From: a virus
Direction: 5' to 3' (one strand)
Virus record (IMG/VR): IMGVR_UViG_3300035182_000466
Location: 106,062 to 170,061 of that record
DNA: 64,000 nt
Shown here piece after piece: positions 1 to 64,000 of the stretch. The position numbers were made by a program, and so were the translations under genes. Numbering within the stretch: position 1 is the first letter of the stretch; each line of letters starts with the position of its first letter. Under the pieces are notes generated by a model. That model was not told where the DNA came from and made no database searches. It saw only the letters and a list, made by a program, of their open reading frames with translations.

Positions 1-1782
1 CAAGATCTTAGAGCACGAGACTCTTGGAAGGACCTTGTTGATGGTAGTACCGGAGAAACCTTAATAGAACATAATGCTGCTATTGGGACATTTCTACAGC
101 AATCTTTAGAGACTGCCTTTAAAGAGTGTTTTACAGATACAGCCTCCAGAGATAGTTCTATTTATGCAATAACTAGAATGTTGGGTATTAGAGTATCCAG
201 AAAATTACCTGGAGTGCAAAGTTGTAACATTCAAAGATCCAATATGCTTAACTTGCCTATAAGTAATTCATTGGTTATTCCAGAATTTTCACAGTTTACT
301 GTTGGTGATGATATTCCTTTTTATAATAGATCTACCTTGAACTTTGTAGAATCTAGTGCAACATTAAATAATGTTCTTTTATATCAAGGTAAAATTTATA
401 CTAAAAAGTATGTAAGCTCTGGAGAACCATTTCAGAGAATAATAATTCAATCATCCTCACCAATGTCTATATCAGATATAGATATAATTGTTTATGTTGG
501 AGATGAAAAATGGACTGTCGTTTATGATGGTTTATGGAATTATGGAATAGATGATAAAGTTGTAGCAGATTCTACTTTAGGTACTGGTGACGTTATTCTT
601 CAGTTTGGAAATGGCTATAATGGAGCATTACCTGCAACTAATCAAGATATAACCGTACAGTATGTAGAGACTTATGGTGCAAAATTAAGTATGATAGGTT
701 CAGGTGCAAACGTTCAATTAAATAATCAACTTAATGGATACTCTATATCTGGTAATATTATACGACTACCAGATGTTACCCAAATTTTTACTACCTTAGG
801 TGGTTTGAGTTTAACACTAAGTAGTTTAACTAATCCTACTCCAGTAGTTTATTTACCTTCTGGAAATAGTTGGGACATAACTAATGTTGGTTTTCAATTA
901 GAAGAGAGTAATGGAGGACTTGCTTTAATAACAGGAGTAAATGGAAATGAAGCAACCTTATCTGTAGTGTCTCCTTTTACGACAAAAAATTTATCTGCTG
1001 GATCCTGGTTTATGTCAGTACCAACTACGGGTCAAGATGAAAAACCTAGTTATTATTATAAGGTTCTATCACCTAACATGAGCAAGGCAATGGGAAGAGC
1101 TGTTACTACTCAAGACCACTCTGCTGTTATAATGCAATACAGCGGAATAAGTGATGTTTTGGTAAGAACAGAAAAAGATATAATAAAAGCTTTGACGCAA
1201 AAAATACAGAAAAGTGCAGAGGTTATAGCTAGAGAACAGTCTCTCAATATTTATAACGGTGTGGATTACTATGAAATAGTTCCAGATATACATCCTGCAC
1301 TTCAAAATGTGATATGGGTTTCATTTTTAACATCTAGTGGATTAAGTTTTAATTCACTTCAGAATACCGAATTTTTAAACTGGTTTAGATCTAAGCAATT
1401 TGATGGAACTACTATTAAACTTCAGGTTCCTACTAAAAACATGGTAGATTTATCAATTTCTTTATATTGCAATTCTGGAAAAGATCTTCTGGTAGCACAA
1501 TCATTGGCAGAGACTGCAATAAGAAAGATGTTTGCAACAGACAAGCCTATGTTGAGCAAAAAGATTGTAATGAATGATATTTATGATACTTTAAGTAATA
1601 GCCTTGATGACTTTTTAGATTATTCTTCTATAGAGGCTAAGTTAGATGGAGTAGCAACCTTTGAGTTAGTTCCAAAGAATGCAGCTATAGATGACTTCGG
1701 TTTTCCTGTACCACCTGGATACTTATATTTGCAGAATTTATCTATAACAGCCAAAACTACAGATAGAAGAAGTAAAAGGTAG
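1..1782 (+). CDS. Baseplate wedge-like structural protein (5' end outside window)
   Basis: The frame is open from base 1 to the TAG at 1780-1782, so at least 593 residues are visible and the true start lies upstream of the window. The first visible residues (RDSWKDLVDG, then a helical stretch before a TRMLGIRVSRK segment) and the later beta-rich body resemble the baseplate-wedge/baseplate-J class of contractile-tail phages, in which T4 gp6 is the best-known member. Such proteins form the ring that joins the tail tube base to the fibres. The next gene starts 6 nt downstream, so the two are probably cotranslated. The family assignment is inference from overall pattern and context; a different large baseplate protein is possible. 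Confidence 0.6.
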   Translation, partial: QDLRARDSWKDLVDGSTGETLIEHNAAIGTFLQQSLETAFKECFTDTASRDSSIYAITRMLGIRVSRKLPGVQSCNIQRSNMLNLPISNSLVIPEFSQFTVGDDIPFYNRSTLNFVESSATLNNVLLYQGKIYTKKYVSSGEPFQRIIIQSSSPMSISDIDIIVYVGDEKWTVVYDGLWNYGIDDKVVADSTLGTGDVILQFGNGYNGALPATNQDITVQYVETYGAKLSMIGSGANVQLNNQLNGYSISGNIIRLPDVTQIFTTLGGLSLTLSSLTNPTPVVYLPSGNSWDITNVGFQLEESNGGLALITGVNGNEATLSVVSPFTTKNLSAGSWFMSVPTTGQDEKPSYYYKVLSPNMSKAMGRAVTTQDHSAVIMQYSGISDVLVRTEKDIIKALTQKIQKSAEVIAREQSLNIYNGVDYYEIVPDIHPALQNVIWVSFLTSSGLSFNSLQNTEFLNWFRSKQFDGTTIKLQVPTKNMVDLSISLYCNSGKDLLVAQSLAETAIRKMFATDKPMLSKKIVMNDIYDTLSNSLDDFLDYSSIEAKLDGVATFELVPKNAAIDDFGFPVPPGYLYLQNLSITAKTTDRRSKR

Positions 1783-1788
1783 GATGTT

Positions 1789-3957
1789 ATGATTCCGACT
1801 AAAGCTAGCAATTGGGAATATATCTATTTAGATACTAATACTAACTTGTATGTTCCACATTACTATAACATAACTGATAGAGTAATGTTTGAAGATAATG
1901 AGTACATAGCTCAAGTAAGTCATTATGCTACTAGTTCTTTCACGCAAGACTACTTAAATGGATATTGGAAACGTTGGAATCTTATAAAGACTAGAGAATG
2001 GCTTCCAGGAACAATTTATGCATCAGGAGATAAAATTAAGTATGGTCATATAACATATATATGTAAATATGGTCATTTATCTCAAGACTTATTTAGTAAA
2101 GATCTTAGTGTAAATTTAGATAACTTAAACTTCGATTTTTTATATAAGAGAAATGATTATAACAAAGTTTCAAAATCTTTTCCTTGGGCAGGCATAAAAG
2201 TATATACCAAAGATGAATTAGTAATAGATAGAGATATAACATATAAGTGTTTACAAGATCACACAGTCAACACTCTTGCTGACATATATTCAACTAGACC
2301 TTTATATGGTGTAAATTGGAAAAGCTATTGGACTTTTACTATTGAAGAACCTAAAGATTTAAACACTCGTTGGGCGCAAGGTCGTATCTTTAATATTAAT
2401 GATCTGGTAGAAAATAATGGTAAGTTATATCTTTGTAAGAGCGCCTATAATGGATTATCTCCTGAGTATATAGATAATAATGAACCTGGAATGGGTTCTA
2501 CTTGGAAAGATTTTTGGGATGAATTTGTACTATGGGATGTAGAACTAACCAGATGTGATTATGTCAACTGGATGAGTGATGTACCATTTCTTCGTGATTA
2601 TTTAGAAGTTATTGATCTATTGCAAATAACTAATATAGATCATCCAATAGTCAAATTGACAAAATTGAGATCATTAGATACAGAAACAGAGCAGGAGATA
2701 TTAAAACTAACCACTAGCTTTTTAGGTTTTTCTTTCCTAGCCGAGTCTTCTTTAATAGATCCATCCTCATATTATCAATACATAAATTATTTGTCTATGT
2801 ATAAGAGTGAGTCTGGAACTGAATCTTACTTAAAATTTTTAAACTTTATAGTAAGACATGATTTAGATATACCTTCAAACGATACTCCTCTATCTCAGTA
2901 TATAGATAAAACTACAAAAGTTCCACTTTGGAAAATTAAAGAACTATATACTCATAATTATAAATCTTTTTGGACTAAAGAAGAAGTTATTTGTAAGTTA
3001 GGACTGAGCAAAAAATACTTTAAAACTACTTTCTTTAGATCTAATGGACAAACAGTATATAATATGTTTGAAACAGTTGAATATATGGGTTGGGTTTGGA
3101 GTAGTCTTGTTGATAATAATGAAGACTTACCTACTTTAACTTCTCCTTATTGGACCAGAGTTTCTGCTCTACCTGAATCTGAATTTGTAGATAGTTCATT
3201 ACTTTCAAATTTTGATGATAGTGAGGTTTTGTATTTAAATTTTCCTATGACATTTAGAGGAACTTGGTTCAAGCTAGAGTCTTATTATTTGAATGATACA
3301 GTAATATATAATGGTAAAATATGGAACTGTATTAAAGCTGGTGCTAAAGGATATATACCTTATGATGGAAGTTCTTACTGGAGTAAGGTTTCAGATATAA
3401 ATCTTTTTGAAGTGTATAATAGTTATAAAACATACTATGTAGATGATAAAGTAATGTACAACAATGAAATTTGGCAGTGTACTAAAGCCAGAATAAAAGG
3501 TCAAGAACCATCTGACTCCAGTAGTTCTTGGAACAAGCTCTCTGACTCCAGTTCTGTAGCTAGTTCTGAATTTAAGAATTATGGTTATTATAGAACCAAT
3601 AGAGTATATTTATATAGATCTGATGATATGCGTAAGATGGGTTCTGACTTAGAAAAGTATCCTGAATATGCAGGTATAACTAAAATATTTTATGAATTAT
3701 CAATTGCAGCTAAAGTAATTTATATAAAGGAGATTGGATATGATTATGTATTATCTAACTTACCAAGACTTGTTCAGATAAATCCAGATAATAGTGAATT
3801 TGAAGAAGCTCACTATATACCATTTATTTGTAATAAAAAAATTACATATCCTACACCTGTAAGAGTAGGCAATTGGGTACCAGATGACCTTAGATCTTGT
3901 GTAACTTGTCCACAAAAATTATTTACACCTAATATTACCGAAAGTCAACAACTGTAA
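1789..3957 (+). CDS. Tail/baseplate protein with repeated carbohydrate-binding-like modules
   Basis: 722 residues. Aromatic-rich modules of about 45-55 residues follow the pattern W-x-x-x-x-x-Y-x-x-D-x-V-x-Y-x-G-x-x-Y-x-C-x-x, ending in YW. They occur at about residues 40-250 and again at about 495-610, for example VIYNGKIWNCIKAGAKGYIP and VMYNNEIWQCTKARIKGQEP. This is the CBM5/12-type chitin-binding pattern often found in phage fibres. A helical central section (about residues 255-370) resembles tail proteins that attach fibres to the baseplate. Inference: a host-surface-binding baseplate or fibre-connector protein. A GGTAGG Shine-Dalgarno precedes the start. The two C-terminal modules are near-duplicates. 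Confidence 0.65.
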   Translation: MIPTKASNWEYIYLDTNTNLYVPHYYNITDRVMFEDNEYIAQVSHYATSSFTQDYLNGYWKRWNLIKTREWLPGTIYASGDKIKYGHITYICKYGHLSQDLFSKDLSVNLDNLNFDFLYKRNDYNKVSKSFPWAGIKVYTKDELVIDRDITYKCLQDHTVNTLADIYSTRPLYGVNWKSYWTFTIEEPKDLNTRWAQGRIFNINDLVENNGKLYLCKSAYNGLSPEYIDNNEPGMGSTWKDFWDEFVLWDVELTRCDYVNWMSDVPFLRDYLEVIDLLQITNIDHPIVKLTKLRSLDTETEQEILKLTTSFLGFSFLAESSLIDPSSYYQYINYLSMYKSESGTESYLKFLNFIVRHDLDIPSNDTPLSQYIDKTTKVPLWKIKELYTHNYKSFWTKEEVICKLGLSKKYFKTTFFRSNGQTVYNMFETVEYMGWVWSSLVDNNEDLPTLTSPYWTRVSALPESEFVDSSLLSNFDDSEVLYLNFPMTFRGTWFKLESYYLNDTVIYNGKIWNCIKAGAKGYIPYDGSSYWSKVSDINLFEVYNSYKTYYVDDKVMYNNEIWQCTKARIKGQEPSDSSSSWNKLSDSSSVASSEFKNYGYYRTNRVYLYRSDDMRKMGSDLEKYPEYAGITKIFYELSIAAKVIYIKEIGYDYVLSNLPRLVQINPDNSEFEEAHYIPFICNKKITYPTPVRVGNWVPDDLRSCVTCPQKLFTPNITESQQL

Positions 3958-3987
3958 ATATAATATAATATAATAGGAGGTTTTACT

Positions 3988-6552
3988 ATGGCTACAATGC
4001 AAATAACTAAAGTCGGTTATGAGCAAATAACCGATGCACTACAAAGTGGTTATACTTTAAAGATTACTAAAGTTAAATTTGGTACTGGATCAGATTATGT
4101 TCCAACAGCAGGAGATGTTGAACTTCATGGTCATATTCTATATGAAGGCCCAATTAGTAATGTGGATGTAGTAAATGATGATATAATTGATTTTCTTTGT
4201 ATTTGCCCTGAGAACTTAGGTGTAGACACAGTCACTATTGGTGAAGTTGGATTATATATAGAAAATACTGATGGAACCGATACTCTATTTGCATTAGCTT
4301 GTTATCCTTATCCTTTCAGTAAAGCACCAAATATGCGGTATAAAACACACTGCTTAGTTTTGAATCCATATATAAGCAATGCAGTAGATTTAACTTTAAC
4401 TTGGACTATGAGTTTACCACGAGTTAATTATTATGGAGATTTACCTAATCCGGAAAGAACTGGAGATAATGCTTATATAGTAAACCACGGATTTACAGAT
4501 AGTGGTGTTTTAAAACCTTCTTTAGTTACACGATACGCAATGTCTGATACAGGCCCACTAGCGTGGGGGCTCTTAAATGGAGATTTATATTATGATGGCT
4601 ATGTTACTCCAGTTGAAGGGGATCCAGCCAGTTTTAAATTAGCTGGTTTACCATTGTCTAACTTTCCTGCCATAAATATTAAATTTGCTTTTGTTTATGT
4701 TTGTGAAGGTACAGGAAGAACTCAGTGTAGAGCATTATCTTATAATGCATCACTAGATTGCTTTACTACTTTGTATGAAGACTTTTCCTTAACTGTTAAG
4801 GGATCTGGAACTCCTTCCTATGAAGGAGCTTGTAATACAGGTAACACTGCAGGTACTGTGTTGCATATAACTAATCTAGATTCAAGCTCAAGAGTATTGA
4901 TTTGGACAGCGGTAAGGATGGAAGCTACTGGTCTTGTTTTTAGAGGTCGTTGGGATGCAGCAGCAGGATATCCATCTAGTCCTATTCCAGGATCATACTG
5001 GGTAGTATCTGGTAATGGTATTATAAATGGAACCTGTTATCAAGTTGGAGACTGGATGGTATTTTCTGGTGATGAACAGTGGGATAAGATTGATAACACT
5101 GAACTACCTTACTTACTATATCGTGGTGATTGGGATGCTTCTACCGGTCAAGCTCCACCGCCACAACCAATACAATATTATTGGCAGAATATTCGTCAAG
5201 GACATTATTGGGTAATAAGTACTGCTGGAGTTATAGCAGGAGTATGGTTTGATGTTGATGATTGGATAGTATGGAATGGAACAAAGTGGCAAAAAGTAGA
5301 TAATAAAGGTGGTCTAAAATTTAGAGGGTATCATGCTATAGTATCTGATAATCATGTGCCTACTGTTTTAACTGATGGTGACTATTGGATTGTGTCCCAA
5401 AAAGGAACTATTAATGGTATTCGTTATGATGTTAAAGATATCCTAGTATGGACAGGTTCAACCTTTATGCGGTTGATAAATCAAGAAGGCTTAGTTTATC
5501 AAGGTCTTTATGACCCAAGCATAACTGGTGAATATCCAGTGCCTTTCAAATCTGGTGATCTTTGGATTGTTAAAAAGAATGGTGAAGTAACTAATCAAGA
5601 TGATCCTACAGTTAAAGATAACTTATATGTAGATGATTTTTTAGTAGCTATTCCAACTACTAGTACTACTTTTACCTGTGATACTAATAGTAATAGTACC
5701 ATTTTAAATACTACTGGTAATATGCGTTGGAAAGTAATTTCAGCAGGAGGATTAACCTATCGTGGTACTCATGATGCATCTACTGGTATTATGCCAATTC
5801 CCCTGCATAAAGGAGACTATTGGGTTATTACTAATCCAGGTTATTTAAATGGTGTATATTATGAAACAAATGATTGGATTACATTTAATGGATCTTCTTT
5901 TAATAAAGTTAGTAATAGAGAAGGTCTTAAATATCAAGGACTGTGGGAAATTGGTACCAACGGATCTGTACCTCCAACTCATCCAGTAGAAGGTGACTTT
6001 TGGATTGTTAGCTCTCCTGGATCTGTACAAGGCACTGGATATAGTATAGGTGATTGGTTAGTTTGGACAAATTCTGGATGGACTAACGTTGATAATAGAC
6101 CTGGATTCTATTATAGAGGAGACTGGAATCCAACTTCAGGAACAAATCCAGTTGCATTAAAAGAAGGCGATTTGTATCGTATTAACGCTGCTGGTACATT
6201 CAATGGCGAGCATGTAGCTCCTGGAGACTTCATTGTTTGGACAACAGCAGGATGGCTCCTGATCTTAGGAACTCTTGACCGTATAGATATTCCTAGATAT
6301 AACATAACCACTAATGATTACATGCTCCGTGAGTATGAATATGCAGATGCTTCTACTGGTAAAGTATATAACTCAGCTAAAAACCTTAAGATAGGATTTG
6401 CATTAGAGATTTTATTTAAAGATAGAACTAATCCAGTGTATGTACCATATCTTGAACAATTGAACGAATTAGAGTTTTGTGGTTGTACTTGTACTTGTAC
6501 TTGCCAATGTACGGCACCTTGTAACTGTTGTAAAGGCGCAGGTCCAGTTTAA
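3988..6552 (+). CDS. Tail fibre protein with Cys-rich C-terminus
   Basis: 854 residues behind an AGGAGG Shine-Dalgarno. The first ~150 residues (ITKVKFGTGSDYVPTAGDVE, then VTIGEVGLYIENTDG) match the N-terminal attachment domain of phage tail-collar fibres. From about residue 310 to 780 there are about seven repeats of ~60 residues with the pattern YRG-W-D...P...GD-YWVV...G...GDW-VW-G..W..V-N, likely beta modules of the shaft or tip. The last 24 residues (831-854) hold nine cysteines in C-x-C spacing (CGCTCTCTCQC, then APCNCC). The Cys-Thr part is encoded by a 6-bp tandem repeat (TGTACT). Such a tail is unusual for a phage fibre. It may be crosslinked, metal-bound or enzymatically modified; the radical SAM genes just downstream make modification plausible. 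Confidence 0.75.
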   Translation: MATMQITKVGYEQITDALQSGYTLKITKVKFGTGSDYVPTAGDVELHGHILYEGPISNVDVVNDDIIDFLCICPENLGVDTVTIGEVGLYIENTDGTDTLFALACYPYPFSKAPNMRYKTHCLVLNPYISNAVDLTLTWTMSLPRVNYYGDLPNPERTGDNAYIVNHGFTDSGVLKPSLVTRYAMSDTGPLAWGLLNGDLYYDGYVTPVEGDPASFKLAGLPLSNFPAINIKFAFVYVCEGTGRTQCRALSYNASLDCFTTLYEDFSLTVKGSGTPSYEGACNTGNTAGTVLHITNLDSSSRVLIWTAVRMEATGLVFRGRWDAAAGYPSSPIPGSYWVVSGNGIINGTCYQVGDWMVFSGDEQWDKIDNTELPYLLYRGDWDASTGQAPPPQPIQYYWQNIRQGHYWVISTAGVIAGVWFDVDDWIVWNGTKWQKVDNKGGLKFRGYHAIVSDNHVPTVLTDGDYWIVSQKGTINGIRYDVKDILVWTGSTFMRLINQEGLVYQGLYDPSITGEYPVPFKSGDLWIVKKNGEVTNQDDPTVKDNLYVDDFLVAIPTTSTTFTCDTNSNSTILNTTGNMRWKVISAGGLTYRGTHDASTGIMPIPLHKGDYWVITNPGYLNGVYYETNDWITFNGSSFNKVSNREGLKYQGLWEIGTNGSVPPTHPVEGDFWIVSSPGSVQGTGYSIGDWLVWTNSGWTNVDNRPGFYYRGDWNPTSGTNPVALKEGDLYRINAAGTFNGEHVAPGDFIVWTTAGWLLILGTLDRIDIPRYNITTNDYMLREYEYADASTGKVYNSAKNLKIGFALEILFKDRTNPVYVPYLEQLNELEFCGCTCTCTCQCTAPCNCCKGAGPV

Positions 6553-6569
6553 ATTAAAGTGAGGATAAT

Positions 6570-7307
6570 ATGTCAAGAGTATATTTTTGTGTTAAAAACA
6601 GTTATTCTTCTACCACTCCTAAACCTGCGAATATTACGTCTGTAGGAGATGTAACTATAACAGTATCTAATTCAAACATAATAATAAATCAACCCGATGT
6701 TCTTATAGACTCAGATAGAGATATACATTTAATAGTTGCTTCAGATTTTACATTTAATACTCCTGGTCTAGTTCAGACTTCGCATGTTTTTGGTTCAAAG
6801 GATTATTTTGATAAAGTACAGGTTTATTATTATAATAATACCTATTTCTATTATTTTGAAAGTGTAGAACATTACTGTGCCGTATATGAGCGTCACTTTT
6901 CTACAGTTTATTTTAGACATGATCCTACTAAAATATTCTGTGAAGTAACATCTAATGCGATAGCTATTCAAGGAGCAGGTAAATTTGTTTTTCTAATCAG
7001 AGGTCTTTTTGTTTCAGAAAATGTAGTTACCTTGAAAATGCAAGATGAAGAAAAAACTGAAATACCAATATCTTTAATATCAGATAGTAATACACAAACT
7101 ACGTTAAACTCTATAAATACTTCTTTCAATACGTTAGAAAATGGTACTATAGTAGATTCCTTTATTCAAAGTCGTGGATTCTTTTTAGAGCTAGACCCCG
7201 ATGTTTTAAAAGGTGAAGGTTATCTAATAATAGAGAATGAATTACCTACAAGTTTTGCAATAACCGGTGTATCTAAGACTAGAAGTAAAATGATGTTCTT
7301 TATTTAA
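6570..7307 (+). CDS. Putative virion protein, unknown function
   Basis: 245 residues, beta-rich, with no motif I recognise. It lies 17 nt after the tail fibre stop, preceded by a GTGAGGA Shine-Dalgarno, and before the radical SAM genes, so it is probably made late with the tail proteins. A cluster of Tyr and Phe (residues about 80-110) suggests a globular beta domain. It could be a fibre accessory or chaperone, or a substrate of the downstream enzymes. Confidence 0.55.
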   Translation: MSRVYFCVKNSYSSTTPKPANITSVGDVTITVSNSNIIINQPDVLIDSDRDIHLIVASDFTFNTPGLVQTSHVFGSKDYFDKVQVYYYNNTYFYYFESVEHYCAVYERHFSTVYFRHDPTKIFCEVTSNAIAIQGAGKFVFLIRGLFVSENVVTLKMQDEEKTEIPISLISDSNTQTTLNSINTSFNTLENGTIVDSFIQSRGFFLELDPDVLKGEGYLIIENELPTSFAITGVSKTRSKMMFFI

Positions 7308-7341
7308 AATAATAACTGATTACTGGTAAAGGAAAAATAAA

Positions 7342-8706
7342 ATGATAACTAAACATGATTTAGAAGATGATATTTTAACCTTTTCTAAAGATAGGTCTTT
7401 TAGGTATTTTAAAACAAAAGGCGGATTATTAGTAAAGAGCTTTCTTAATACAAATAGATACTATATAGAAAGTGCTGATGATGATTTACCTATTGCCTCT
7501 GTTTGTTTTGGAGAAGAAATATTTACTAATGATGAATTAGATCAACTATATGATATTATAAATCAAGATAAAAAACAGTTACGCCAAGATATATTTAGTT
7601 TAGGAATATTCAATTCTACCTGTAATGTTAGTTGTGAATATTGTACTAATGGCGATAGAACTAAAATGCTCCAGAAGCTACCAAGTATAGAACAACTACA
7701 AGAGGTCTTTAATACTTATAACATCAAATATGTAAGTGTAGCTGGAGGAGAACCATTAGTAGAATGGCCCCAACTAAAAAATATTCTGACATTTTTAGAT
7801 GAACAACCTGGTATAAAAACAATGGAAATCTTATCAAATGGAAGATTACTTAAGCCTGAGATACTTGAGTTTATATCTAGTTTAACACGAGACGTTAAGT
7901 TATTTTTAACTGTTACTACAAAAGAAGACTCAAAAGATCACATGAATATACAAGAGCTTTATGAGTTATATCCGAAGTTGGTAGGACACCCTGTTGAAAT
8001 AAATATTGTTATAGACCACTATAAATTTGATGTAGATAGATTTTTATCTTTAATTGTAGAAATGGTTAAAAAAGGAAATTTTGGAGTAACCTTAAATGCA
8101 ATACGCAGAGAAGACGCAACAGAAGAAGGACTATTGCAATTAATAAATAATGTAAAAGCAATGATCCGAAGTCCTCATATTCGTGATTTGTCTTGCCCCG
8201 AAGACGATAATCCAACAACACCTTTTTATTATGCAACCGGAAGTTGTAGTAGTGGGATGATTTGTGCTTCATCTAAAGGTTATTCCTTTTGTTTGGCCTC
8301 TATGCCACAATATATAGAACAAACTGTAGAAGGTGTAAAGAATATAAGATATATGCAGTCTAAGCATGGATGTGAATCTTGTGATGCTTATTTTGATGAT
8401 GTCTTATGTAAGAATAATATTTTCTCTGGTAGTTGTTATAAACTAGAAAGATTCAACTGTTTAACTTGTCCTAATTTATGCCAATGCCAATATCAGAAGT
8501 GTTATTATCTTTCAGTGAAAAAAATAACAAATCCAGTTGCAGATTATAATAGAGACTTAAGATGTATAGCTTATGTTTTAATTTTCAATCTTATTGACTA
8601 TATAAAACATCAACATATAGATTATTCTGATAGTAATAGTGTGTATAAAATAGACTCAAATAAAATACCGGAGAAATTAGTAAATGAATATTTTTCTACT
8701 AAATAA
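7342..8706 (+). CDS. Radical SAM protein with Cys-rich C-terminal domain (rSAM1)
   Basis: 454 residues. The CxxxCxxC motif that binds the SAM-cleaving 4Fe-4S cluster is C94-NVS-C98-EY-C101. It is followed by AGGEPL, the usual SAM-contacting GGE motif. The last ~150 residues contain more than a dozen cysteines (for example CESC, CLTC, CQCQYQKC), as in SPASM or twitch domains that bind auxiliary clusters in peptide-modifying enzymes. The next gene starts 23 nt inside this one, so the two are translationally coupled. Family knowledge: radical SAM/SPASM enzymes commonly make thioether or C-C crosslinks in peptides. Inference: it acts on a virion protein encoded nearby. The substrate is not known. 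Confidence 0.85.
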   Translation: MITKHDLEDDILTFSKDRSFRYFKTKGGLLVKSFLNTNRYYIESADDDLPIASVCFGEEIFTNDELDQLYDIINQDKKQLRQDIFSLGIFNSTCNVSCEYCTNGDRTKMLQKLPSIEQLQEVFNTYNIKYVSVAGGEPLVEWPQLKNILTFLDEQPGIKTMEILSNGRLLKPEILEFISSLTRDVKLFLTVTTKEDSKDHMNIQELYELYPKLVGHPVEINIVIDHYKFDVDRFLSLIVEMVKKGNFGVTLNAIRREDATEEGLLQLINNVKAMIRSPHIRDLSCPEDDNPTTPFYYATGSCSSGMICASSKGYSFCLASMPQYIEQTVEGVKNIRYMQSKHGCESCDAYFDDVLCKNNIFSGSCYKLERFNCLTCPNLCQCQYQKCYYLSVKKITNPVADYNRDLRCIAYVLIFNLIDYIKHQHIDYSDSNSVYKIDSNKIPEKLVNEYFSTK

Positions 8707-9802
8707 ACATCACACTTGCTACCTATCAAATTCTGAGTTAAACTTTCTTAGGTTCTGTGCAGAGAAGCTTAAAGGTCTTGAATATGTAGAACAACCAGAG
8801 CTAGCAGATTTAATTGTTTATTCCGGATGTTCTGTTTCTGACGATTATATCATGAGGAATAATAAAGAGCTGGATAAACTTATAGCGCTATATCCAGAAA
8901 AGAAATTTATGTTATTTGGATGTGCTGCACCTTATGGTGAGCACTCAAATGTAATTAGTATTGTACATCTAGAACATTCTAAATTAGATGATCTCTTTAA
9001 TTTACCTTCTGGTTCAATAAAGCAACTTCACTCTTATTATTTCACCTATGAGAAAATTTTTGAAGATCAGAAAGCTATTTTTATATCTAGTGGTTGTGCT
9101 AGTAATTGTACTTATTGTAATATTAAGTTATCTAGACCTAAATTAAAATCAATGCCTTTAGAAGATATTCTTGAAAGAGTGAATCAGTTTTATGCAACTA
9201 ATCATCATTATGTCTTATGCTCAGATGACTGTGGTTCATATGGATTAGATATAGGGACTAATTTTGCAGTTTTACTAGAAACTTTAGTTTTAAATTTTCC
9301 TGATATACTTATAAATATAAAGTGGGTTAATCCACAATGGTTTATAAAGTATTATGATGTTATAAAGAAATATGTGGATACAGGTAATGTTATAGGTATA
9401 GAATGTCCTATTCAGTCAGGATCAGATAGAATATTAAAGTTAATGAATCGTCCATATACTGTAGAAGAAGTCATTGATAAATGGACCAAGATAAAAGGAA
9501 AGTTACTATCTTCTAAAGGTACAGTCATAGTAAACTTTCCTGGAGAAACTTGGGAAGAATTTTTAGCTTCTATGTCTTTACGTAAACATTATGAAATTTT
9601 TATAGTATATATTTTCAAACTAAACAAAAATACAGCTAGTGCAAATCTTCCAGATAGACGAACAGAGGAGGATGCTAAGAGACGACTTGAATATCTAAAA
9701 GAACATTATCCAGACATATACTATGGTGGAGATCTTATAGATAATAACTTAGACCGCTGTATAGACAAACCTTATATGGTAGATAACTTAGAATATGATT
9801 GA
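8684..9802 (+). CDS. Methylthiotransferase-like radical SAM protein lacking a TRAM domain (rSAM2)
   Basis: 372 residues. C138-ASN-C142-TY-C145 is the radical SAM motif. Three N-terminal cysteines, C12, C49 and C80, have nearly the spacing that binds the second cluster in MiaB/RimO/MtaB methylthiotransferases (UPF0004 domain). The core also carries PIQSGSDRILKLMNRPY, a hallmark of that family. The C-terminal RNA- or protein-binding TRAM domain (about 60-70 residues) is absent and the protein is short for the family (usually 430 or more). It starts inside rSAM1 behind a GGAGAA site. Inference: it adds a methylthio group to a peptide or tRNA; the location favours a virion protein, as RimO does to ribosomal protein S12. 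Confidence 0.8.
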   Translation: MNIFLLNKHHTCYLSNSELNFLRFCAEKLKGLEYVEQPELADLIVYSGCSVSDDYIMRNNKELDKLIALYPEKKFMLFGCAAPYGEHSNVISIVHLEHSKLDDLFNLPSGSIKQLHSYYFTYEKIFEDQKAIFISSGCASNCTYCNIKLSRPKLKSMPLEDILERVNQFYATNHHYVLCSDDCGSYGLDIGTNFAVLLETLVLNFPDILINIKWVNPQWFIKYYDVIKKYVDTGNVIGIECPIQSGSDRILKLMNRPYTVEEVIDKWTKIKGKLLSSKGTVIVNFPGETWEEFLASMSLRKHYEIFIVYIFKLNKNTASANLPDRRTEEDAKRRLEYLKEHYPDIYYGGDLIDNNLDRCIDKPYMVDNLEYD

Positions 9803-11015
9803 TACTTTATCCATAAAAATGGTAGATATTCCAGGTGTTCTTGAATATCATTCTTCGACGCATTCTTTCAATTATTGTCCTGAAGTTATACAGACTGAAA
9901 GAATAAAATTTGAAGATAGAAATGAAATACAACAAGACTTCTCGAAAGAATATCTTAATAAACAAAAAGAAGAATCAGATAAAGTACCAATTATAGGTAC
10001 AGTAACCATTACTAATGAATGTAACATGGGATGTTCTTTTTGTTATGCTCATAAAAATGAGCAACTAGGAAAAATAAATTTAGACTATCTTATACGATTA
10101 AAGGAAAAGCTTCCTAAAGAATGTTTTGATCATCTTATTTTATCTGGTGGTGAACCATTATTATATTTTGATACGGTTAAGTCAGTAAGAAAGTTATACT
10201 CAAAGGTTGTAATATATACTAATGGTAGTCTTTTAACAGAAGATATTATTAAATGGTGTATAGATACAAAGACATGGTTATACATAACGTTAGATTTTGA
10301 TATTCCAGATTTTATTGGTCATCACTCTAGTCCTGTAAGAGATTTACTAGAAAAGTACATTTATAAGTATCCTAAATTGTTAGATATAATATCTTTTGGG
10401 ACAGTTCTTCCAATAGAAGAACTTATAAATTTGCCTAAGCTTAGGCAACAACAAAAACCTTTTGAGTCAGGTATATGGAGACTATACAATTTTTTAGATC
10501 CAAAAGATAAAAATTATGTAGTTAGTTCTGAAGGTTTTGATCTTGAAATGAGTAATATAGAAACTGGTTCTATTAGTCTTCAAGAATCAATATTTTTTAG
10601 ATATTTGAACTATGTACAAACAGCTTCTACTAATGAATACAACTATAGTTGTTGTGGAAATTCATTAGCCCTAACACCCAGTGGAAACTTAACTATCTGT
10701 AATGAGTTATCAAGTTTACCTGAGTCTCGTTTAAAAAATACAAAAGTATGGTCAATAGATTCATTAGATTTAGAAGAAGTTAAACAAGAACAATTAAGAG
10801 TAGGTAAATACGGTATTAAAAGTTTTTGTGGTTCATGTATTATGAAATATTTTTGTTCAGGATTGTGTTGGCAGAAAAAGGGTAATCTTAAACATCAATG
10901 TCAAATGGCACGCTTCGGAATAGCATATAGTATGTATTATAAGTTTAACTATTTGAATACTAATTCAATACTAAATCCGAATACAAAGTTATCAGAAATC
11001 TTAAGAGATAGGTAA
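9795..11015 (+). CDS. Radical SAM/SPASM-like protein (rSAM3)
   Basis: 406 residues. The radical SAM motif is C76-NMG-C80-SF-C83, followed by the GGE motif (LILSGGEPLL). The C-terminal third carries the SPASM-like pattern: a Cys pair, a strand GNLTICNE, then FCGSC...CSGLCW...HQC. The start overlaps the rSAM2 stop (ATGATTGA). It is a clear paralogue of rSAM4: both share the ISLQESIF segment and the same domain order, so the pair arose by duplication. Likely role, by family knowledge: peptide modification. Confidence 0.85.
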   Translation: MIDTLSIKMVDIPGVLEYHSSTHSFNYCPEVIQTERIKFEDRNEIQQDFSKEYLNKQKEESDKVPIIGTVTITNECNMGCSFCYAHKNEQLGKINLDYLIRLKEKLPKECFDHLILSGGEPLLYFDTVKSVRKLYSKVVIYTNGSLLTEDIIKWCIDTKTWLYITLDFDIPDFIGHHSSPVRDLLEKYIYKYPKLLDIISFGTVLPIEELINLPKLRQQQKPFESGIWRLYNFLDPKDKNYVVSSEGFDLEMSNIETGSISLQESIFFRYLNYVQTASTNEYNYSCCGNSLALTPSGNLTICNELSSLPESRLKNTKVWSIDSLDLEEVKQEQLRVGKYGIKSFCGSCIMKYFCSGLCWQKKGNLKHQCQMARFGIAYSMYYKFNYLNTNSILNPNTKLSEILRDR

Positions 11016-11022
11016 TATATTT

Positions 11023-12291
11023 ATGTCTTCATCAAAAATTTTAGTAAATGCTATTGGTATAAAAGATAATTCTACGGGATTTGCTATCTTATATGTTCCA
11101 GAATTTCATTTATTTTTAAAGTCTGAAATACGTCAAAATAAACCTGTAGAATTTTATACTAATTATTCAATGCCTGTACTTTGTACTCATCAAAATGAGA
11201 TATATGAAGAGTACAATAAACTAGAAACTCAGGCAGTAAATAAAATTCCTAACATAGGTTATGTAATAGTTAATAATGTCTGTAATATGAATTGTACCTT
11301 TTGTTATGCTGCGGCTAATACTAATCATAAAAGAGTAGACATTTCTGATCTAGAGCACCTGTCTAAGATATTGCCCAAAAATTCGTTTAGAAAAGTAATT
11401 ATTTCTGGAGGAGAACCTTTATTAGACTTTGATCTTGTAAAACAAATAAGAACATTTTTTGATGAAATGACTATAAACTCTAATGGAATGCTTCTTACAG
11501 AAGATATAGCTAATTGGTTAGTAGAAACAAAGACAAAAATGTATATCGCCTTAGATTATGAGATTAAAGATTTTGAAGGACATGACTTTAATGCTAAAGC
11601 GCATGTAGAAAGTATAATCGCTAAAGTTCCAGAAGTTCTTCCATTTATAGAAGTCGCTGTAACTTACCCTAGTGATAAACTAGATGAGTTAAAAGATATT
11701 AGAACTCAAAATCTTCCATTTGAAAAAGAACTGACCCACGATTTTAATTACATTAAAGGAAAGGATCCTTTAGTTTTAACTAAATCTATATTTGAAAAAG
11801 AAATAGAAAGAATAGAAAGAGATGAAATTTCATTACAAGAATCTATCTTTCATAAACCTCTTAAATATATACGAAATACTTATAACTGGAGACTTAATAT
11901 AGAGTCATGCTCTCCAGCCGTACATTTAAATCATCTTGGAGATTTACATCTATGTCAGGTTAGAGCCTCCAATACAAATAGACCTGAAGAGTATGAGAAA
12001 GATGTTATCTGTAAAGCTAAAGATTTTAATTTAGACATATATAGACAAAGATCCAACAAAGATAAAAAGATTGGAGTTTGCACAATAGATAAAAATTGTA
12101 ACTGTAGATGGTTTTGTGGAAATATATGTTGGGCTAATATAAAACATAATAAACATAATTGTGAAGTTCTTAAATACTCGTTATTCTATTCTATGTATTT
12201 AGTTCATAATTATCTTTCTATGGAAGGTTTTAGTTTATTAAATTTAGATAGATTTTTCAATTCAAAACTAAAAGGATTGAACTATGTCTGA
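11023..12291 (+). CDS. Radical SAM/SPASM-like protein (rSAM4)
   Basis: 422 residues. The radical SAM motif is C87-NMN-C91-TF-C94, with ISGGEPLL following. The C-terminal Cys-rich region contains a GDLHLCQV strand, then CNCRWFCGNICW. It starts 7 nt after rSAM3 and its stop overlaps the start of the large Ig-repeat gene. That places it inside a virion operon rather than a metabolic one. It is paralogous to rSAM3. The two may recognise different substrates or act as a complex. Confidence 0.85.
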   Translation: MSSSKILVNAIGIKDNSTGFAILYVPEFHLFLKSEIRQNKPVEFYTNYSMPVLCTHQNEIYEEYNKLETQAVNKIPNIGYVIVNNVCNMNCTFCYAAANTNHKRVDISDLEHLSKILPKNSFRKVIISGGEPLLDFDLVKQIRTFFDEMTINSNGMLLTEDIANWLVETKTKMYIALDYEIKDFEGHDFNAKAHVESIIAKVPEVLPFIEVAVTYPSDKLDELKDIRTQNLPFEKELTHDFNYIKGKDPLVLTKSIFEKEIERIERDEISLQESIFHKPLKYIRNTYNWRLNIESCSPAVHLNHLGDLHLCQVRASNTNRPEEYEKDVICKAKDFNLDIYRQRSNKDKKIGVCTIDKNCNCRWFCGNICWANIKHNKHNCEVLKYSLFYSMYLVHNYLSMEGFSLLNLDRFFNSKLKGLNYV

Positions 12292-15200
12292 TATTCGTCC
12301 TGTACTAAGTATTTTAGAAAAACCTGAAACCTTAAATAAAAGTAAGCAATGTTCTTTTACCTTTAAGTCATCTAAACCTTTGAAATATGTCTGGTGTGTT
12401 TTGGATAATAATCCAAGTTTTAAACTATATCCATCAAAAGATTATCCAGAAGGTGATATTGCTATTTTATCTTTAACCTATGATGATTCTGATGATAGAG
12501 TTAAACACGAGCTAACAGTTCAAGCAGTAGATACAGATGATAATCTTGAGATATATAAAAATGTAATAGTTTGGACTAATGTTTTTATACCTATACAGTC
12601 TACATTAGTAGAACATCCTTCTGATCCAGATTTAGACTTAGCAAGTTATTTTCTAATTACTACAAATAAAACTGTATTGGGAGTAAGATATTCCTTAAAT
12701 AATAATCCTTATGTTTTTGTCAAACCTTCAGATAGAGTTTCTGATAACAAGACAGTAGATATTTCATTATATGATCTATCAGAAAGATCATATACGATAA
12801 GATATAAAGCTGTAGATGAATTTGGATTCGAAGAATTAACTGAACATGAATTTACTTGGAATAAAGTAGTACGTCCTATTACTACAATAGTAAATATATC
12901 TGAAACAAACGATCCAAAAGTAATAGAGTTATCTGTAAATAAACAAGTTGCATATATTGAAAGTTATCATTATTACGGTGAAGATAAAGAATCTTTTAGC
13001 GAAATTTGTTCAGAAGTAAACTCCTCTGGACAAGAAAGATTCTACTTTAGAATACCACAACCTTTTGAAGGTAAAAATGAAGTACAATTTACAGCTGTAG
13101 ATACTAAAGGTTACAGAGAATTAGAACCCGTTGTTTATACTTGGTATGAAGATAAAACAGTTTTATATTCTACCTTTATTGAGACACCAGCAAAAGTATC
13201 ACAGATTACAGATTCTAAATTTACTATTGTAACTAATAAACCAGTCGATCATATAGAATATACTTTAGACGATCAACCGGAGAATAAAATATACCCTTGG
13301 CCTGAAGATGTAACTAATAAAACGTTCAAGATAACATTTACATCTATGCAAGAAGGGTTTCATAATCTATCTATAAGAGCAGTAGATGGGTCTGGATATT
13401 TGGAGGATGAGGCACGTGTTTATTCATGGAAAGTAGAAGATCCACCAGTTTCAAATATAATAAAGTACCCAATTAGTCCTAGTACAGAATCAACTGCTAC
13501 CTTTAAAATTGTTGCTAACAAACCATTGAGTCATGCATTATACTCGTTGAACGGATCGTCTTGGAAAGTATTTAATATAGATCCTAATGACTCAACTAAG
13601 ACAAGTGCAAGTATAACAATATCTAATTTAAAAAATGGCGATTATACTATACAGATAAAAGCAGTAGATTTATTTGGAGCTGTGGAGAGAGAATCAACTG
13701 AAAAATCTTGGAGTGTAGAAGGTATTGAAGTTGTTTATCCAAATGTAGGATATGGTTCATCTAAAACAATCTTACCAGATGGAGTTACAGAAGCATTTAG
13801 ATTTCACCCATCTCCAGGTGTATATTTTCCAGAGAGCTTACTTGAGTTACCATCTGTTAGATCAATAATATATCCAGATACATTTATTGTAACATTTCCC
13901 GAAAAGTTTTCTAATCAAACTTCAGGAGTATTTACATTTTCATCTACTAGAATTGGAGCAACCTACCAGATTAGTTTAGATGGTTCTGAGTGGAAAGATG
14001 TAGGTAATCTATATAAATTTAATGATCTAGTTTTAGGCTCTCATTTACTTAAAGTTAGATCTATAGATAGAGCTGGGAATATTGATCCATCACCAGCAGA
14101 GTATTCTTGGAGTATAGACACTAAAAAACCAGTTTCTACCTTTGTAGAAACTCCACCTAATATATCTATCTCACAGGAAGCATCTATAAGAATAGAGGTA
14201 GATAAACCAGTTCAGTACGAGTTGTACTCTTTAGATAATTCTATATGGTTAAAGTCTTATCCTTTAGAGTCAGATCCAGATAATAGAACGATATTAGTAG
14301 AATTATATAATCTAAATTCTGGACCGCATAATTTTAGAGTAAAGGCTTGTGATATATATGGTAATATAGAAGTACCAGAAAAGTATTATAACTGGTTTGT
14401 AAATACAGATAGGACTCCACCTGATACTATTATAACTACTATAATTCCTGAATATACTAATAAAGTTAACTGGGATATAGACTTTATGTCACCTAAACTT
14501 GGTTGCACTTTTGAAGTAGCTTTAGACGTAACATTATCTAATACAGATATACGATATGGTGAATGGGTGTCTGCGAAAAGTCCTTATATTCTTTCTGATT
14601 TAGCTGATGGACATTATGTGATAAAGGTTAGAGCGATTGATCTATTTGGAGATATAGATGTTACACCTGCTCAATTAGCTTGGAATATAGATACAGTTCC
14701 ACCAAAATTATTTTTTGTTACAAAGCCGACAGGACCAAATGGAACATTTGAAGTTGTCTCAAATAAAACAAATTGCAGCTATCATTTTATTTATAATGAT
14801 AGTGATACAGAAAACGTAGTATACAGTCCTATCATACCATATAGCAATTTACCTGAAGGAGTTAATATTGTAAAAATTTATGCTAAAGATATGGCAGGAA
14901 ATTCTGGAGATGTTATTTCTTATACTTGGACTATTGATTCAGTAACACCTAATACCTTTATTGATACTTATCCAATAGATAATAGCTCAAGTGGGCAGTT
15001 TACTTATCACGCAGATAAACCTAATTGTGTCTTTGAAGTTACTTTGGACTCAGTTACAAGTTTTAAAGAAAGTCCTTTTACTTTCACTAATTTATCTTCA
15101 GGTTTTCATACCTTTTCAGTTAGAGCAAAGGACTTAAATGGAAATTTTGATGTTAATCCCAAAACATATACTTGGGAAGTAAAGATTTTAAGTACGATAA

Positions 15201-15859
15201 CTGTTACAGTTTTTAATGCAATTAATGCTAAAGCTATCTCAGGTGCACTTGTATCTATAGACACTGGAGAATCTAGTAATACAAATACTTCTGGTGAAGC
15301 TAAGTTTACTAGTATAAAGGCAGGACTTAGAACAGTCACAATCGCTAAAGATCAATTTGTTACAGAAACCGTAACAGTTACTTTAACTGAAGCTGCGATA
15401 GCAATAACTGTTTTATTATCGCCCTCTCTATGGGATGGTGCCTATCGTGCTGTATTACGTTGGGGTTACAAACCTTCTGACTTAGATATCCATATGTATG
15501 TACCATCAGGATCAACTTACATAGACCGTAACTGGGCTAATAAAGGAAGTGAAATTTCCACACCATCTGGATGGCTAGACATAGATGATACTGATGGTTA
15601 TGGTCCAGAAACTGTTACTGCTAAAACTCCAAATATAGGTATTTATCAAATATGGGTGTACAATTATTCTCAAACACCAGATATAACATCTTCAAATGCT
15701 GAAGTTAGTATATACTCAGACCAAGGAAAACAGCGTACTTATAAAGTACCTTTAAACTTAGGTACAGGATATAAAGCTTGGCATATATGTGATATCGACT
15801 GTGTAAACAAAATTATAACTGATGTAAATTTATTAAGAACAAATCTACCAAATATATAG
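12284..15859 (+). CDS. Large Ig-like repeat protein with DUF2135/YfaP-like C-terminus
   Basis: 1191 residues. About ten beta repeats of ~85-100 residues occupy residues 1-965. Each ends in a signature G-x-H-x-x-x-V-R-A-x-D-x-x-G, then Y-x-W-x-I-D (for example VRSIDRAGNIDPSPAEYSW). At about residues 968-1045 is a carboxypeptidase-regulatory-like beta domain (GALVSIDTGESSNTNTSGEA). From residue ~1048 is a domain resembling YfaP/DUF2135 (WDGAYRAVLRWG, then DLDIHMY). No signal peptide is visible. The repeat architecture and the overlap with rSAM4 suggest a long flexible virion appendage or adhesin. A large, multi-domain fibre is the best guess; the exact virion position is unknown. Confidence 0.7.
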   Translation: MSDIRPVLSILEKPETLNKSKQCSFTFKSSKPLKYVWCVLDNNPSFKLYPSKDYPEGDIAILSLTYDDSDDRVKHELTVQAVDTDDNLEIYKNVIVWTNVFIPIQSTLVEHPSDPDLDLASYFLITTNKTVLGVRYSLNNNPYVFVKPSDRVSDNKTVDISLYDLSERSYTIRYKAVDEFGFEELTEHEFTWNKVVRPITTIVNISETNDPKVIELSVNKQVAYIESYHYYGEDKESFSEICSEVNSSGQERFYFRIPQPFEGKNEVQFTAVDTKGYRELEPVVYTWYEDKTVLYSTFIETPAKVSQITDSKFTIVTNKPVDHIEYTLDDQPENKIYPWPEDVTNKTFKITFTSMQEGFHNLSIRAVDGSGYLEDEARVYSWKVEDPPVSNIIKYPISPSTESTATFKIVANKPLSHALYSLNGSSWKVFNIDPNDSTKTSASITISNLKNGDYTIQIKAVDLFGAVERESTEKSWSVEGIEVVYPNVGYGSSKTILPDGVTEAFRFHPSPGVYFPESLLELPSVRSIIYPDTFIVTFPEKFSNQTSGVFTFSSTRIGATYQISLDGSEWKDVGNLYKFNDLVLGSHLLKVRSIDRAGNIDPSPAEYSWSIDTKKPVSTFVETPPNISISQEASIRIEVDKPVQYELYSLDNSIWLKSYPLESDPDNRTILVELYNLNSGPHNFRVKACDIYGNIEVPEKYYNWFVNTDRTPPDTIITTIIPEYTNKVNWDIDFMSPKLGCTFEVALDVTLSNTDIRYGEWVSAKSPYILSDLADGHYVIKVRAIDLFGDIDVTPAQLAWNIDTVPPKLFFVTKPTGPNGTFEVVSNKTNCSYHFIYNDSDTENVVYSPIIPYSNLPEGVNIVKIYAKDMAGNSGDVISYTWTIDSVTPNTFIDTYPIDNSSSGQFTYHADKPNCVFEVTLDSVTSFKESPFTFTNLSSGFHTFSVRAKDLNGNFDVNPKTYTWEVKILSTITVTVFNAINAKAISGALVSIDTGESSNTNTSGEAKFTSIKAGLRTVTIAKDQFVTETVTVTLTEAAIAITVLLSPSLWDGAYRAVLRWGYKPSDLDIHMYVPSGSTYIDRNWANKGSEISTPSGWLDIDDTDGYGPETVTAKTPNIGIYQIWVYNYSQTPDITSSNAEVSIYSDQGKQRTYKVPLNLGTGYKAWHICDIDCVNKIITDVNLLRTNLPNI

Positions 15860-15879
15860 TAGTATAATACGAGGACTTT

Positions 15880-16098
15880 ATGACAACTATTTTAGATCCT
15901 TATTACACTTTATTAAGTCAATATTACAATAATTATGATCTATTCATATCTAAGTGTAAAGATAGTGGTTTAACAGTCTTAACCATAGTAGAGTTTAAAG
16001 ATAAAATAAATACTTTATTTCCTAAAACTAGTAACGTTCATAGAACACCTGTTACTCGTTCTCCACGAAGTTGCTGTGGAGGTGGAGCATCTCGTTGA
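15880..16098 (+). CDS. Small protein with Cys-Cys-Gly C-terminal tail
   Basis: 72 residues, preceded by an ACGAGGA Shine-Dalgarno. Residues 1-50 look like a compact helical leader (two Tyr-rich helices). Residues 51-72 form a basic, Ser/Thr/Pro-containing tail ending S-C65-C66-GGGASR. A short acidic/helical leader with a Cys/Gly-rich end is the layout of many ribosomally made, post-translationally modified peptides, and four radical SAM genes lie just upstream. It could instead be a small virion or chaperone protein. Function unproven. Confidence 0.55.
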   Translation: MTTILDPYYTLLSQYYNNYDLFISKCKDSGLTVLTIVEFKDKINTLFPKTSNVHRTPVTRSPRSCCGGGASR

Positions 16099-16147
16099 AC
16101 TATGTAATTTATTATGTAGTTAATATATTAACAAAAGGAGAATGGAA

Positions 16148-16525
16148 ATGGAAGACAATACTACTAAAACTGAAGAAAACGTAACTGCAAGTGAGGAAAA
16201 GCCAAGTGAGGAAAAGAAACAACAACCATTTATTAACCATAATACTTTTGCATTAGCTTTTGTTATTATAACGGTAGTATATATTACACTAGTGTTTAAG
16301 TATTTTAATCCTACTACTGGTCCTGAGTACGGAACTGCACTTAGAATAAGTGCAAGTTCTATGCAGTCTACAGCTTTATGGTTTATCTCTGCATTAGGTT
16401 TTGTGATTACTCTAAATGGTCTTAAATTCGATGTTTATAAAGAAATAGTAGATGAGCATAATATAGCATTAGCTCTTTTAGTTGGTTTTGCATGGTTAGC
16501 TCTTGCTTTAGTTATAGCACTATAA
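16148..16525 (+). CDS. Small integral membrane protein, possible holin
   Basis: 125 residues. The ATG at 16148 is preferred over 16142 because AAAAGGAG ends 7 nt before it. A charged, Glu/Lys-rich N-terminus of about 30 residues is followed by three hydrophobic segments (near residues 36-55, 76-95 and 106-125). It ends 12 nt before the endolysin gene. Size, topology and neighbour fit a holin, but holins have no diagnostic motif, so this is inference. Confidence 0.6.
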   Translation: MEDNTTKTEENVTASEEKPSEEKKQQPFINHNTFALAFVIITVVYITLVFKYFNPTTGPEYGTALRISASSMQSTALWFISALGFVITLNGLKFDVYKEIVDEHNIALALLVGFAWLALALVIAL

Positions 16526-16537
16526 CTGGAATTAAAG

Positions 16538-17188
16538 ATGAAGAAGTTAATCTTGTTAATTTTAACTTTCTTGTTTTTATTTTCAGTACCTAACGTAGTA
16601 TTTTCTGGACCTTATGATCTAGAGGTCTTAAAGAAAGCAGAATCTTACTTATATGTAAGAGAGCTTAATCCTATTAATGGTAATAGAAGTCCAGAGATAG
16701 ATATGTGGCTTAAGTATGTAGGGCTACCACCTGGATTATCTTATTGTGTTACTTTCAATGTCTATTGTGTTGGTAGTGTCTATGAAGCACATGGCAAAAG
16801 AAATCCTTTACCAAAAATTGGAAGAGTATCAACATTGCTAAAAATAGTAAAAAAAGATAAGTATGCTTTTACTGTAGTACCTGCAAAAGATGTAGAATAT
16901 GGTTCGTATATTCTAAAACCTGGGATGATAGCTATTTGGTCTAACAATAAAAAATTAGATGGTTCTGGTTTAGATAAGTATGATTGGGCCGGTCATGCAG
17001 AGTTTGTAACAAGTCCGCTGGTTAAATCTAAATTTGGTTCTATTGGGGCTAACACTATAGGTGTAGATGACATACGTTCACAAAGAGAGCAAGCTAAGAC
17101 TGGACCTGTAGGTGGAGTTTATAGAAAAAGTAGAAACATAAGTAAACTTAAATCTTTTAATACAGAAGCATTTATTAAAATAAATTAA
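16538..17188 (+). CDS. Secreted cysteine-peptidase-like endolysin
   Basis: 216 residues. A signal peptide (MKKLILLILTFLFLF, then a cleavage region near residue 23) would export it. The mature part has a putative catalytic Cys (C70, in GLSYCVTFNVYC) and a His (H153, in WAGHAEFV), spaced as in CHAP/NlpC-P60 type cell-wall amidases or peptidases, plus the TGPVGGVYRK end. Inference: it cleaves peptidoglycan at lysis, probably with the adjacent membrane protein and the spanins at 24.2-24.9 kb. Confidence 0.65.
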   Translation: MKKLILLILTFLFLFSVPNVVFSGPYDLEVLKKAESYLYVRELNPINGNRSPEIDMWLKYVGLPPGLSYCVTFNVYCVGSVYEAHGKRNPLPKIGRVSTLLKIVKKDKYAFTVVPAKDVEYGSYILKPGMIAIWSNNKKLDGSGLDKYDWAGHAEFVTSPLVKSKFGSIGANTIGVDDIRSQREQAKTGPVGGVYRKSRNISKLKSFNTEAFIKIN

Positions 17189-17200
17189 CATAAGAGGTGT

Positions 17201-17632
17201 ATGATGCCCGAAGCAAGTAGAATTTTTATATCTGGACCAATGATGTTCCAAGTAGACCAATATCTTATGACTCGGTATAAACTAGATCCAGTAGCTGCAT
17301 CTACTACTCAAAGTTTTAGATTAGATTTAACTAGTACAAAAGGCGTTTTAATTTCTGTTAAAGTTCAGTGTTTATCTACTTCTTATGATGTTTATATCAT
17401 GCCTTTTGAAAATGTAGACATAGATTCTTTAATGACAATTTATAGAAAAACTGACATAAATAAACTATTAGAAGATACAAATTTATCTTCATTTTGGGCT
17501 AAGTTTAATCCTTTTCATTCACAGAAGTATGGAGAATTAGATACAGATAAGTGTCTATACTTTAAGATTGAAAATAAAGCTGAAGATACTGGAGATATTT
17601 ATGTAGAACTTATTTATAGAGTAGCATTATAA
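17201..17632 (+). CDS. Hypothetical protein
   Basis: 143 residues (142 if the second ATG at 17204 is used, which has better spacing from AGAGG). No known motif is seen. The sequence alternates beta strands and is mildly acidic. It sits between the endolysin and a DUF1360-like protein, with its TAA directly abutting the next ATG. A structural or lysis-accessory role is possible but unsupported. Confidence 0.6.
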   Translation: MMPEASRIFISGPMMFQVDQYLMTRYKLDPVAASTTQSFRLDLTSTKGVLISVKVQCLSTSYDVYIMPFENVDIDSLMTIYRKTDINKLLEDTNLSSFWAKFNPFHSQKYGELDTDKCLYFKIENKAEDTGDIYVELIYRVAL

Positions 17633-17944
17633 ATGACTTCTTCTTGTTCAATAATACTTTTATTTGTTAAACAGGTTTTTGAAGTATATGCTATTACTTT
17701 GATTTTAGCTAGTAGTTCTATCTTAGAACCTTTTAGATATGTTATTATAAAAAGATACCCAGGTCTTTACAGTCCGTTAAACTCATGGATAAAAGCTCCA
17801 TTAGTTTATGAAAAACACTTTATCGAGTGTAGGATGTGTATGGGATTCTGGGTATCTTTGTTTAGTTGTATTTATTATAACAATCTAAGCTATTTTGTAG
17901 TTGTTTTTGGTATAAGCTATTTTATTTGTACTCAAGAAAGGTAG
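17633..17944 (+). CDS. DUF1360-like small membrane protein
   Basis: 103 residues with two or three hydrophobic segments. The motif ECRMCMGFWVSL matches the C-x-x-C-x-G-F-W signature of DUF1360 proteins, which are found in bacteria and in many large phages. The role of the family is not established; a membrane or lysis accessory role is plausible from the neighbours. It begins immediately after the preceding stop. Confidence 0.65.
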   Translation: MTSSCSIILLFVKQVFEVYAITLILASSSILEPFRYVIIKRYPGLYSPLNSWIKAPLVYEKHFIECRMCMGFWVSLFSCIYYNNLSYFVVVFGISYFICTQER

Positions 17945-17954
17945 GTAGACAAAG

Positions 17955-20402
17955 ATGATTTTATTAAAAGATATGAAGACTAGTCTTTTTAAAAATGCTG
18001 ATGCCTATTGGAAGAGTAATAGAAAAGATCATATCCAACTTGAAAGTTATGATCTATATATAGGTGCTAGATTCAGATGTAAAGTACGAACAGGATCAAC
18101 TTTAAAGTATTTATACTTTACTATAATATCTTTAGATCCTGCAGTTATAGCTTATTGGATTCAGGATGAATTTGCAATTTATCTAGCACCTGTAGATTTT
18201 GAGCAACTATTTATAAGAAGGATACTCAATAGACGTAACCTTATAGAAAAAATGTTACATCCACAAGATATTCGAATTATACCCGTCAAAGTATTAAACT
18301 CCATACAGACTAGAAAAATGCTTTGGATGATACCTAGATTAACACAGAAAGATGTTCAATCAGCGCCTTATAGCTTGAACATTATTTCTCCTAAACTGAT
18401 TTACAACTTTAGTACCTACATTAGTGCAGGTAAAGAAGATATCTTCGGGTGGTTACTTAATCTAGTAACACAAGCCAATTCTGATTATCATACAGGTAAA
18501 AAACAATCAAGTCTTACTGATGATCAATATGACGAACTAAAAGAACTGTTGCTATCTATAGATCCTAAAAAAGCTAAGATTTTAGAATCAGTTGGGGCAC
18601 CAGTAATAGAAGAAAAAGATGTTAGGAAAAAGGTAGAACTTGAATATAAAATGGGTTCATTACGTAAGATTAAACCAGATGGTTCTACTACAAATAAATT
18701 TATAAAAGATACAAAAGATGATGAGTATATAGTCTCTGATAAGTTAGATGGATTAAGTCTGAGTTTAACTTATAGAAATTCAAATTTAGTAAAAGCTACA
18801 ACTAGAGGTGATGGTTATATTGGACAAGATGTAACTAGGCATATACTTCAAGTTCCTTCTGTACCTAAGAAACTTAATTCTAAATATGCTAAAGAGAATC
18901 TAACTATACGAGCTGAAGGAATTTTAGCAAACTCTGATTTTGAGATGTTTAACAAACTCTTGGTTAAAGAAGGTAACTCGGAATTTGCTAATCCACGCAA
19001 TATGATAGCTGGTGTATTTAATAGATTATCACCTAATAAAAAAGTTTTAGCTAAGTTAAATGTTGTAACTTATGCTATAATGAGTAGAGAAAAAGACTTA
19101 GATAAAAAGCAACAACTTAAACAACTTGAAGATATGGGTTTTCATGTAGTTCCTTACAAAGTATTTAAAGCTAAAGATATTTCAGAAGAGAAGTTAACAA
19201 AGTATATTTCTGATAGAAAGCTAATGGGTGACTTTGATTTAGATGGGGCTGTAATAGAAGTAAATAATGCTAAGATCAGACAATCCCTTGGTAATGAAAC
19301 TAATTCAATAAATCCTAAATATGCTAAAGCATTTAAGACTGGTGATACTGAAAAAGTTGAAGCTAAAGTACTAGAAGTTGTATGGGCTGTATCTAAACAT
19401 GGATATTTAAAACCACGGATTCGTATTTTTCCTGTAAAATTAGGTGGTGTTACTGTATCATATGCTACAGCTTTTAATGCCTCTTTTGTTTATGAAAATA
19501 AATTAGGTCCTGGAGCTAAGGTATTATTAACACGTTCTGGCGATGTAATTCCACATATACTTAAAGTAATAGATAAAGCTAAGAAACCTCAAATGCCAGA
19601 TAAAGATGTAGTAGGTAATTATGAATGGAATGATACAAAAGTTGATTTAGTATTATCTGAACCACATGAGAATGATACTGTAAAGATAAAACAAATATCC
19701 GGATTCTTTAGTCGGATAGGAGTAGATTATCTTGGACGTGGCTTAATAACACGTTTTTATGAACACGGCTTTGACTCTATAGATAAAGTAATTCACATTA
19801 CTGTAAAAGATTTATTATCTATTGATGGTATTCAAAAGAAAAGTGCAGAAAAATTATATGAAGGTATTACTAAAGCATTACAGACTGTAGACTTACCTAC
19901 TCTAGCTTCTGCTACTCCATACTTTGGAGTAAACTTTGGAGAAACAAGACTAGATAAAATATACGAAGTTTATAAAGATGAAATGTTTAGTAGATGGAAA
20001 GGTTATACAGTAAGAACTGTAGCAGAAGAAATTTCTAAAATACCTGGATTTAGTTCTAACACTGCAATTCAATTTGCAAAAGGTATTAAACCTTTTAATT
20101 CATTTTTGAAAAGAAATTCTGATGTATTAAAAATAAACAAGAAGAAGGAACAAAAGAAATTAAGTAATGTATTTTCAAATGTATCTATTTGTTGGACTGG
20201 CATTAGACAAAGAGACTTAGAAGAACTACTTATAGCAAATGGCGGTAAAGTAGAATCATCTGTTAAAAATGGATTGACCTATCTTGTAGCAAAAGATCCG
20301 AATAGTACTAGTGCTAAAATGCAGAAAGCTAGAGATTTGAAGATAAAGATAATATCTCCAGACCAAGCAATAAAATTGTTTAAAGATAAAGGTGTTTTAT
20401 AA
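17955..20402 (+). CDS. ligA: NAD-dependent DNA ligase with extra N-terminal domain and no zinc finger
   Basis: 815 residues, long for LigA (about 670). Residues 1-180 are an extra domain I do not recognise. A domain-Ia-like motif (LTDDQYDELKEL) starts near residue 187 and would bind NMN. The adenylation motif is K263-LDG, followed by an RGDG-type motif (ATTRGDGYIGQDVT). After the OB fold, the four cysteines of the usual zinc finger are missing. A helix-hairpin-helix region and a C-terminal BRCT domain (from about residue 741) remain. It seals nicks using NAD during replication or repair. Loss of the zinc site may be compensated by the N-terminal extension (inference). Confidence 0.9.
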   Translation: MILLKDMKTSLFKNADAYWKSNRKDHIQLESYDLYIGARFRCKVRTGSTLKYLYFTIISLDPAVIAYWIQDEFAIYLAPVDFEQLFIRRILNRRNLIEKMLHPQDIRIIPVKVLNSIQTRKMLWMIPRLTQKDVQSAPYSLNIISPKLIYNFSTYISAGKEDIFGWLLNLVTQANSDYHTGKKQSSLTDDQYDELKELLLSIDPKKAKILESVGAPVIEEKDVRKKVELEYKMGSLRKIKPDGSTTNKFIKDTKDDEYIVSDKLDGLSLSLTYRNSNLVKATTRGDGYIGQDVTRHILQVPSVPKKLNSKYAKENLTIRAEGILANSDFEMFNKLLVKEGNSEFANPRNMIAGVFNRLSPNKKVLAKLNVVTYAIMSREKDLDKKQQLKQLEDMGFHVVPYKVFKAKDISEEKLTKYISDRKLMGDFDLDGAVIEVNNAKIRQSLGNETNSINPKYAKAFKTGDTEKVEAKVLEVVWAVSKHGYLKPRIRIFPVKLGGVTVSYATAFNASFVYENKLGPGAKVLLTRSGDVIPHILKVIDKAKKPQMPDKDVVGNYEWNDTKVDLVLSEPHENDTVKIKQISGFFSRIGVDYLGRGLITRFYEHGFDSIDKVIHITVKDLLSIDGIQKKSAEKLYEGITKALQTVDLPTLASATPYFGVNFGETRLDKIYEVYKDEMFSRWKGYTVRTVAEEISKIPGFSSNTAIQFAKGIKPFNSFLKRNSDVLKINKKKEQKKLSNVFSNVSICWTGIRQRDLEELLIANGGKVESSVKNGLTYLVAKDPNSTSAKMQKARDLKIKIISPDQAIKLFKDKGVL

Positions 20403-20414
20403 AAGGAGAATTAG

Positions 20415-20555
20415 ATGTTAAATTTTACTAAAAACTATATGTTAAAAACAAAGGTAATAGTATACATTTGCATAGTGTTTATTTTATTCAGCTCTATAGG
20501 TTCAACTGTATTCATTGAAGAAGTAAAAGAATCTGTTTCGGTATTTAGGATATGA
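20415..20555 (+). CDS. Tiny single-pass membrane protein
   Basis: 46 residues: a Lys-rich N-terminus, one hydrophobic helix (VIVYICIVFILFSSIG) and a short Glu/Lys tail. AAAAGGAG lies 7 nt before the ATG. Its TGA overlaps the ATG of the next gene (ATGA), which supports it being a real translated gene. Function unknown. Confidence 0.65.
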   Translation: MLNFTKNYMLKTKVIVYICIVFILFSSIGSTVFIEEVKESVSVFRI

Positions 20556-21715
20556 GAAAAGTATCTATAGCTGCTAGAAAAAATCCTACTCAAAATAAGA
20601 AAATATCTGCTGTTGATTATTTAAGGCAGTGGAAAAATGATCCAAATGCCTATATTAGTTTCACTGAGATAAACAAGATAGGTATAAATCCTAAAAGTAA
20701 ATATAATACCCCTTTAGGTATTTATACCTATCCATTAGCTACAGTATGGGTAGAATACGATTTAGACTATGCATCTTCACTTAACAAATTGCCTTTTGCA
20801 GCTAATTTACCTCATATTTGGATAATAACCCCAAAGTCTAACTCAAATATCTTTATAGATGATTTATACTCTGATTATACTTCTAAAAACTATGATAAGG
20901 ATTCAGAACTTTTAAAAGATCTGTTTATAGAAGAATCTTTAAAAAACATGGAAGTAGATTTATCTTATACTAATACTCATGATGTAGCTTTTATAGAACG
21001 CTGGAAGAAAGAGTATAAACAAAAAGTGTATGATAAATGGGCAAATATTTATGCTAAGAATATAATAACTACAAAAGTAAAAAATCCTGGTGGTTTCTTT
21101 TGGAATTTATGCAGATTAATATCTATGAATTTAGCTGTCCCTTCAGAGGATAGTACTACACCAATTTTAAGTATAAATTCCTTTACAGATGTTGAAAGAA
21201 GAATAGCTTCTATCAAATGGAATTGGCTTTTGAGAAAATGTGGTTATTCTGGTTTTGCAGACAAACACGGACAAGGTATTATACATGAGTCAGAACCAAT
21301 TCAAGCTGTATTTTTATCAACAAGTTCTTTTAAAGTAATAGGAAACTGCAATAACATTTCACCTGTGTATAAAGATAAAAGAAAATATATAAAAACTGCA
21401 TCAGATCTGTTTCCTATTTTATCTAATGCTAAATATCATCCAAGCAATTTAAATCAAGATGAAGATAGAGCTTTTGATAAATTACTATTAGGTTATTTGA
21501 TTGGATTCTATAATGAATCAGTTTTAAAGGAACTACCTTTTAAGGTTGTTGTAGATAAAAACGTATTGTGGAATTCTTTTAATAAAATACAATATGAAGT
21601 TCTTTTGGACTATTGTAAAGAACATTCTTATGAAAATTTAAAGGAAAAGAAATGGTGGAGAAACACTGCAGTAACTTATTTAGAGTTGATAAAAGAAAAG
21701 CATGATTGGAGATAA
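20552..21715 (+). CDS. Conserved-looking phage protein, unknown function
   Basis: 387 residues. Two segments look strongly constrained: INKIGINPKSKYNTPLGIYT (near residue 45-65) and ADKHGQGIIHESEPIQAVFL (near residue 230-250). They suggest an enzyme fold in which the second part resembles a substrate pocket (HG-x-G-x-IH). I cannot name the family. The N-terminus MRKVSIAARK resembles those of the two other proteins encoded at 21717 and 22351. It overlaps the small membrane protein gene by 4 nt. Confidence 0.6.
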   Translation: MRKVSIAARKNPTQNKKISAVDYLRQWKNDPNAYISFTEINKIGINPKSKYNTPLGIYTYPLATVWVEYDLDYASSLNKLPFAANLPHIWIITPKSNSNIFIDDLYSDYTSKNYDKDSELLKDLFIEESLKNMEVDLSYTNTHDVAFIERWKKEYKQKVYDKWANIYAKNIITTKVKNPGGFFWNLCRLISMNLAVPSEDSTTPILSINSFTDVERRIASIKWNWLLRKCGYSGFADKHGQGIIHESEPIQAVFLSTSSFKVIGNCNNISPVYKDKRKYIKTASDLFPILSNAKYHPSNLNQDEDRAFDKLLLGYLIGFYNESVLKELPFKVVVDKNVLWNSFNKIQYEVLLDYCKEHSYENLKEKKWWRNTAVTYLELIKEKHDWR

Positions 21716-21716
21716 G

Positions 21717-21953
21717 ATGAGACAGAGTGTATTGAGTGCTTCAAATTTAAAACTTAATAAAGTGTCAGTTAAAGATATAGTCGTATATTTAGATAAAACT
21801 ATAGATGAAAAAGATGATTTCATGAGAAGTACAAAGTCGCATATCTCCAATCCTTCTATTAAAGAAAGCTATTTAAAAGCAGAATCAGTTAAAGATTTTG
21901 CTGAATATTTAAAAATGGCTATAAAAACTAATTCTCCACATTACTTAAAATAA
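21717..21953 (+). CDS. Hypothetical small protein
   Basis: 78 residues from the ATG at 21717, chosen because GGAG lies 6 nt upstream; an in-frame ATG at 21702 lies inside the previous gene without a site. Helical and charged, no motif. The N-terminus MRQSVLSAS resembles those of the flanking large proteins. Confidence 0.55.
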   Translation: MRQSVLSASNLKLNKVSVKDIVVYLDKTIDEKDDFMRSTKSHISNPSIKESYLKAESVKDFAEYLKMAIKTNSPHYLK

Positions 21954-21973
21954 CACTATAGTAGGAGGGGTTA

Positions 21974-22354
21974 ATGATGAATAAGCATCTACAACAACTT
22001 GTAGATATAGCTAGAGGGCTTGGAACTGAAGTTATTTTTATAGATAATATTTCTGTTTTAGGTCGGTGCGATTATCAAAACAAGAAGATTTATGTTTCAA
22101 AAAATGAAAAACTAAGAAAGAAAATAATTATACTTGCTCATGAACTAGGACACTGGCATTCATACTTATATAATAAAAAGAATACTAATATATCAAGAAA
22201 TGATAGAGAAAAATTAGCGTATGAGTATGGTTGGAGAATACTTATAAATTTAAAACTTCATACTGTCTTTAATATTACGCCAGAAGATTGGTATAAAATA
22301 AATATGTATAATTTTACAAATACCGATCCAGATACAAAGGTGGCATGGACATGA
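21974..22354 (+). CDS. ImmA/IrrE-like zinc metallopeptidase
   Basis: 126 residues. H56-E-L-G-H60 in the context IIILAHELGHWHSY is the HExxH zinc site. The short N-terminal beta segment and the strand before the site (GRCDYQNKKIYVSKN) match COG2856/ImmA-type peptidases. Family members often cleave repressors or stress regulators; in phages they also occur as head-packaged or regulatory proteases. An AGGAGGGG site precedes the ATG pair at 21974/21977. Its TGA overlaps the start region of the next gene. Confidence 0.75.
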   Translation: MMNKHLQQLVDIARGLGTEVIFIDNISVLGRCDYQNKKIYVSKNEKLRKKIIILAHELGHWHSYLYNKKNTNISRNDREKLAYEYGWRILINLKLHTVFNITPEDWYKINMYNFTNTDPDTKVAWT

Positions 22355-24102
22355 AACTAACTATTGCAGCAATTAAACTGTCAGATCTTAAAAAAGCTAA
22401 TCAGAAATATGATTCAAGTAAAGATGATAAACCATCTAAAACTTGGTTAAAGATGTCAGATCAAGAGAAAGAAAACCTTGCGAATAAAGAGAAACAACGT
22501 AGATTAGAAAATGAACGTAAAATTGGTGAAAAAATAGAACCATACAAAGCAGAACGTTTGTGGGAAAAAGAAAAGAAAGGTTCTGCGAATAAGAAGTCTA
22601 AAGCACCTGATAATACTAAAAATGAAGATAATGAAAAAGCTCCTGATAATGAAAAAAATGAAGATAATGAAAAAGCTCCTGATAATGAAAAAACATCAGA
22701 TAATGAAAAAGAACCAGATAATACTAAAAAGGAAGATGTAGATGTAAAAACAGAGGAACAAAAAGAACAAGAACAAAAAGAGCCAGATAATATTTATTCA
22801 GAAGAAAAAGTTAAAAAGGACGCAGCAAAAATAACAGAAGAAGTAAAAGAAGAAATAAAGAAATTGCCTAGAGAAAAACGAAAAAAGATGGCAGAGGATA
22901 TAGTAGCAAATAGATCAACCTATGTAAAAGACGGTAAAATTTTCTTAACCGATACTTATAGAAAGATAGGTGAATCTACCTTTGCTAAATTAGCTTTGTT
23001 TTCAGCGGCTTTTATAATATTAGGTCCATTTGCTGCGGTATTAGGTAGAGAAGCACTTGAAATAACAGATGACGTTCTTGAAGAAAGAAAAAGAAAACAT
23101 CTTGAAAAGTTAGAAAGAGAAAGAGAAGAGCAAATAGAAAAACAGAGAAAGTATATAGAATCTATTACACCTAAGTCATTATCAATAGAAGATAAAGATA
23201 CTTTCAGATCAGACTATGGTAATTTATCTAAAAAAGAATTGTGGTCTAAATATAAGAAAGCAGGTTTAAATAAGAATGATCTTATTGGATATTTAACATA
23301 TGAAGAACAACTAGAAAAACTTAAATCTGCAAAAGCAGACAAAGATGGTATATACCATATTAAGTTATCTAAGAATATGCAATTTACTGGAAATGAAGAT
23401 CAACTTAGGCAGTATATAGAAATGCTAGAATTGAAACGAGACAGTACAGGACAACCTGATACTTATTATCAAGATGATACTAATAGTAAAAGTAAAAAGA
23501 AGAAGATTAATAGTAAAAGAAAATCTAACAATAAGAAAAAGGTCGTGTCTGCTGATGACAATAAAAATGAGCTTGCGGAAAACTCCGACATTGAAGAAGT
23601 TACAGAAGATGAAGTCAATAGCAAAAAAGAATCCAATGACCCGATTGAAGAGCTTAAAAACGTTACAGCCAAGAAAAAAGAAATAGAGGATAAAGATATA
23701 GAAGGTATTCCAGATGTTTTGAAGAAGAAATTGAAACAAGCTTTTGAAGATGCACCAGATAAGCTAGATGTTAAGTACATAGACACTGAAGATGAAGATG
23801 AATATGAAGATATTGATGATGAGAACGGAGAAAAGACAGAGGTTAGAGAACCTAAAAGTACAACTAAATACGGAGAAGAAATAGAAGATACTGAACCAAT
23901 AGATGATGAAGAAGAGGAAAGTAAAGATGATAAGATTATTGAGGATAAAATCTCTGAGGTAGTAAACTTTTATTTGAAGCGTGACCCAGTTAAACTAAAA
24001 GAATTCTTTGAGAAAAAGTATCCATCATTAGTTAATAAGAAGAAACAAGAAAAAACTGAGGCAGCAGATTATATAAATTCTTTAGAAGAAGTAGACATTT
24101 AG
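22351..24102 (+). CDS. Highly charged, low-complexity protein with a hydrophobic segment
   Basis: 583 residues from the ATG at 22351 (AAAGGTGG lies 7 nt upstream; the ATG at 22345 is too close). Long Lys/Glu/Asp-rich regions include tandem copies of KAPDNEKNEDNE (near residues 85-130). One hydrophobic helix pair (ALFSAAFIILGPFAAVLG, near residue 215) is embedded in coiled-coil-like sequence. The C-terminus is strongly acidic. The composition recalls scaffold, internal-head or ejected proteins of large phages, but no family is recognised. It is the last gene before the convergent terminator. Confidence 0.6.
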   Translation: MKLTIAAIKLSDLKKANQKYDSSKDDKPSKTWLKMSDQEKENLANKEKQRRLENERKIGEKIEPYKAERLWEKEKKGSANKKSKAPDNTKNEDNEKAPDNEKNEDNEKAPDNEKTSDNEKEPDNTKKEDVDVKTEEQKEQEQKEPDNIYSEEKVKKDAAKITEEVKEEIKKLPREKRKKMAEDIVANRSTYVKDGKIFLTDTYRKIGESTFAKLALFSAAFIILGPFAAVLGREALEITDDVLEERKRKHLEKLEREREEQIEKQRKYIESITPKSLSIEDKDTFRSDYGNLSKKELWSKYKKAGLNKNDLIGYLTYEEQLEKLKSAKADKDGIYHIKLSKNMQFTGNEDQLRQYIEMLELKRDSTGQPDTYYQDDTNSKSKKKKINSKRKSNNKKKVVSADDNKNELAENSDIEEVTEDEVNSKKESNDPIEELKNVTAKKKEIEDKDIEGIPDVLKKKLKQAFEDAPDKLDVKYIDTEDEDEYEDIDDENGEKTEVREPKSTTKYGEEIEDTEPIDDEEEESKDDKIIEDKISEVVNFYLKRDPVKLKEFFEKKYPSLVNKKKQEKTEAADYINSLEEVDI

Positions 24103-24111
24103 GTTATAGAG

Positions 24112-24150
24112 AAAGCCTGTGTAAAATTTTACACAGGCTCTTTCTTTATC
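24112..24150. terminator. Bidirectional intrinsic terminator between convergent operons
   Basis: A perfect 12-bp inverted repeat, GCCTGTGTAAAA (24115-24126) with TTTTACACAGGC (24127-24138), is flanked by A-rich sequence on the left and CTCTTTCTTT on the right. It lies between the last + gene and the first - gene (o-spanin), so it can stop transcription from both sides. Confidence 0.85.
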
Positions 24151-24163
24151 TTCATCTTCATCT

Positions 24164-24499
24164 TTATTTGTTGACAACCGGAACTTTTGATGATGATAGT
24201 TTATTTATTTCTAATAATGTATTATAGTTTTTATCTCCCCATAATAGAATCCTATTTAAGTTTTCTTGTAACAGTTCTAAATCTTTTCTACTTAAACCTC
24301 CTATTACTTCAGGATCATCTAAGCGTCTAGCTTTCACTTCTATTAATGAAGGTCTTTCTGAAACTGGCCATACTTTATACTGACAATTAATTGGTTCCGG
24401 TACTGGTGGGCAAACTATCGGTTTTTGGCACGCCGAAAGGAATAATAACAACAGGCTCAAGAATAGAATTTTTAGTGACATTACATTTAGTACCTTCAT
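24164..24499 (-). CDS. Outer-membrane spanin lipoprotein (Rz1-like)
   Basis: 111 residues. An export signal (LKILFLSLLLLFLSAC) ends in a lipobox with the lipidated Cys at residue 24, followed by a Pro-rich mature segment (CPPVPEP). The start at 24499 is supported by GGAGG 8 nt upstream, which itself lies inside the i-spanin gene. The first 113 nt overlap the i-spanin gene in another frame, the classic nested Rz/Rz1 layout. It would join the i-spanin to fuse inner and outer membranes at lysis, which implies a Gram-negative host. Confidence 0.85.
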   Translation of the reverse strand: MKVLNVMSLKILFLSLLLLFLSACQKPIVCPPVPEPINCQYKVWPVSERPSLIEVKARRLDDPEVIGGLSRKDLELLQENLNRILLWGDKNYNTLLEINKLSSSKVPVVNK

Positions 24500-24875
24500 C
24501 TGTTAATCCTCCCAATTTTATTTCGCCTTGTGGAATTGACTTTAAATACTTAATATAATTTGCATATAGATTATTATATTTAGTTTCTAGCTTTGAGTTC
24601 TTTTCTTGTATAACTTTAGTTGTATCTATATACTTTTTAAGATCTGCGGATAACAAGTCATTAGATTTACTCAAACGATCTACCGATATTTTTTCTCTTG
24701 TTATATCTTCATTTAGACTCTGAATCTTTACATCTTTGGCTCTATTATCTGCTAATACTTTCTTGAAATAATATCCAAATCCTATCAATATTAATACTAA
24801 AATTCCTATTATTATCTCTTTTTTATACTCCCATAAAATGGACAGAATTTTAGCTCCAGTGAATACAAAAACCAT
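24387..24875 (-). CDS. Inner-membrane spanin (Rz-like)
   Basis: 162 residues. There is one N-terminal transmembrane helix (about residues 20-38, EIIIGILVLILIGFGYYF). A long periplasmic coiled coil follows (about 40-110) with a Pro-containing C-terminus. AAGGAGG lies 8 nt before the ATG. The 3' part overlaps the o-spanin gene. Together the two genes form a two-component spanin that acts after the endolysin has degraded peptidoglycan. Confidence 0.85.
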   Translation of the reverse strand: MVFVFTGAKILSILWEYKKEIIIGILVLILIGFGYYFKKVLADNRAKDVKIQSLNEDITREKISVDRLSKSNDLLSADLKKYIDTTKVIQEKNSKLETKYNNLYANYIKYLKSIPQGEIKLGGLTDEGTKCNVTKNSILEPVVIIPFGVPKTDSLPTSTGTN

Positions 24876-24876
24876 T

Positions 24877-25302
24877 TTAGTTTTCCTCCTTCATTCTTGA
24901 TAACAACCACTTTGTTTCATACATAAGTTCTAACATCCATATACCTTTAAATTTTTTACCTTTTAATTTAAAAATAAGTTTTTTGTTTGTAACTTCTAGT
25001 GGTATATATACACCACTGTCATATACTTTAACAATTCCTGCACCATACTCACCTTTAGGGATAACACCTTCAAAAGAAATCCAGGACATACTATGATCTT
25101 CAGTTCTAATAGCTAACCTTTTTACTTCAGGTTTTTTGGGAATACCTTTAGGTACAGCCCAGCTAAATAAAACCGTTCCAACTTGAAGTCTTAAATCATA
25201 ATGTAATCCAGCTTTAAGTGCATTATGTTCTTGAACTACAAATTTAGGAGCAAATTTCTCATTATCCTTATCAAGTGTATCTAGTTTAAACTTCATAGTC
25301 AT
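24877..25302 (-). CDS. Stand-alone LigD-type DNA 3'-phosphoesterase domain protein
   Basis: 141 residues, essentially one LigD_N domain. FVVQEH...LHYDLRLQ near residues 21-40, EDHSM at 68-72 and FEGVIPKGEYGAG at 78-89 match the family. H26, H34, D36 and H70 correspond to the metal and phosphate ligands. The domain trims 3' ribonucleotides or 3'-phosphates to leave ligatable 3'-OH ends. There is no ligase or polymerase domain attached; the phage's ligase is the NAD-dependent enzyme at 18-20 kb. The stop almost abuts the i-spanin start. Confidence 0.85.
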   Translation of the reverse strand: MTMKFKLDTLDKDNEKFAPKFVVQEHNALKAGLHYDLRLQVGTVLFSWAVPKGIPKKPEVKRLAIRTEDHSMSWISFEGVIPKGEYGAGIVKVYDSGVYIPLEVTNKKLIFKLKGKKFKGIWMLELMYETKWLLSRMKEEN

Positions 25303-25308
25303 TTCTTT

Positions 25309-25527
25309 CTATTCATATACTAAACGAGGATATTTTTCATTTACTATAGTTTTTGAATTTGTACACTTTGTGCATACGTGTTCATAGAGAGTAATATACT
25401 TAGATGTATCTTTAATATCTTTTTGAGACTCTACCTTACCTGTAAATTCTAAGTATCCATCGCAGTTTTTCTCTTCACATTTTAAAACTTCTTTAAAGGT
25501 TTTAACTTCATACTTTTCAATTTTCAT
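25309..25527 (-). CDS. Small zinc-ribbon-like protein
   Basis: 72 residues with C17, C22 and a C-TKC pair (CEEKNC...VCTKC) that could hold one zinc. The start overlaps the end of the preceding gene and lacks a strong Shine-Dalgarno, suggesting coupling. No function can be assigned. Confidence 0.6.
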   Translation of the reverse strand: MKIEKYEVKTFKEVLKCEEKNCDGYLEFTGKVESQKDIKDTSKYITLYEHVCTKCTNSKTIVNEKYPRLVYE

Positions 25528-25972
25528 TGGATTGCCAATTAACTGAAATTGAATATTTAAGATCTAAAAATTTAAGCCAAACAGGAATTCCTTTTATTAT
25601 ATGTGATCTAAGCTGATCACAGCTTATTGTCTCAATATCTTCTATAGAATACTCTACTATTGATCCTGCAATTAAAACTATCTTTTTTACATGCTGTTTC
25701 TTTTTAATCTGGCTCTTTTCATATACATCTAGCATTAAAGATACGAAAGTATAATATTGTTTATTATTGCAGTTAAAACAACCTATATCTAACATGCTAA
25801 ATACTTTATCTTGAATAGGATTATATTTAAAATATACTTCTCCACAAGATTCACACTTAACCATTGAAGTTAAACCTTGTGCAACTACATACTGATAATT
25901 GTCATTTTCCAAATTTTCAGTTTTTGTTTGTCTAATTGTTAAGAGATCTTTTATCTTATTTTTTATGCTCAT
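25517..25972 (-). CDS. Zinc-ribbon protein, unknown function
   Basis: 151 residues from the ATG at 25972. GGAGG sits 6 nt upstream of it, whereas the in-frame ATG at 25984 overlaps that site. CESCGEVYF and CFNCNNKQYY form a four-Cys zinc ribbon (about residues 40-72). The rest is unremarkable. Possibly a nucleic-acid-binding phage protein. Confidence 0.65.
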   Translation of the reverse strand: MSIKNKIKDLLTIRQTKTENLENDNYQYVVAQGLTSMVKCESCGEVYFKYNPIQDKVFSMLDIGCFNCNNKQYYTFVSLMLDVYEKSQIKKKQHVKKIVLIAGSIVEYSIEDIETISCDQLRSHIIKGIPVWLKFLDLKYSISVNWQSNEN

Positions 25973-26004
25973 GATTTCCTCCATTTTTTATATATTATAA
26001 ATTA

Positions 26005-26781
26005 TTAAATATCAGTTTTGTGAGGGCGTAGCCCACAGTGCTTTGCTTTAGCTTCAGGGCAGTATCCTAGTTTAATACACTTAGGTCCAGCATTTTCAAA
26101 TACTACAGGATCTAGTTCTTTACAGATTCTAAGCATTTCTCTAGCCATACCTCGGATTTCCCATTGAGCGCAACTGCAGGTACGTTCAGCAAAGAAATCA
26201 AGAAGAGCATGACTATTCATCTGAATCATTATCTTTGTTTTTGATGCTTCTAGGAGACCAAAGCGACTGTCTTCATTAGGCACAGACTTAGCCTGCATTC
26301 CTTCGTACCATTGATGAGATATATCCGCTAATTCTTCTAAAGATACTTGTATATCCATACCTTTCTTAAATTCAGGACTCTCTTGTAAATTACCAGGTAA
26401 ACAATTAAAAGGTATACGAATAGTAGCAGTTTTACCTTCAAGACTCTTAGGTACAATTATCTGATATTCCCCATCTTGACTTGTGTAGCGCATACTTTCT
26501 TGGGCGTAACTAGCAATCCTTTTTCTTACAAGTTGATGAGTCAATGTTCTTGATACTCCCTCTACACCAAAAATCCAATTATCAAACTCTAGTACAGATA
26601 AATGGCCGTAGCCTACTACTCGTTTAAGAATAGCTTCATCATCACTATCGTCATTCATTATTTCAGTTATAGACTTCGGGCTGGTACAGAACTTAGCGGC
26701 CTTTGCACTCAAGCGTTCTTGGCTACGGATAGTAGGTGCTTGCAGACAAACAACCTTACACTCAACGACCTTTACACTCAC
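26005..26781 (-). CDS. thyX: FAD-dependent thymidylate synthase
   Basis: 258 residues. The start is GTG at 26781, with AAGGAG 7 nt upstream. It makes dTMP from dUMP using methylene-THF and FAD/NADPH. The ThyX signature is present near residues 82-99 (THQLVRKRIASYAQESMRY). However, the usual RHR triad reads R86-K87-R88, a His-to-Lys change, with the conserved Ser at position 96. It works with the thymidylate kinase and NrdJ encoded downstream to feed dNTP synthesis. The C-terminal ~70 residues contain many cysteines. The 5' end overlaps the neighbouring gene by 20 nt. Confidence 0.9.
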   Translation of the reverse strand: MSVKVVECKVVCLQAPTIRSQERLSAKAAKFCTSPKSITEIMNDDSDDEAILKRVVGYGHLSVLEFDNWIFGVEGVSRTLTHQLVRKRIASYAQESMRYTSQDGEYQIIVPKSLEGKTATIRIPFNCLPGNLQESPEFKKGMDIQVSLEELADISHQWYEGMQAKSVPNEDSRFGLLEASKTKIMIQMNSHALLDFFAERTCSCAQWEIRGMAREMLRICKELDPVVFENAGPKCIKLGYCPEAKAKHCGLRPHKTDI

Positions 26782-27031
26782 AATTATTCTCCTTACCTAG
26801 TCTTAGTTCAATTAAATTATCTATTACTAATATTAGTTCTTCAACAGTTACACCCTCGCTAATCTTTTGCTCTAAATGTTCAATAGTTAAACCACTAGCC
26901 TTATGTAGTAGTTCTAAAAAATTAAATTCCTCATCTGTGATACTTTCAAAGTCTGTACTAACTAGATACTCAACAAATTTTTTAATTTGTACTGCATATT
27001 TACTACATTCAATCTGATCTTTAAAAGTCAT
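26762..27031 (-). CDS. Hypothetical small helical protein
   Basis: 89 residues, mostly acidic helices, ending in CECKGR. A GAGGG site precedes the ATG. Its 3' end overlaps the thyX start and carries the thyX Shine-Dalgarno. No family recognised. Confidence 0.65.
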   Translation of the reverse strand: MTFKDQIECSKYAVQIKKFVEYLVSTDFESITDEEFNFLELLHKASGLTIEHLEQKISEGVTVEELILVIDNLIELRLGKENNCECKGR

Positions 27032-27041
27032 TTTAACCCTC

Positions 27042-27455
27042 TTAAATTAGAATCAAGGCTTCCCTAGTATTTTTAGTCAAAAACTTTTTAATTGTATCCT
27101 CAGTTCCTCCTTCACGATTACTACTAACTAAGGCAATAAGAATATTAGCTTTATCCGCTATTTTAGTATTTCGTGCATAAGCAACTTGGGCATAAGCTGC
27201 TTTACCATTTATTTCAGCTAAATTTTTATCAATGTTCCATATCTGAGGATAATAAATAAGAATGGGTAATCCTAGTTCTCTTGCTAGTTCTTCCGCAAAA
27301 TGATCTCCACCAGTAAGACAACCTCCAGAGACTATTCTTATTTTAGAGAAGTTATTTCCTAATCTAGCTATCTCTTCTAACAGGGTTTTCTTTAATACCT
27401 TTTTATCATGATCCGAATTTCTAGTACGGCTTCCAATTATACCTATATAAGTCAT
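27042..27455 (-). CDS. SLOG-superfamily Rossmann protein (YpsA/DUF2493-like)
   Basis: 137 residues. The motifs GIIGSRTR (residues 4-11), IVSGGCLTGGDHFAEELA (near 42-60), ARNTKIADKANILIAL and GGTEDTIKKF are those of SLOG-type nucleotide-binding folds. Relatives bind NAD-derived or cytokinin-like nucleotides, and several are implicated in phage-host conflict. It sits 3 nt from the macro-domain gene, so the two may handle related metabolites (inference). Confidence 0.8.
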   Translation of the reverse strand: MTYIGIIGSRTRNSDHDKKVLKKTLLEEIARLGNNFSKIRIVSGGCLTGGDHFAEELARELGLPILIYYPQIWNIDKNLAEINGKAAYAQVAYARNTKIADKANILIALVSSNREGGTEDTIKKFLTKNTREALILI

Positions 27456-27458
27456 CGC

Positions 27459-27956
27459 TTAATCCTCATGAGGTTTATAAATCTCAATAATTATTTCATC
27501 TGAAATAGGTGTAAGTACTTTGTTCATTAGTGAACTTACTTGCATCCAATCTAATCCTCCATTTGAACACCCTAATGCAGGAATAGCTATTGAAAGTTTA
27601 GTATGGTCTTTAACTGTTGTTAACCGACCATTCAACTCTCCTAGTTTGAATACTAAGTCAATTAGTCCTTGTTCAATATATTCAAGCTTAGAACTATTTC
27701 TCCATAGAACTTTGGTGGGGAAGTTAAAGATATATTTAGGATTATCTAGCAAGCTATAGGTCTTGTGTACACCTATTTTTCCTACTCGCACTTCATTATT
27801 TTTACAAGACACCTTATACTCTTTAAACATCTCCGGAAATCGTTTCTTAAATTCAAGAGCAATACCTTTACCCATTACACCTTCACAATTAACGGTATTA
27901 ACCCATATCATGCATCCACTATCAAATAGATTACCATCAATAAACTTAATGGCCAT
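27459..27956 (-). CDS. Macro domain protein (DarG/ADP-ribose hydrolase type)
   Basis: 165 residues. IKFIDGNLF, NTVNCEGVMGKGIALEFKKR and AIPALGCSNGGLDW are the ADP-ribose-binding loops of ALC1/DarG-class macro domains. Members remove ADP-ribose from nucleic acids or proteins, or hydrolyse ADP-ribose derivatives. In a phage this could undo host DarT-like or other ADP-ribosylation defences, or recycle NAD breakdown products. That role is inference from family knowledge. An AAGGA site precedes the start. Confidence 0.85.
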   Translation of the reverse strand: MAIKFIDGNLFDSGCMIWVNTVNCEGVMGKGIALEFKKRFPEMFKEYKVSCKNNEVRVGKIGVHKTYSLLDNPKYIFNFPTKVLWRNSSKLEYIEQGLIDLVFKLGELNGRLTTVKDHTKLSIAIPALGCSNGGLDWMQVSSLMNKVLTPISDEIIIEIYKPHED

Positions 27957-27958
27957 AA

Positions 27959-28164
27959 CTAGTATTCCTTAGGTGTAACGTTATCTAGTCTACCTTGTCC
28001 ATAGGTATCTGTATATTATTTGTAAGTATTCTCGGCCTATTTGCACACATCCTAAACAAGCGCAAGGACCCAACTCTCATCCACACCAGTGAGACTCCAT
28101 TTTTTTTTCAGGGATAGTTTCCATAAATTTCATCAATAAGAGCATCTGATTTTACATTACTCAT
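27959..28164 (-). pseudogene. Decayed Cys-rich small gene (two frameshifts and an internal TGA)
   Basis: The ATG at 28164 overlaps the upstream stop (ATGA), so the gene was once translationally coupled. The first frame stops after 18 codons beside a run of nine A (T on the + strand). The next frame continues as PEKKMESHWCG, then TGA, then ELGPCACLGCVQIGREY. A further shift leads to TDTYGQGRLDNVTPKEY and a TAG at 27959-27961. The C-x-C-x-x-C pattern and the matching segments look like one former zinc-binding protein. Confidence 0.6.
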
Positions 28165-28382
28165 AAAGCTCTCCAATTATGCAGCACTTCATCTACTCCA
28201 TATGGTATAAAAGTCTCATTCTGTCCGATGTATACTTCTTCACAATTCTCACATTGGTATGCTGACCCGTCATAAGATAGAAGTTTAGTAAAACCTATGT
28301 ATCCACATTCTGCACAACAGTAAGTACATCCATTTATCCAAACACTACCTTTTTCATTAGTGGAAATTAAACCTTTACTCAT
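28161..28382 (-). CDS. Small zinc-ribbon protein
   Basis: 73 residues from the ATG at 28382, which has GGGGGC upstream; an in-frame ATG at 28394 lies too far inside the neighbour. Two Cys pairs, CAEC and CENC, plus extra cysteines (CTYCC) form a probable zinc site. The stop overlaps the start of the decayed gene at 28164. Confidence 0.65.
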   Translation of the reverse strand: MSKGLISTNEKGSVWINGCTYCCAECGYIGFTKLLSYDGSAYQCENCEEVYIGQNETFIPYGVDEVLHNWRAL

Positions 28383-29022
28383 TGTTGCCCCCATTTAGTT
28401 TATTCAATACATTCTGTAGAGAATACTGCATAGAAGGCATCAAGGCATTCATGTTATTTAACTGATTTGCCATTCCATTCATATTAGCAATAAAATAAGA
28501 TACTAAGGCATGTTGAGCCATTTCAGGGAAGGCTCTAACTACTTCTTGCAGTGCAGTATTCTTTATTTCTTCCATTTGAGGATCTTCTTTTACAAAGGTA
28601 GAAACGTGAGTATTGAATACCTTTCGAGCTTCCTCTATTACTATCTGTACCATCATATCTCTAGTAGACGTAAAATTTTGTACCATATATTTTTGGAACT
28701 CAGCGCTAAACATTATTTCTTCATCTGTGGCGATTCCTTTTTCAATCTTACTTTTTAAGGTCCAGTCGAGATTAAAACTCTTAAACTTTTCAGGTACACT
28801 CGGACTCCAATAATCATTACCGCAGGGTTTTGTCCAAGTCTTTTTAATATCCATAATTTCTTGCTGAATCCAATTAGCTTTTTCAAAATCAATAGGATCA
28901 GCAAACCATTGTTTCATCATTGACATTGCAAGTTCTGATCTTTGTTCAGTAGTAAGATTTTTAAAAATATCTAGAACTGTATCGCCCATTTGTGATGCGT
29001 CTATGTTTAGTGTTACTTGCAT
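28375..29022 (-). CDS. Hypothetical helical protein
   Basis: 215 residues, rich in helix and Met/Asn towards the C-terminus (about residues 165-205, MNGMANQLNNMNALMP). AAAGGAG precedes the ATG. No motif recognised. It may be a DNA-binding or assembly accessory protein, but nothing in the sequence shows this. Confidence 0.65.
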   Translation of the reverse strand: MQVTLNIDASQMGDTVLDIFKNLTTEQRSELAMSMMKQWFADPIDFEKANWIQQEIMDIKKTWTKPCGNDYWSPSVPEKFKSFNLDWTLKSKIEKGIATDEEIMFSAEFQKYMVQNFTSTRDMMVQIVIEEARKVFNTHVSTFVKEDPQMEEIKNTALQEVVRAFPEMAQHALVSYFIANMNGMANQLNNMNALMPSMQYSLQNVLNKLNGGNNE

Positions 29023-29266
29023 ATTGTTTCTCCTTTATTGTGTTTTTAGCTTCTTCATAAGTCATTGTAAACTGATAGTATGGTTTAATACCTGCGTCTA
29101 ATTTACCAATAATAATATCTAAAATGTTTTTTATTTTAGCTTTTTCTTCTTCAATATAAAATATTTCTAGTTCTTCCCGTGTACAATTTTCAATAATAAA
29201 AGAATTAGTATTTGAACTAAATACAGCGTATTTACCATTAGGCTGTTTAATTATCTGTCTTGACAT
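28961..29266 (-). CDS. Hypothetical small phage protein
   Basis: 101 residues, beginning MSRQIIKQPNGKYAVFSS, a start seen in small beta-type proteins of many phages, then a Glu-rich helix. AAGGA precedes the ATG. The last 62 nt overlap the next gene in another frame, an unusually long overlap, so the C-terminal ~20 residues may be non-essential. Confidence 0.6.
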   Translation of the reverse strand: MSRQIIKQPNGKYAVFSSNTNSFIIENCTREELEIFYIEEEKAKIKNILDIIIGKLDAGIKPYYQFTMTYEEAKNTIKEKQYASNTKHRRITNGRYSSRYF

Positions 29267-29756
29267 TTTGAGTCCTTACAATCTCAAGATCAACATTAGT
29301 GCTTGAACAGGATAAGGTAACTACTCCAGAAGCACATTCAATACAGAATGATATAAGCACTTCCGTAATAGGCATAAAGGTAAGAATATCATAATGTTTA
29401 TCCAGTTTTCTATTATGTATTGATATGCCATTAGCTATTAAATATTTATGATCTAAGGGTGTTGTAAGATAGTCACCATAAAAGCATTTATTGAATGTAA
29501 TCTCATATTTTTTATTTTTTGCTTCTACTATAATGGTATAATCTACTGAATCCTTTATTTCACTTAGCTTGAGCTTTGTCTTTTTAAGTTCAGAGACAGT
29601 ATCCATAAATTCTTTACATGACTTTATGGTATGTTCAATATTAAGCCATTGTAAATTATGAGCTTGCTTCTTTTGTTTAGATTCAAGCCTCTTTACTTTG
29701 GCTTTAAAAGATTTAATAAGTTTATTAGACTCAGTAATTATTAGTTTAATTTTCAT
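29247..29756 (-). CDS. Hypothetical protein with N-terminal coiled coil
   Basis: 169 residues. A Lys-rich coiled coil (about 1-70) is followed by a beta-rich domain. The start overlaps the stop of the HNH gene by 4 nt and has AAGGATCTAGG upstream. Function unknown. Confidence 0.6.
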   Translation of the reverse strand: MKIKLIITESNKLIKSFKAKVKRLESKQKKQAHNLQWLNIEHTIKSCKEFMDTVSELKKTKLKLSEIKDSVDYTIIVEAKNKKYEITFNKCFYGDYLTTPLDHKYLIANGISIHNRKLDKHYDILTFMPITEVLISFCIECASGVVTLSCSSTNVDLEIVRTQNVKTDN

Positions 29757-30361
29757 CCTAGATCCTTATTTTCCTTTACTATAGAAAATTCTTTACCACA
29801 CTCAGGGCACGTAACTTGATAATATTTTATTAGTCCTTCTTCTCTACATATTCGCTTACCATCAGCTTGTTCCCATATTACTTCAATTCTTTCTTTAGGT
29901 TTCTTATTCATTTGACAAGCACAATATGGACTTTTTTCTGTAGCTTTATATTTTCTTTTCTTTGTCTGTTGTGTACCAAATATACCACCAAGGTCTTTTT
30001 CAAGTAAGTATATTGCTCTAAATCTATCCATTTCTTTTATCAATGGAGCATCATTATCTTTTCCTTTGTTGCATGTTCTACAAGCGAGTACCATATTTGA
30101 TTCCAAAGGGTTATTAAACATTTTTGGATAAAAATGATCCCTTGTCCAACCATCCAAATACTTTTTAGAGTAAGGTGCAGGAGACATAGGATTAAAACAA
30201 TAAAAACAGCAGCCATTTTGACGTACATACAATTCCCTTTCTGACAAAACGATATTTTTACCATTCAAAATATCCTCATGTCTTTTGTGTTGTCTTTTTA
30301 GTGTTTTATTTTTTGTTTTAGACATAAGTATAGGGATTCCATTTTTAAGTTCTTTACACAT
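29753..30361 (-). CDS. HNH endonuclease
   Basis: 202 residues. C52-FY-C55, W-T-R-D75-H76, then N and C94-RT-C97-NKGK form the zinc-bracketed HNH (beta-beta-alpha metal) fold. A second zinc-like pair (CPEC) lies near the C-terminus. Such proteins are often free-standing homing endonucleases in phages, or act in packaging or recombination. No intron or intein partner is adjacent here. Confidence 0.8.
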   Translation of the reverse strand: MCKELKNGIPILMSKTKNKTLKRQHKRHEDILNGKNIVLSERELYVRQNGCCFYCFNPMSPAPYSKKYLDGWTRDHFYPKMFNNPLESNMVLACRTCNKGKDNDAPLIKEMDRFRAIYLLEKDLGGIFGTQQTKKRKYKATEKSPYCACQMNKKPKERIEVIWEQADGKRICREEGLIKYYQVTCPECGKEFSIVKENKDLG

Positions 30362-30390
30362 AACTTATTTAATCCTCCTTAACAAGAAAT

Positions 30391-30420
30391 AGGGTAGCCA
30401 GCACTTGGCTAACTACCCTT
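30391..30420 (-). terminator. Intrinsic terminator
   Basis: Read on the - strand: GGGT with ACCC and AGCCA with TGGCT form a bulged hairpin followed by ATTTCTTGTT. It follows the stop of the 30427 gene and ends that - strand unit. Confidence 0.65.
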
Positions 30421-30426
30421 TTATGA

Positions 30427-30957
30427 TTATTCAAATCTAAGTTTATGCTGAATAGCACCATAACCAAGTTCATCTCGTAAGTGATCTGGATTATCAGGAC
30501 TATACTTATCACGAATAAGCTTAACAGCTTTCATGGTCTTTAATACTTTCTCTGTAGACATACGTCCATCTGTCATCTCATCCTTAGTGAAGGTTAAATT
30601 ACACAACAAGGCAATTTCAGTAAAGGACTCTGCTATATCTCCATATTTAGCTTGACGACTTTCAACAATATCATTAGCTTCAAGAAGAACTGATTTAATA
30701 TTAGCTTTTGTTTCGTTACTAGATTTAGGCTGATACACAAAAAGTAAGATACTCTTAGTAGAAGCCTTAGGCATAGCAGAAAGTATAATGTGTTCTTTAC
30801 CTATACAATTTTTTGGGACAATTTCTCCATCACATAATACCATATAATTCTCTAAAGGTTCAGCCAAACACGTATAAGGAATAATAACTTTTTCTTTTAC
30901 TACTTTCAAGGATACTACACAAACCTCATAATTTACATCTACAATTTGTGCTCGCAT
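30427..30957 (-). CDS. Phage protein with DUF6378-like C-terminal domain
   Basis: 176 residues from the ATG at 30957, which has AAAGGA upstream; the in-frame ATG at 30981 overlaps the previous gene. The C-terminal half (SRQAKYGDIAESFTEIALLC, then MKAVKLIRDKYSPDNPDHLRDE near the end) follows the pattern of a small helical phage domain annotated DUF6378. The N-terminal half is beta-rich. Function unknown. Confidence 0.65.
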   Translation of the reverse strand: MRAQIVDVNYEVCVVSLKVVKEKVIIPYTCLAEPLENYMVLCDGEIVPKNCIGKEHIILSAMPKASTKSILLFVYQPKSSNETKANIKSVLLEANDIVESRQAKYGDIAESFTEIALLCNLTFTKDEMTDGRMSTEKVLKTMKAVKLIRDKYSPDNPDHLRDELGYGAIQHKLRFE

Positions 30958-30970
30958 GTTTAAGTCCTTT

Positions 30971-31393
30971 CTATATTTCAAAATATTCTGAAATCATTGC
31001 TAAAGTAATGCTACCAAAAATTGCATCTTTTGCTCTTACTTGTGGTGGTAGCTTTGAATACTCTAGCAAGTAAGGATGTGTCTTTAAATCCTCATCTTTA
31101 ACTTCACCATAACTCCATCCTTCTGACATTCTTTGTTTCATCCATTGATTATGATTTTCTTCATCTGAAATATTTGGATTACTAAGTCTTGCTATAACAC
31201 CTTGTCTCATTGAATTTAATACTTCTGGATTGGCATTTTCATACTCAGGAAAAGAAAAGTCACCGATAACATAACTATACTGCTTATTAGCGTAATAACA
31301 GACTTTTACTATCTGATCAATCAGACTATTTAAGAAATCAGAGTTTAAAGCTAAAGCTATTCCTTCTCTTTGTTGTTGTTGACTTTCACTCAT
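30971..31393 (-). CDS. RyR-domain protein
   Basis: 140 residues from the ATG at 31393 (AAAAAGGAG upstream; 31432 lacks a site). The C-terminal half carries HNQWMKQRMSEGWSYGEVKD and KTHPYLLEYSKLPPQ, the signature of the RyR domain first seen in ryanodine receptors. Family knowledge: prokaryotic and viral RyR domains are predicted to bind nucleotide-derived ligands and appear in conflict systems. Macro and SLOG proteins lie 3-4 kb downstream. Confidence 0.8.
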   Translation of the reverse strand: MSESQQQQREGIALALNSDFLNSLIDQIVKVCYYANKQYSYVIGDFSFPEYENANPEVLNSMRQGVIARLSNPNISDEENHNQWMKQRMSEGWSYGEVKDEDLKTHPYLLEYSKLPPQVRAKDAIFGSITLAMISEYFEI

Positions 31394-31434
31394 GTAAGTT
31401 CTCCTTTTTTTAATTATAACCCAAGCATCCACTG

Positions 31435-32169
31435 TTATTTTTGAGCTAGTGATAAATAATTAGTTATAACTTTAACAACATCTAAGTATACTTCCCGTAG
31501 CGGTTTGTTAGCATCTATGTGGACTAAATTCTTTACATAAAAATTGGGTCGTAATTGTGAATATTCTTTATTCACAGTTTTATGAAATTCTAGGGTTTCA
31601 TTATCTAGTCGTACTTGCTGATTATTTTGGTCTACATTTCTCTTAGTAGAACGACTTAAACCTGTTTCCGTGTCTACATCAAATACTAATACTAAACCTG
31701 GATGATATGCTACTTTATCCACCGAAATAGCTTTAGTATTTAGATCATCAAAATCACGCTCATTGACACATTTACGGGTACGGCATTGATAGATATAGGT
31801 ACTATGATAATACCTATCACATAGTACAAGTTTATTATCCTTCAAAGCAGGTATAACTGTATCTACTAAATGTTGCTGACGTGCTGCACAAAACAAAAAG
31901 AACTCAGTTACTCCATTCATTGTAATATTATCACGATGAAGAATAACATTCCTAATCTGTTCTGCTATTTGACAACCACCAGGTTCACGAGTCAGTATAG
32001 TACCTTTAGCATCTGTAAGGTATGCTTTTAAAAATTCATTTTCTTCCTTGCATGTTTCCCTATTATAGATATCTCTACACTCAATCTCTCTTATAAGTGC
32101 ATCTACTTTTTTAATAATAGTAGTCTTACCACTCCCTTCTCCACCTTCAAATGTAATAAAGTTTTTCAT
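31435..32169 (-). CDS. tmk: Thymidylate kinase
   Basis: 244 residues. The P-loop G9-GEGSGKTT, the TREPGG substrate motif and the LCDRYYHST (DRY) motif are those of dTMP kinase, which makes dTDP from dTMP. It is slightly longer than usual, with an insertion near residue 40. It acts after ThyX in the pathway. GGAGG precedes the ATG. Confidence 0.9.
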   Translation of the reverse strand: MKNFITFEGGEGSGKTTIIKKVDALIREIECRDIYNRETCKEENEFLKAYLTDAKGTILTREPGGCQIAEQIRNVILHRDNITMNGVTEFFLFCAARQQHLVDTVIPALKDNKLVLCDRYYHSTYIYQCRTRKCVNERDFDDLNTKAISVDKVAYHPGLVLVFDVDTETGLSRSTKRNVDQNNQQVRLDNETLEFHKTVNKEYSQLRPNFYVKNLVHIDANKPLREVYLDVVKVITNYLSLAQK

Positions 32170-32255
32170 TACAATCTATCCTCCACAAGTTTTCTTCCAA
32201 CATTATTAATTTCACAGGCTTTTACACTTGTTATGTCTAATTACTTGGCGTTCAT
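32169..32255 (-). pseudogene. Small gene interrupted by an in-frame TAA
   Basis: AAAAGGAG lies 6 nt before the ATG at 32255. The frame reads MNAK, TAA, then LDITSVKACEINNVGRKLVE and DRL, ending in a TAA that overlaps the tmk start. The downstream frame carries the tmk Shine-Dalgarno. Either a real four-codon leader or, more likely, a 28-residue gene with one nonsense change. Confidence 0.4.
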
Positions 32256-32267
32256 AAATTTCTCCTT

Positions 32268-32657
32268 TTAGTAATGAGGCTTTACTGCATCTAGTAATCT
32301 CTTAACAACATCTTGCGAGGTATGTCCATCCCATTCAGGAGCATTTTCTAGTTCTTTAATACCTGCAACTTTTAGATACTCGATATACATATTTTTAAAA
32401 TGGTATGTAATCATTCCAGTAGGTAATTGAATACCTGCAATAACATAACCTTCAAACATTGTTCCATCATAATGTAAACGACTCCACCAGCTAATTTTAG
32501 TATTACAACTCATTAATGCTATAAAGAGTGCAATACGGTGTTTGTACAATTCATCAATGGTATGGTATCCATCACTAATTTGCTGAATATCATGGATAAG
32601 AAGTTCACCACAATTCTGACAATATACTTGATCTTGATAAATATCTACTTTAAACAC
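32268..32657 (-). CDS. Conserved phage protein with WDGHT motif
   Basis: 129 residues if the GTG at 32657 is used; it has GGAG 9 nt upstream and overlaps the previous stop by 8 nt. An in-frame ATG at 32684 has only a weak site. The segments ISDGYHTIDELYKHRIALFI, MITYHF and APEWDGHTSQDV resemble a protein common in phages of many hosts. CQNCGE near the N-terminus suggests a partial zinc site. The biochemical role is unknown. Confidence 0.7.
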   Translation of the reverse strand: MFKVDIYQDQVYCQNCGELLIHDIQQISDGYHTIDELYKHRIALFIALMSCNTKISWWSRLHYDGTMFEGYVIAGIQLPTGMITYHFKNMYIEYLKVAGIKELENAPEWDGHTSQDVVKRLLDAVKPHY

Positions 32658-33045
32658 TTGCTTTTTCTCCACTAGCTTGTTCATCTTTTTCTAATATTAG
32701 TTTATATCCCTGAGATTGTGCCCATAAACTGAATCCAGTAAAAATAACACTTCTAATAAAGTCCTTATTATCCTGTAGATTAAAAGGAGGACTATCATAG
32801 ACTAAACTATCTACATTCCCATCATGGTCTTGAAAAGTTATACTAAATTTACAAGAAGTCAAATCCTGTCGTTTATGGTATTCTTTAGTAATAAGAAACA
32901 AATTTTTCTTATTGCGCTTATTTAATAAACGATATAGTTTCCTGCACGTATTAATTAAGCTCATAATTATTAGTTCTATAGTTCTACTTTTATTTATATT
33001 TGGTAAGTCTTCTTCTATCTGATCTAGTTCTTTAACTTTATACAT
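32650..33045 (-). CDS. Hypothetical protein
   Basis: 131 residues. A basic helical N-terminus (RKLYRLLNKRNKKNLF) is followed by an alpha/beta C-terminal part. An AAGGAAGGG site precedes the start, which overlaps the stop of the neighbouring gene by one base. No family recognised. Confidence 0.6.
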   Translation of the reverse strand: MYKVKELDQIEEDLPNINKSRTIELIIMSLINTCRKLYRLLNKRNKKNLFLITKEYHKRQDLTSCKFSITFQDHDGNVDSLVYDSPPFNLQDNKDFIRSVIFTGFSLWAQSQGYKLILEKDEQASGEKASV

Positions 33046-33287
33046 TAAGGTTTACCCTTCCTTGAAAAGTGTTCACATCCTATACTATGCTCTCCTGTAA
33101 GCATACACTCGCCTTTGTTATCTTTATCTGCTATACAAACATAAATCCCAGTATGTTTACTAATACTTTGTTTATTAAACCACGGATGTCCCATTAATCT
33201 TTTTCTATTGATGCATACACAACAACATTGGTGTGCTTTAGATTCAAGATAACATTTATTATGTGGTAGATACTCTAACCTAAGCAT
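33045..33287 (-). CDS. Small Cys/His-rich protein
   Basis: 80 residues with seven cysteines (CCCVC, then C51, C61 and C71 regions) and several histidines, likely metal-binding. GGGAG precedes the ATG. No family assignment. Confidence 0.6.
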   Translation of the reverse strand: MLRLEYLPHNKCYLESKAHQCCCVCINRKRLMGHPWFNKQSISKHTGIYVCIADKDNKGECMLTGEHSIGCEHFSRKGKP

Positions 33288-33296
33288 ACATACTCC

Positions 33297-34292
33297 CTAT
33301 TTATATTTTCCTGATTTAACTGCAAGATAAGTATCTTCAACAAAGCCATTCCATATATCTTTATTTGGCTCTTCTGGAAGTCCACTATTATCTTTTAATT
33401 CTAGTACTTCTTGAATCAACTCTTCTAGTTTTGTTTCAAGTTCAGAATAATCTAATATACCTAATTTAATTTGAATTAGCTCTTGTGCTTCTTTTAATGG
33501 AAATGTAATAGTGCCTTTAGTAAATAGCTCTCGTACTTGGTAGGCTGCTCTAAAGGCATGACTGATTGCTTTCCAATCAATATTAGCGTTATCCTTTGCC
33601 TGTCTGGCTCTTACTCCATATTCTGAATCATATTTAACCAGTGGTGCTAGTATAAAATTAAGCGGCGTAGTAACAGTAAATGTTTTTTCACATATTTTTA
33701 CACTTGGAATTATTTGTAGATCAGGATGTGCAGTGCTAGAGTCTGGTGCTTCCAACCATTTAATATAATCTCCTTTAGGAAAGGTATCTAAATCAGCATC
33801 CCTTAATTTAGTACGTGGACCATATTTTGATATTTGCTGCTCCATCCACTGTATTACTTCTTGAACATTAGCTAGTCTACTTCCTTTTAGGCCATACTTT
33901 GCTGCTTGCCTACGAGCATACCCAATAAAGGAATGAAGATTTTTAGAATAAAAGGATGAACGATTGCTATAGATATAATACCAAAGTAGATGATGTAACA
34001 TCCAAAATTCTTTTGGTGCATGTAGCATGTCTAAGGCTACCGTTTGACCTTCTAACGCAAGTTCAATAAAGTATTTTAAACTATAGATTTCAGTATCAAC
34101 ATCTTCACTAGTATTTTTATTATTATTTTTACCAGTTGAATGTCGATAGATTATCTTCATCTTTTTTCCTGTTTTTTCCTCATGTAATATCTGGTCAATA
34201 GTGGGAAGTCCAATACCTTTAAGATCAAGATCACTTTTATCTGTATTAGTACCGTATAAATGTGATCCAAATATTGTTTTAAAGATTTCCAT
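33297..34292 (-). CDS. Nucleotidyltransferase (RlaP/DNA polymerase beta superfamily)
   Basis: 331 residues. GSHLYGTN (9-16), then S-D21-L-D23 is the catalytic G-S...D-x-D motif of minimal nucleotidyltransferases of the RlaP type (PF10127). These proteins accompany RNA ligases in phages and bacteria. The rest is helical. It probably transfers a nucleotide to RNA or a protein; no RNA ligase is seen in this window. Its start overlaps the metallophosphoesterase gene by 14 nt, so the two are coupled. Confidence 0.8.
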   Translation of the reverse strand: MEIFKTIFGSHLYGTNTDKSDLDLKGIGLPTIDQILHEEKTGKKMKIIYRHSTGKNNNKNTSEDVDTEIYSLKYFIELALEGQTVALDMLHAPKEFWMLHHLLWYYIYSNRSSFYSKNLHSFIGYARRQAAKYGLKGSRLANVQEVIQWMEQQISKYGPRTKLRDADLDTFPKGDYIKWLEAPDSSTAHPDLQIIPSVKICEKTFTVTTPLNFILAPLVKYDSEYGVRARQAKDNANIDWKAISHAFRAAYQVRELFTKGTITFPLKEAQELIQIKLGILDYSELETKLEELIQEVLELKDNSGLPEEPNKDIWNGFVEDTYLAVKSGKYK

Positions 34293-34812
34293 ATTCGCTA
34301 TATATCCCTTCTTGCTTACGACTAATCATTTCCATTAGATCATCAAAAAGAATCGGCATGTACTCATGAAACTCACAGTTGATATTAAAGTAATTAACAT
34401 CATGGATAAACAGCAAAGGTTCATTCCTATGAATATGACCATGTATATTTACATGATCTAAGTATCTATGTTTTAGTTGAGAAGGATGTATAGGTATATG
34501 AGTAAGAACCAACTTGTTAGCATAAGTAAGAAGACTGGAAATTTTATTAAAAAAGTTTTGATACCTGGATACAGAAGTATGTTCATGATTACCTAAAACT
34601 AAATGTTTTATACCATTTAATTCAGACAAAATATTAAGATTATTTGTTTGAAAACAAACGTCTCCAGTAATTATTACTTTATCTTTATCTCGTACTCTTG
34701 AGTTCCAGTTATCTATAATAAATTCATCATGCTCATCTAAAGATGAAAATCCTCTCCACTCTGCACAATTTTTGTGTTGTAAATGAAGATCAGAAATAAA
34801 AAATGTACGCAT
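34279..34812 (-). CDS. Calcineurin-like metallophosphoesterase
   Basis: 177 residues. FFISD8LH10L, VIITGDV, LGNHE and the late HGHIH motif are the metal ligands of MJ0936-type phosphodiesterases. Coupled to the nucleotidyltransferase gene, it may remove phosphates or nucleotides from nucleic acid ends, perhaps in RNA repair (inference). AAGAGGA precedes the start. Confidence 0.85.
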   Translation of the reverse strand: MRTFFISDLHLQHKNCAEWRGFSSLDEHDEFIIDNWNSRVRDKDKVIITGDVCFQTNNLNILSELNGIKHLVLGNHEHTSVSRYQNFFNKISSLLTYANKLVLTHIPIHPSQLKHRYLDHVNIHGHIHRNEPLLFIHDVNYFNINCEFHEYMPILFDDLMEMISRKQEGIYSEYGNL

Positions 34813-34829
34813 ATATTCCTCTTGAAATT

Positions 34830-34855
34830 AAGAGAGGTGTATATACACCTCTCTT
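34830..34855 (-). terminator. Hairpin terminator after nrdJ
   Basis: A perfect inverted repeat, AAGAGAGGTGTAT with ATACACCTCTCTT, lies 11 nt after the nrdJ stop and is followed on the - strand by an A/T-rich stretch. The T-run is weak, so it may instead be an RNA-stabilising hairpin. Confidence 0.6.
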
Positions 34856-34866
34856 CTTAATTACTA

Positions 34867-37800
34867 TCAGGCACATTCAGAATATCCACATACGTGGCAT
34901 ATATTACATCCACCTTCATGCTCTACAATTCCACCGCACTCAGGACAGGCACCACGTTCAATAGTAGCTTTGTGAACTTTGTCAATATGTCCTACCTCAA
35001 GTAGATGCAGTTGAATAGCCTTAGCAACTGCATCGGAACAGGATAGAATACGATTATCGCCAAATCCACTAGGGATGTGACAAGATATACCAAGTAATTG
35101 TTTAACTACTTGTTTGGCTTGCACACCTGTTCGCCAGTTAAGACTAATCATGCGTCCCAAGGCTTCAGCTTGAGAAGCTGCACATCCTCCAGCCTTACCC
35201 ATAGTAGTAAACAGTTCAAAAAGCCCATCTTTATCTTCATTTATTGTAACATAAAGTGGACCGCAGCCTGTTTGCATTTGGTAAGTAGCACCTTTTAGAG
35301 CTTTAGGCCGTTCTTTTACTCCGCTATCTACTTTTTCTTCTGGTGTATTTTCTACTTTAGTTATAGTAGATAATACTTGTTCATCTCTTGATCCATCACG
35401 ATAAATCGTAACTCCTTTACAGCCTGTTTTATACGCCAGCATGTATACTTCTTCTACATCTTTAATAGTGGCACTATTACAGAAGTTTACTGTTTTAGAA
35501 ACAGCATTATCAGTGTACATCTGAAAAGCTGCTTGCATACGCACATGATACTCAGGGCTAATATCATGAGATGTTACAAATACTTTACGAACATCTTCTG
35601 GAATTTCAAGAATGTTCTGAATAGTACCATGTTCTGCAATTTTTTCCATTAGCTGTGGTGAATAGAATCCACGTGACTTAGCTATATATTCAAACATAGG
35701 ATTTACTTCAATTAGACGGGTTCCATCCATTACTGTTTTTACATAAGATACTGCAAATAATGGCTCAATACCTGATGATGCATTTGCTATCATGGATATT
35801 GTTCCAGTGGGAGCAATAGTTGTAACAGTAGCATTTCTCATGTTCTTGTCAAAGATAGAACCTTTAATGTTAGGGAATGATCCACGTATTTTTGCTAGTT
35901 CTAATGATTTTAAAATAGCGTGATCTTGAATAAACCGCATCACATCTTTTGCGAGATTTATAGCTTCTTCAGAGTTGTATGGGATACCTAACAAGATAAG
36001 CATGTCTGCCCATCCCATTACACCTAAGCCAATTTTTCTATTTGCTTTAGTCATTTCATCAATTTGCTTTAAAGGATACTTATTTACTTCAATAACGTTA
36101 TCTAAAAATTCTACAGATAAATTTACTATTTCTTTTAATCCTTCATAATCAATAGTAGAATTTACTACAAATTTGGATAGATTAATAGAACCTAAGTTAC
36201 AACTTTCATAAGGTAGCAACGGCTGCTCACCGCACTGTCCAGTCATAATGCCATTAAAGATACCTGTATGCTTTTTAGGCTCAGTAAAGCAATAAACTGT
36301 ATTTTCTTTTTTATTTCTTTTTATAATGCTTGTAATAGTTATAAACCTAGAGGCATCCCTATTAGGCTCTTTATCTTCAATTTTGACCCGATTAAGCTTG
36401 AGTCCCAAATCTAACAATTTAAAAGTATTAAACTTGTTAATAGCAAGTCTATAACAATCTTGTACGTTATATTTTTTAGGCTCTCCATTAGTATCTGGTA
36501 GATAAGAAATACCTGCTTCTTTTCCAAGACTTAGCGTTGAGAAACAACCTAAAGTAGAAAGCATCAACTTTACGTCAGACAAAAATGCCCTATCTACTGA
36601 CCAAATAGTAAGCCCATTCTCATTCTGATAGGAGCCATCACTATCAACTAACCCAGCAAACCAACTAAGACGAGTATCAACTGTATATTTACTTGATGGA
36701 ACCCAACATTTATCTCGTACAGAGAATGCCGTTTCTACCATAAGTCTATTCTGGCGGTCATTACTACAGTCGATACATTTTTTTATTAGAAGCTTGTCTT
36801 TAAGTTTAATCTTGTCTTCATATAACCAAATATCATTATGACCTTTACTTCCATCTCCACTATAAAAACCTTGAGTATAGGCTTTCTTAGATTTTATTTG
36901 CTTAATACCCTTAATGATGGGAAAACTCCACTTTTGAAGTTTTGCACCTTCTTCTAATTCTTGAGCTTCACGTTTAGACCCATCAGCTAATACAAATTTA
37001 TGCTTTGGGGTACAAGATAAACAGGAGCCATCTGAAAATTGAATTTTAAGAATATTTTGGTTATATCCTGTAATCTCAGGTATAGTCGTAGACCATTCTT
37101 CTCCATTCCAGATCTTTGTTTTCTTGCCTACTCTGGAAGCAATTTTCTTATAGCCCTTCTTGGTAAGAATAAGAGTGTCACCTGTAACACATGGATTTGT
37201 AGACTCAATCTCACCAATATGTGGAGTAGGATTATCTTTATTTATTCTATCTAAAAATACTATTCCAGGTTCACCGTTTCTCCATGCTTGTTTCACAATA
37301 AGGTCAAATACTTCTTTTGCATTGAGTACTCCTACTTCTTTTTTATCTCTCGGATTATATAGTTTATACGTTTTATTAGTCTCTACAGCTTCCATAAATT
37401 TTTCTGTTATCCCAATAGAGATATTAAAGTTATTTAAAACCTTCATATCATCTTTACATTTAATGAAACTCATAATATCGGGATGATCTACTCTAAGTAT
37501 ACCCATATTAGCACCACGTCTTGTGCCACCCTGTTTGATACATTCAGTAGCCTTATCAAAAACACTCATAAAAGATATAGGCCCACTCGACACACCACTT
37601 GTAGTTTTTACTAAGTCATTAGCTGGGCGTAGACGAGAAAATGAAAATCCTGTCCCTCCTCCACTCTTATGGATCATAGCCGTATGTTTAATAGTTTCAA
37701 ATATCTCTTCAATAGAATCACCTACAGGTAGAACAAAGCAAGCGCTTAACTGGCCCAATTCACGCCCTGCATTCATTAATGTCGGGCTATTAGGCAAAAA

Positions 37801-37995
37801 TTTTAAAGAAGTCATCATATTATAAAATGCATTTGTTTTCGCCGTAATTTCTTTTTTAGGACTAACACTAGCAATTGTTGAAGCTACTCTACTAAACATA
37901 TCTTCAGGTTTTTCAATTACTTTACCTGTCGCATCTTTAATAAGATAGCGTTTCTCAAGTACAGTCCTAGCATTTTGTGTAAGTTCCAGTTTCAT
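34867..37995 (-). CDS. nrdJ: Class II (B12-dependent) ribonucleotide reductase with intein
   Basis: 1042 residues including a 319-residue intein; the spliced enzyme is about 723 residues. It reduces ribonucleotides to deoxyribonucleotides. Class II is indicated by the [11 protein letters not shown] region, the lack of a visible NrdB gene and the C-terminal zinc-ribbon-like tail ([15 protein letters not shown]). C86 is the first redox Cys. After splicing the motif N267-P-C588-G-E590 carries the thiyl Cys and the Glu, with C599 eleven residues later as the second redox Cys. AAAGGGAGA precedes the ATG. The host must supply adenosylcobalamin. It works with ThyX and Tmk. Confidence 0.9.
36235..37191 (-). 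mobile_element. Intein with LAGLIDADG homing endonuclease in nrdJ
   Basis: Residues 269-587 of the NrdJ precursor. It begins with C269 ([14 protein letters not shown], splicing block A) and ends with the block G-like FNGIMTGQ before the +1 residue C588. Two LAGLIDADG-type motifs lie at GFYSGDG (376-382) and [10 protein letters not shown] (445-454). The last residue is Gln, not the usual Asn; this variant is known in ribonucleotide reductase inteins. The insertion splits the active-site motif NP-CGE, so no enzyme activity is possible before splicing. Confidence 0.9.
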
Positions 37996-38030
37996 TTACA
38001 TCTCCCTTTGGTAGTAGTGTTAGAAGCTTT

Positions 38031-38267
38031 TTACTTCAAGTAAGTTTTTACATGTTCTTTTTGTTTTCCAACATTTTTAATATCTCTATGAGTTAATCCT
38101 GCTTTAGCTAAAGCAAAACGTATATCAGTTCCACAGTCAATAAGTAAATTAAACTCAGGACGTACTTCATCCAGAAGAAGCATATTAGTCTGGTAGCCTT
38201 TCATGGTAAAAGCACTACCCGTTCCTAAAAACTTAATATACTTTGTATTAAAGTTATCTGCTTTCAT
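38031..38267 (-). pseudogene. Truncated metallo-beta-lactamase-fold protein (N-terminal fragment)
   Basis: 78 residues. IKFLGTGSAFTMKGYQTNML and LLIDCGTDIRFALAKAGLTH are the first strands of an RNase Z/MBL-fold hydrolase. The frame then ends just before the metal-binding HxHxDH motif expected next, with an unrelated tail (GKQKEHVKTYLK). No continuation exists because nrdJ follows. It is probably a deletion remnant at the nrdJ junction. Confidence 0.7.
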
Positions 38268-38280
38268 TTTAACTCTTTCT

Positions 38281-38403
38281 TTATCTATGAAGTGGAGTAC
38301 TTAACCAAACATTTGATTTAACCTCAACTCTAGGTTACTCTAAGCTTTTCTCTTGTTCAGTAGAATAACCTGGAGTCAATAATCGAATGTAGTTTACCTC
38401 CAT
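38281..38403 (-). pseudogene. Broken small gene (in-frame TAA, altered start)
   Basis: GGAGG is followed 8 nt later by an ATT codon where a start is expected; the only ATG in frame (38403) precedes the Shine-Dalgarno. The frame gives RLLTPGYSTEQEKSLE, TAA, then PRVEVKSNVWLSTPLHR. Likely a small gene that lost its start and gained a stop. Confidence 0.4.
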
Positions 38404-38412
38404 GTAGTACTA

Positions 38413-38586
38413 CTATATTGCCAATTTCATACTGAAAATATCTTTTAGTTTTTGTAGATCATCTTCTGTAGGTTCTCCTACTACTGATAGATATATTGTA
38501 TTCTTTTTTAGTGGTTCTGGTGTTACTTTGGATTCTGTAGCACAGGTGGGTTGAATAAAATTTTGAGAGGGTACTGATATTTCCAT
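38413..38586 (-). CDS. Small hypothetical protein
   Basis: 57 residues, with AAAGGAG 6 nt before the ATG. A Thr/Pro-rich N-terminus leads to IYLSVVGEPTEDDLQKLKDI, a strand-helix unit. Preferred over a longer overlapping frame at 38459-38686 that lacks a ribosome site. Function unknown. Confidence 0.6.
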   Translation of the reverse strand: MEISVPSQNFIQPTCATESKVTPEPLKKNTIYLSVVGEPTEDDLQKLKDIFSMKLAI

Positions 38587-38713
38587 TAGCTTCTCCTTTA
38601 AAAAGAATATTAGATAAAAAGAATATTAGGAAGCTGTTTAAAAATATCAATAATATATTGGCAGGATATTTATAAACAAACTTCAATACTTCCGATATTA
38701 CTTATTTACAGTT

Positions 38714-39085
38714 TTAACTTCTTATTACTTTTGGTAGTTCACTCATTGATCTTTGCATTTGATTAATATCATTAGTCAGTGTCCTAACTTCTGATAACAC
38801 CAATTTTAGACTTTTATTAAAAAAAGTAGTCATTTTCTCAACATTATTATTTATTTCTGATAACTTTGAGATAAGTTCGTCTGGATGTGATTCTTGTACA
38901 TCCTTTATTAAATCTTTTAATTTAGTTACTTCTAAATCTACTTGATCCTGCTTTTCTTCTATATCATTTTTATATTGATCTAGTAACCACTCTATAAATT
39001 CATCTTTATCTTTTATCAAACCTAATTTCCAATAGCTATATATGGTTTCAAAAGTATAGTCTTCTGTATTTAAAAGTACACTCAT
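38714..39085 (-). CDS. Hypothetical coiled-coil protein
   Basis: 123 residues, acidic, almost wholly helical with heptad-like spacing from about residue 40 to 110. GGAG precedes the ATG, which overlaps the upstream stop. No function assigned. Confidence 0.6.
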   Translation of the reverse strand: MSVLLNTEDYTFETIYSYWKLGLIKDKDEFIEWLLDQYKNDIEEKQDQVDLEVTKLKDLIKDVQESHPDELISKLSEINNNVEKMTTFFNKSLKLVLSEVRTLTNDINQMQRSMSELPKVIRS

Positions 39086-39306
39086 TTATAGTCTCCTGTT
39101 TCATCATAATACTGGTCTGGTTTATCAGCTACTCTGATACATACTTTATCTCCACTAATTATTTCTAGTTCATTATCAGTTATTGAAAATACCATTGAGG
39201 GTGCATAAAAGATAAAGCTAACTATAACTTCTGTATCGGTAACATTTTGTACTTTTCCTAATCCTAATCGTTTATGCCAAACTAATAAATCCTTAATTAA
39301 GCTCAT
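39082..39306 (-). CDS. Small beta-barrel-like protein
   Basis: 74 residues from the ATG at 39306, which has AAGGAGG upstream; the in-frame ATG at 39354 is inside the previous gene. WHKRLGLGKVQNVTDTEVIV resembles a KOW/SH3-like strand pattern. Function unknown. Confidence 0.6.
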   Translation of the reverse strand: MSLIKDLLVWHKRLGLGKVQNVTDTEVIVSFIFYAPSMVFSITDNELEIISGDKVCIRVADKPDQYYDETGDYK

Positions 39307-39520
39307 TGCAGTCAACCTCCTTATAGTCTTCTGGATATAATGCAGCCTGTGCAACTATACAAATATAGTCTCTTTGTCTTTTTACATCTACTGAACTGAT
39401 AGTACATAAGATAATTAAATTTAGAGCTTTTCGCATACGCAAATTACTGTCTTCTATGTTTGCTATCTCTAAAATTTTATTTGATAAGTCCTCCTTTTGA
39501 TTAGTGCTAGTACTCCACAT
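39293..39520 (-). CDS. Hypothetical small helical protein
   Basis: 75 residues, all helix, no motif. It overlaps the next gene by 14 nt, and a GTGAG site precedes the ATG. Confidence 0.55.
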   Translation of the reverse strand: MWSTSTNQKEDLSNKILEIANIEDSNLRMRKALNLIILCTISSVDVKRQRDYICIVAQAALYPEDYKEVDCNELN

Positions 39521-39702
39521 TATATTCTCACTTTTCTAGGAGGCTTATTCTTAAATACCTCTTTAATATCTGGAGTTATATCATATTTCTTTAATATTTG
39601 ATAAGGAATACTATTTAGAACTATATTAATATGTGCTCTTGCATCTGCATCATCTAATGCATTAAGATTTAATCTTAGGACTGCATTATACTCTGGTTTC
39701 AT
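39520..39702 (-). CDS. Hypothetical small protein
   Basis: 60 residues from the ATG at 39702 (AAGAGGA upstream, immediately after the previous stop). It ends NKPPRKVRI. No motif. Confidence 0.55.
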   Translation of the reverse strand: MKPEYNAVLRLNLNALDDADARAHINIVLNSIPYQILKKYDITPDIKEVFKNKPPRKVRI

Positions 39703-39703
39703 A

Positions 39704-40252
39704 TTAGTCCTCTTCTGTTTTAGAATTTTTAGTGAAGTATTCAGAAGATAAATTTTTAGCAATGTCTACTACAGATTTGGCATCAGAATTAAAATAATAA
39801 GGATTAGATACTAAAGAACAAAGTAGATTTCTAGTAAAAAATTCTTTTTGTTCTTTGGAACTTGATAGCCTACTTTGCATATCATTTAAAGCTTCCTGTA
39901 GCATAATTCCTGCTTGTTTCAAATTGTTAATGTCTTTAGTCATAGACTCAATATTTAACCTAAGTTGTTTATTCTCCTGTTCATAAAAATCTTTTGAAGT
40001 TTTAAAACCTGCCTTGCACTCTGTACAATATACTTCATTTCCTAAGTTATGGACATTAAAGGATCTCGATCCACAAGTACAAGACATGATATTAAGTTTA
40101 TTTAAAGCCCCATCATTAGATACTAAAGATTCATCTTTTGTATATCTAGCTTCAATTAATTCTTGAATTAACTGCATATCTTCTTTATGCAATACTTCTG
40201 ATTCTGACCATTTCTTAAATTCTTCTAAAGTAATATTAGATGGGTTGCTCAT
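39704..40252 (-). CDS. Zinc-ribbon and coiled-coil protein
   Basis: 182 residues. CTCGS...CTECKAGF (about residues 58-81) forms a zinc ribbon, followed by a coiled coil (about 90-140). AAAAAAGGAG precedes the ATG. Possibly a nucleic-acid-binding phage protein. Confidence 0.6.
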   Translation of the reverse strand: MSNPSNITLEEFKKWSESEVLHKEDMQLIQELIEARYTKDESLVSNDGALNKLNIMSCTCGSRSFNVHNLGNEVYCTECKAGFKTSKDFYEQENKQLRLNIESMTKDINNLKQAGIMLQEALNDMQSRLSSSKEQKEFFTRNLLCSLVSNPYYFNSDAKSVVDIAKNLSSEYFTKNSKTEED

Positions 40253-40295
40253 TAGAATGCTCCTTTTTTGGCTATTCCTTCTTGGATTCTTTGTT

Positions 40296-40520
40296 CTAGT
40301 GTTCCTCTTCTTTTAGCTTATCCCATATACTATCCTTTTTAGTCCAAAATATAACTTTTTGCTAGAGGACAATCCTCTGGTATAATTATCTCACCACGTT
40401 CATTTATACGGCTTTTGAAAGATCAACACCTTCATGACAATAGCTACCAATTTCATCTCGTCCAGTTGGATACTCAAGACACTCTTGACAATATTCTACT
40501 TGAGTTACACAGATTCTCAT
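40296..40520 (-). pseudogene. Frameshifted small Cys-rich gene
   Basis: The ATG at 40520 overlaps the preceding stop (ATGA). The frames read in order MRICVTQVEYCQECLEYPTG to HEGVDLSKAV (TAA), then a shifted frame INERGEIIIPEDCPLAK, then a second shift at an A-run to VIFWTKKDSIWDKLKEEEH and TAG. The joined product would be a coherent Cys-containing protein of about 75 residues, so two small indels have broken it. Confidence 0.6.
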
Positions 40521-41071
40521 TTAGTATTCTCTATTACAGTAGGTATCTCTTTCCACTCTCCACCTCCACCATTACTGCTGTGCCATGCAAAGTATCCTTG
40601 AAGTACTGTATATCCATCTAATGTTTTAAACAGTCTATAGTCCTCAGGCTTATTACTACAAATACGAATATCTCCTATACTACTTGCAATTTGTGTTGGA
40701 TAACCTATTTGTGAGGTCACATTTGAAGAAGTGAAAATTGGTTTACCTTGTTCTGCTTCAATATAATTATGATAGTCAACTAAGTCCTCACTTGTTTTAA
40801 ACCAAGTTTTTCCTTTTCTCCAAACACCTATACTTTTCTTTTTGGTGCTAGGATTGTTCACTTTCCATATTAGTAATGGAATACCTTCTAAATCTTGAGG
40901 AGGTTCTTTAACTGGAAGATTAATAACTACATCAATATGAGTATAAGTATATCCTAGCTGTTCTGCAGATTTTTCACTACAACAACAGTCACGTTCTCGT
41001 TCACTACAATAAATACAGTATCCATGTCCATCATTTATAAATTTTTTATACTTCATTATCCTCGTCATCAT
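40517..41071 (-). CDS. Hypothetical protein with Cys-rich N-terminus
   Basis: 184 residues. CIYCSERERDCCC near residue 19-31 suggests metal binding. The C-terminal part (YRLFKTLDGYTVLQGYFAW, then EWKEIP) is paralogous to the broken gene at 41094-41301, which shows that both derive from a duplicated module. Function unknown. Confidence 0.6.
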   Translation of the reverse strand: MMTRIMKYKKFINDGHGYCIYCSERERDCCCSEKSAEQLGYTYTHIDVVINLPVKEPPQDLEGIPLLIWKVNNPSTKKKSIGVWRKGKTWFKTSEDLVDYHNYIEAEQGKPIFTSSNVTSQIGYPTQIASSIGDIRICSNKPEDYRLFKTLDGYTVLQGYFAWHSSNGGGGEWKEIPTVIENTK

Positions 41072-41093
41072 AATAAAGTTCTCCTACTCTTCT

Positions 41094-41301
41094 TTTACAT
41101 TAGGTAATTCTTTCCAATAAGAACCATAACTATATTGTTCACGCCAATTAAATAAGCCCTCTAAAACAAAGGTACCATCTTTTTCTCTTTAAGTCTATAC
41201 TCTTTAGGTACAGTATCTCCTATCCTATAAGTACTTCCTGAAGTTAAAAAATTTGCTTTCAAAATTCTAAATTCTTTCTTCTGTATAACACCATCTGACA
41301 T
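41094..41301 (-). pseudogene. Frameshifted paralogue of the 40517-41071 gene's C-terminal part
   Basis: AAAGGA precedes the ATG at 41301. The frame MSDGVIQKKEFRILKANFLT to EYRLKEKK stops after an AAAAA run; the adjacent frame continues DGTFVLEGLFNWREQYSYGS then YWKELPNVKEE and TAG. The match to the neighbouring gene (EYRL...DG-x-V-L-x-G...W-KE-P) across the frameshift shows one original gene with a one-base indel. Confidence 0.7.
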
Positions 41302-41305
41302 ATAG

Positions 41306-41827
41306 TTATCCTTTATCTAATTTAGTTTCCCAAAAGTAATCTATCCAAATATTTGAGTCTACTTCATTTTTTGATACATTAATGATGTATGCATCTAGTT
41401 CTTTAGAAAGATCTTTAACAAAATTGGTTGATTTATGTAAGGTTATCCAACATATTACTTTTGGAGTTTTTGACTTTACCATGCGTAGATAACGTTTAGT
41501 TATTTCTACTAAAGTATCTCCAGTATCTAGTATATCATCTACTATAAACACTGTATCCAACTTAGGCATACCCAACATTGTAAATTCAGGTTTTCTTTGA
41601 TTGTTAAACCACATTAGTGGTACAGGAGATGTTTTTGAATAGTAACTTACTAACCTATCGGTTAACATCTTTCCACCATTTTTTATTCCTACAATTATGT
41701 TTGGATTAAGATTTAAACTATCTAAAGTCTTTATCAGATCTTCACAGTCTTTTTCAAAAGAAGCTGAGTCATAAAATAAGTGTTGTTGATTATCAGTAGA
41801 ATTGTGTACAATCATTTTAGTATCCAT
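41306..41827 (-). CDS. Phosphoribosyltransferase-fold protein
   Basis: 173 residues. VFIVDDILDTGDTLVEI is the PRPP-binding loop of type I phosphoribosyltransferases, and the preceding strand IIVGIKNGGK is the second conserved region. It probably salvages a nucleobase (hypoxanthine/guanine or xanthine type) or attaches ribose-phosphate to another base. Specificity cannot be read. A second ATG at 41815 is possible. Confidence 0.8.
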   Translation of the reverse strand: MDTKMIVHNSTDNQQHLFYDSASFEKDCEDLIKTLDSLNLNPNIIVGIKNGGKMLTDRLVSYYSKTSPVPLMWFNNQRKPEFTMLGMPKLDTVFIVDDILDTGDTLVEITKRYLRMVKSKTPKVICWITLHKSTNFVKDLSKELDAYIINVSKNEVDSNIWIDYFWETKLDKG

Positions 41828-41892
41828 CCTGTAAGGCTTCCTGTAAAGTTTCTATTTTAGTCTCTTGTATAAATCATATCTACTAGATTTTT

Positions 41893-42438
41893 TTAAATTG
41901 GTACTTTTGGAACAATGTCTATGTCTACATTTATGTAATAGTTCGTGTGAGGTTTTATCAAACATGCACTAACGTACACTTTTTTAAGTGTTTCAGAATA
42001 CATAATCACTAGTTTATATGGAAATAAAAGGTGATACCATTTTAATGGGATATCTTTATTATCCATGATGTACGCATCTACTGGTTTAAAAATTTTAAAA
42101 CCCTCAAGCAAGTCTGCAAGCTGTGCCATCCATCTTTTAGGAAAATCAGGATATAGATCAAACCAGTCTAAACGTTCTCTAGTTGTATTACACTTTGTAG
42201 CAGATGATATTGTTTTACTTTCCAATAAACGTTCAATATAGCTATCACAGCAATCAGACATTTGAGACTCTATTGGTTCTTGGGAGTCACCAAATATTCG
42301 ATTTAAATTAGTATCATCTACTATTTTAGATCTAATTGTATCTATCACCCTCTTCTTATATGTTGGACTTTCAACTTTTAAAGTTTTATTTCCCCATACC
42401 AATATACCAGAGTCTTTTACAGTAAATTTCTCGGACAT
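41893..42438 (-). CDS. Hypothetical protein
   Basis: 181 residues with scattered Cys (SDCCDSY) and a beta-rich C-terminus. AGGAGAAA precedes the ATG. No family recognised. Confidence 0.6.
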   Translation of the reverse strand: MSEKFTVKDSGILVWGNKTLKVESPTYKKRVIDTIRSKIVDDTNLNRIFGDSQEPIESQMSDCCDSYIERLLESKTISSATKCNTTRERLDWFDLYPDFPKRWMAQLADLLEGFKIFKPVDAYIMDNKDIPLKWYHLLFPYKLVIMYSETLKKVYVSACLIKPHTNYYINVDIDIVPKVPI

Positions 42439-42556
42439 AATTTTTTCTCCTAATCCTTACATTCGCCTAGCATCTGGATTATATAGTATGATTTATAATC
42501 AGACAGCCATTTATATAATGAGTCTAATCATTGTTTTCATTCTTTATCAAAAAGTC

Positions 42557-42655
42557 CTACTGTATCCTTGCACCAATAGATAGCCTATTACAAGTTGACC
42601 TAGTAGCAATATCTTTTGTTATCTTAATAAAATACTCATCCCACATTGGTCGCAT
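42557..42655 (-). pseudogene. dCMP-deaminase-like N-terminal fragment
   Basis: MRPMWDEYFIKITKDIATRS followed by TCNRLSIGARIQ and TAG matches the first 32 residues of ComEB/dCMP deaminases (W-x-x-Y-F...A-x-R-S-T-C-x-R-x-x-x-G-A) but stops before the zinc motifs. Downstream in another frame is CKDTVGLFDKE, TGA, KQ, TGA, LDSLYKWLSDYKSYY, a separate broken reading frame down to 42440. Probably two genes joined by a deletion and further damaged. Confidence 0.6.
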
Positions 42656-42660
42656 ATTTA

Positions 42661-42918
42661 TCACCATTCAATACAATAGTTTTTCATGTTTACTAAAGAA
42701 CAAGTGCTACCACTACGGGTAATTACATATCCCAAATTCGTTAATGTATCTACTTCTGTTTGGGTCATAGTTCTTTCTATTCTTCGTAGTCCATTAGCAC
42801 AAGCTTCTCTGATTTCTTTATATACATAAAGATTATCATTGACAATTGATCTTGCTTGTTCCGCAGTTAAAGGTCGTAAATTATTAGAATCATTTGAAGC
42901 AAGTGGTTTATCACACAT
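42661..42918 (-). CDS. Hypothetical small protein
   Basis: 85 residues. LTAEQARSIVND and a short strand GYVITRSG near the C-terminus; no known motif. The weak ribosome site and close spacing to neighbours suggest cotranslation. Confidence 0.55.
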   Translation of the reverse strand: MCDKPLASNDSNNLRPLTAEQARSIVNDNLYVYKEIREACANGLRRIERTMTQTEVDTLTNLGYVITRSGSTCSLVNMKNYCIEW

Positions 42919-42920
42919 AT

Positions 42921-43022
42921 TTATTTATCCTCTACTTTGCTTAAAGTTATTCCCATATTAATAATGCTTCCACCAAAAGTCTCTGATAAAATATTTGTAT
43001 TATTTGTAATAGGTTTACTCAT
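42921..43022 (-). CDS. Possible 33-residue protein
   Basis: The frame MSKPITNNTNILSETFGG to SKVEDK fills the gap between the radical SAM gene and the 42661 gene. No convincing Shine-Dalgarno is present, so translation is uncertain. Confidence 0.35.
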   Translation of the reverse strand: MSKPITNNTNILSETFGGSIINMGITLSKVEDK

Positions 43023-43040
43023 ATTAGTATCTAAAGGATA

Positions 43041-44024
43041 CTAAGGAATATGTGGATTAGTTTTTGATTTAATTACGGCATAAACAAAGGTTGGAATTGG
43101 TTCAGTTCTTACAGGTAATGAAGGTTCAGAAAGTTTAATCCTGTCTATTAAATCTTGTCTGTTTATTGGAGTCTCCATACACTTAGTAATATCTTTACAG
43201 CATACAAATTCTTTGCATCTAAACTCCGAAAAATTATATACCCAATTATCCTCTAATGACTTTTGTAGAATGTTTCCTATTATAGGGAGTTCTCTATAAT
43301 AGCTTCTCATTGATAAACATGGTACAATATCTCCATTAGCTAAAATACCAATAGACTTTAATCCAGCAGTACACGGTCCGCTATTCATATTATCTGCACA
43401 TATAATAGTAGCTTTAGAAGTATAGACATATTGCATCAACAACTTCTGCGCTTCTTCATTTTGATATACCGCATTTTCAGATTTATCTTCATCCTCATAC
43501 ATAGTGTACTGTATTTGCCATGTCAAGTTATTAGCTAATACAAATTCTTCAATCTTCTTAAATTGAAAAATATTTTTAATATTAAAGTTTGAAATAATGG
43601 TACATTTATAAATTAAAGATTTAAAACACTTTGTAGTTTTAAATCTTTTAAGTTCAGCCAGAGTATTTATTGATACTCCAATCCAATCGTATAGTTCTAA
43701 AACACTTTGACTATCATCCATACTACAAGTGTTATAGGTACAAATGTTATAAGGATTAATAAGTATCTTACATACTACATCTTTTTGCTCTAACTTATTG
43801 ATCAAGTGTTCATGGCTTATATATGGTACTATAAGAGGATTACCTCCAGAAATACTAATTTCTTTGGGAGGATAATCGTATATAGCATCAACAATACTGG
43901 CAATAGATTCTTTATCTATCTTAGTTTTGTTTAAAGAATCTTTTGATCCGCAGTAAGTACAACCTGCTTCACAATTATCAGTTATCTCCCAAATAATTTC
44001 TTCTAGTTTAATGTGAGATTTCAT
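43041..44024 (-). CDS. Radical SAM protein with SPASM-like C-terminus (rSAM5)
   Basis: 327 residues. C18-EAG-C22-TY-C25 is the SAM-cluster motif, followed by ISISGGNPL. The C-terminus has the SPASM-type pattern CTAGLKSIGILANGDIVPC, then C and CCKDITKC. It is shorter than the four enzymes in the tail cluster and lies in the early block, so it may act on a different substrate. Its start overlaps the stop of the broken gene at 44021-44390 (ATGA). Confidence 0.85.
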   Translation of the reverse strand: MKSHIKLEEIIWEITDNCEAGCTYCGSKDSLNKTKIDKESIASIVDAIYDYPPKEISISGGNPLIVPYISHEHLINKLEQKDVVCKILINPYNICTYNTCSMDDSQSVLELYDWIGVSINTLAELKRFKTTKCFKSLIYKCTIISNFNIKNIFQFKKIEEFVLANNLTWQIQYTMYEDEDKSENAVYQNEEAQKLLMQYVYTSKATIICADNMNSGPCTAGLKSIGILANGDIVPCLSMRSYYRELPIIGNILQKSLEDNWVYNFSEFRCKEFVCCKDITKCMETPINRQDLIDRIKLSEPSLPVRTEPIPTFVYAVIKSKTNPHIP

Positions 44025-44390
44025 GTTGTCTCCAGTTGTTCTCTAGTCATTTCAACTTGTTGTTTATTGTCTTTAAACCAAATGATATTTTCTTCATCTA
44101 CGAACATCAATTTGACGTTTGCTATGTTTATCCATATACTAGAATAATGCGTAGTGGTATCTACTTCCTGAATAAGTATTCAGGCTTTCACTAAATGTTC
44201 CTCGAGCACTATAACTCCTTTAACGGCGCTGTCTCTTTCTTCAAAATACGTGTAGATCACGTTACCTATCTTATTTCCATCTTGGTCCAAAAAATGGAAT
44301 GTTATCTGAAATCTTAAGACCCTCTGAGGAGAATATCTCTCCATTTTGATTACACTTATTCATGTTTAAGATAGGAACTGTTATTTGCAT
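44021..44390 (-). pseudogene. Broken small gene (frameshift at A-run plus internal TGA)
   Basis: AAGGTAAG precedes the ATG at 44390. MQITVPILNMNKCNQ runs into a frame change at AAAA. The next frame continues WRYSPQRVLRFQITFHFLDQ to VIVLEEHLVKA, then TGA, then ILIQEVDTTTHYSSIWINIA to REQLETT and a TGA overlapping the rSAM5 start. The two halves form one coherent ~120-residue protein. Confidence 0.65.
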
Positions 44391-44415
44391 ATTGAACACT
44401 TACCTTTTAGTATGA

Positions 44416-44511
44416 CTACCTTTTTGTATTAAATGAAAAATCTCTGAACTTCATTCTATCTAATTCTTTATGAACCTTTGGATCAAGAACAACTAGAGTA
44501 TCATCAGGCAT
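44416..44511 (-). pseudogene. Fragment of a small gene
   Basis: MPDDTLVVLDPKVHKELDRM then KFRDFSFNTKR is open from the ATG at 44511. In a shifted frame just upstream (to about 44560) KTISITDKERSEVF continues in the same style, which suggests a frameshift. No ribosome site at 44511. The interval 44391-44631 otherwise holds nothing recognisable. Confidence 0.4.
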
Positions 44512-44631
44512 CTTGTGGTGAATACCTCACTTCTCTCTTTATCTGTAATGGAAATAGTTTTATTAACATGTTTGTTCTATTTACAGTTTTGACCTACCTC
44601 ATAATACTACACGTTTATTTGTAAGAATATC

Positions 44632-44808
44632 TTAGGACTTACAGTAACATACGCAGTTCTTTTGTGACTTAGAGAACATGCGACAGAATACTTTTGGGTT
44701 ATGATTTAGTGGAAGTTTATAGATACAGGTGTAGCAAGTATTACTATTACTCCACCAAACCTTGAGCCTATTTACCTGTTCTATATGCTTTTGATACAAG
44801 CTCTTCAT
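44632..44808 (-). CDS. Small Cys-rich protein
   Basis: 58 residues. C-Y-T-C at 25-28, then C42 and C-V-C-Y-C near the end, likely metal-binding. AAGGA lies 6 nt before the ATG. Confidence 0.6.
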   Translation of the reverse strand: MKSLYQKHIEQVNRLKVWWSNSNTCYTCIYKLPLNHNPKVFCRMFSKSQKNCVCYCKS

Positions 44809-44817
44809 GGTTAATCC

Positions 44818-45036
44818 TTAAATTATTTCTGTCCAATAGTCATAAATAATATCCATAGAGGTTTCTAACTGATTTATTAGTGTGCATGGTTTAGTATTTA
44901 TGTCAAAAGGTTTTATCCATAATCCAAAATAACGTCGTCCATGTAGATCTGCATCTACTTTACGCTCAGTAGTTCTCTTTCTTATATTTTTGAATCCGGC
45001 ATGTTTTAAAACAGTAACTATGTCACTCTGTGTCAT
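44818..45036 (-). CDS. Hypothetical small protein
   Basis: 72 residues from the ATG at 45036, which overlaps the upstream gene's end by 14 nt; a longer in-frame start at 45108 lies deep inside that gene. Basic N-terminal half, no motif. Confidence 0.55.
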   Translation of the reverse strand: MTQSDIVTVLKHAGFKNIRKRTTERKVDADLHGRRYFGLWIKPFDINTKPCTLINQLETSMDIIYDYWTEII

Positions 45037-45259
45037 AATAGCCTCTATTGATTTGATGAAAAGCTTCCTGTTTAAACCAGGATCTTTTAACAATATTACG
45101 AGAGGCAATTAAGGTATTACCTAAACCTCGTCTGCCCATCTGTTCACCTTTATGATAAAAATGAACAGTATTATTTATGGCATCTTGCTCAGGTATTCCT
45201 TGCTCTATTTGAAGTAATAAATAGTCTTCCCAATTATATGGTAGCAGTATCTTATTCAT
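45023..45259 (-). CDS. Hypothetical small protein
   Basis: 78 residues, no recognised motif. Close spacing to both neighbours supports an operon position. Confidence 0.55.
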   Translation of the reverse strand: MNKILLPYNWEDYLLLQIEQGIPEQDAINNTVHFYHKGEQMGRRGLGNTLIASRNIVKRSWFKQEAFHQINRGYYDTE

Positions 45260-45261
45260 AT

Positions 45262-45681
45262 TTATCCCAATCCAAAATTACAAGTACATTCAATCCCTAT
45301 ATCTTGTGGTTTATCACAAGTTACATAGCATATATATCCACCTTGTTCTACAAGTCTATACCATTGACACTCTTCACAATAATAAACAAATGGACCTTCG
45401 TGTATTTCTTCAATTAATGCGTACTCATTGGTTTTACCTTCAGATATATCACCAGCATCTTCTTTTACCCATCTATCTGCTTGTTCAAAAGACATTGAAA
45501 AGCCATGAGCTCTATGTTTTACTTCATTATAATAATGTATACCCATAAATAGCAAATGTCTTAACGACCCGATTCCATATCCAGGTTTACTAAATAGCTT
45601 AAGAAGCTTATAAAGAATACCCCATTGCTTATTTTTATACTTTCTTGTATCAAATGTGGATATAACAAATATAGAGTTCAT
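45262..45681 (-). CDS. Hypothetical phage protein with Cys motif
   Basis: 139 residues. The C-terminal CEECQWYRL, then GGYICYVTCDKPQDIG and CNFGLG resemble a short segment recurrent in phage proteins, with five cysteines likely binding zinc. The N-terminal region is hydrophobic and basic. Function unknown. Confidence 0.6.
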   Translation of the reverse strand: MNSIFVISTFDTRKYKNKQWGILYKLLKLFSKPGYGIGSLRHLLFMGIHYYNEVKHRAHGFSMSFEQADRWVKEDAGDISEGKTNEYALIEEIHEGPFVYYCEECQWYRLVEQGGYICYVTCDKPQDIGIECTCNFGLG

Positions 45682-45683
45682 GA

Positions 45684-46295
45684 TTAGTTCTTTGTAGACA
45701 ATGATTTAAACTGATCACAGTATTTGCCATTAAAATCCTTGAATAGCTCACACCAGTTGTTTAACTTGTTATTAAATTTTCGCCATTCACAATTATCACA
45801 CATATCAAAATGATGTTCTACAAAGAGAGTAGGATCATAAAAATAAGCATAAGTCTTTGAAGCCTTATATCCTTCTTTTGTAATAAGAAAATCTATACTT
45901 TCTTTTAACTTATCAAATGCTCTTGTACAAACATCGAAGCGAATTGGACAGTTTGTCCATTTATCAAATAGCTTACAGTGGTCAATAACCAGATGTTGGT
46001 TAATATAGGAATAGCAATCCTTACTCTTTGTACTGTATCCACCTTGTAGTTTACTTGTCTTAATACTTAAAAACAAACTATTTTTATATCTATGAACAGA
46101 ATATTTGATAGAATGCTGACGTAAAAAATTTGTAATTAAAAGCCACTTCTCTTGTTGTTCATTGTCTAGTTGTACAAATTCTTTATTTAACCCAATTGGA
46201 AACACTCTATACTCATTATCATTAGTCCAAACTTTTGTCCAATATTTCTTATCACTGTAAGTTTGAAAGCATTTAACACCTTTTTTGTTAATCAT
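45684..46295 (-). CDS. Hypothetical protein with C-terminal zinc motif
   Basis: 203 residues. The C-terminus has CDNCEW...WCELF...YCDQF, a four-Cys site. The N-terminal part is basic and aromatic. No family recognised. Confidence 0.6.
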   Translation of the reverse strand: MINKKGVKCFQTYSDKKYWTKVWTNDNEYRVFPIGLNKEFVQLDNEQQEKWLLITNFLRQHSIKYSVHRYKNSLFLSIKTSKLQGGYSTKSKDCYSYINQHLVIDHCKLFDKWTNCPIRFDVCTRAFDKLKESIDFLITKEGYKASKTYAYFYDPTLFVEHHFDMCDNCEWRKFNNKLNNWCELFKDFNGKYCDQFKSLSTKN

Positions 46296-46308
46296 TTATC
46301 TATCCTTT

Positions 46309-46476
46309 CTATAGCCTAAGTACACAACAAGATTTACCATCTATACCTTTCATTAGCTTTAAGCATTTAGGACAATATGACCTAATTGGTTCTACAGGAT
46401 AGGTAAATACCTGCTATCTATATATACCTTCCCATTCACAATGCGGATATTTAATTTTTTCTATCCGCAATACTAT
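46309..46476 (-). pseudogene. Small zinc-ribbon gene with in-frame TAG and altered start
   Basis: The frame begins ATA-GTA-TTG at the expected start position, then RIEKIKYPHCEWEGIYR, TAG, QVFTYPVEPIRSYCPKCLKL to SCCVLRL and TAG. The Cys pattern spans the internal stop (CEW...CPKC...CC), so one protein was interrupted. A TGG-to-TAG change would explain the stop. Confidence 0.55.
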
Positions 46477-46482
46477 ATTATC

Positions 46483-46707
46483 TCAGTTATTATTTTCTAA
46501 CCTTTCAATACGAAAGTTTAAGTTTTCTTCTAGTCTTTCTACTTCACAAGATAGTCTACCTATGGTCTTAATAAAGATCATGGACTCAACTTGTTTCATT
46601 TTATACATTAATTGACACAAGTGCTGTATACTTTCATTATCTAAATCCTTTGCTTCAAGATCAGATAAAAACTGTATTACCTTTAATACTTTATTCTGAC
46701 TCATGCT
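46483..46707 (-). CDS. Hypothetical small helical protein
   Basis: 74 residues from the ATG at 46707 (GGAAGG upstream). A coiled-coil-like C-terminus ends RIERLENNN. Overlaps the neighbouring gene by 7 nt. Confidence 0.55.
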   Translation of the reverse strand, partial: SMSQNKVLKVIQFLSDLEAKDLDNESIQHLCQLMYKMKQVESMIFIKTIGRLSCEVERLEENLNFRIERLENNN

Positions 46708-46988
46708 TTTATTTCCTTCCATAGTAAAATCTGGTCTAAAGTAAACATACTAAACTTTTCAAGTGTTTCATAATTATAGATGATAGCAACAGTATGTAAG
46801 TCTAAAGGACCCACATGAGATAAACTAGCAGTCTTGCCTTTAACTTTTTCACCAAGCTTAGTTATCACAGAAATAGGTATTCCGAAAGGAGGAATCGTTC
46901 CATCTAAAGTATGTATCTCTTTATACCCATCTCGTATAGCCTCTAGTATGATGTCCTCAATTTCATCGGTAAGTAATTCTTCTATCAT
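46701..46988 (-). CDS. Hypothetical protein
   Basis: 95 residues, acidic N-terminus, mixed alpha/beta. No motif recognised. Confidence 0.55.
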   Translation of the reverse strand: MIEELLTDEIEDIILEAIRDGYKEIHTLDGTIPPFGIPISVITKLGEKVKGKTASLSHVGPLDLHTVAIIYNYETLEKFSMFTLDQILLWKEIKA

Positions 46989-47000
46989 AGCTAACCTCTT

Positions 47001-47210
47001 CTAGCTCAAATGTATAAAATCCTCTATATGATATTCCTTTTCATAATACCAAAATTCACACCATTTAAAACGATTATAAATTTGTAACCAATAGCGTTGG
47101 TAGTGTTCTTTATCTGCATCTTCAAATGTATTATCATAAGTGTTTCTATGGTATATATCTATAAGCGCTTTATTATAGATTTTTCTACGTTCTGCTCCTA
47201 TTTTACTCAT
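47001..47210 (-). CDS. Hypothetical small protein
   Basis: 69 residues from the ATG at 47210 (AGAGGT upstream); the in-frame ATG at 47240 overlaps the previous stop. Rich in Tyr/Trp/Lys, no motif. Confidence 0.55.
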   Translation of the reverse strand: MSKIGAERRKIYNKALIDIYHRNTYDNTFEDADKEHYQRYWLQIYNRFKWCEFWYYEKEYHIEDFIHLS

Positions 47211-47239
47211 TTTATATACCTCTGCTATTATAATAATCA

Positions 47240-47620
47240 CTAACTAACTAACCTTGTCCAAGTACCTTTAGTGCCTATATAATCATCCATAGTATCCTCC
47301 ACTCTAGCAAGAATAAATTCTTTATCAGAAATAGGTGGAGTGGGCAGATTACTTTCAGTACATACTTTAATGTTACCTTTATATTCTCCATCATAAAAAG
47401 CTTTTACTCTATTTTCACTATTTTTATTTTCTGATACTATTGCTAATAGATCTTCATACTCTTTATCTCTGTTAGCTTCATTATCATAAATCCAAGTTAG
47501 CCTATAATTTTCAAATGCAAATAGTATTACTGGTTTTTCATTCTCTTTTATTTTACGGAAAAATTGACATTGTGCTAAGTTAATTGCACTATTTCCTGAT
47601 CTGCTTGTAACATAATACAT
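47240..47620 (-). CDS. Hypothetical protein
   Basis: 126 residues, alpha/beta composition, no known motif. It directly precedes the 47210 gene on the same strand. Confidence 0.55.
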   Translation of the reverse strand: MYYVTSRSGNSAINLAQCQFFRKIKENEKPVILFAFENYRLTWIYDNEANRDKEYEDLLAIVSENKNSENRVKAFYDGEYKGNIKVCTESNLPTPPISDKEFILARVEDTMDDYIGTKGTWTRLVS

Positions 47621-47630
47621 AATTATTCTC

Positions 47631-47951
47631 CTAGACTTTAAGTTTTCGTTCTTTGTCTATATGTAAAACTAAATTTGGGAAAGATTTATGTAGATAAGAA
47701 TCTAACCACATTAAGTACATTTCATGCATAGTATCTTGATCTTCTTCTAAGAAGGCTTTATAAAAGATCTGCCGTTCTTCGATAGAAGCAAGCTCTCCAC
47801 CACAGCAAGAAAAATCTGGACAACACTCGCCTCCTTCTAATTTAAAAGGACCTTCCTTATCTCCAAATCCATCAATAATAGAATAAAGGTTATTATTATT
47901 ATGAATTGATTTACCATTTAACCACTTTTCAAGTTGTTCTTTTGTAGTCAT
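47631..47951 (-). CDS. Small protein with CCPDFSCC motif
   Basis: 106 residues from the ATG at 47951, which follows a GGTG site and abuts the deaminase gene stop. The motif ECCPDFSCCGGE (about residue 40-52) is distinctive and probably metal-binding. Biochemical role unknown. Confidence 0.6.
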   Translation of the reverse strand: MTTKEQLEKWLNGKSIHNNNNLYSIIDGFGDKEGPFKLEGGECCPDFSCCGGELASIEERQIFYKAFLEEDQDTMHEMYLMWLDSYLHKSFPNLVLHIDKERKLKV

Positions 47952-47952
47952 C

Positions 47953-48360
47953 TTAATCACCAGTCTTAATCCGTTCATAATAAGGATATTCAGGTACTGT
48001 ATATATTACTTCTCTTATTCCTAATTCACGTATCATCCACATACACTGATCGCAAGGTTTAGCTAATGCTAAGTCATTATTCTTTTTAACTCGCAAAATA
48101 AATAAGGTTTTACCTTTAACTATTTCCTTATCCAGTTTTCTTAAACAGTCTCGTTCTGCATGTAAGGTTTCTTCAAACTTTGCATATTTATTTCCACGGC
48201 CACAATAACGAATTTGATTATATCCTGTAGATAATACTTTTCGTTTGTTACAACAAACTGAACCTAACCTTTGTTGGTAATCACTTTTTTGTGCTTCATT
48301 GTAAGCAGTAAGAAATTGAGGATACTTAGCTACTAATATTGCAAGTTTATTTGTACTCAT
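47953..48360 (-). CDS. Cytidine/dCMP deaminase-superfamily protein
   Basis: 135 residues. H-A-E-R-D (residue ~88) and P-C-D-Q-C (near 115) are the zinc and proton-transfer motifs of the deaminase fold. The preceding CCNKRKVLSTGYNQI fits a dCMP or free-nucleoside deaminase. It could make dUMP for ThyX, or deaminate another base. A fragment of a second, ComEB-type deaminase lies at 42557-42655. Confidence 0.8.
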   Translation of the reverse strand: MSTNKLAILVAKYPQFLTAYNEAQKSDYQQRLGSVCCNKRKVLSTGYNQIRYCGRGNKYAKFEETLHAERDCLRKLDKEIVKGKTLFILRVKKNNDLALAKPCDQCMWMIRELGIREVIYTVPEYPYYERIKTGD

Positions 48361-48364
48361 AATA

Positions 48365-49117
48365 TTACTCGTCTAATTTTAAAAGATCTATATGAAGAGG
48401 AACCGAAATTCTATTTCTAACTAGTTCATCCTCTAGTTCTTCTTTAGTATATTGTACACAAAATTCAAAAGATACTTCTGGATTAAGAATATAATCAATT
48501 AGCTGCTGTTCATTAGTTATCAAGGTACTAATAATATTATAACATCTCCTAAGTTGTCTAACTCCATGAGCATCGGAATTACATACTCGTTTTAGTTTAA
48601 ATCTTTCATAAGGATCTTTTGATCTAAATACCTGTCTACGATTATGTATAAATTCATATCCATCAATAACTAAATGACCTAGTTTAGATATGAACCTCTT
48701 GGCATTCATTGGATGACATAGAATAATAGCACAATCATAATTATGCCTTGATCTGACATAAGCTAAATCATTTACACCAATAGAACCTTTTTCTTCTCTT
48801 ATTCTAAATATATCTCTTATAGCTTCTGTTCCAAATACAAGTACTTCCTCGTAACCTTTTACTGAAAGTTCTATTCCATTTATAATTGGATAATTCAAGT
48901 CTATAGAAACATTATGAGATTCAAGAATTTGTCTATTAAAGGATTGAGGAGTCAAACTGTATTCTGGATAAGTTTTACCTTCACTCTTAGAGTATAAATG
49001 GTCAGTAATTACTAAACAAGAGTGATTGAGTTCTTTACATGCGATAGCAAGTTCTCTAATAGTATTAGAGCCATCACTAAAATCACTATGAGTGTGAAGA
49101 TTTATTTTATAATACAT
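48365..49117 (-). CDS. PHP-domain phosphoesterase
   Basis: 250 residues. NLH8TH10SDFSDG, DH (near residue 38-39), CHPMN and the late SDAHG motif are the trinuclear metal ligands of PHP hydrolases. Related proteins include histidinol phosphatase and polymerase proofreading domains. As a free-standing phage protein it may hydrolyse nucleotide phosphates. Substrate not readable. Confidence 0.85.
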   Translation of the reverse strand: MYYKINLHTHSDFSDGSNTIRELAIACKELNHSCLVITDHLYSKSEGKTYPEYSLTPQSFNRQILESHNVSIDLNYPIINGIELSVKGYEEVLVFGTEAIRDIFRIREEKGSIGVNDLAYVRSRHNYDCAIILCHPMNAKRFISKLGHLVIDGYEFIHNRRQVFRSKDPYERFKLKRVCNSDAHGVRQLRRCYNIISTLITNEQQLIDYILNPEVSFEFCVQYTKEELEDELVRNRISVPLHIDLLKLDE

Positions 49118-49123
49118 CTCTTT

Positions 49124-49174
49124 TTATCTTATCTTCGCTTCATAGTCATATTTAAAATCTATTTTCTCTTTCAT
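49124..49174 (-). CDS. Possible 16-residue peptide
   Basis: The frame MKEKIDFKYDYEAKIR has AAAGGA 7 nt upstream. Its ATG directly follows the TAA of the upstream gene (TAAATG, sharing one A). Size makes it uncertain. Confidence 0.35.
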   Translation of the reverse strand: MKEKIDFKYDYEAKIR

Positions 49175-49630
49175 TTAATTTTCCTTTAAATATTCATAAA
49201 TAGCACTAGCAAATCTATCTGGATTTACATATTTTATATCTATAGCAATATGAGTATAATGACTTGCTTGACAATGTTTTATCAAAAACTGTTCCCACCA
49301 ACTTTGTTCTTTTGCCCAATCCAAAAGTTTAAAGAAACCTTCAGGTGTAGAAAAATCAATAAAATAAAAAGTACCATTTTGCCTTCCTATAGTATTGGCA
49401 TGTTCAACAAACCCTTCAGCTACTCTAGCTGCTACTTTTTTTGAGAGTTCTTTATAACCTTGTCTGTATACTAAACCACATTTTGAACAAAATACTTTCC
49501 AATCACAACCAATTAAGGAATTATTTTCACTTGAAGTATACTCTTTACCTACTTCAGAAATAAAATTATGCCAGCATTCATTAATTGCTTCTGTTAGAAA
49601 CTTATTCTGTTCTAATCTTAACACTTTCAT
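49175..49630 (-). CDS. Hypothetical protein
   Basis: 151 residues with a CSKCG motif (near residue 50) and a C-terminal alpha/beta region. No family recognised. Confidence 0.6.
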   Translation of the reverse strand: MKVLRLEQNKFLTEAINECWHNFISEVGKEYTSSENNSLIGCDWKVFCSKCGLVYRQGYKELSKKVAARVAEGFVEHANTIGRQNGTFYFIDFSTPEGFFKLLDWAKEQSWWEQFLIKHCQASHYTHIAIDIKYVNPDRFASAIYEYLKEN

Positions 49631-49641
49631 ATCTTGTTCCT

Positions 49642-49772
49642 TTAAGTAATATAAAGAGTATCTACTGCTTTAGCTTCTTCAGGATGCTCAGAAATAATGT
49701 TAGATGTTTAACCATTACATAGATATGCCTATCTATTTTTGATCTAAATGAAATAAATTCAAATATATCTAT
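49642..49772 (-). pseudogene. Broken small gene
   Basis: No in-frame ATG at the 5' end (an ATA lies where it would be, overlapping the upstream stop). DIFEFISFRSKIDRHIYVMV is followed by a frame change in an A-run and NIISEHPEEAKAVDTLYIT. The joined protein would be about 44 residues. Confidence 0.45.
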
Positions 49773-50416
49773 GCATCCAGTAGCTTAACTTCATCAGTAT
49801 TCTCAGAAATTAAATAAAATGGTCTACGTGTTCCTGTAGTTAAGTATTCCGCAGCTTTAAGAGCCATCAGTATCTTGTCTTCTGCATAAAGCTTTACTCT
49901 TCTAGGTTTCTCATCAAATTCGTAAGAGTATAAAACTCCTCTTGCTACGTCATCACCAGATCCAATAGCATGACCCCAATTTTCACAGTCAATAACAGAA
50001 AGATTACAGCATATCTCGTAAATCTGTCCATTATAGCCTATGATAATATCTGCATCCATTTCAGGTTCTTCATTCTCATGTTTTAATAAGTTATATCGAG
50101 ATAAAGTCTTTTGTAGGAAAGGAACGAAGGTACAACGGAGATAACTAGAAAATTGTGTATTAATATCTAAAGCAACTGTAGCAGTAGTAGGCTTAAATGA
50201 TAAGAAATTAGGTAAAGTATTCTCAATCTCCTGTGCATAAGATTCATAAAAAAGTGTATCAGCTACTCGTCCTGAACCTGTTACTCCAATTACCATTTGG
50301 CTAAGTTTAGCAATCTTTGCGTTGTTTCCGGTAATTCGTGTACTTCTATTTTGATATAATGAATCTGCACCCATTGATACTATTTCATTTTCTACAACAG
50401 CTACAATTGTTGACAT
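49769..50416 (-). CDS. Proteasome/HslV-like Ntn-hydrolase
   Basis: 215 residues. The N-terminus MSTIVAVVENEIVSMGADS matches the start of proteasome beta/HslV subunits, where removal of Met exposes a Ser or Thr nucleophile. IGVTGSGRVADTL and ADIIIGYNGQIY follow as in the fold. No unfoldase partner (HslU-like) is in the window. It may be a phage peptidase acting on its own or with a host ATPase. Confidence 0.75.
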   Translation of the reverse strand: MSTIVAVVENEIVSMGADSLYQNRSTRITGNNAKIAKLSQMVIGVTGSGRVADTLFYESYAQEIENTLPNFLSFKPTTATVALDINTQFSSYLRCTFVPFLQKTLSRYNLLKHENEEPEMDADIIIGYNGQIYEICCNLSVIDCENWGHAIGSGDDVARGVLYSYEFDEKPRRVKLYAEDKILMALKAAEYLTTGTRRPFYLISENTDEVKLLDA

Positions 50417-50510
50417 ATATTACTCCTATATTTATAAATATAGTATCTCTTTTATTAACTATTAGTAATATGGATATAGGCAGTTTATTAGATAGGTTAG
50501 AATGTATTGA

Positions 50511-50717
50511 TTAGGATAATACATTACTATTGGTTGTAGGTAGTAAGCTTATTCCTATGGTATTTATATCCATATTTATTGCAATCTGAGTTTTTGATAT
50601 GTGAAACTTCTGATAAATATATTCAATAATACATTCTGGACTCATAGTATGTTCTTTATATAAAAGATATATGTGTTTTACAGATAAAGCATAATCTTTC
50701 TGTGTAAATAAGTCCAT
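50511..50717 (-). CDS. Possible small protein
   Basis: 68 residues, helical, no motif, and no clear ribosome site before the ATG. Composition is plausible but evidence is weak. Confidence 0.4.
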   Translation of the reverse strand: MDLFTQKDYALSVKHIYLLYKEHTMSPECIIEYIYQKFHISKTQIAINMDINTIGISLLPTTNSNVLS

Positions 50718-50749
50718 TTAAATCATATATAGTATTGTGTTCACATACT

Positions 50750-50872
50750 TTAGTTTTTTCTATATGCTTTATCTACATCTTCAACTTCTTGTTCTGTAGC
50801 AGGTCTTACTTTAGACACTAGTACATAAGGACCCTAATATTCTTTATCATATTCTACGAATGGAGCAGGCAT
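50750..50872 (-). pseudogene. Small gene interrupted by one TAG
   Basis: AGAGGA precedes the ATG at 50872. MPAPFVEYDKEY, TAG, then GPYVLVSKVRPATEQEVEDV to KAYRKN and TAA stay in one frame. A single G-to-A change (TGG to TAG) would explain it. Confidence 0.6.
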
Positions 50873-50880
50873 GTTTCCTC

Positions 50881-51147
50881 TTATAACCAATGTTCTATAT
50901 CTTTACGAAGAATAGTTGCACGTTCTACCTGCATTGCATTACCTGAAGTAAAATACTTTCTCACAATAGCTGCAAGTTGTCTATCACGTTCAATAGGATC
51001 AACTACTTCAAGATATGTTGTTCCATCATAGATATAGATAGTAGTTCCGTAACGATTAACTACTTTAGCGTAGTCACCTCTACTTGCAGGTATCTTACAA
51101 AGTTCTTCATAAGAACTAGCTACTTTATCAGTATGAGTGTTTAGCAT
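50881..51147 (-). CDS. Hypothetical small protein
   Basis: 88 residues. The ATG has AAGGAG upstream inside the broken neighbour gene. Beta-rich N-terminal half (TIYIYDGTTYLEVVD). No family recognised. Confidence 0.6.
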   Translation of the reverse strand: MLNTHTDKVASSYEELCKIPASRGDYAKVVNRYGTTIYIYDGTTYLEVVDPIERDRQLAAIVRKYFTSGNAMQVERATILRKDIEHWL

Positions 51148-51290
51148 TTTACTAGCTCCTTAAAAGCTACTACAAATTCATCCTCATGAAGATGAATAGG
51201 TTGATTTTTATTTGATAGATAGTTACCAGGAGCATCCATCTATGCTTGCCCATATCCTTCTGGACATTTATTATTCGGTTTCTGATTCAT
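51141..51290 (-). pseudogene. Small gene interrupted by one TAG
   Basis: From an ATG at 51290 (AGAGG upstream, inside the neighbouring gene's end), MNQKPNNKCPEGYGQA, TAG, then MDAPGNYLSNKNQPIHLHED to KELVKC and TAA read in one frame. The segment on each side of the stop looks like one protein with Trp (TGG) lost to TAG. Confidence 0.6.
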
Positions 51291-51606
51291 TAGATTTAAG
51301 CCTCTCTTTCCAAGTGTTAATATATTGTTGACAAATAAGACATGTTACTTTATCAATATCGTAAGTTATTCTATTTCTATCACCTACAGGTGTTTTACAT
51401 ATAGCTCTACCATTATCTGCTTCTAAATGTATTTTTAGCTCATTTAAAATAAGTATATTACAGCCATTTTTATCACATACTCTTTTCATAGAGTCAATTG
51501 CACTATATACATGTCCTGCAACTAAACCATTTGCTAGAAGCCTTATAACACGCAAGCGATCTTTATGTGGAATAATTTTTACTAGTTCTTCATAATTATT
51601 AGACAT
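51271..51606 (-). CDS. Hypothetical protein
   Basis: 111 residues with several Cys (CDKNGC, CLICQQ) and a beta stretch. No motif recognised. Its end overlaps the broken gene at 51290. Confidence 0.6.
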   Translation of the reverse strand: MSNNYEELVKIIPHKDRLRVIRLLANGLVAGHVYSAIDSMKRVCDKNGCNILILNELKIHLEADNGRAICKTPVGDRNRITYDIDKVTCLICQQYINTWKERLKSNESETE

Positions 51607-51676
51607 AATGTTAAACCTCGTTACTACATATTTTTAAATATTTTTATATTGTATATTTACAGTATTAAAAATAAAA

Positions 51677-51702
51677 AAGTAGCATAGATATCTATGCTAC
51701 TT
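51677..51702 (-). terminator. Palindromic hairpin terminator
   Basis: A 26-nt perfect palindrome, AAGTAGCATAGAT with ATCTATGCTACTT, lies just after the stop of the 51708 gene and is followed on the - strand by TTTTTTATTTTT. Confidence 0.75.
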
Positions 51703-51707
51703 CTAGT

Positions 51708-51992
51708 TTAAACTTTTACTATTGTTCTAGCCCTGTGTATTTCTTGTTTACGCCTAACTCGTATGTATTCCTCACTAGGAACTGTAGTTGCATTAGTTAT
51801 GTCTATAAAACCATTATTATAAAAATATGTTAGTTTTGTATATTCTTTCTTATTATTATGATCATCAAAAAATTTAATTTCAGCTAAGTCTCCATACTTA
51901 AATTCTTTGATCTTTAAATTTTCCAACTCCCTTAGTTTAAGTAAGGCCAAGTCCTTTGTATCTTCTACTATTTTAAAGACCTTAACTTTCAT
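51708..51992 (-). CDS. Hypothetical small protein
   Basis: 94 residues, basic, with alternating strands; it ends before the palindromic terminator. No family recognised. Confidence 0.55.
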   Translation of the reverse strand: MKVKVFKIVEDTKDLALLKLRELENLKIKEFKYGDLAEIKFFDDHNNKKEYTKLTYFYNNGFIDITNATTVPSEEYIRVRRKQEIHRARTIVKV

Positions 51993-52008
51993 ATATCACT
52001 CCTAATTC

Positions 52009-52707
52009 TTATATAGAAGAAGAATCATATTCAAAATATGGAGTACAATCTTTATAATACTTTTTACAACGAGCACTAAATCTTTTAAGATCATCTTTTA
52101 GATCCGGAGGAAGTTCATTGAAAAATTTTTCTTTGATAACTGACTTATCTTCACCTGAATTTAAAAGATCTAAAATATTTTTAATTCGTCCCATAGCAAG
52201 TTGCCTACCTTGTAACTTAGAAAAATGATCTTGAGTATCACACTTTGACCATCCGATTAGATAGCTGTTTGAAGGAACATGCAAAACAGATACAAACATA
52301 GCAACAGGATTGCCTTTAGTTTCTTTTAATGTAATAGTCTTTCTTTTTGTTTTTTCATCTACAACTACAGATGAAATAAATACTGGTTTACGTGCATAAT
52401 CTACAAGATAATTTTTAACTAGTTCTTTCATTCTCTCATCTCCTTGTTGTTTTTTGTTTACTAGATCATCTACGAATGAAACTATGTCTTCTACCCTATT
52501 CCAGCTGTCTATTACTTCTTCTGAAATTCCTGAATCATCATACTCTCCTTCATGGTCATAATTATCTAAAATGTCTAGTATAATGTCTTGTATCTCTTCT
52601 TCATAGATGCCTATAAAATTAAGTTTATCTGATAACTTTATATCTTCTACATCTACATATGAGTATACAGAAATTAAATCTATTACATCATCTTCTACAT
52701 TCATCAT
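52009..52707 (-). CDS. Hypothetical acidic protein
   Basis: 232 residues. The N-terminal ~90 residues are very acidic helix; the C-terminal part (SNSYLIGWSKCDTQDHFSKL, then FSARCKKYY) looks globular. It overlaps the next gene by 4 nt. No family recognised; the acidic region could mimic DNA or bind a basic partner (inference). Confidence 0.6.
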   Translation of the reverse strand: MMNVEDDVIDLISVYSYVDVEDIKLSDKLNFIGIYEEEIQDIILDILDNYDHEGEYDDSGISEEVIDSWNRVEDIVSFVDDLVNKKQQGDERMKELVKNYLVDYARKPVFISSVVVDEKTKRKTITLKETKGNPVAMFVSVLHVPSNSYLIGWSKCDTQDHFSKLQGRQLAMGRIKNILDLLNSGEDKSVIKEKFFNELPPDLKDDLKRFSARCKKYYKDCTPYFEYDSSSI

Positions 52708-53402
52708 GATATTACCTCCTCCTTTTCCTCATCCTTTTTCTTTCTTAAAATTGCATATCTTTCTTTTTCTACTTCGTCTTCAATTAAGTTATAAAAATAT
52801 ACAGTTCTGTCTAACTCATAGTTACAGGCATCTTCACTTGAAATTTCTGACCAAATTTGTCTTTCTATATTTTTATCTACATTATTTTTAGAACATAAAT
52901 CATAGTTTGTCTTTATTTCAAAAAGTTCTGAAACATCTATTGCGTAAATAACTTGTCTCATAGAGTGATTAGGAACTTTGATTGAGCCTTTTACTATTTG
53001 TATTTCAGAAGGTAGTATATTTACTAAAGGCTTTATAATAGTTTTAAGCCTGTTTAGTCTTGTAGTATATGCTCGTATCTTTCGATAAGGCATTTCTAAA
53101 AACATTTGGTCAGAACCTTTATCATTTTTTACTGATAAAACTTTTTCTGTTACATAATTGTTTACGGTTTTACCATATTGTCCATCAAAACCTCCAGCTT
53201 GAACATACTCTTTAAAGAAGCATGGGAATTTTCTTTGTCTAGGTTCAAAAACATATACACATAAACCATTTATAACATGGTCACAGCCTTCGCAATTTTC
53301 ATGTAATTGTCTTTTAGGAGGACGCTTTAAATCTGCACAATAATAAGTAGAGCTGTTTACTTCATTTTTTGGTATTGTTGCAAAAATTGGATCTTTAGGC
53401 AT
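52704..53402 (-). CDS. Hypothetical protein with N-terminal Cys cluster
   Basis: 232 residues. CADLKR, CEGC and CVYVFE near residues 22-55 suggest a zinc site; the C-terminus is Lys/Glu-rich. It directly precedes the acidic 52009 gene. Function unknown. Confidence 0.6.
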   Translation of the reverse strand: MPKDPIFATIPKNEVNSSTYYCADLKRPPKRQLHENCEGCDHVINGLCVYVFEPRQRKFPCFFKEYVQAGGFDGQYGKTVNNYVTEKVLSVKNDKGSDQMFLEMPYRKIRAYTTRLNRLKTIIKPLVNILPSEIQIVKGSIKVPNHSMRQVIYAIDVSELFEIKTNYDLCSKNNVDKNIERQIWSEISSEDACNYELDRTVYFYNLIEDEVEKERYAILRKKKDEEKEEVIS

Positions 53403-53417
53403 AAATTACTCCTTAAA

Positions 53418-53693
53418 TTAGTGCTTTAATTCTTTTCGTTTTATTGTCCATTTATAAATACCTAAGATATTTATCACCATAAAAATAACGTTAGTTAAAA
53501 CAAAACTAATATCCTTTGTTATAAATCCATATATAAAAAATATTATTGTGGCTATACCAGACAATGGATAGGCTATTTTTAATTGCCCTTTTAAGTTATA
53601 AATAGCTGCAGATAAGATACATCCATTTGCTAATAACGAAATAAAATTTTCTGGTTTACTAAATTCAAACCATTTTTCTAATAACATATACAC
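53418..53693 (-). CDS. Small three-helix membrane protein
   Basis: 91 residues with three hydrophobic segments; the last (FVLTNVIFMVINILGIYKW) resembles the half-repeat of PnuC/SWEET-type small transporters and of phage membrane proteins. A nicotinamide-ribose-type transport role is speculative. Confidence 0.55.
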   Translation of the reverse strand: MYMLLEKWFEFSKPENFISLLANGCILSAAIYNLKGQLKIAYPLSGIATIIFFIYGFITKDISFVLTNVIFMVINILGIYKWTIKRKELKH

Positions 53694-53696
53694 CTC

Positions 53697-53978
53697 TTAT
53701 TTAGAAGGTTTTAAAGCCTTCTTTATCTTAGCTTCCAGGTTATATATTTCTTTTCCTGAGAGTTTTATATGTATAGTATCTTTATAGTTAAGTCTTTCGT
53801 TATGTATAAATATTTTTAAACAATTATCATCATTACTAATTTCCATGTCTATAAAAGAATGATTCGGATGAGGTGAAGTCTCTTTACTATATACTTCTTG
53901 TGAGGATGAAGGAAAATAACTTGGAGGTGAATAAAATAAATCCTGTTCAAATATTGTCAACAACGCTACGAAGGCCAT
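53697..53978 (-). CDS. Hypothetical protein
   Basis: 93 residues; Ser/Pro-rich N-terminus and a beta C-terminal half. Ends the operon segment before the terminator. No motif. Confidence 0.5.
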   Translation of the reverse strand: MAFVALLTIFEQDLFYSPPSYFPSSSQEVYSKETSPHPNHSFIDMEISNDDNCLKIFIHNERLNYKDTIHIKLSGKEIYNLEAKIKKALKPSK

Positions 53979-54030
53979 ACTTTATACCCTCATTTTATTT
54001 TTTAATATATTAACAGTTTTAGACAAAAAA

Positions 54031-54062
54031 GAAGGGTAGCGGTTTTATCCACTACCCTTTTT
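54031..54062. terminator. Intrinsic terminator
   Basis: AAGGGTAGCGG with (T)CCACTACCCTT forms an 11-bp hairpin with one mismatch. T-rich tracts follow on both strands. It ends the structured RNA described next on the - strand. Confidence 0.8.
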
Positions 54063-54064
54063 TA

Positions 54065-54241
54065 GAACCTTGAATTAGTAATAACTAACAGGTTCCAGCT
54101 CGTAGCCTTTCTCTGATGTCTTAAGGCGACTTTCCTAAGTTTTAAGACTTGTCAGATACTCACTCTAGCTCTAAGGAGGGCTCTGTTTGGAACGCATGAA
54201 AACAGAGAGATGCAGCACACACTGTACAAAAGAAAGTCGCC
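54065..54241 (-). ncRNA. Unidentified structured RNA
   Basis: No coding frame is credible here. The outer helix is a perfect 10-bp stem, GGCGACTTTC (54125-54134) with GAAAGTCGCC (54232-54241). Inside it, CTCTGTTT (54181-54188) pairs with AAACAGAG (54200-54207), and the loop bases GCAT (54194-54197) can pair with ATGC (54210-54213), an H-type pseudoknot. A second hairpin, GAACCT (54065-54070) with AGGTTC (54090-54095), contains an inner TTAGT/ACTAA stem. It starts at the yqeY-like stop and is closed by the terminator at 54031-54062. No known RNA class is recognised. The strand is inferred from the flanking gene and terminator. Confidence 0.65.
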
Positions 54242-54705
54242 TATTTTAGTAAATTTGTTATAATTTCATTTGCAACTTTTCCTTCAAACTGATTTTTATA
54301 CTCAGAAGATAAATGTTTCATTATCTGACCTTTATTTACTAAAGGAGTTGTATTAATAAAGTTTTCAATAATTTTAGTCAATTCTTGAACCGTAAGTTGT
54401 TTAGGTAGATAGGCTGTTAAGATATCTATCTCTACCTCAAACTGTAAAGGAGATACTAAAGTAATATGTGATGATTTTTTACAAATTTCTAAGTTCTCTT
54501 TTGCCTTTTTAATAAACTGTTGTATAACGTTAGTAACAACCAAGTCTTCAGGTTCTTTTTTATCTTTACAACAATCACCAATTAAGGTAGCTAATAAGTT
54601 CTTTTTTATATCAGCTAACTTTTTACCGTTTTCATCTTTACTTTTGTATGACTCAAGCATAGCTTCTTTTTTATCTAATTTGATCTTATCAATAAGCAAC
54701 ATCAT
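54241..54705 (-). CDS. YqeY/GatB-like domain protein
   Basis: 154 residues, three-helix YqeY fold by pattern: a Lys-rich N-terminal helix, EVEIDILTAYLPKQLTVQEL (near 95-115), then the C-terminal helices with VANEI. Family members resemble the tRNA-binding tail of GatB. With tmRNA and tRNA genes nearby, a translation role is plausible. Confidence 0.7.
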   Translation of the reverse strand: MMLLIDKIKLDKKEAMLESYKSKDENGKKLADIKKNLLATLIGDCCKDKKEPEDLVVTNVIQQFIKKAKENLEICKKSSHITLVSPLQFEVEIDILTAYLPKQLTVQELTKIIENFINTTPLVNKGQIMKHLSSEYKNQFEGKVANEIITNLLK

Positions 54706-54720
54706 ATACTCCTTATAATA

Positions 54721-55644
54721 TTATATCTTCTCAAATGGTATATCTGAAATAACGCACCCTGCAGCACCTTTGTGTCCGCCACCACCATAAGTTTTTGCAA
54801 TAACAGAGCAGTCTACATTGTCCTTCTGACTGTAAAAACTAATATCGAACTTTTCACCATTAAATACAAAGCGAATACACACATCATACTCTTCTATTAA
54901 AGAACCAAATTGTCCACTACCTTTATTACCTGTATTTAATGCAAATGAACTCAATTCTTCAAAACCTATTATTGAAGCCTTGTATCCATAGTCTTTAATA
55001 TACTTTTTGTTATTAACAGATAAATATTTTGAAACTTCAATTCCAGCTTCACAATACTTTAAGATGTCTAGATCATCACAAAGAAATCCTTTTTTAAACC
55101 ACCATTCAAGAGCTTCAGGTATACTTGGATCTAAGTCCATAGTTCTTAATCCAAGTTGTAATTTGCTCATGAAACTCCAATTTGATTGGGATTTATCCCA
55201 AACATCATAACGTCCTAACCAGTATACGATTGGACATTTAATTCTAATTTTGCTTAAAAGATCTTTAGCTTGTTCTTTAACATAACTAGAGTCTTTAAGA
55301 TTCATTTTAAAGTACATATAGGTTAGTTCACAACCAGAAATACCATCAACTTGAAGACCTTCTAATACAAGATCTTTACATGCATCTAAGGATGTCTTAT
55401 GATGGTCAATCCACACAAAAGATTTGGTAGAATCTTTTATTTTTAACATCTTATCTAATGGAAATGAAAAGTCTACCATTATAACTTCATCTTCTTTTGT
55501 AAGAAAGGATAAATCATGTGAATCAACATCTACATAATCAATACCTATTAATTTTACCAATTTAGGGTTTTCAATAGTAGACATAACAATAGCGGCAGAA
55601 CAGAATCCGTCAAAATCTGAACTATGATAATAGATGTAACGCAT
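54721..55644 (-). CDS. DHH/DHHA1-family phosphoesterase
   Basis: 307 residues. SDFDGFCSA (near residue 9), VDFSFP, WIDHHKT (near residue 77) and the C-terminal GGGGHKGAAGC are the DHH and DHHA1 motifs of NrnA/RecJ-like phosphodiesterases. Likely substrates are nanoRNA, pAp or cyclic dinucleotides; the last would make it an anti-signalling enzyme (inference). Confidence 0.85.
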   Translation of the reverse strand: MRYIYYHSSDFDGFCSAAIVMSTIENPKLVKLIGIDYVDVDSHDLSFLTKEDEVIMVDFSFPLDKMLKIKDSTKSFVWIDHHKTSLDACKDLVLEGLQVDGISGCELTYMYFKMNLKDSSYVKEQAKDLLSKIRIKCPIVYWLGRYDVWDKSQSNWSFMSKLQLGLRTMDLDPSIPEALEWWFKKGFLCDDLDILKYCEAGIEVSKYLSVNNKKYIKDYGYKASIIGFEELSSFALNTGNKGSGQFGSLIEEYDVCIRFVFNGEKFDISFYSQKDNVDCSVIAKTYGGGGHKGAAGCVISDIPFEKI

Positions 55645-55668
55645 TATTACATGTTTCCTTTCAGTTAA

Positions 55669-55744
55669 TGGAGTTGGCGATAGGACTCGAATCTGCAGTC
55701 TACTGATTACAAGTCAACTGCTCTACTAATTAAGCTATACTAGC
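55669..55744 (-). tRNA. tRNA-Thr(UGU), degenerate
   Basis: Read on the - strand: anticodon loop CUUGUAA gives UGU (Thr). The D-stem, anticodon stem, T-loop (TTCGAGT) and encoded CCA end are intact. However, the acceptor stem (GCTAGTA with CGCCAAC) has three A-C mismatches and the T-stem (GCAGA with CCTAT) has two, including the normally invariant G53-C61 pair. It is either a decayed gene or one that needs RNA editing. Confidence 0.7.
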
Positions 55745-55763
55745 ATTTTATCTAATAAACAAG

Positions 55764-56123
55764 TTATTCTCTAGATCTTAAAAAATTCAATCTTGATTTT
55801 AATTCGCTTAATTCTTCTGACCATTCTATAATTTGTTCTGAATTTATTATAATACTTTCAGAACTTTCTGAGTATCGAATAATTGCTTTTGCAAGTTCCT
55901 CAATTCTTGATTCTAACCACAATGTATGAGATATAATACCAATTGGAGGTTTATCTACATCTTCGGATGTTTTAAATTTTATATCAAGAATATATCTTGA
56001 AGGTTTGCCTGTAGAAGAATATGGTTCACAAGGTTCTACATGGATATTAGCTATATCTGTATAGACAGAAGTTACGGCATTCAAAAGTGATTCAATTAAT
56101 TTTTCAACTGTGTCTCGTTTCAT
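55764..56123 (-). CDS. Hypothetical protein
   Basis: 119 residues, helical N-terminal part, beta in the middle (YILDIKFKTSEDVDKP), Ser/Glu-rich helical end. No family recognised. Confidence 0.55.
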   Translation of the reverse strand: MKRDTVEKLIESLLNAVTSVYTDIANIHVEPCEPYSSTGKPSRYILDIKFKTSEDVDKPPIGIISHTLWLESRIEELAKAIIRYSESSESIIINSEQIIEWSEELSELKSRLNFLRSRE

Positions 56124-56138
56124 TCTAGCTCCTTATTA

Positions 56139-56492
56139 TTATGAAAGTTCTTTTTCTATATCACAAAAATGTAAAGGTTTCTTATAACAAACGATATTCC
56201 GTTCTTTAGAACCTTTTAGTATCTCTGGACTGGCAGACATAAATATAATCTTAGTGTCTGGTGCATAATCTTGTACATAAAGTGCAAGTTGAGCTCCTGT
56301 AATACCAGGCATCATAATATCTGTCAAAAGTAAGGCTATGTTCATAGCCTTTAGAATATGCATCGCTGAAGCATAAGAATCAGCTAAGTAAATATTTTTA
56401 TAACCGTTTGACTCAAATAATGTCTTACACAATTCAAGACTAAAATAATCATCATCAACTATCAATATATTACTTGACTTATCTATAGCCAT
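56139..56492 (-). CDS. Stand-alone response-regulator receiver domain
   Basis: 117 residues from the ATG at 56492, which has AGGAGG upstream; an in-frame ATG at 56597 would run through the tmRNA 3' end. The receiver signature is D13/D14, phosphoacceptor D58 (LLTDIMMP), S86 and K105. There is no output domain. It may compete for a host histidine kinase or sequester phosphate. It starts 19 nt after the tmRNA CCA. Confidence 0.8.
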   Translation of the reverse strand: MAIDKSSNILIVDDDYFSLELCKTLFESNGYKNIYLADSYASAMHILKAMNIALLLTDIMMPGITGAQLALYVQDYAPDTKIIFMSASPEILKGSKERNIVCYKKPLHFCDIEKELS

Positions 56493-56510
56493 AATACCTC
56501 CTGCTAAAAT

Positions 56511-56950
56511 TGGTGGAGGTGGAGGGCTCCGACTCCCTCGTCTTGCATATGCATCCATAATCACATCTACGCTAATAGCTTCATTTAATTTAAACACTGG
56601 AGTAATAGAAGCCTAAACTATCCAGAGTCGATTAAGTTTTATGCTGAAAACTTACAAACAGGTTCCTCTTGTTAGCTACACATAACTTACCGAAATGTGA
56701 TCTTCTGTTACTCAGCGAAGGTTTACTAAGAGTATCTTCCTTTACTGTACCTACGATTCTACTGTAGGAATTTGTTACTTCTAAGCTGCTGCCAATTGGT
56801 CGAAACCATAGTTGTCAGCAGTGAAGAAGCCTTTTACTTTTTCAATTACAGTGTTTGCATTTATTGTTTAGTGGATTATTAATGAGGCCAACCACAATCC
56901 TCATAGCGCAGTAATTACTTTACATACACAATCGAATCCAATTCACCCCC
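56511..56950 (-). ncRNA. ssrA: tmRNA (trans-translation RNA) with 25-codon tag
   Basis: Read on the - strand. The 5' end GGGGGTGAATTGGATTCGA matches tmRNA starts. Its first seven bases pair with CACCTCC, followed by A and encoded CCA (56511-56513), giving the G3-U70 pair that alanyl-tRNA synthetase needs. TTGTGTATG near the 5' end pairs with CATATGCAA near the 3' end (helix P2). The tag runs from the GCA codon at 56856-56858 to TAG at 56781-56783. It is 25 residues, beginning ANTVIEKVKG and ending NYGFDQLAAA. The T-loop (AGTCGGAG between GAGGG and CCCTC) is unusual. The 192 nt upstream (56951-57142) hold nothing recognisable. Confidence 0.9.
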
Positions 56951-57142
56951 ATAATTAATTTAAGGCATTACACCACGTTTTGGTTTCTAGTCACGGTATT
57001 ACGACCTATGCTGATTGTTACTCCCGATTGAAGCTTTCACCTAAACAGTCTATTGATATATTATTTCTAAGTAGACATATAACTTAGGCTATTGCTAAAT
57101 AGAGAGATTTTTCGCAGACAATTGGTATCCGTGTCTTAAGTA

Positions 57143-57337
57143 TTAGTATAAAGCTAGCTTAGACTTATTCTTTTTATCTTTAAGTTTAAGCTTAAAACTT
57201 ACTTCAAAAGTAGACTTACAACTAGGGCACTCTATTGGTACTATTTCTTTATTCTTTGTTACCAAGAGTTTAATATCATTTTTAGTAGCTACTTTAATTG
57301 TCTCTTTACACTCAGGACATTCTACAAATACTAACAT
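57143..57337 (-). CDS. Small zinc-ribbon protein
   Basis: 64 residues: CPEC (8-11) and CPSC (37-40) form a zinc ribbon, then a Lys-rich tail. Likely nucleic-acid binding. Confidence 0.65.
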   Translation of the reverse strand: MLVFVECPECKETIKVATKNDIKLLVTKNKEIVPIECPSCKSTFEVSFKLKLKDKKNKSKLALY

Positions 57338-57352
57338 ACTCTCTCCATAAAT

Positions 57353-57538
57353 TCAATGATGTATACTATATATATTAAACTCAAATCCTTTAAGTCCACG
57401 ATAGAAATTTATAAATAATCCTTTATGGGGACCACTTGTTTTTACCATAAAAGTCCAGCTATACTTTTTATCACTACTTATAAGGACGTTACTTCCAATC
57501 TCATAAACTATATCTTTTGTAATCATTCCATGTTTCAT
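57353..57538 (-). CDS. Hypothetical small protein
   Basis: 61 residues, beta-rich, with an AAGAGG site 7-8 nt before the ATG. No motif. Confidence 0.55.
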   Translation of the reverse strand: MKHGMITKDIVYEIGSNVLISSDKKYSWTFMVKTSGPHKGLFINFYRGLKGFEFNIYSIHH

Positions 57539-57556
57539 TTACTAACCTCTTAATTA

Positions 57557-57631
57557 TGGCTCCCGAAGTAGGACTCGAACCTACAACCTAATGATTAACA
57601 GTCATTTGCTCCACCATTGAGCTATTCGGGA
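57557..57631 (-). tRNA. tRNA-Asn(GUU)
   Basis: A clean cloverleaf read on the - strand: acceptor TCCCGAA with TTCGGGA, D-arm, anticodon loop CTGTTAA (GUU), T-arm GTAGG-TTCGAGT-CCTAC, discriminator G and encoded CCA. Confidence 0.95.
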
Positions 57632-57675
57632 GTGTAAAATAATGACAACCACTCTAAAATATAATTGTCATTATA

Positions 57676-57762
57676 TGGTGCGGGTAGGGAGACTTGAACT
57701 CCCACAACCTTACGGTCAACGGATTTTGAGTCCGGTGCGTCTTCCTATTCCGCCATACCCGC
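57676..57762 (-). tRNA. tRNA-Leu(CAA)
   Basis: Class II tRNA with a long variable arm. Acceptor GCGGGTA with TACCCGC, anticodon loop CTCAAAA (CAA, reads UUG), T-arm and encoded CCA all fit. Confidence 0.95.
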
Positions 57763-57770
57763 ATATACTA

Positions 57771-58139
57771 CTAACCACAATAGATAAATTCTATTTCACC
57801 ACCCCATTGACGGCGTTTCTTTGTACTATGTTTCCATGAACCACGATAATGATTTATCGGAATATCATCGTATGTACTAATTAATGATTTTGCATTACGT
57901 CTTCTATTTACAGTTTTTGATATTTGTTTGAACTGATCTACAAAGTCATACCATTTACGTTTTTCCTGAACGCTTTGTGAGCGCCACATTCTACTTTTGT
58001 TCCATCTATGCTTATGAATACCTGGAACTGGACCTAACCTATACACAAAGTAATGATTTGCATATTTAGTAGAATACAGAAAATAACGTTCACCTCTTAT
58101 TAGTTTTGAATACTTTTCTGGTTTAAAAGAATAGTACAT
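57771..58139 (-). CDS. Hypothetical basic protein
   Basis: 122 residues, strongly basic and aromatic (HRWNKSRMWRS, then SWKHSTKKRRQWGG). GGGAGG precedes the ATG. Possibly nucleic-acid binding; no family recognised. It lies between tRNA genes. Confidence 0.55.
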   Translation of the reverse strand: MYYSFKPEKYSKLIRGERYFLYSTKYANHYFVYRLGPVPGIHKHRWNKSRMWRSQSVQEKRKWYDFVDQFKQISKTVNRRRNAKSLISTYDDIPINHYRGSWKHSTKKRRQWGGEIEFIYCG

Positions 58140-58294
58140 TGTTTCCTCCCACTAGGTTTAGTTACCTAATGGAAGTATTCTTCTTGTCCTCTATACATAA
58201 GTATCTCCTTATCCTAGTCTCTCCTAAAAGTAACACCACTTTAACGTGATATTCTTATGAAGAAAAATAGTCTACAGGTGTAGCCTAAATAAAA

Positions 58295-58363
58295 TTATTT
58301 TCCTTTAGTCTTATCTTTCTTTGGTTTCTTAGCTTCACGTCCACCTTTGTCCTTGTTTCCCAT
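58295..58363 (-). CDS. 22-residue Lys-rich protein
   Basis: MGNKDKGGREAKKPKKDKTK, then GK; AAGGAG lies 8 nt before the ATG. The KDKGGRE-x-KKPKK pattern resembles small conserved basic proteins found in many bacteria and some phages. Function unknown. Confidence 0.6.
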   Translation of the reverse strand: MGNKDKGGREAKKPKKDKTKGK

Positions 58364-58388
58364 TACTGTTCTCCTTATAAGTTTTTAT

Positions 58389-58463
58389 TGGAGCGACCAA
58401 TCGGGTTCGAACCGATGACGTTCAGCTTGGAAGGCTGACATTCTACCACTGAATTATGGTCGC
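58389..58463 (-). tRNA. tRNA-Gly(UCC)
   Basis: A clean cloverleaf read on the - strand: acceptor GCGACCA with TGGTCGC, anticodon loop CTTCCAA (UCC), T-arm ATCGG-TTCGAAC-CCGAT, discriminator T and encoded CCA. Confidence 0.95.
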
Positions 58464-58475
58464 TTATATTTAGAA

Positions 58476-58637
58476 TTATAATTCATCACGTCTGCTTATT
58501 ACATAAATAAAAAGAAGTAATAAAATAAAGTGTATTAAAAATACAGCATTTACAGTCAGATTTTTAGTATCTACTGCATCTGAAGTTGTAGATTTAAGTT
58601 TTGATACTGATCATAAGTTAAAAGGTAATTTTAACAT
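58476..58637 (-). pseudogene. Small membrane-protein gene interrupted by one TGA
   Basis: AGAGG lies about 7 nt before the ATG at 58637. MLKLPFNL, TGA, then SVSKLKSTTSDAVDTKNLTV and a transmembrane segment to SRRDEL and TAA, all in one frame. One TGG-to-TGA change would account for it. Confidence 0.55.
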
Positions 58638-58669
58638 GTAATGCCTCTAGTAGCTTAATTTATAAAATT

Positions 58670-58699
58670 AAGGGTTGCTAGGAGAGGCTAACAACCCCT
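58670..58699 (-). terminator. Intrinsic terminator after the cold-shock gene
   Basis: On the - strand GGGTTGTTAG pairs with CTAGCAACCC around a CCTCTC loop, followed by TTAATTTT. It lies 30 nt after the csp stop. Confidence 0.8.
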
Positions 58700-58727
58700 G
58701 TTGTTTAATAATTATTAGTCTATATAG

Positions 58728-58934
58728 TTATGCTACTTTAACAACGTTAGCAGCTTGTTTACCTTTCTGCCCATCAATAATATCAAAGGTTACAGCTTCA
58801 TTTTCCTTCAACGTCTTAAATCCTTCTGTCTGAATTGCTGAAAAATGCACAAAAATATCTTCCGTAGCTCCTTCCGGTGTTAAAAACCCAAAACCTTTTG
58901 CCTCATTAAACCATTTTACTTTTCCATTCACCAT
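58728..58934 (-). CDS. Cold-shock protein (CspA family)
   Basis: 68 residues, the usual family length. RNP1 (KGFGFL) and RNP2 (IFVHF) nucleic-acid-binding motifs are intact, with the [11 protein letters not shown] start. It binds single-stranded RNA/DNA and may keep phage mRNA unfolded. It has its own terminator. Confidence 0.9.
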
Positions 58935-59061
58935 TTCTTTGTACTTCCTTTCTTTTCTTGTTACGGTATTTCTCTACCGCTTTGTAATCTGCTCAAAAAA
59001 TTGAGCAGTAATTTTAGTTATCATTATAAAATACATAAAAATTTTATGTCTTATATTTTAG

Positions 59062-59418
59062 TCATCTTACTATCTGTAGTTTAGAATTAGGCATAGAAGT
59101 TGCTGGCATTATACCAGTCTTTTTATGTATATAGCCATCTGAAATTTCTTTAGGAGCAATAATATATGATATTACTTGGTACTCTTCTATTGATACTCCT
59201 TTTCCATCATTACTAAATGGTGCCATATAGTCATGGATAATAGGCGATACGTTACCCATATTATCTATTTGACGTAAAGATAAACCATAGCAATGATCAA
59301 AATATTCTTTCTTTGTAATCTCGTCAAAACGTAATGTTCCTACAATAAACTCACCACTAACAAGTTTAGCAATAACAACTTCATCTACAACTTCAGTAGT
59401 TTGCTTGTTAAATAACAT
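59062..59418 (-). CDS. Sm-like fold phage protein
   Basis: 118 residues. VVIAKLVSGEFIVGTLR (about 15-31) is an Sm1-like strand-loop-strand, and the second half contains further strands (EEYQVISYIIAP). Phages carry such Sm-like proteins of unclear role. Confidence rests on the single motif. Confidence 0.55.
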   Translation of the reverse strand: MLFNKQTTEVVDEVVIAKLVSGEFIVGTLRFDEITKKEYFDHCYGLSLRQIDNMGNVSPIIHDYMAPFSNDGKGVSIEEYQVISYIIAPKEISDGYIHKKTGIMPATSMPNSKLQIVR

Positions 59419-59425
59419 TTAAGTA

Positions 59426-59571
59426 TCACTCCTTTTTATTCTTTATTAATAATTCTTTTATCTTCTTTTCTAGTAAATTAAAGTCTACTGGTTTAGTAAA
59501 AACATGCTCAAGATTATTTTGTACTTTTTCATATTATAATAATTTCTATAAGATGTTATAGTAGTTGACAT
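59426..59571 (-). pseudogene. Frameshifted small gene resembling a receiver-domain end
   Basis: The ATG at 59571 (TGAGG upstream) gives MSTTITSYRNYY before a shift. The other frame gives EKVQNNLEHVFTKPVDFNLL, then EKKIKELLIKNKKE and TGA. The KPVDFNLLEKKIKELL end resembles the last helix of response-regulator receivers. Length is not a multiple of three. Confidence 0.5.
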
Positions 59572-59574
59572 ACC

Positions 59575-60663
59575 TCACAGCCATTTTTTCTTTTTAAACC
59601 ACAAGTAAATACCAATTATTATAAAAATATTTACAACTATAAATATGATATAACCTCCAATCAAGTGATTCTTTTGCTCAGGCATTTCCCAATTCATTCC
59701 ATACCAACCACAAAGAAAAGAGCCAGGTAAGAAGAATGCTGAGAGTATAGTCAAAAACTTCATTATCTCATTCATACGATTACTAGATATTGCAGAGCTC
59801 AAATCAACAATAGAAGATAAAGTAGCTTTGAATCTTTCAAGCATATCCAGTATCTGAGTTAAATGAATATCCACATCTTTTATATACGCAATACTATCTG
59901 CGGTTATTAAATTACTAAAGTCATCAACCAAGGAGTTGACAAGCTCTCTCATGGCTTTAGTATCTTGTAATATTGCTTGCACCTTATTTTTCATCTGATA
60001 TATTTCTTTCAAATGACTGGCAGGGTCATCAGAATTTACAATATTATTTTCCAACTCGCTAATTTCTTCATCAAGTTTGTCTGTCATAATGTAGTACATA
60101 TCAACAACATAATCAAGAATTACACAAGCTAAACGATCTGGACCTTTTCTACGAGTTTCTGATTGTTCTGATGAAAGTCTGTTAAACAATGGCTCAAACA
60201 TTTCATCATGTGTTTCTTGAAATGTAATAACTTCTTTCGGAGTCAACCATATTGATAACTGCTTACGATTAAACTCTAAGTTATAGTAAGTAAGTATAAA
60301 ACATATCTTATCATCTTTTGTTAAAATATGCGGCCGTTGATTTACGTTTAAGATGTCTTCAAGAATCATCGGAGGCAAATCAAATGCAGATACTGTATAT
60401 TGAATGCTTGCTACATTTTTAAAACCTTTTATCAGTAACCACTTGTTTATATCAGATTCAGTCCAGATTTCTTCATTGCTAGGATTTGTATCGAGTTTAA
60501 ATCCTTGCTCATTATAATGAGCTAACTCATATTTAGTTTCAAGGTCTGAACGCTCACCAGTATAGATAACAGTTCCTGGAGGCAATCCAAACTTTACAGA
60601 ACTCTTCATAAATTTTGCTATAAAACTATGTGTCTCAATGAGACTACATACTGTTTTTGACAC
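59575..60663 (-). CDS. corA: CorA-family magnesium/cobalt transporter
   Basis: 362 residues, the usual CorA length. A long soluble cytosolic domain with a coiled stalk precedes two C-terminal transmembrane helices. The GMN signature (CGWYGMNWEMP) ends TM1 near residue 320, and the protein finishes KKKKW. It would supply Mg or Co to the cell; cobalt could matter for B12-dependent NrdJ (inference). Confidence 0.9.
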   Translation of the reverse strand: MSKTVCSLIETHSFIAKFMKSSVKFGLPPGTVIYTGERSDLETKYELAHYNEQGFKLDTNPSNEEIWTESDINKWLLIKGFKNVASIQYTVSAFDLPPMILEDILNVNQRPHILTKDDKICFILTYYNLEFNRKQLSIWLTPKEVITFQETHDEMFEPLFNRLSSEQSETRRKGPDRLACVILDYVVDMYYIMTDKLDEEISELENNIVNSDDPASHLKEIYQMKNKVQAILQDTKAMRELVNSLVDDFSNLITADSIAYIKDVDIHLTQILDMLERFKATLSSIVDLSSAISSNRMNEIMKFLTILSAFFLPGSFLCGWYGMNWEMPEQKNHLIGGYIIFIVVNIFIIIGIYLWFKKKKWL

Positions 60664-60696
60664 CTTTAAAACAAGATATGCTAATAAACATTAGTC

Positions 60697-60768
60697 TTAC
60701 AATCTCTATGATGCCCATTTAAAGTCTCCCATTAGCTATAGGTGACATGAACTTAAAAGCTGTTTTAT
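60697..60768 (-). pseudogene. Small gene with altered start and two in-frame TAGs
   Basis: AAGGAG precedes an ATA codon at 60768. The frame reads KQLLSSCHL, TAG, LMGDFKWAS, TAG, RL, TAA. Restoring G at three positions would give ATG and two Trp codons. A short intact-looking frame otherwise. The remaining 60664-60866 interval shows nothing else. Confidence 0.4.
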
Positions 60769-60866
60769 AGACTCTCCTTATTAGATTTTTAGCTAATCAG
60801 AGCTTCTAAGTTCATTGATGCACGTTATGATTTTATATCATATATTCATTGTATTTCTATATAAAT

Positions 60867-61034
60867 TCATAGTTTTATTAATGCTTGATAATAAATTTTT
60901 CCCATCTTAGGATGAGATTCTATAACTATACCACCTGTTACAGAGTATTGACCTTCTTTTAAGAGAGAGTTTACTTCTCGTTCTAAATCTTTTATGTCAT
61001 ATTCTCTTATTATCTTATACAACGGAAACTGCAC
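60867..61034 (-). CDS. DUF1737-like small protein
   Basis: 55 residues from a GTG at 61034, which has AAGGAG 6 nt upstream; in-frame ATG at 61079 is inside the neighbour. YKIIREYDIKDLEREVNSLL, then GGIVI and YYQALIKL match the short DUF1737 domain (Y...LE..VN.LL.EG....GG....YYQAL). Confidence 0.65.
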   Translation of the reverse strand: MQFPLYKIIREYDIKDLEREVNSLLKEGQYSVTGGIVIESHPKMGKIYYQALIKL

Positions 61035-61251
61035 TGCACACTCCTTCAGACTTATTAAAAACATTACCACAGAAAACACACTCTACTAAGTTATTTTTTA
61101 ATTCAGGATCTCTAAGTTTATGTATTCCAGAAGTATTACATTTAGGACAAGTTGCACGTTTATTCTTGGTAATACTAGGTTTTCTCTTTATAGGTTTCTT
61201 CTCAATAGACGCATAGTATTCAGCATGACTGCTATTCATAAATAAAGACAT
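61015..61251 (-). CDS. Zinc-ribbon protein
   Basis: 78 residues. CPKC (35-38) and CVFC (58-61) form a zinc ribbon after a basic N-terminal stretch (KKPIKRKPSITKNKR). Likely nucleic-acid binding. It overlaps the DUF1737-like gene by 20 nt. Confidence 0.65.
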   Translation of the reverse strand: MSLFMNSSHAEYYASIEKKPIKRKPSITKNKRATCPKCNTSGIHKLRDPELKNNLVECVFCGNVFNKSEGVCSAVSVV

Positions 61252-61284
61252 GTTAAAGTCCTCTTCCTCTTTATATAAAAATTA

Positions 61285-62745
61285 TCAGTAAGAATATAAG
61301 TTTGTTGTAGGTCTAGTACAGGAAACATACAAACATTTCATGGCTTCTCTTTTATTAGAGTTGGCTAAAATATCTTGTTGGTCTACATATACTTCTTTGT
61401 AAGTACTTCCTTGTGCTCTGTGTGCTGTAAGAGCATATCCATATCTAACTTTATTAAATTTTGATTTAGTTCTCCAAAAATCACTCCATGCATCTTTTCT
61501 CTCTGTGCCTTTTAACCATTTAGCTTTAAGAGCTTTTTTATTTAAAATACTATCTATGAGTGAAACATCTTTAGGAATATTTAGGAATAAAGTCTTATCA
61601 CCTTTAACGGTTAAACATGTAACTGGAACTGAAATATTATCAACTATAACCATAGAGTCTTCTACTCTTTCTACTCTATACTCATCATCTACATAGGCTA
61701 TTATTTGTTTATCCTGTTCTATGGGTTCGGCGATAAGAATTATCTCATTTATACAAAACCTATCTTTAAATCCAAGATGCTGCCGTATGATATTATTATA
61801 ATACTCTACTGTTTTGTTACGCCAAGCAATAACTTTGGAATGAACCAAATCATCTACCGTGTTTATACTATTAAGTAATTTTGCTTCAAAGTCTCTTTTA
61901 GAAGAGTACATCCAGACACCAGATGTAGTGTGATCATTCTTTAAAGGGCTTGACCAATCCTTATTTAAAAGTCTATTGCGTATAGCAGAAGCTAATGTGA
62001 GTAATTGATTATCATGTCTAACAATTTTCTTTAAAACCGCAATGTTATTTGGATCTTCCGTTACCTTCCATGCTCTTGTTTTATCTTCCCCTACAGGTGG
62101 TAATTGAGCAGGATCACCTACATAAAGTATCTTAATACCACTAGATAATCTTATGTCATCTATTACTGAGCATAAAACCTTTCCACACATAGAAGCTTCA
62201 TCTATTACTAATACTGAGTTTTTAGGAAAATAGGGAGGTGTTTCACTTTGAGTTAAACGTAATTCATCCTCTACTTGTTCCATTCTTAAACCTAAAGTAG
62301 AATAAGTTGTTTTTATCTTAGCCGTAGGTCCTAACAACTCTATCAATACCTTTGTGGCTTTGTTAGTAGGAGCACTAAAATATATATTGTCTTTTATATC
62401 TTTTAACAACTGAAGTAAAAATGTCTTTCCAGTACCTGCATAACCTTTTAATACAAAATAAGGTTCATCTGGTTTTAACAACCATTTGAAGATCTTATCT
62501 ATAGCTTCTTTCTGATCTATGCTAAGTTTTACTATTTTATTACCAACCTTAACTTCTACTATATTTTCAGTATCAGTGTAAATTAAAGGATTACCACCAA
62601 ATAATTGGTAATTAGCACAATACATGTTCACTTTTTGTATTAAGCTATATTTAGTTTTATCAATATCTGAGAGTAAACCGGTAGCTAGTAAAGCCTCATT
62701 TAGCTTTTTAGCTTGATCTAACAATTCCTTATCCATACTATCCAT
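61285..62745 (-). CDS. Dda/RecD-like SF1 helicase
   Basis: 486 residues. G101-YAGTGKT (Walker A), VLVIDEASM (Walker B, near 173-181), VGDPAQLPPVGE (motif III) and the C-terminal YALTAHRAQGSTYKEVYV with YVSCTRP (motifs V-VI) are those of Dda/RecD2-type 5'-3' helicases. It probably unwinds or remodels DNA at the phage fork or in recombination. It overlaps the upstream gene by 8 nt. Confidence 0.9.
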   Translation of the reverse strand: MDSMDKELLDQAKKLNEALLATGLLSDIDKTKYSLIQKVNMYCANYQLFGGNPLIYTDTENIVEVKVGNKIVKLSIDQKEAIDKIFKWLLKPDEPYFVLKGYAGTGKTFLLQLLKDIKDNIYFSAPTNKATKVLIELLGPTAKIKTTYSTLGLRMEQVEDELRLTQSETPPYFPKNSVLVIDEASMCGKVLCSVIDDIRLSSGIKILYVGDPAQLPPVGEDKTRAWKVTEDPNNIAVLKKIVRHDNQLLTLASAIRNRLLNKDWSSPLKNDHTTSGVWMYSSKRDFEAKLLNSINTVDDLVHSKVIAWRNKTVEYYNNIIRQHLGFKDRFCINEIILIAEPIEQDKQIIAYVDDEYRVERVEDSMVIVDNISVPVTCLTVKGDKTLFLNIPKDVSLIDSILNKKALKAKWLKGTERKDAWSDFWRTKSKFNKVRYGYALTAHRAQGSTYKEVYVDQQDILANSNKREAMKCLYVSCTRPTTNLYSY

Positions 62746-63202
62746 AAACTTCAGCTTTCTTTTTCATTGCTTTCAATAATTGTGCTTGTATATCTAATAC
62801 ATCAATAGCCATTCTTATGCTTATAGGATCTGTGTCCTTTATTGAATCCCATAAGATCTTTATGGTATAAGTATTAGTATCAAGAATAAAATCTTCATTT
62901 TCTTTTAACTTCTCATCTCGAGCATACACAGTACAGTCTATGTACTTGAACTTAGGTATTTTCATTCCTGAATCTACAAATTGCTTATACGTTATAGGAT
63001 GACAATTAGCTAGTTGAAAAGTTTCACCATACAGGATATTAGATTCTTTTGGAATACCTGTTAAAAATGTTACAAGTTTAATATCACCATCTATGGGTTG
63101 TAATAAAACTTCTTCTTCCAAGAATCTTCTACATTTACTTACGATATTTTCATCGACTTGGTTGATTGGTAACTGGTATCCTATAAAAAAGTATGGGTAC
63201 AT
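62738..63202 (-). CDS. Hypothetical protein
   Basis: 154 residues, alpha/beta, no motif recognised. Directly upstream of and overlapping the helicase gene, so possibly a helicase partner. Confidence 0.6.
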   Translation of the reverse strand: MYPYFFIGYQLPINQVDENIVSKCRRFLEEEVLLQPIDGDIKLVTFLTGIPKESNILYGETFQLANCHPITYKQFVDSGMKIPKFKYIDCTVYARDEKLKENEDFILDTNTYTIKILWDSIKDTDPISIRMAIDVLDIQAQLLKAMKKKAEVYG

Positions 63203-63564
63203 ATCACTGATCCTTTTTCTATTCCTTCACGCTTACACAAATCTGCAATATTTGGACTGACAATTCTTCCTTTTACTTTATAGTGATAATACTCTTTAGG
63301 AAAATCCGGTTCTATGTAGCATTCGTTATCTACGAAACCAATAGTATGTTCTATCATGTTGCAGATTTCTTCTGCAAACATTCTTCTATTAAATTTACTA
63401 TACGCAAAATATTCTCCTTCAAGTTCAGAGAGTATAAATGCTTCATAGCTTTCACGAGTAGAAAATTCTACTAACTTAGGTATATTAAATCCACGTCCTG
63501 CTACAATAATTTCCTTCTTAACATGATTTACTATTAAGTAACTTGGATAATAGATATTAGCCAT
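63181..63564 (-). CDS. Hypothetical protein
   Basis: 127 residues, beta-rich start (YLIVNHVKKEIIVAGRGF), no family recognised. Overlaps both neighbours, consistent with one operon. Confidence 0.6.
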   Translation of the reverse strand: MANIYYPSYLIVNHVKKEIIVAGRGFNIPKLVEFSTRESYEAFILSELEGEYFAYSKFNRRMFAEEICNMIEHTIGFVDNECYIEPDFPKEYYHYKVKGRIVSPNIADLCKREGIEKGSVICTHTFL

Positions 63565-63862
63565 GATTAATAAGACCTCTAAGTTTATTCGGTTCTAATA
63601 GACATAGTTTTCTTAGACCAACCTGAATCCAACTCTCTTCTCTAAAGTCAATACAATTTAAATTAGAACAACCTTTTCCTGTTAAGTATGAACCACAAAG
63701 TAAGCAGGACTCAGCTTTGCCTCCAATAACTAAAGAATCAGATACTTGAATAGCTCCTTTAGCAATGTTCTTAATAACGTTATACTCCTTAGGCTGGTCT
63801 AATTCAATTTCAACTTTTTTAGTAGATCTTTTCTTTTGAGTTGTGTCAATAGTAGCTGGCAT
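63557..63862 (-). CDS. Hypothetical zinc-binding protein
   Basis: 101 residues. CLLCGS...GCSNLNC (residues ~55-72) forms a zinc site. The start is preceded by AAAGGAAA. It is the most upstream gene of this - strand unit within the window. Confidence 0.6.
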   Translation of the reverse strand: MPATIDTTQKKRSTKKVEIELDQPKEYNVIKNIAKGAIQVSDSLVIGGKAESCLLCGSYLTGKGCSNLNCIDFREESWIQVGLRKLCLLEPNKLRGLINHG

Positions 63863-63919
63863 AATTCATTTCCTTTTAGTTCTTAATTTACTACATCTAC
63901 TATTTATTAACAGTATTAG

Positions 63920-63950
63920 AAAGAGAGCAAAAGACAATTTTGCTCTCTTT
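63920..63950. terminator. Intrinsic terminator
   Basis: AAAGAGAGCAAAA with TTTTGCTCTCTTT forms a 13-bp stem with a short GACAA loop (+ strand), followed by ATTTTAGTC. It separates the helicase operon from whatever lies beyond 64000. Confidence 0.75.
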
Positions 63951-64000
63951 ATTTTAGTCTATTTCTTACTCCTTATTTTAAATACTATACTATTACTTAC

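Follow-up and report, generated by a model that had tools for sequence, protein, structure and literature searches.

A complete one-piece tmRNA with a variant 8-nt T-loop from a large tailed phage

The 64,000-nt stretch of virus DNA analyzed here (the window) contains a locus for which an earlier note had claimed a complete tmRNA of about 440 nt; the question is whether this gene is real and, if so, in what it differs from known tmRNAs. An Rfam covariance search (cmscan) yielded a match to RF00023 at positions 56511-56950 of the minus strand (the earlier note named none), with 97.6 bits against a cut-off of 47 bits and an E-value of 7.3e-37. The alignment spans model positions 1-374 of 374, i.e., the gene is complete and has the standard order, with the 5’ acceptor strand first. 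It is the single tmRNA match in the entire 170,061-bp virus record, and an identical copy of this 440-nt one-piece gene is present in a second contig. The permuted order of halves of two-piece tmRNAs (RF04321, RF01849, RF01850) was not observed, and an mRNA-like domain is present, in contrast to the domain-only RNA of DS6A. The window tmRNA is thus a real gene; it is absent from the output of ARAGORN.

All the elements described below are on the minus strand, and nucleotide n of the tmRNA corresponds to window position 56951-n. The acceptor stem consists of 7 bp: GGGGGUG (56944-56950) pairs with CACCUCC (56515-56521), where U70 faces G3, and together with the encoded ACCA the 3’ strand covers 56511-56521; the G3-U70 pair and the encoded CCA claimed earlier are therefore visible in the sequence. 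The D-loop analogue AAUUGGAUUCGA (56932-56943), reading UUGGAUUCGA in the window tmRNA, fits the RF00023 consensus. Pseudoknot PK1 (56871-56904), formed by AUGAGG/CCUCAU and GUGG/CCAC, can be recognized in the sequence and is aligned by RF00023, and the T-arm (56522-56539) comprises a 5-bp stem, GAGGG/CCCUC, and an 8-nt loop, AGUCGGAG (56527-56534). The predicted fold, which is stabler than those of shuffled sequences (z = -2.87), contains the acceptor, a long P2 helix, a P5 hairpin and the T-stem. The centroid fold places the P2 strands approximately at 56904-56930 (5’) and 56544-56574 (3’), and the P5-type hairpin (56777-56830, local fold of -21.3 kcal/mol) includes the second half of the tag and the stop codon. 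The check proposed in the earlier note was, hence, borne out for the full-length covariance match and PK1, and in the predicted fold for P2, while for PK2-PK4 there are candidate pairings only, that stretch being poorly aligned by RF00023. The acceptor with G3-U70 and CCA, the D-loop analogue, P2 and PK1 are shared with the E. coli ssrA-type one-piece tmRNA (RF00023), as are the resume codon past an A-rich stretch and a tag ending in alanines, whereas the 8-nt loop, the 25-residue tag, the 440-nt length and the lack of an SmpB gene found in the phage distinguish the window tmRNA.

The tag reading frame of 25 codons, ANTVIEKVKGFFTADNYGFDQLAAA (56784-56858), starts with GCA AAC ACU at nt 93, after AACAAUAAAU, and ends in DQL-AAA followed by the stop codon TAG (56781-56783), exactly as had been read before. 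The tmRNA of a 294,944-bp relative (L185, 121 bits with RF00023) has a tag of 19 residues, ANFANAVADNYGFEARLAA, when read from the homologous resume codon. The motif ADNYGF-x3-LAA is common to both tags, the C-terminal half being kept in L185, which demonstrates conservation of the tag end; the two RNAs also share an unchanged 14-nt block, GACAACTATGGTTT, while much of the remaining RNA has diverged. This comparison with one relative is the best evidence that the tag is real and retained, and it supports a functional tag. An 18-nt stretch of the window tmRNA, missing from L185, corresponds to six residues and the base of P5, so that the approximately six extra codons of the tag sit next to this hairpin; the stretch accounts for part of the unusual tag length. 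Cold-shock, DHH and further homologs of the window genes are located within about 10 kb of the L185 tmRNA. The two loci thus agree in the homologous gene, the tag end and the neighboring genes, and differ in that L185 has a canonical T-loop (UUCAACU), a 19-residue tag, and is reported by ARAGORN. The latter program assigns 12 residues to the L185 tag; however, a shorter true tag is not favored, because the RF00023 alignment places the resume region at GCA in the window and GCC in L185, about 12 nt past PK1. Searches by tblastn with the 25-residue tag and with a Bxz1 tag sequence gave no match; both queries are short, and these negative results are hence weak.

The length of the tag, taken for a special feature in the earlier note, was rejected as a novelty, since other viral tmRNAs have tags of 21-30 residues as well. 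Among the matches listed from a pattern-based sample of at least 120 viral contigs, ARAGORN tags of 22, 23, and 28 residues were found among many of about 10, and tags of 21 and 30 residues were read in viral tmRNA genes that ARAGORN misses. In phages with the same T-loop as in the window, tag frames stay open and are alike between relatives. The commonest tag length in a database of 97,179 tmRNAs is 10 (PMC11915505).

The T-loop, whose oddity went unremarked in the earlier note, has 8 nt instead of the usual 7-nt UUCRANU, and the whole molecule passes RF00023 despite it. Exact scans with the T-arm pattern AGUCGNNG plus acceptor, bound to one acceptor-end form and to a genome collection of contigs of at least 3 kb, matched 16 viral contigs (the same 16 when one inner stem pair was relaxed) and, among 84,980 prokaryote species, only two Streptomyces stretches, both without a tmRNA. 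A bacterial source of the loop was rejected, as the exact pattern gave no tmRNA in these species. All 16 viral matches are tmRNA genes, 14 of them recognized by Rfam and two (L132 and L136) by reading, and in none of the 16 contigs did ARAGORN report a tmRNA. We grouped them into seven backbones, represented by L141, which is the twin of the window; L031 (302 kb); L131 (152 kb); L133, L134, L137, L138, L139, L142, and L144; L135 (190 kb); L045, L132, and L140; and L136 and L143 (44 and 464 kb). Outside the T-arm the backbone representatives are about 59-68% identical, shuffled sequence giving a mean of 0.60 and a maximum of 0.64. The tmRNAs other than the twin (L031, L045, L131-L140, and L142-L144) share with the window the loop pattern and the GGG/CCC inner T-stem, but the remainder is about 61-65% identical to it, i.e., near the shuffled level, and their tags have 9-30 residues.

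The outer pairs of the T-stem covary (GA..UC, CC..GG, CG..CG, GC..GC) and the enclosed loop is constant; as these pairs compensate around it, the loop is the part being preserved. L107 and L140 have the same T-stem and share 95% identity in the remaining RNA, their loops being UUCGAUU and AGUCGGUG, respectively, and the window and L185 likewise combine an 8-nt and a canonical loop. Since each of these two related pairs has one canonical member, the two loop forms have been switched at least twice. The 8-nt loop has no T54 and A58 positions, and the U-C-G of AGUCGNNG is expected to keep the bases that, judging from general tRNA structure, contact the D-loop. In isolate phages, the window tmRNA had no match at E 1e-5 and only chance-level ones at E 10, four other variant-loop tmRNAs had no match, and the T-arm alone gave no convincing one. 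As far as these scans reach, the 8-nt form was found only in tmRNAs of uncultivated phages, and no report of it was found in the literature searched, which took in little subscription literature. The T-loop variant is what is new, phage tmRNAs and long tags being already known.

Several further features were noted in the viral contigs. Other non-canonical 8-nt T-loops, AGGCAGAG, NUGCRAUN, and UUUCAAUG, occur in tmRNAs of contigs L147-L162, so relaxed T-loops are a wider trend in viral tmRNAs. Three of these contigs, which also carry many tRNAs, contain bacterial class A RNase P RNA (L149:5410-5721, L150:12987-13316, L159:9809-10122). GOLLD RNA is located about 150-900 nt from the variant-loop tmRNA, on the opposite strand, in L133, L134, L137, L138, L139, L142, and L144, and two tRNAs of L131 have G instead of U55. 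An open frame of approximately 60-70 codons lies between the tag and the 3’ tRNA-like half in L045:2322-2797, L107:495-965, L140:4002-4476, L132, and L135:2808-3261, with a stretch resembling a ribosome-binding site, e.g., MSENNNTSGYEIRQGLLQQAQ; these are candidate protein genes nested in tmRNA genes. Matches confined to the tRNA-like domain, 73 and 88 nt long and DS6A-like, were found at L021:4193-4265, L040:10069-10156, and L156:4831-4918.

Three tRNA genes, a YqeY-like gene and a CorA-like gene lie near the window tmRNA, in agreement with the tRNA and YqeY-like neighbors mentioned in the earlier note. A degenerate tRNA, apparently tRNA-Thr(UGU) (55672-55744, minus strand), scores 36.9 bits in Rfam, is not reported by ARAGORN and has a poorly paired acceptor stem. 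Just 3’ of the tmRNA, and not part of the RNA, there is a gene encoding a single response-regulator receiver domain (56139-56492, minus strand; PF00072, E 2.9e-17); it has a good ribosome-binding site and begins about 20 nt past the CCA. The HslV/proteasome-like protein encoded at 49769-50416 (minus strand; PF00227, phrog_1040) has Ser right after Met; in HslV, the first residue after Met is Thr. No GOLLD or other Rfam RNA adjoins the window tmRNA, no defense-system families were found in ten window proteins, and promoter and terminator scans gave no more than expected by chance.

The second IMG/VR contig with the identical tmRNA (146,793 bp) matches the window at 99.8% identity along about 19 kb. 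A tail sheath and a head protein are recognizable in the phage. The major head protein is 88% identical in the 294,944-bp contig and about 46% identical in contigs of 261-268 kb, and among isolates it is matched best by Erwinia jumbo phages (about 265 kb). Accordingly, the 170-kb record probably represents a portion of the genome of a jumbo phage. Known phage tmRNAs (Bacillus phage G, the mycobacteriophage Bxz1 group, marine and huge phages; PMC4131195, PMC9004378, PMC7162821) are, like that of the window, tRNA-adjacent genes of large tailed phages. Ten phages with tmRNAs were listed in 2014 (PMC4131195), tmRNA was found in 402 of 18,146 phage genomes (PMC9004378), and huge phages with both tmRNA and SmpB have been described (PMC7162821). 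The published censuses relied on ARAGORN or similar programs, and the window gene is not reported by ARAGORN.

We regard the window tmRNA as ordinary for a phage in function, with a variant T-loop: quite probably, it functions as a one-piece tmRNA in a large tailed phage, supplementing host ribosome rescue with a degron tag. What the sequences show is its anatomy, the conservation of the tag in one relative, and the T-loop class with its distribution. Alanylation, delivery by SmpB, resumption, release, and degradation constitute established tmRNA biology, and it is by this route that we infer how the window tmRNA is charged, that it partners with SmpB, that it tags proteins for degradation, and when in infection it acts. 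Host AlaRS would charge the phage tmRNA via G3-U70, and host EF-Tu and SmpB would bring it to ribosomes that have stalled on mRNAs that are broken or lack a stop codon. Translation would restart at GCA, append the 25-residue tag ending in LAAA, and be followed by release at TAG. The tag would consist of the conserved degron-like end ADNYGF-x3-LAA, extended by about six codons beside the P5 hairpin, and the 8-nt loop would still present U-C-G to the D-loop, a tRNA-like elbow being expected. The ribosome would be freed, and the product left with alanines at its C-terminus as a degron, probably recognized by ClpXP of the host; a di-alanine end is the first determinant for ClpX (PMC9601184). The phage would thereby add to the ribosome rescue of the host in infection; rescue on nuclease-cut mRNA and tagging of host proteins, as suggested in the earlier note, may be part of this role.

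The SmpB gene that the earlier note proposed to look for was not found in the record, which is probably incomplete, nor in its twin or the 295-kb relative; therefore, the phage tmRNA probably uses host SmpB. In the 464-kb phage contig L143, SmpB (G009:C1:7336-7758, a frame of 155 codons, 176.8 bits) is encoded together with a variant-loop tmRNA whose tag has 30 residues, suggesting that trans-translation can proceed with the variant loop. A non-canonical T-loop could, at the same time, weaken the function.

A different role would follow if the altered loop bound SmpB, AlaRS, or EF-Tu while trans-translation remained incomplete, so that host rescue was blocked. The DS6A-type RNA, which has the tRNA-like domain only, strongly inhibits tmRNA (PMC4131195, PMC11915505), domain-only forms exist in viral contigs, and the window T-loop is abnormal; however, a tag would be superfluous in a decoy, whereas here both the complete mRNA-like domain and the end of the tag have been conserved, and a phage with the same loop encodes SmpB. 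Leaving the conserved tag unexplained, this role is less apt, and we consider it improbable. That the gene stems from faulty assembly, a piece of a host ssrA, or the end of a prophage is extremely improbable, and this reading was rejected: many ssrA matches among those listed from viral contigs do resemble prophage ends, with the enterobacterial tag ANDENYALAA, but the window gene is complete, lies inside a phage record among neighbors homologous to those of the L185 tmRNA, and has an identical copy in a second contig, the same loop being present in 16 viral contigs.

A working tmRNA being preferred, the cause of the loop change has to be considered. Tentatively, large uncultivated phages may have repeatedly given their tmRNAs one 8-nt loop, AGUCGRWG, as a phage-specific functional adaptation, which could be an escape from a host enzyme, intron, or integrase, or an advantage in dealing with SmpB, EF-Tu, or the ribosome. 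Escape proper, by which the loop removes a DNA site of an intron or integrating element or the U54/A58 features recognized by a host T-loop enzyme and the function is kept, competes only over this cause and is compatible with a working tmRNA. Such escape from mobile DNA is conceivable because introns are located in the T-loop of tmRNAs and genomic islands frequently make use of this gene (PMC11915505), and it agrees with the same loop on seven dissimilar backbones, the switch in two related pairs, and the T-stem covarying around a constant loop. However, no target enzyme or element was found, many phage tmRNAs keep UUCRANU, and simple escape might predict many loops; several do occur, yet one form recurs. 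We rate this cause as rather unlikely; besides mobile DNA, enzymes that modify or cut the T-loop may be what is evaded, or the change may affect how strongly the RNA binds SmpB, EF-Tu, or RNase P. Equally doubtful is drift, i.e., tolerance of phage tmRNAs to T-loop change with this loop spread by inter-phage recombination: further odd T-loops in viral tmRNAs and the different loops inside the identical T-stem of L107 and L140 speak for it, but drift would not keep AGUCGNNG unchanged while outer T-stem pairs vary.

T-loops belong to the most conserved elements of tRNA-like RNAs and are normally near-invariant. The AGUCGRWG class has gone unnoticed because genes of this kind are not reported by the standard finder, and censuses of phage tmRNAs that depend on ARAGORN, those of huge phages among them, overlook it. 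The recurrent loop and its canonical sisters (L185 and L107) form ready pairs for testing the role of the T-loop in trans-translation, and the same pairs could show what phages gain by changing it.
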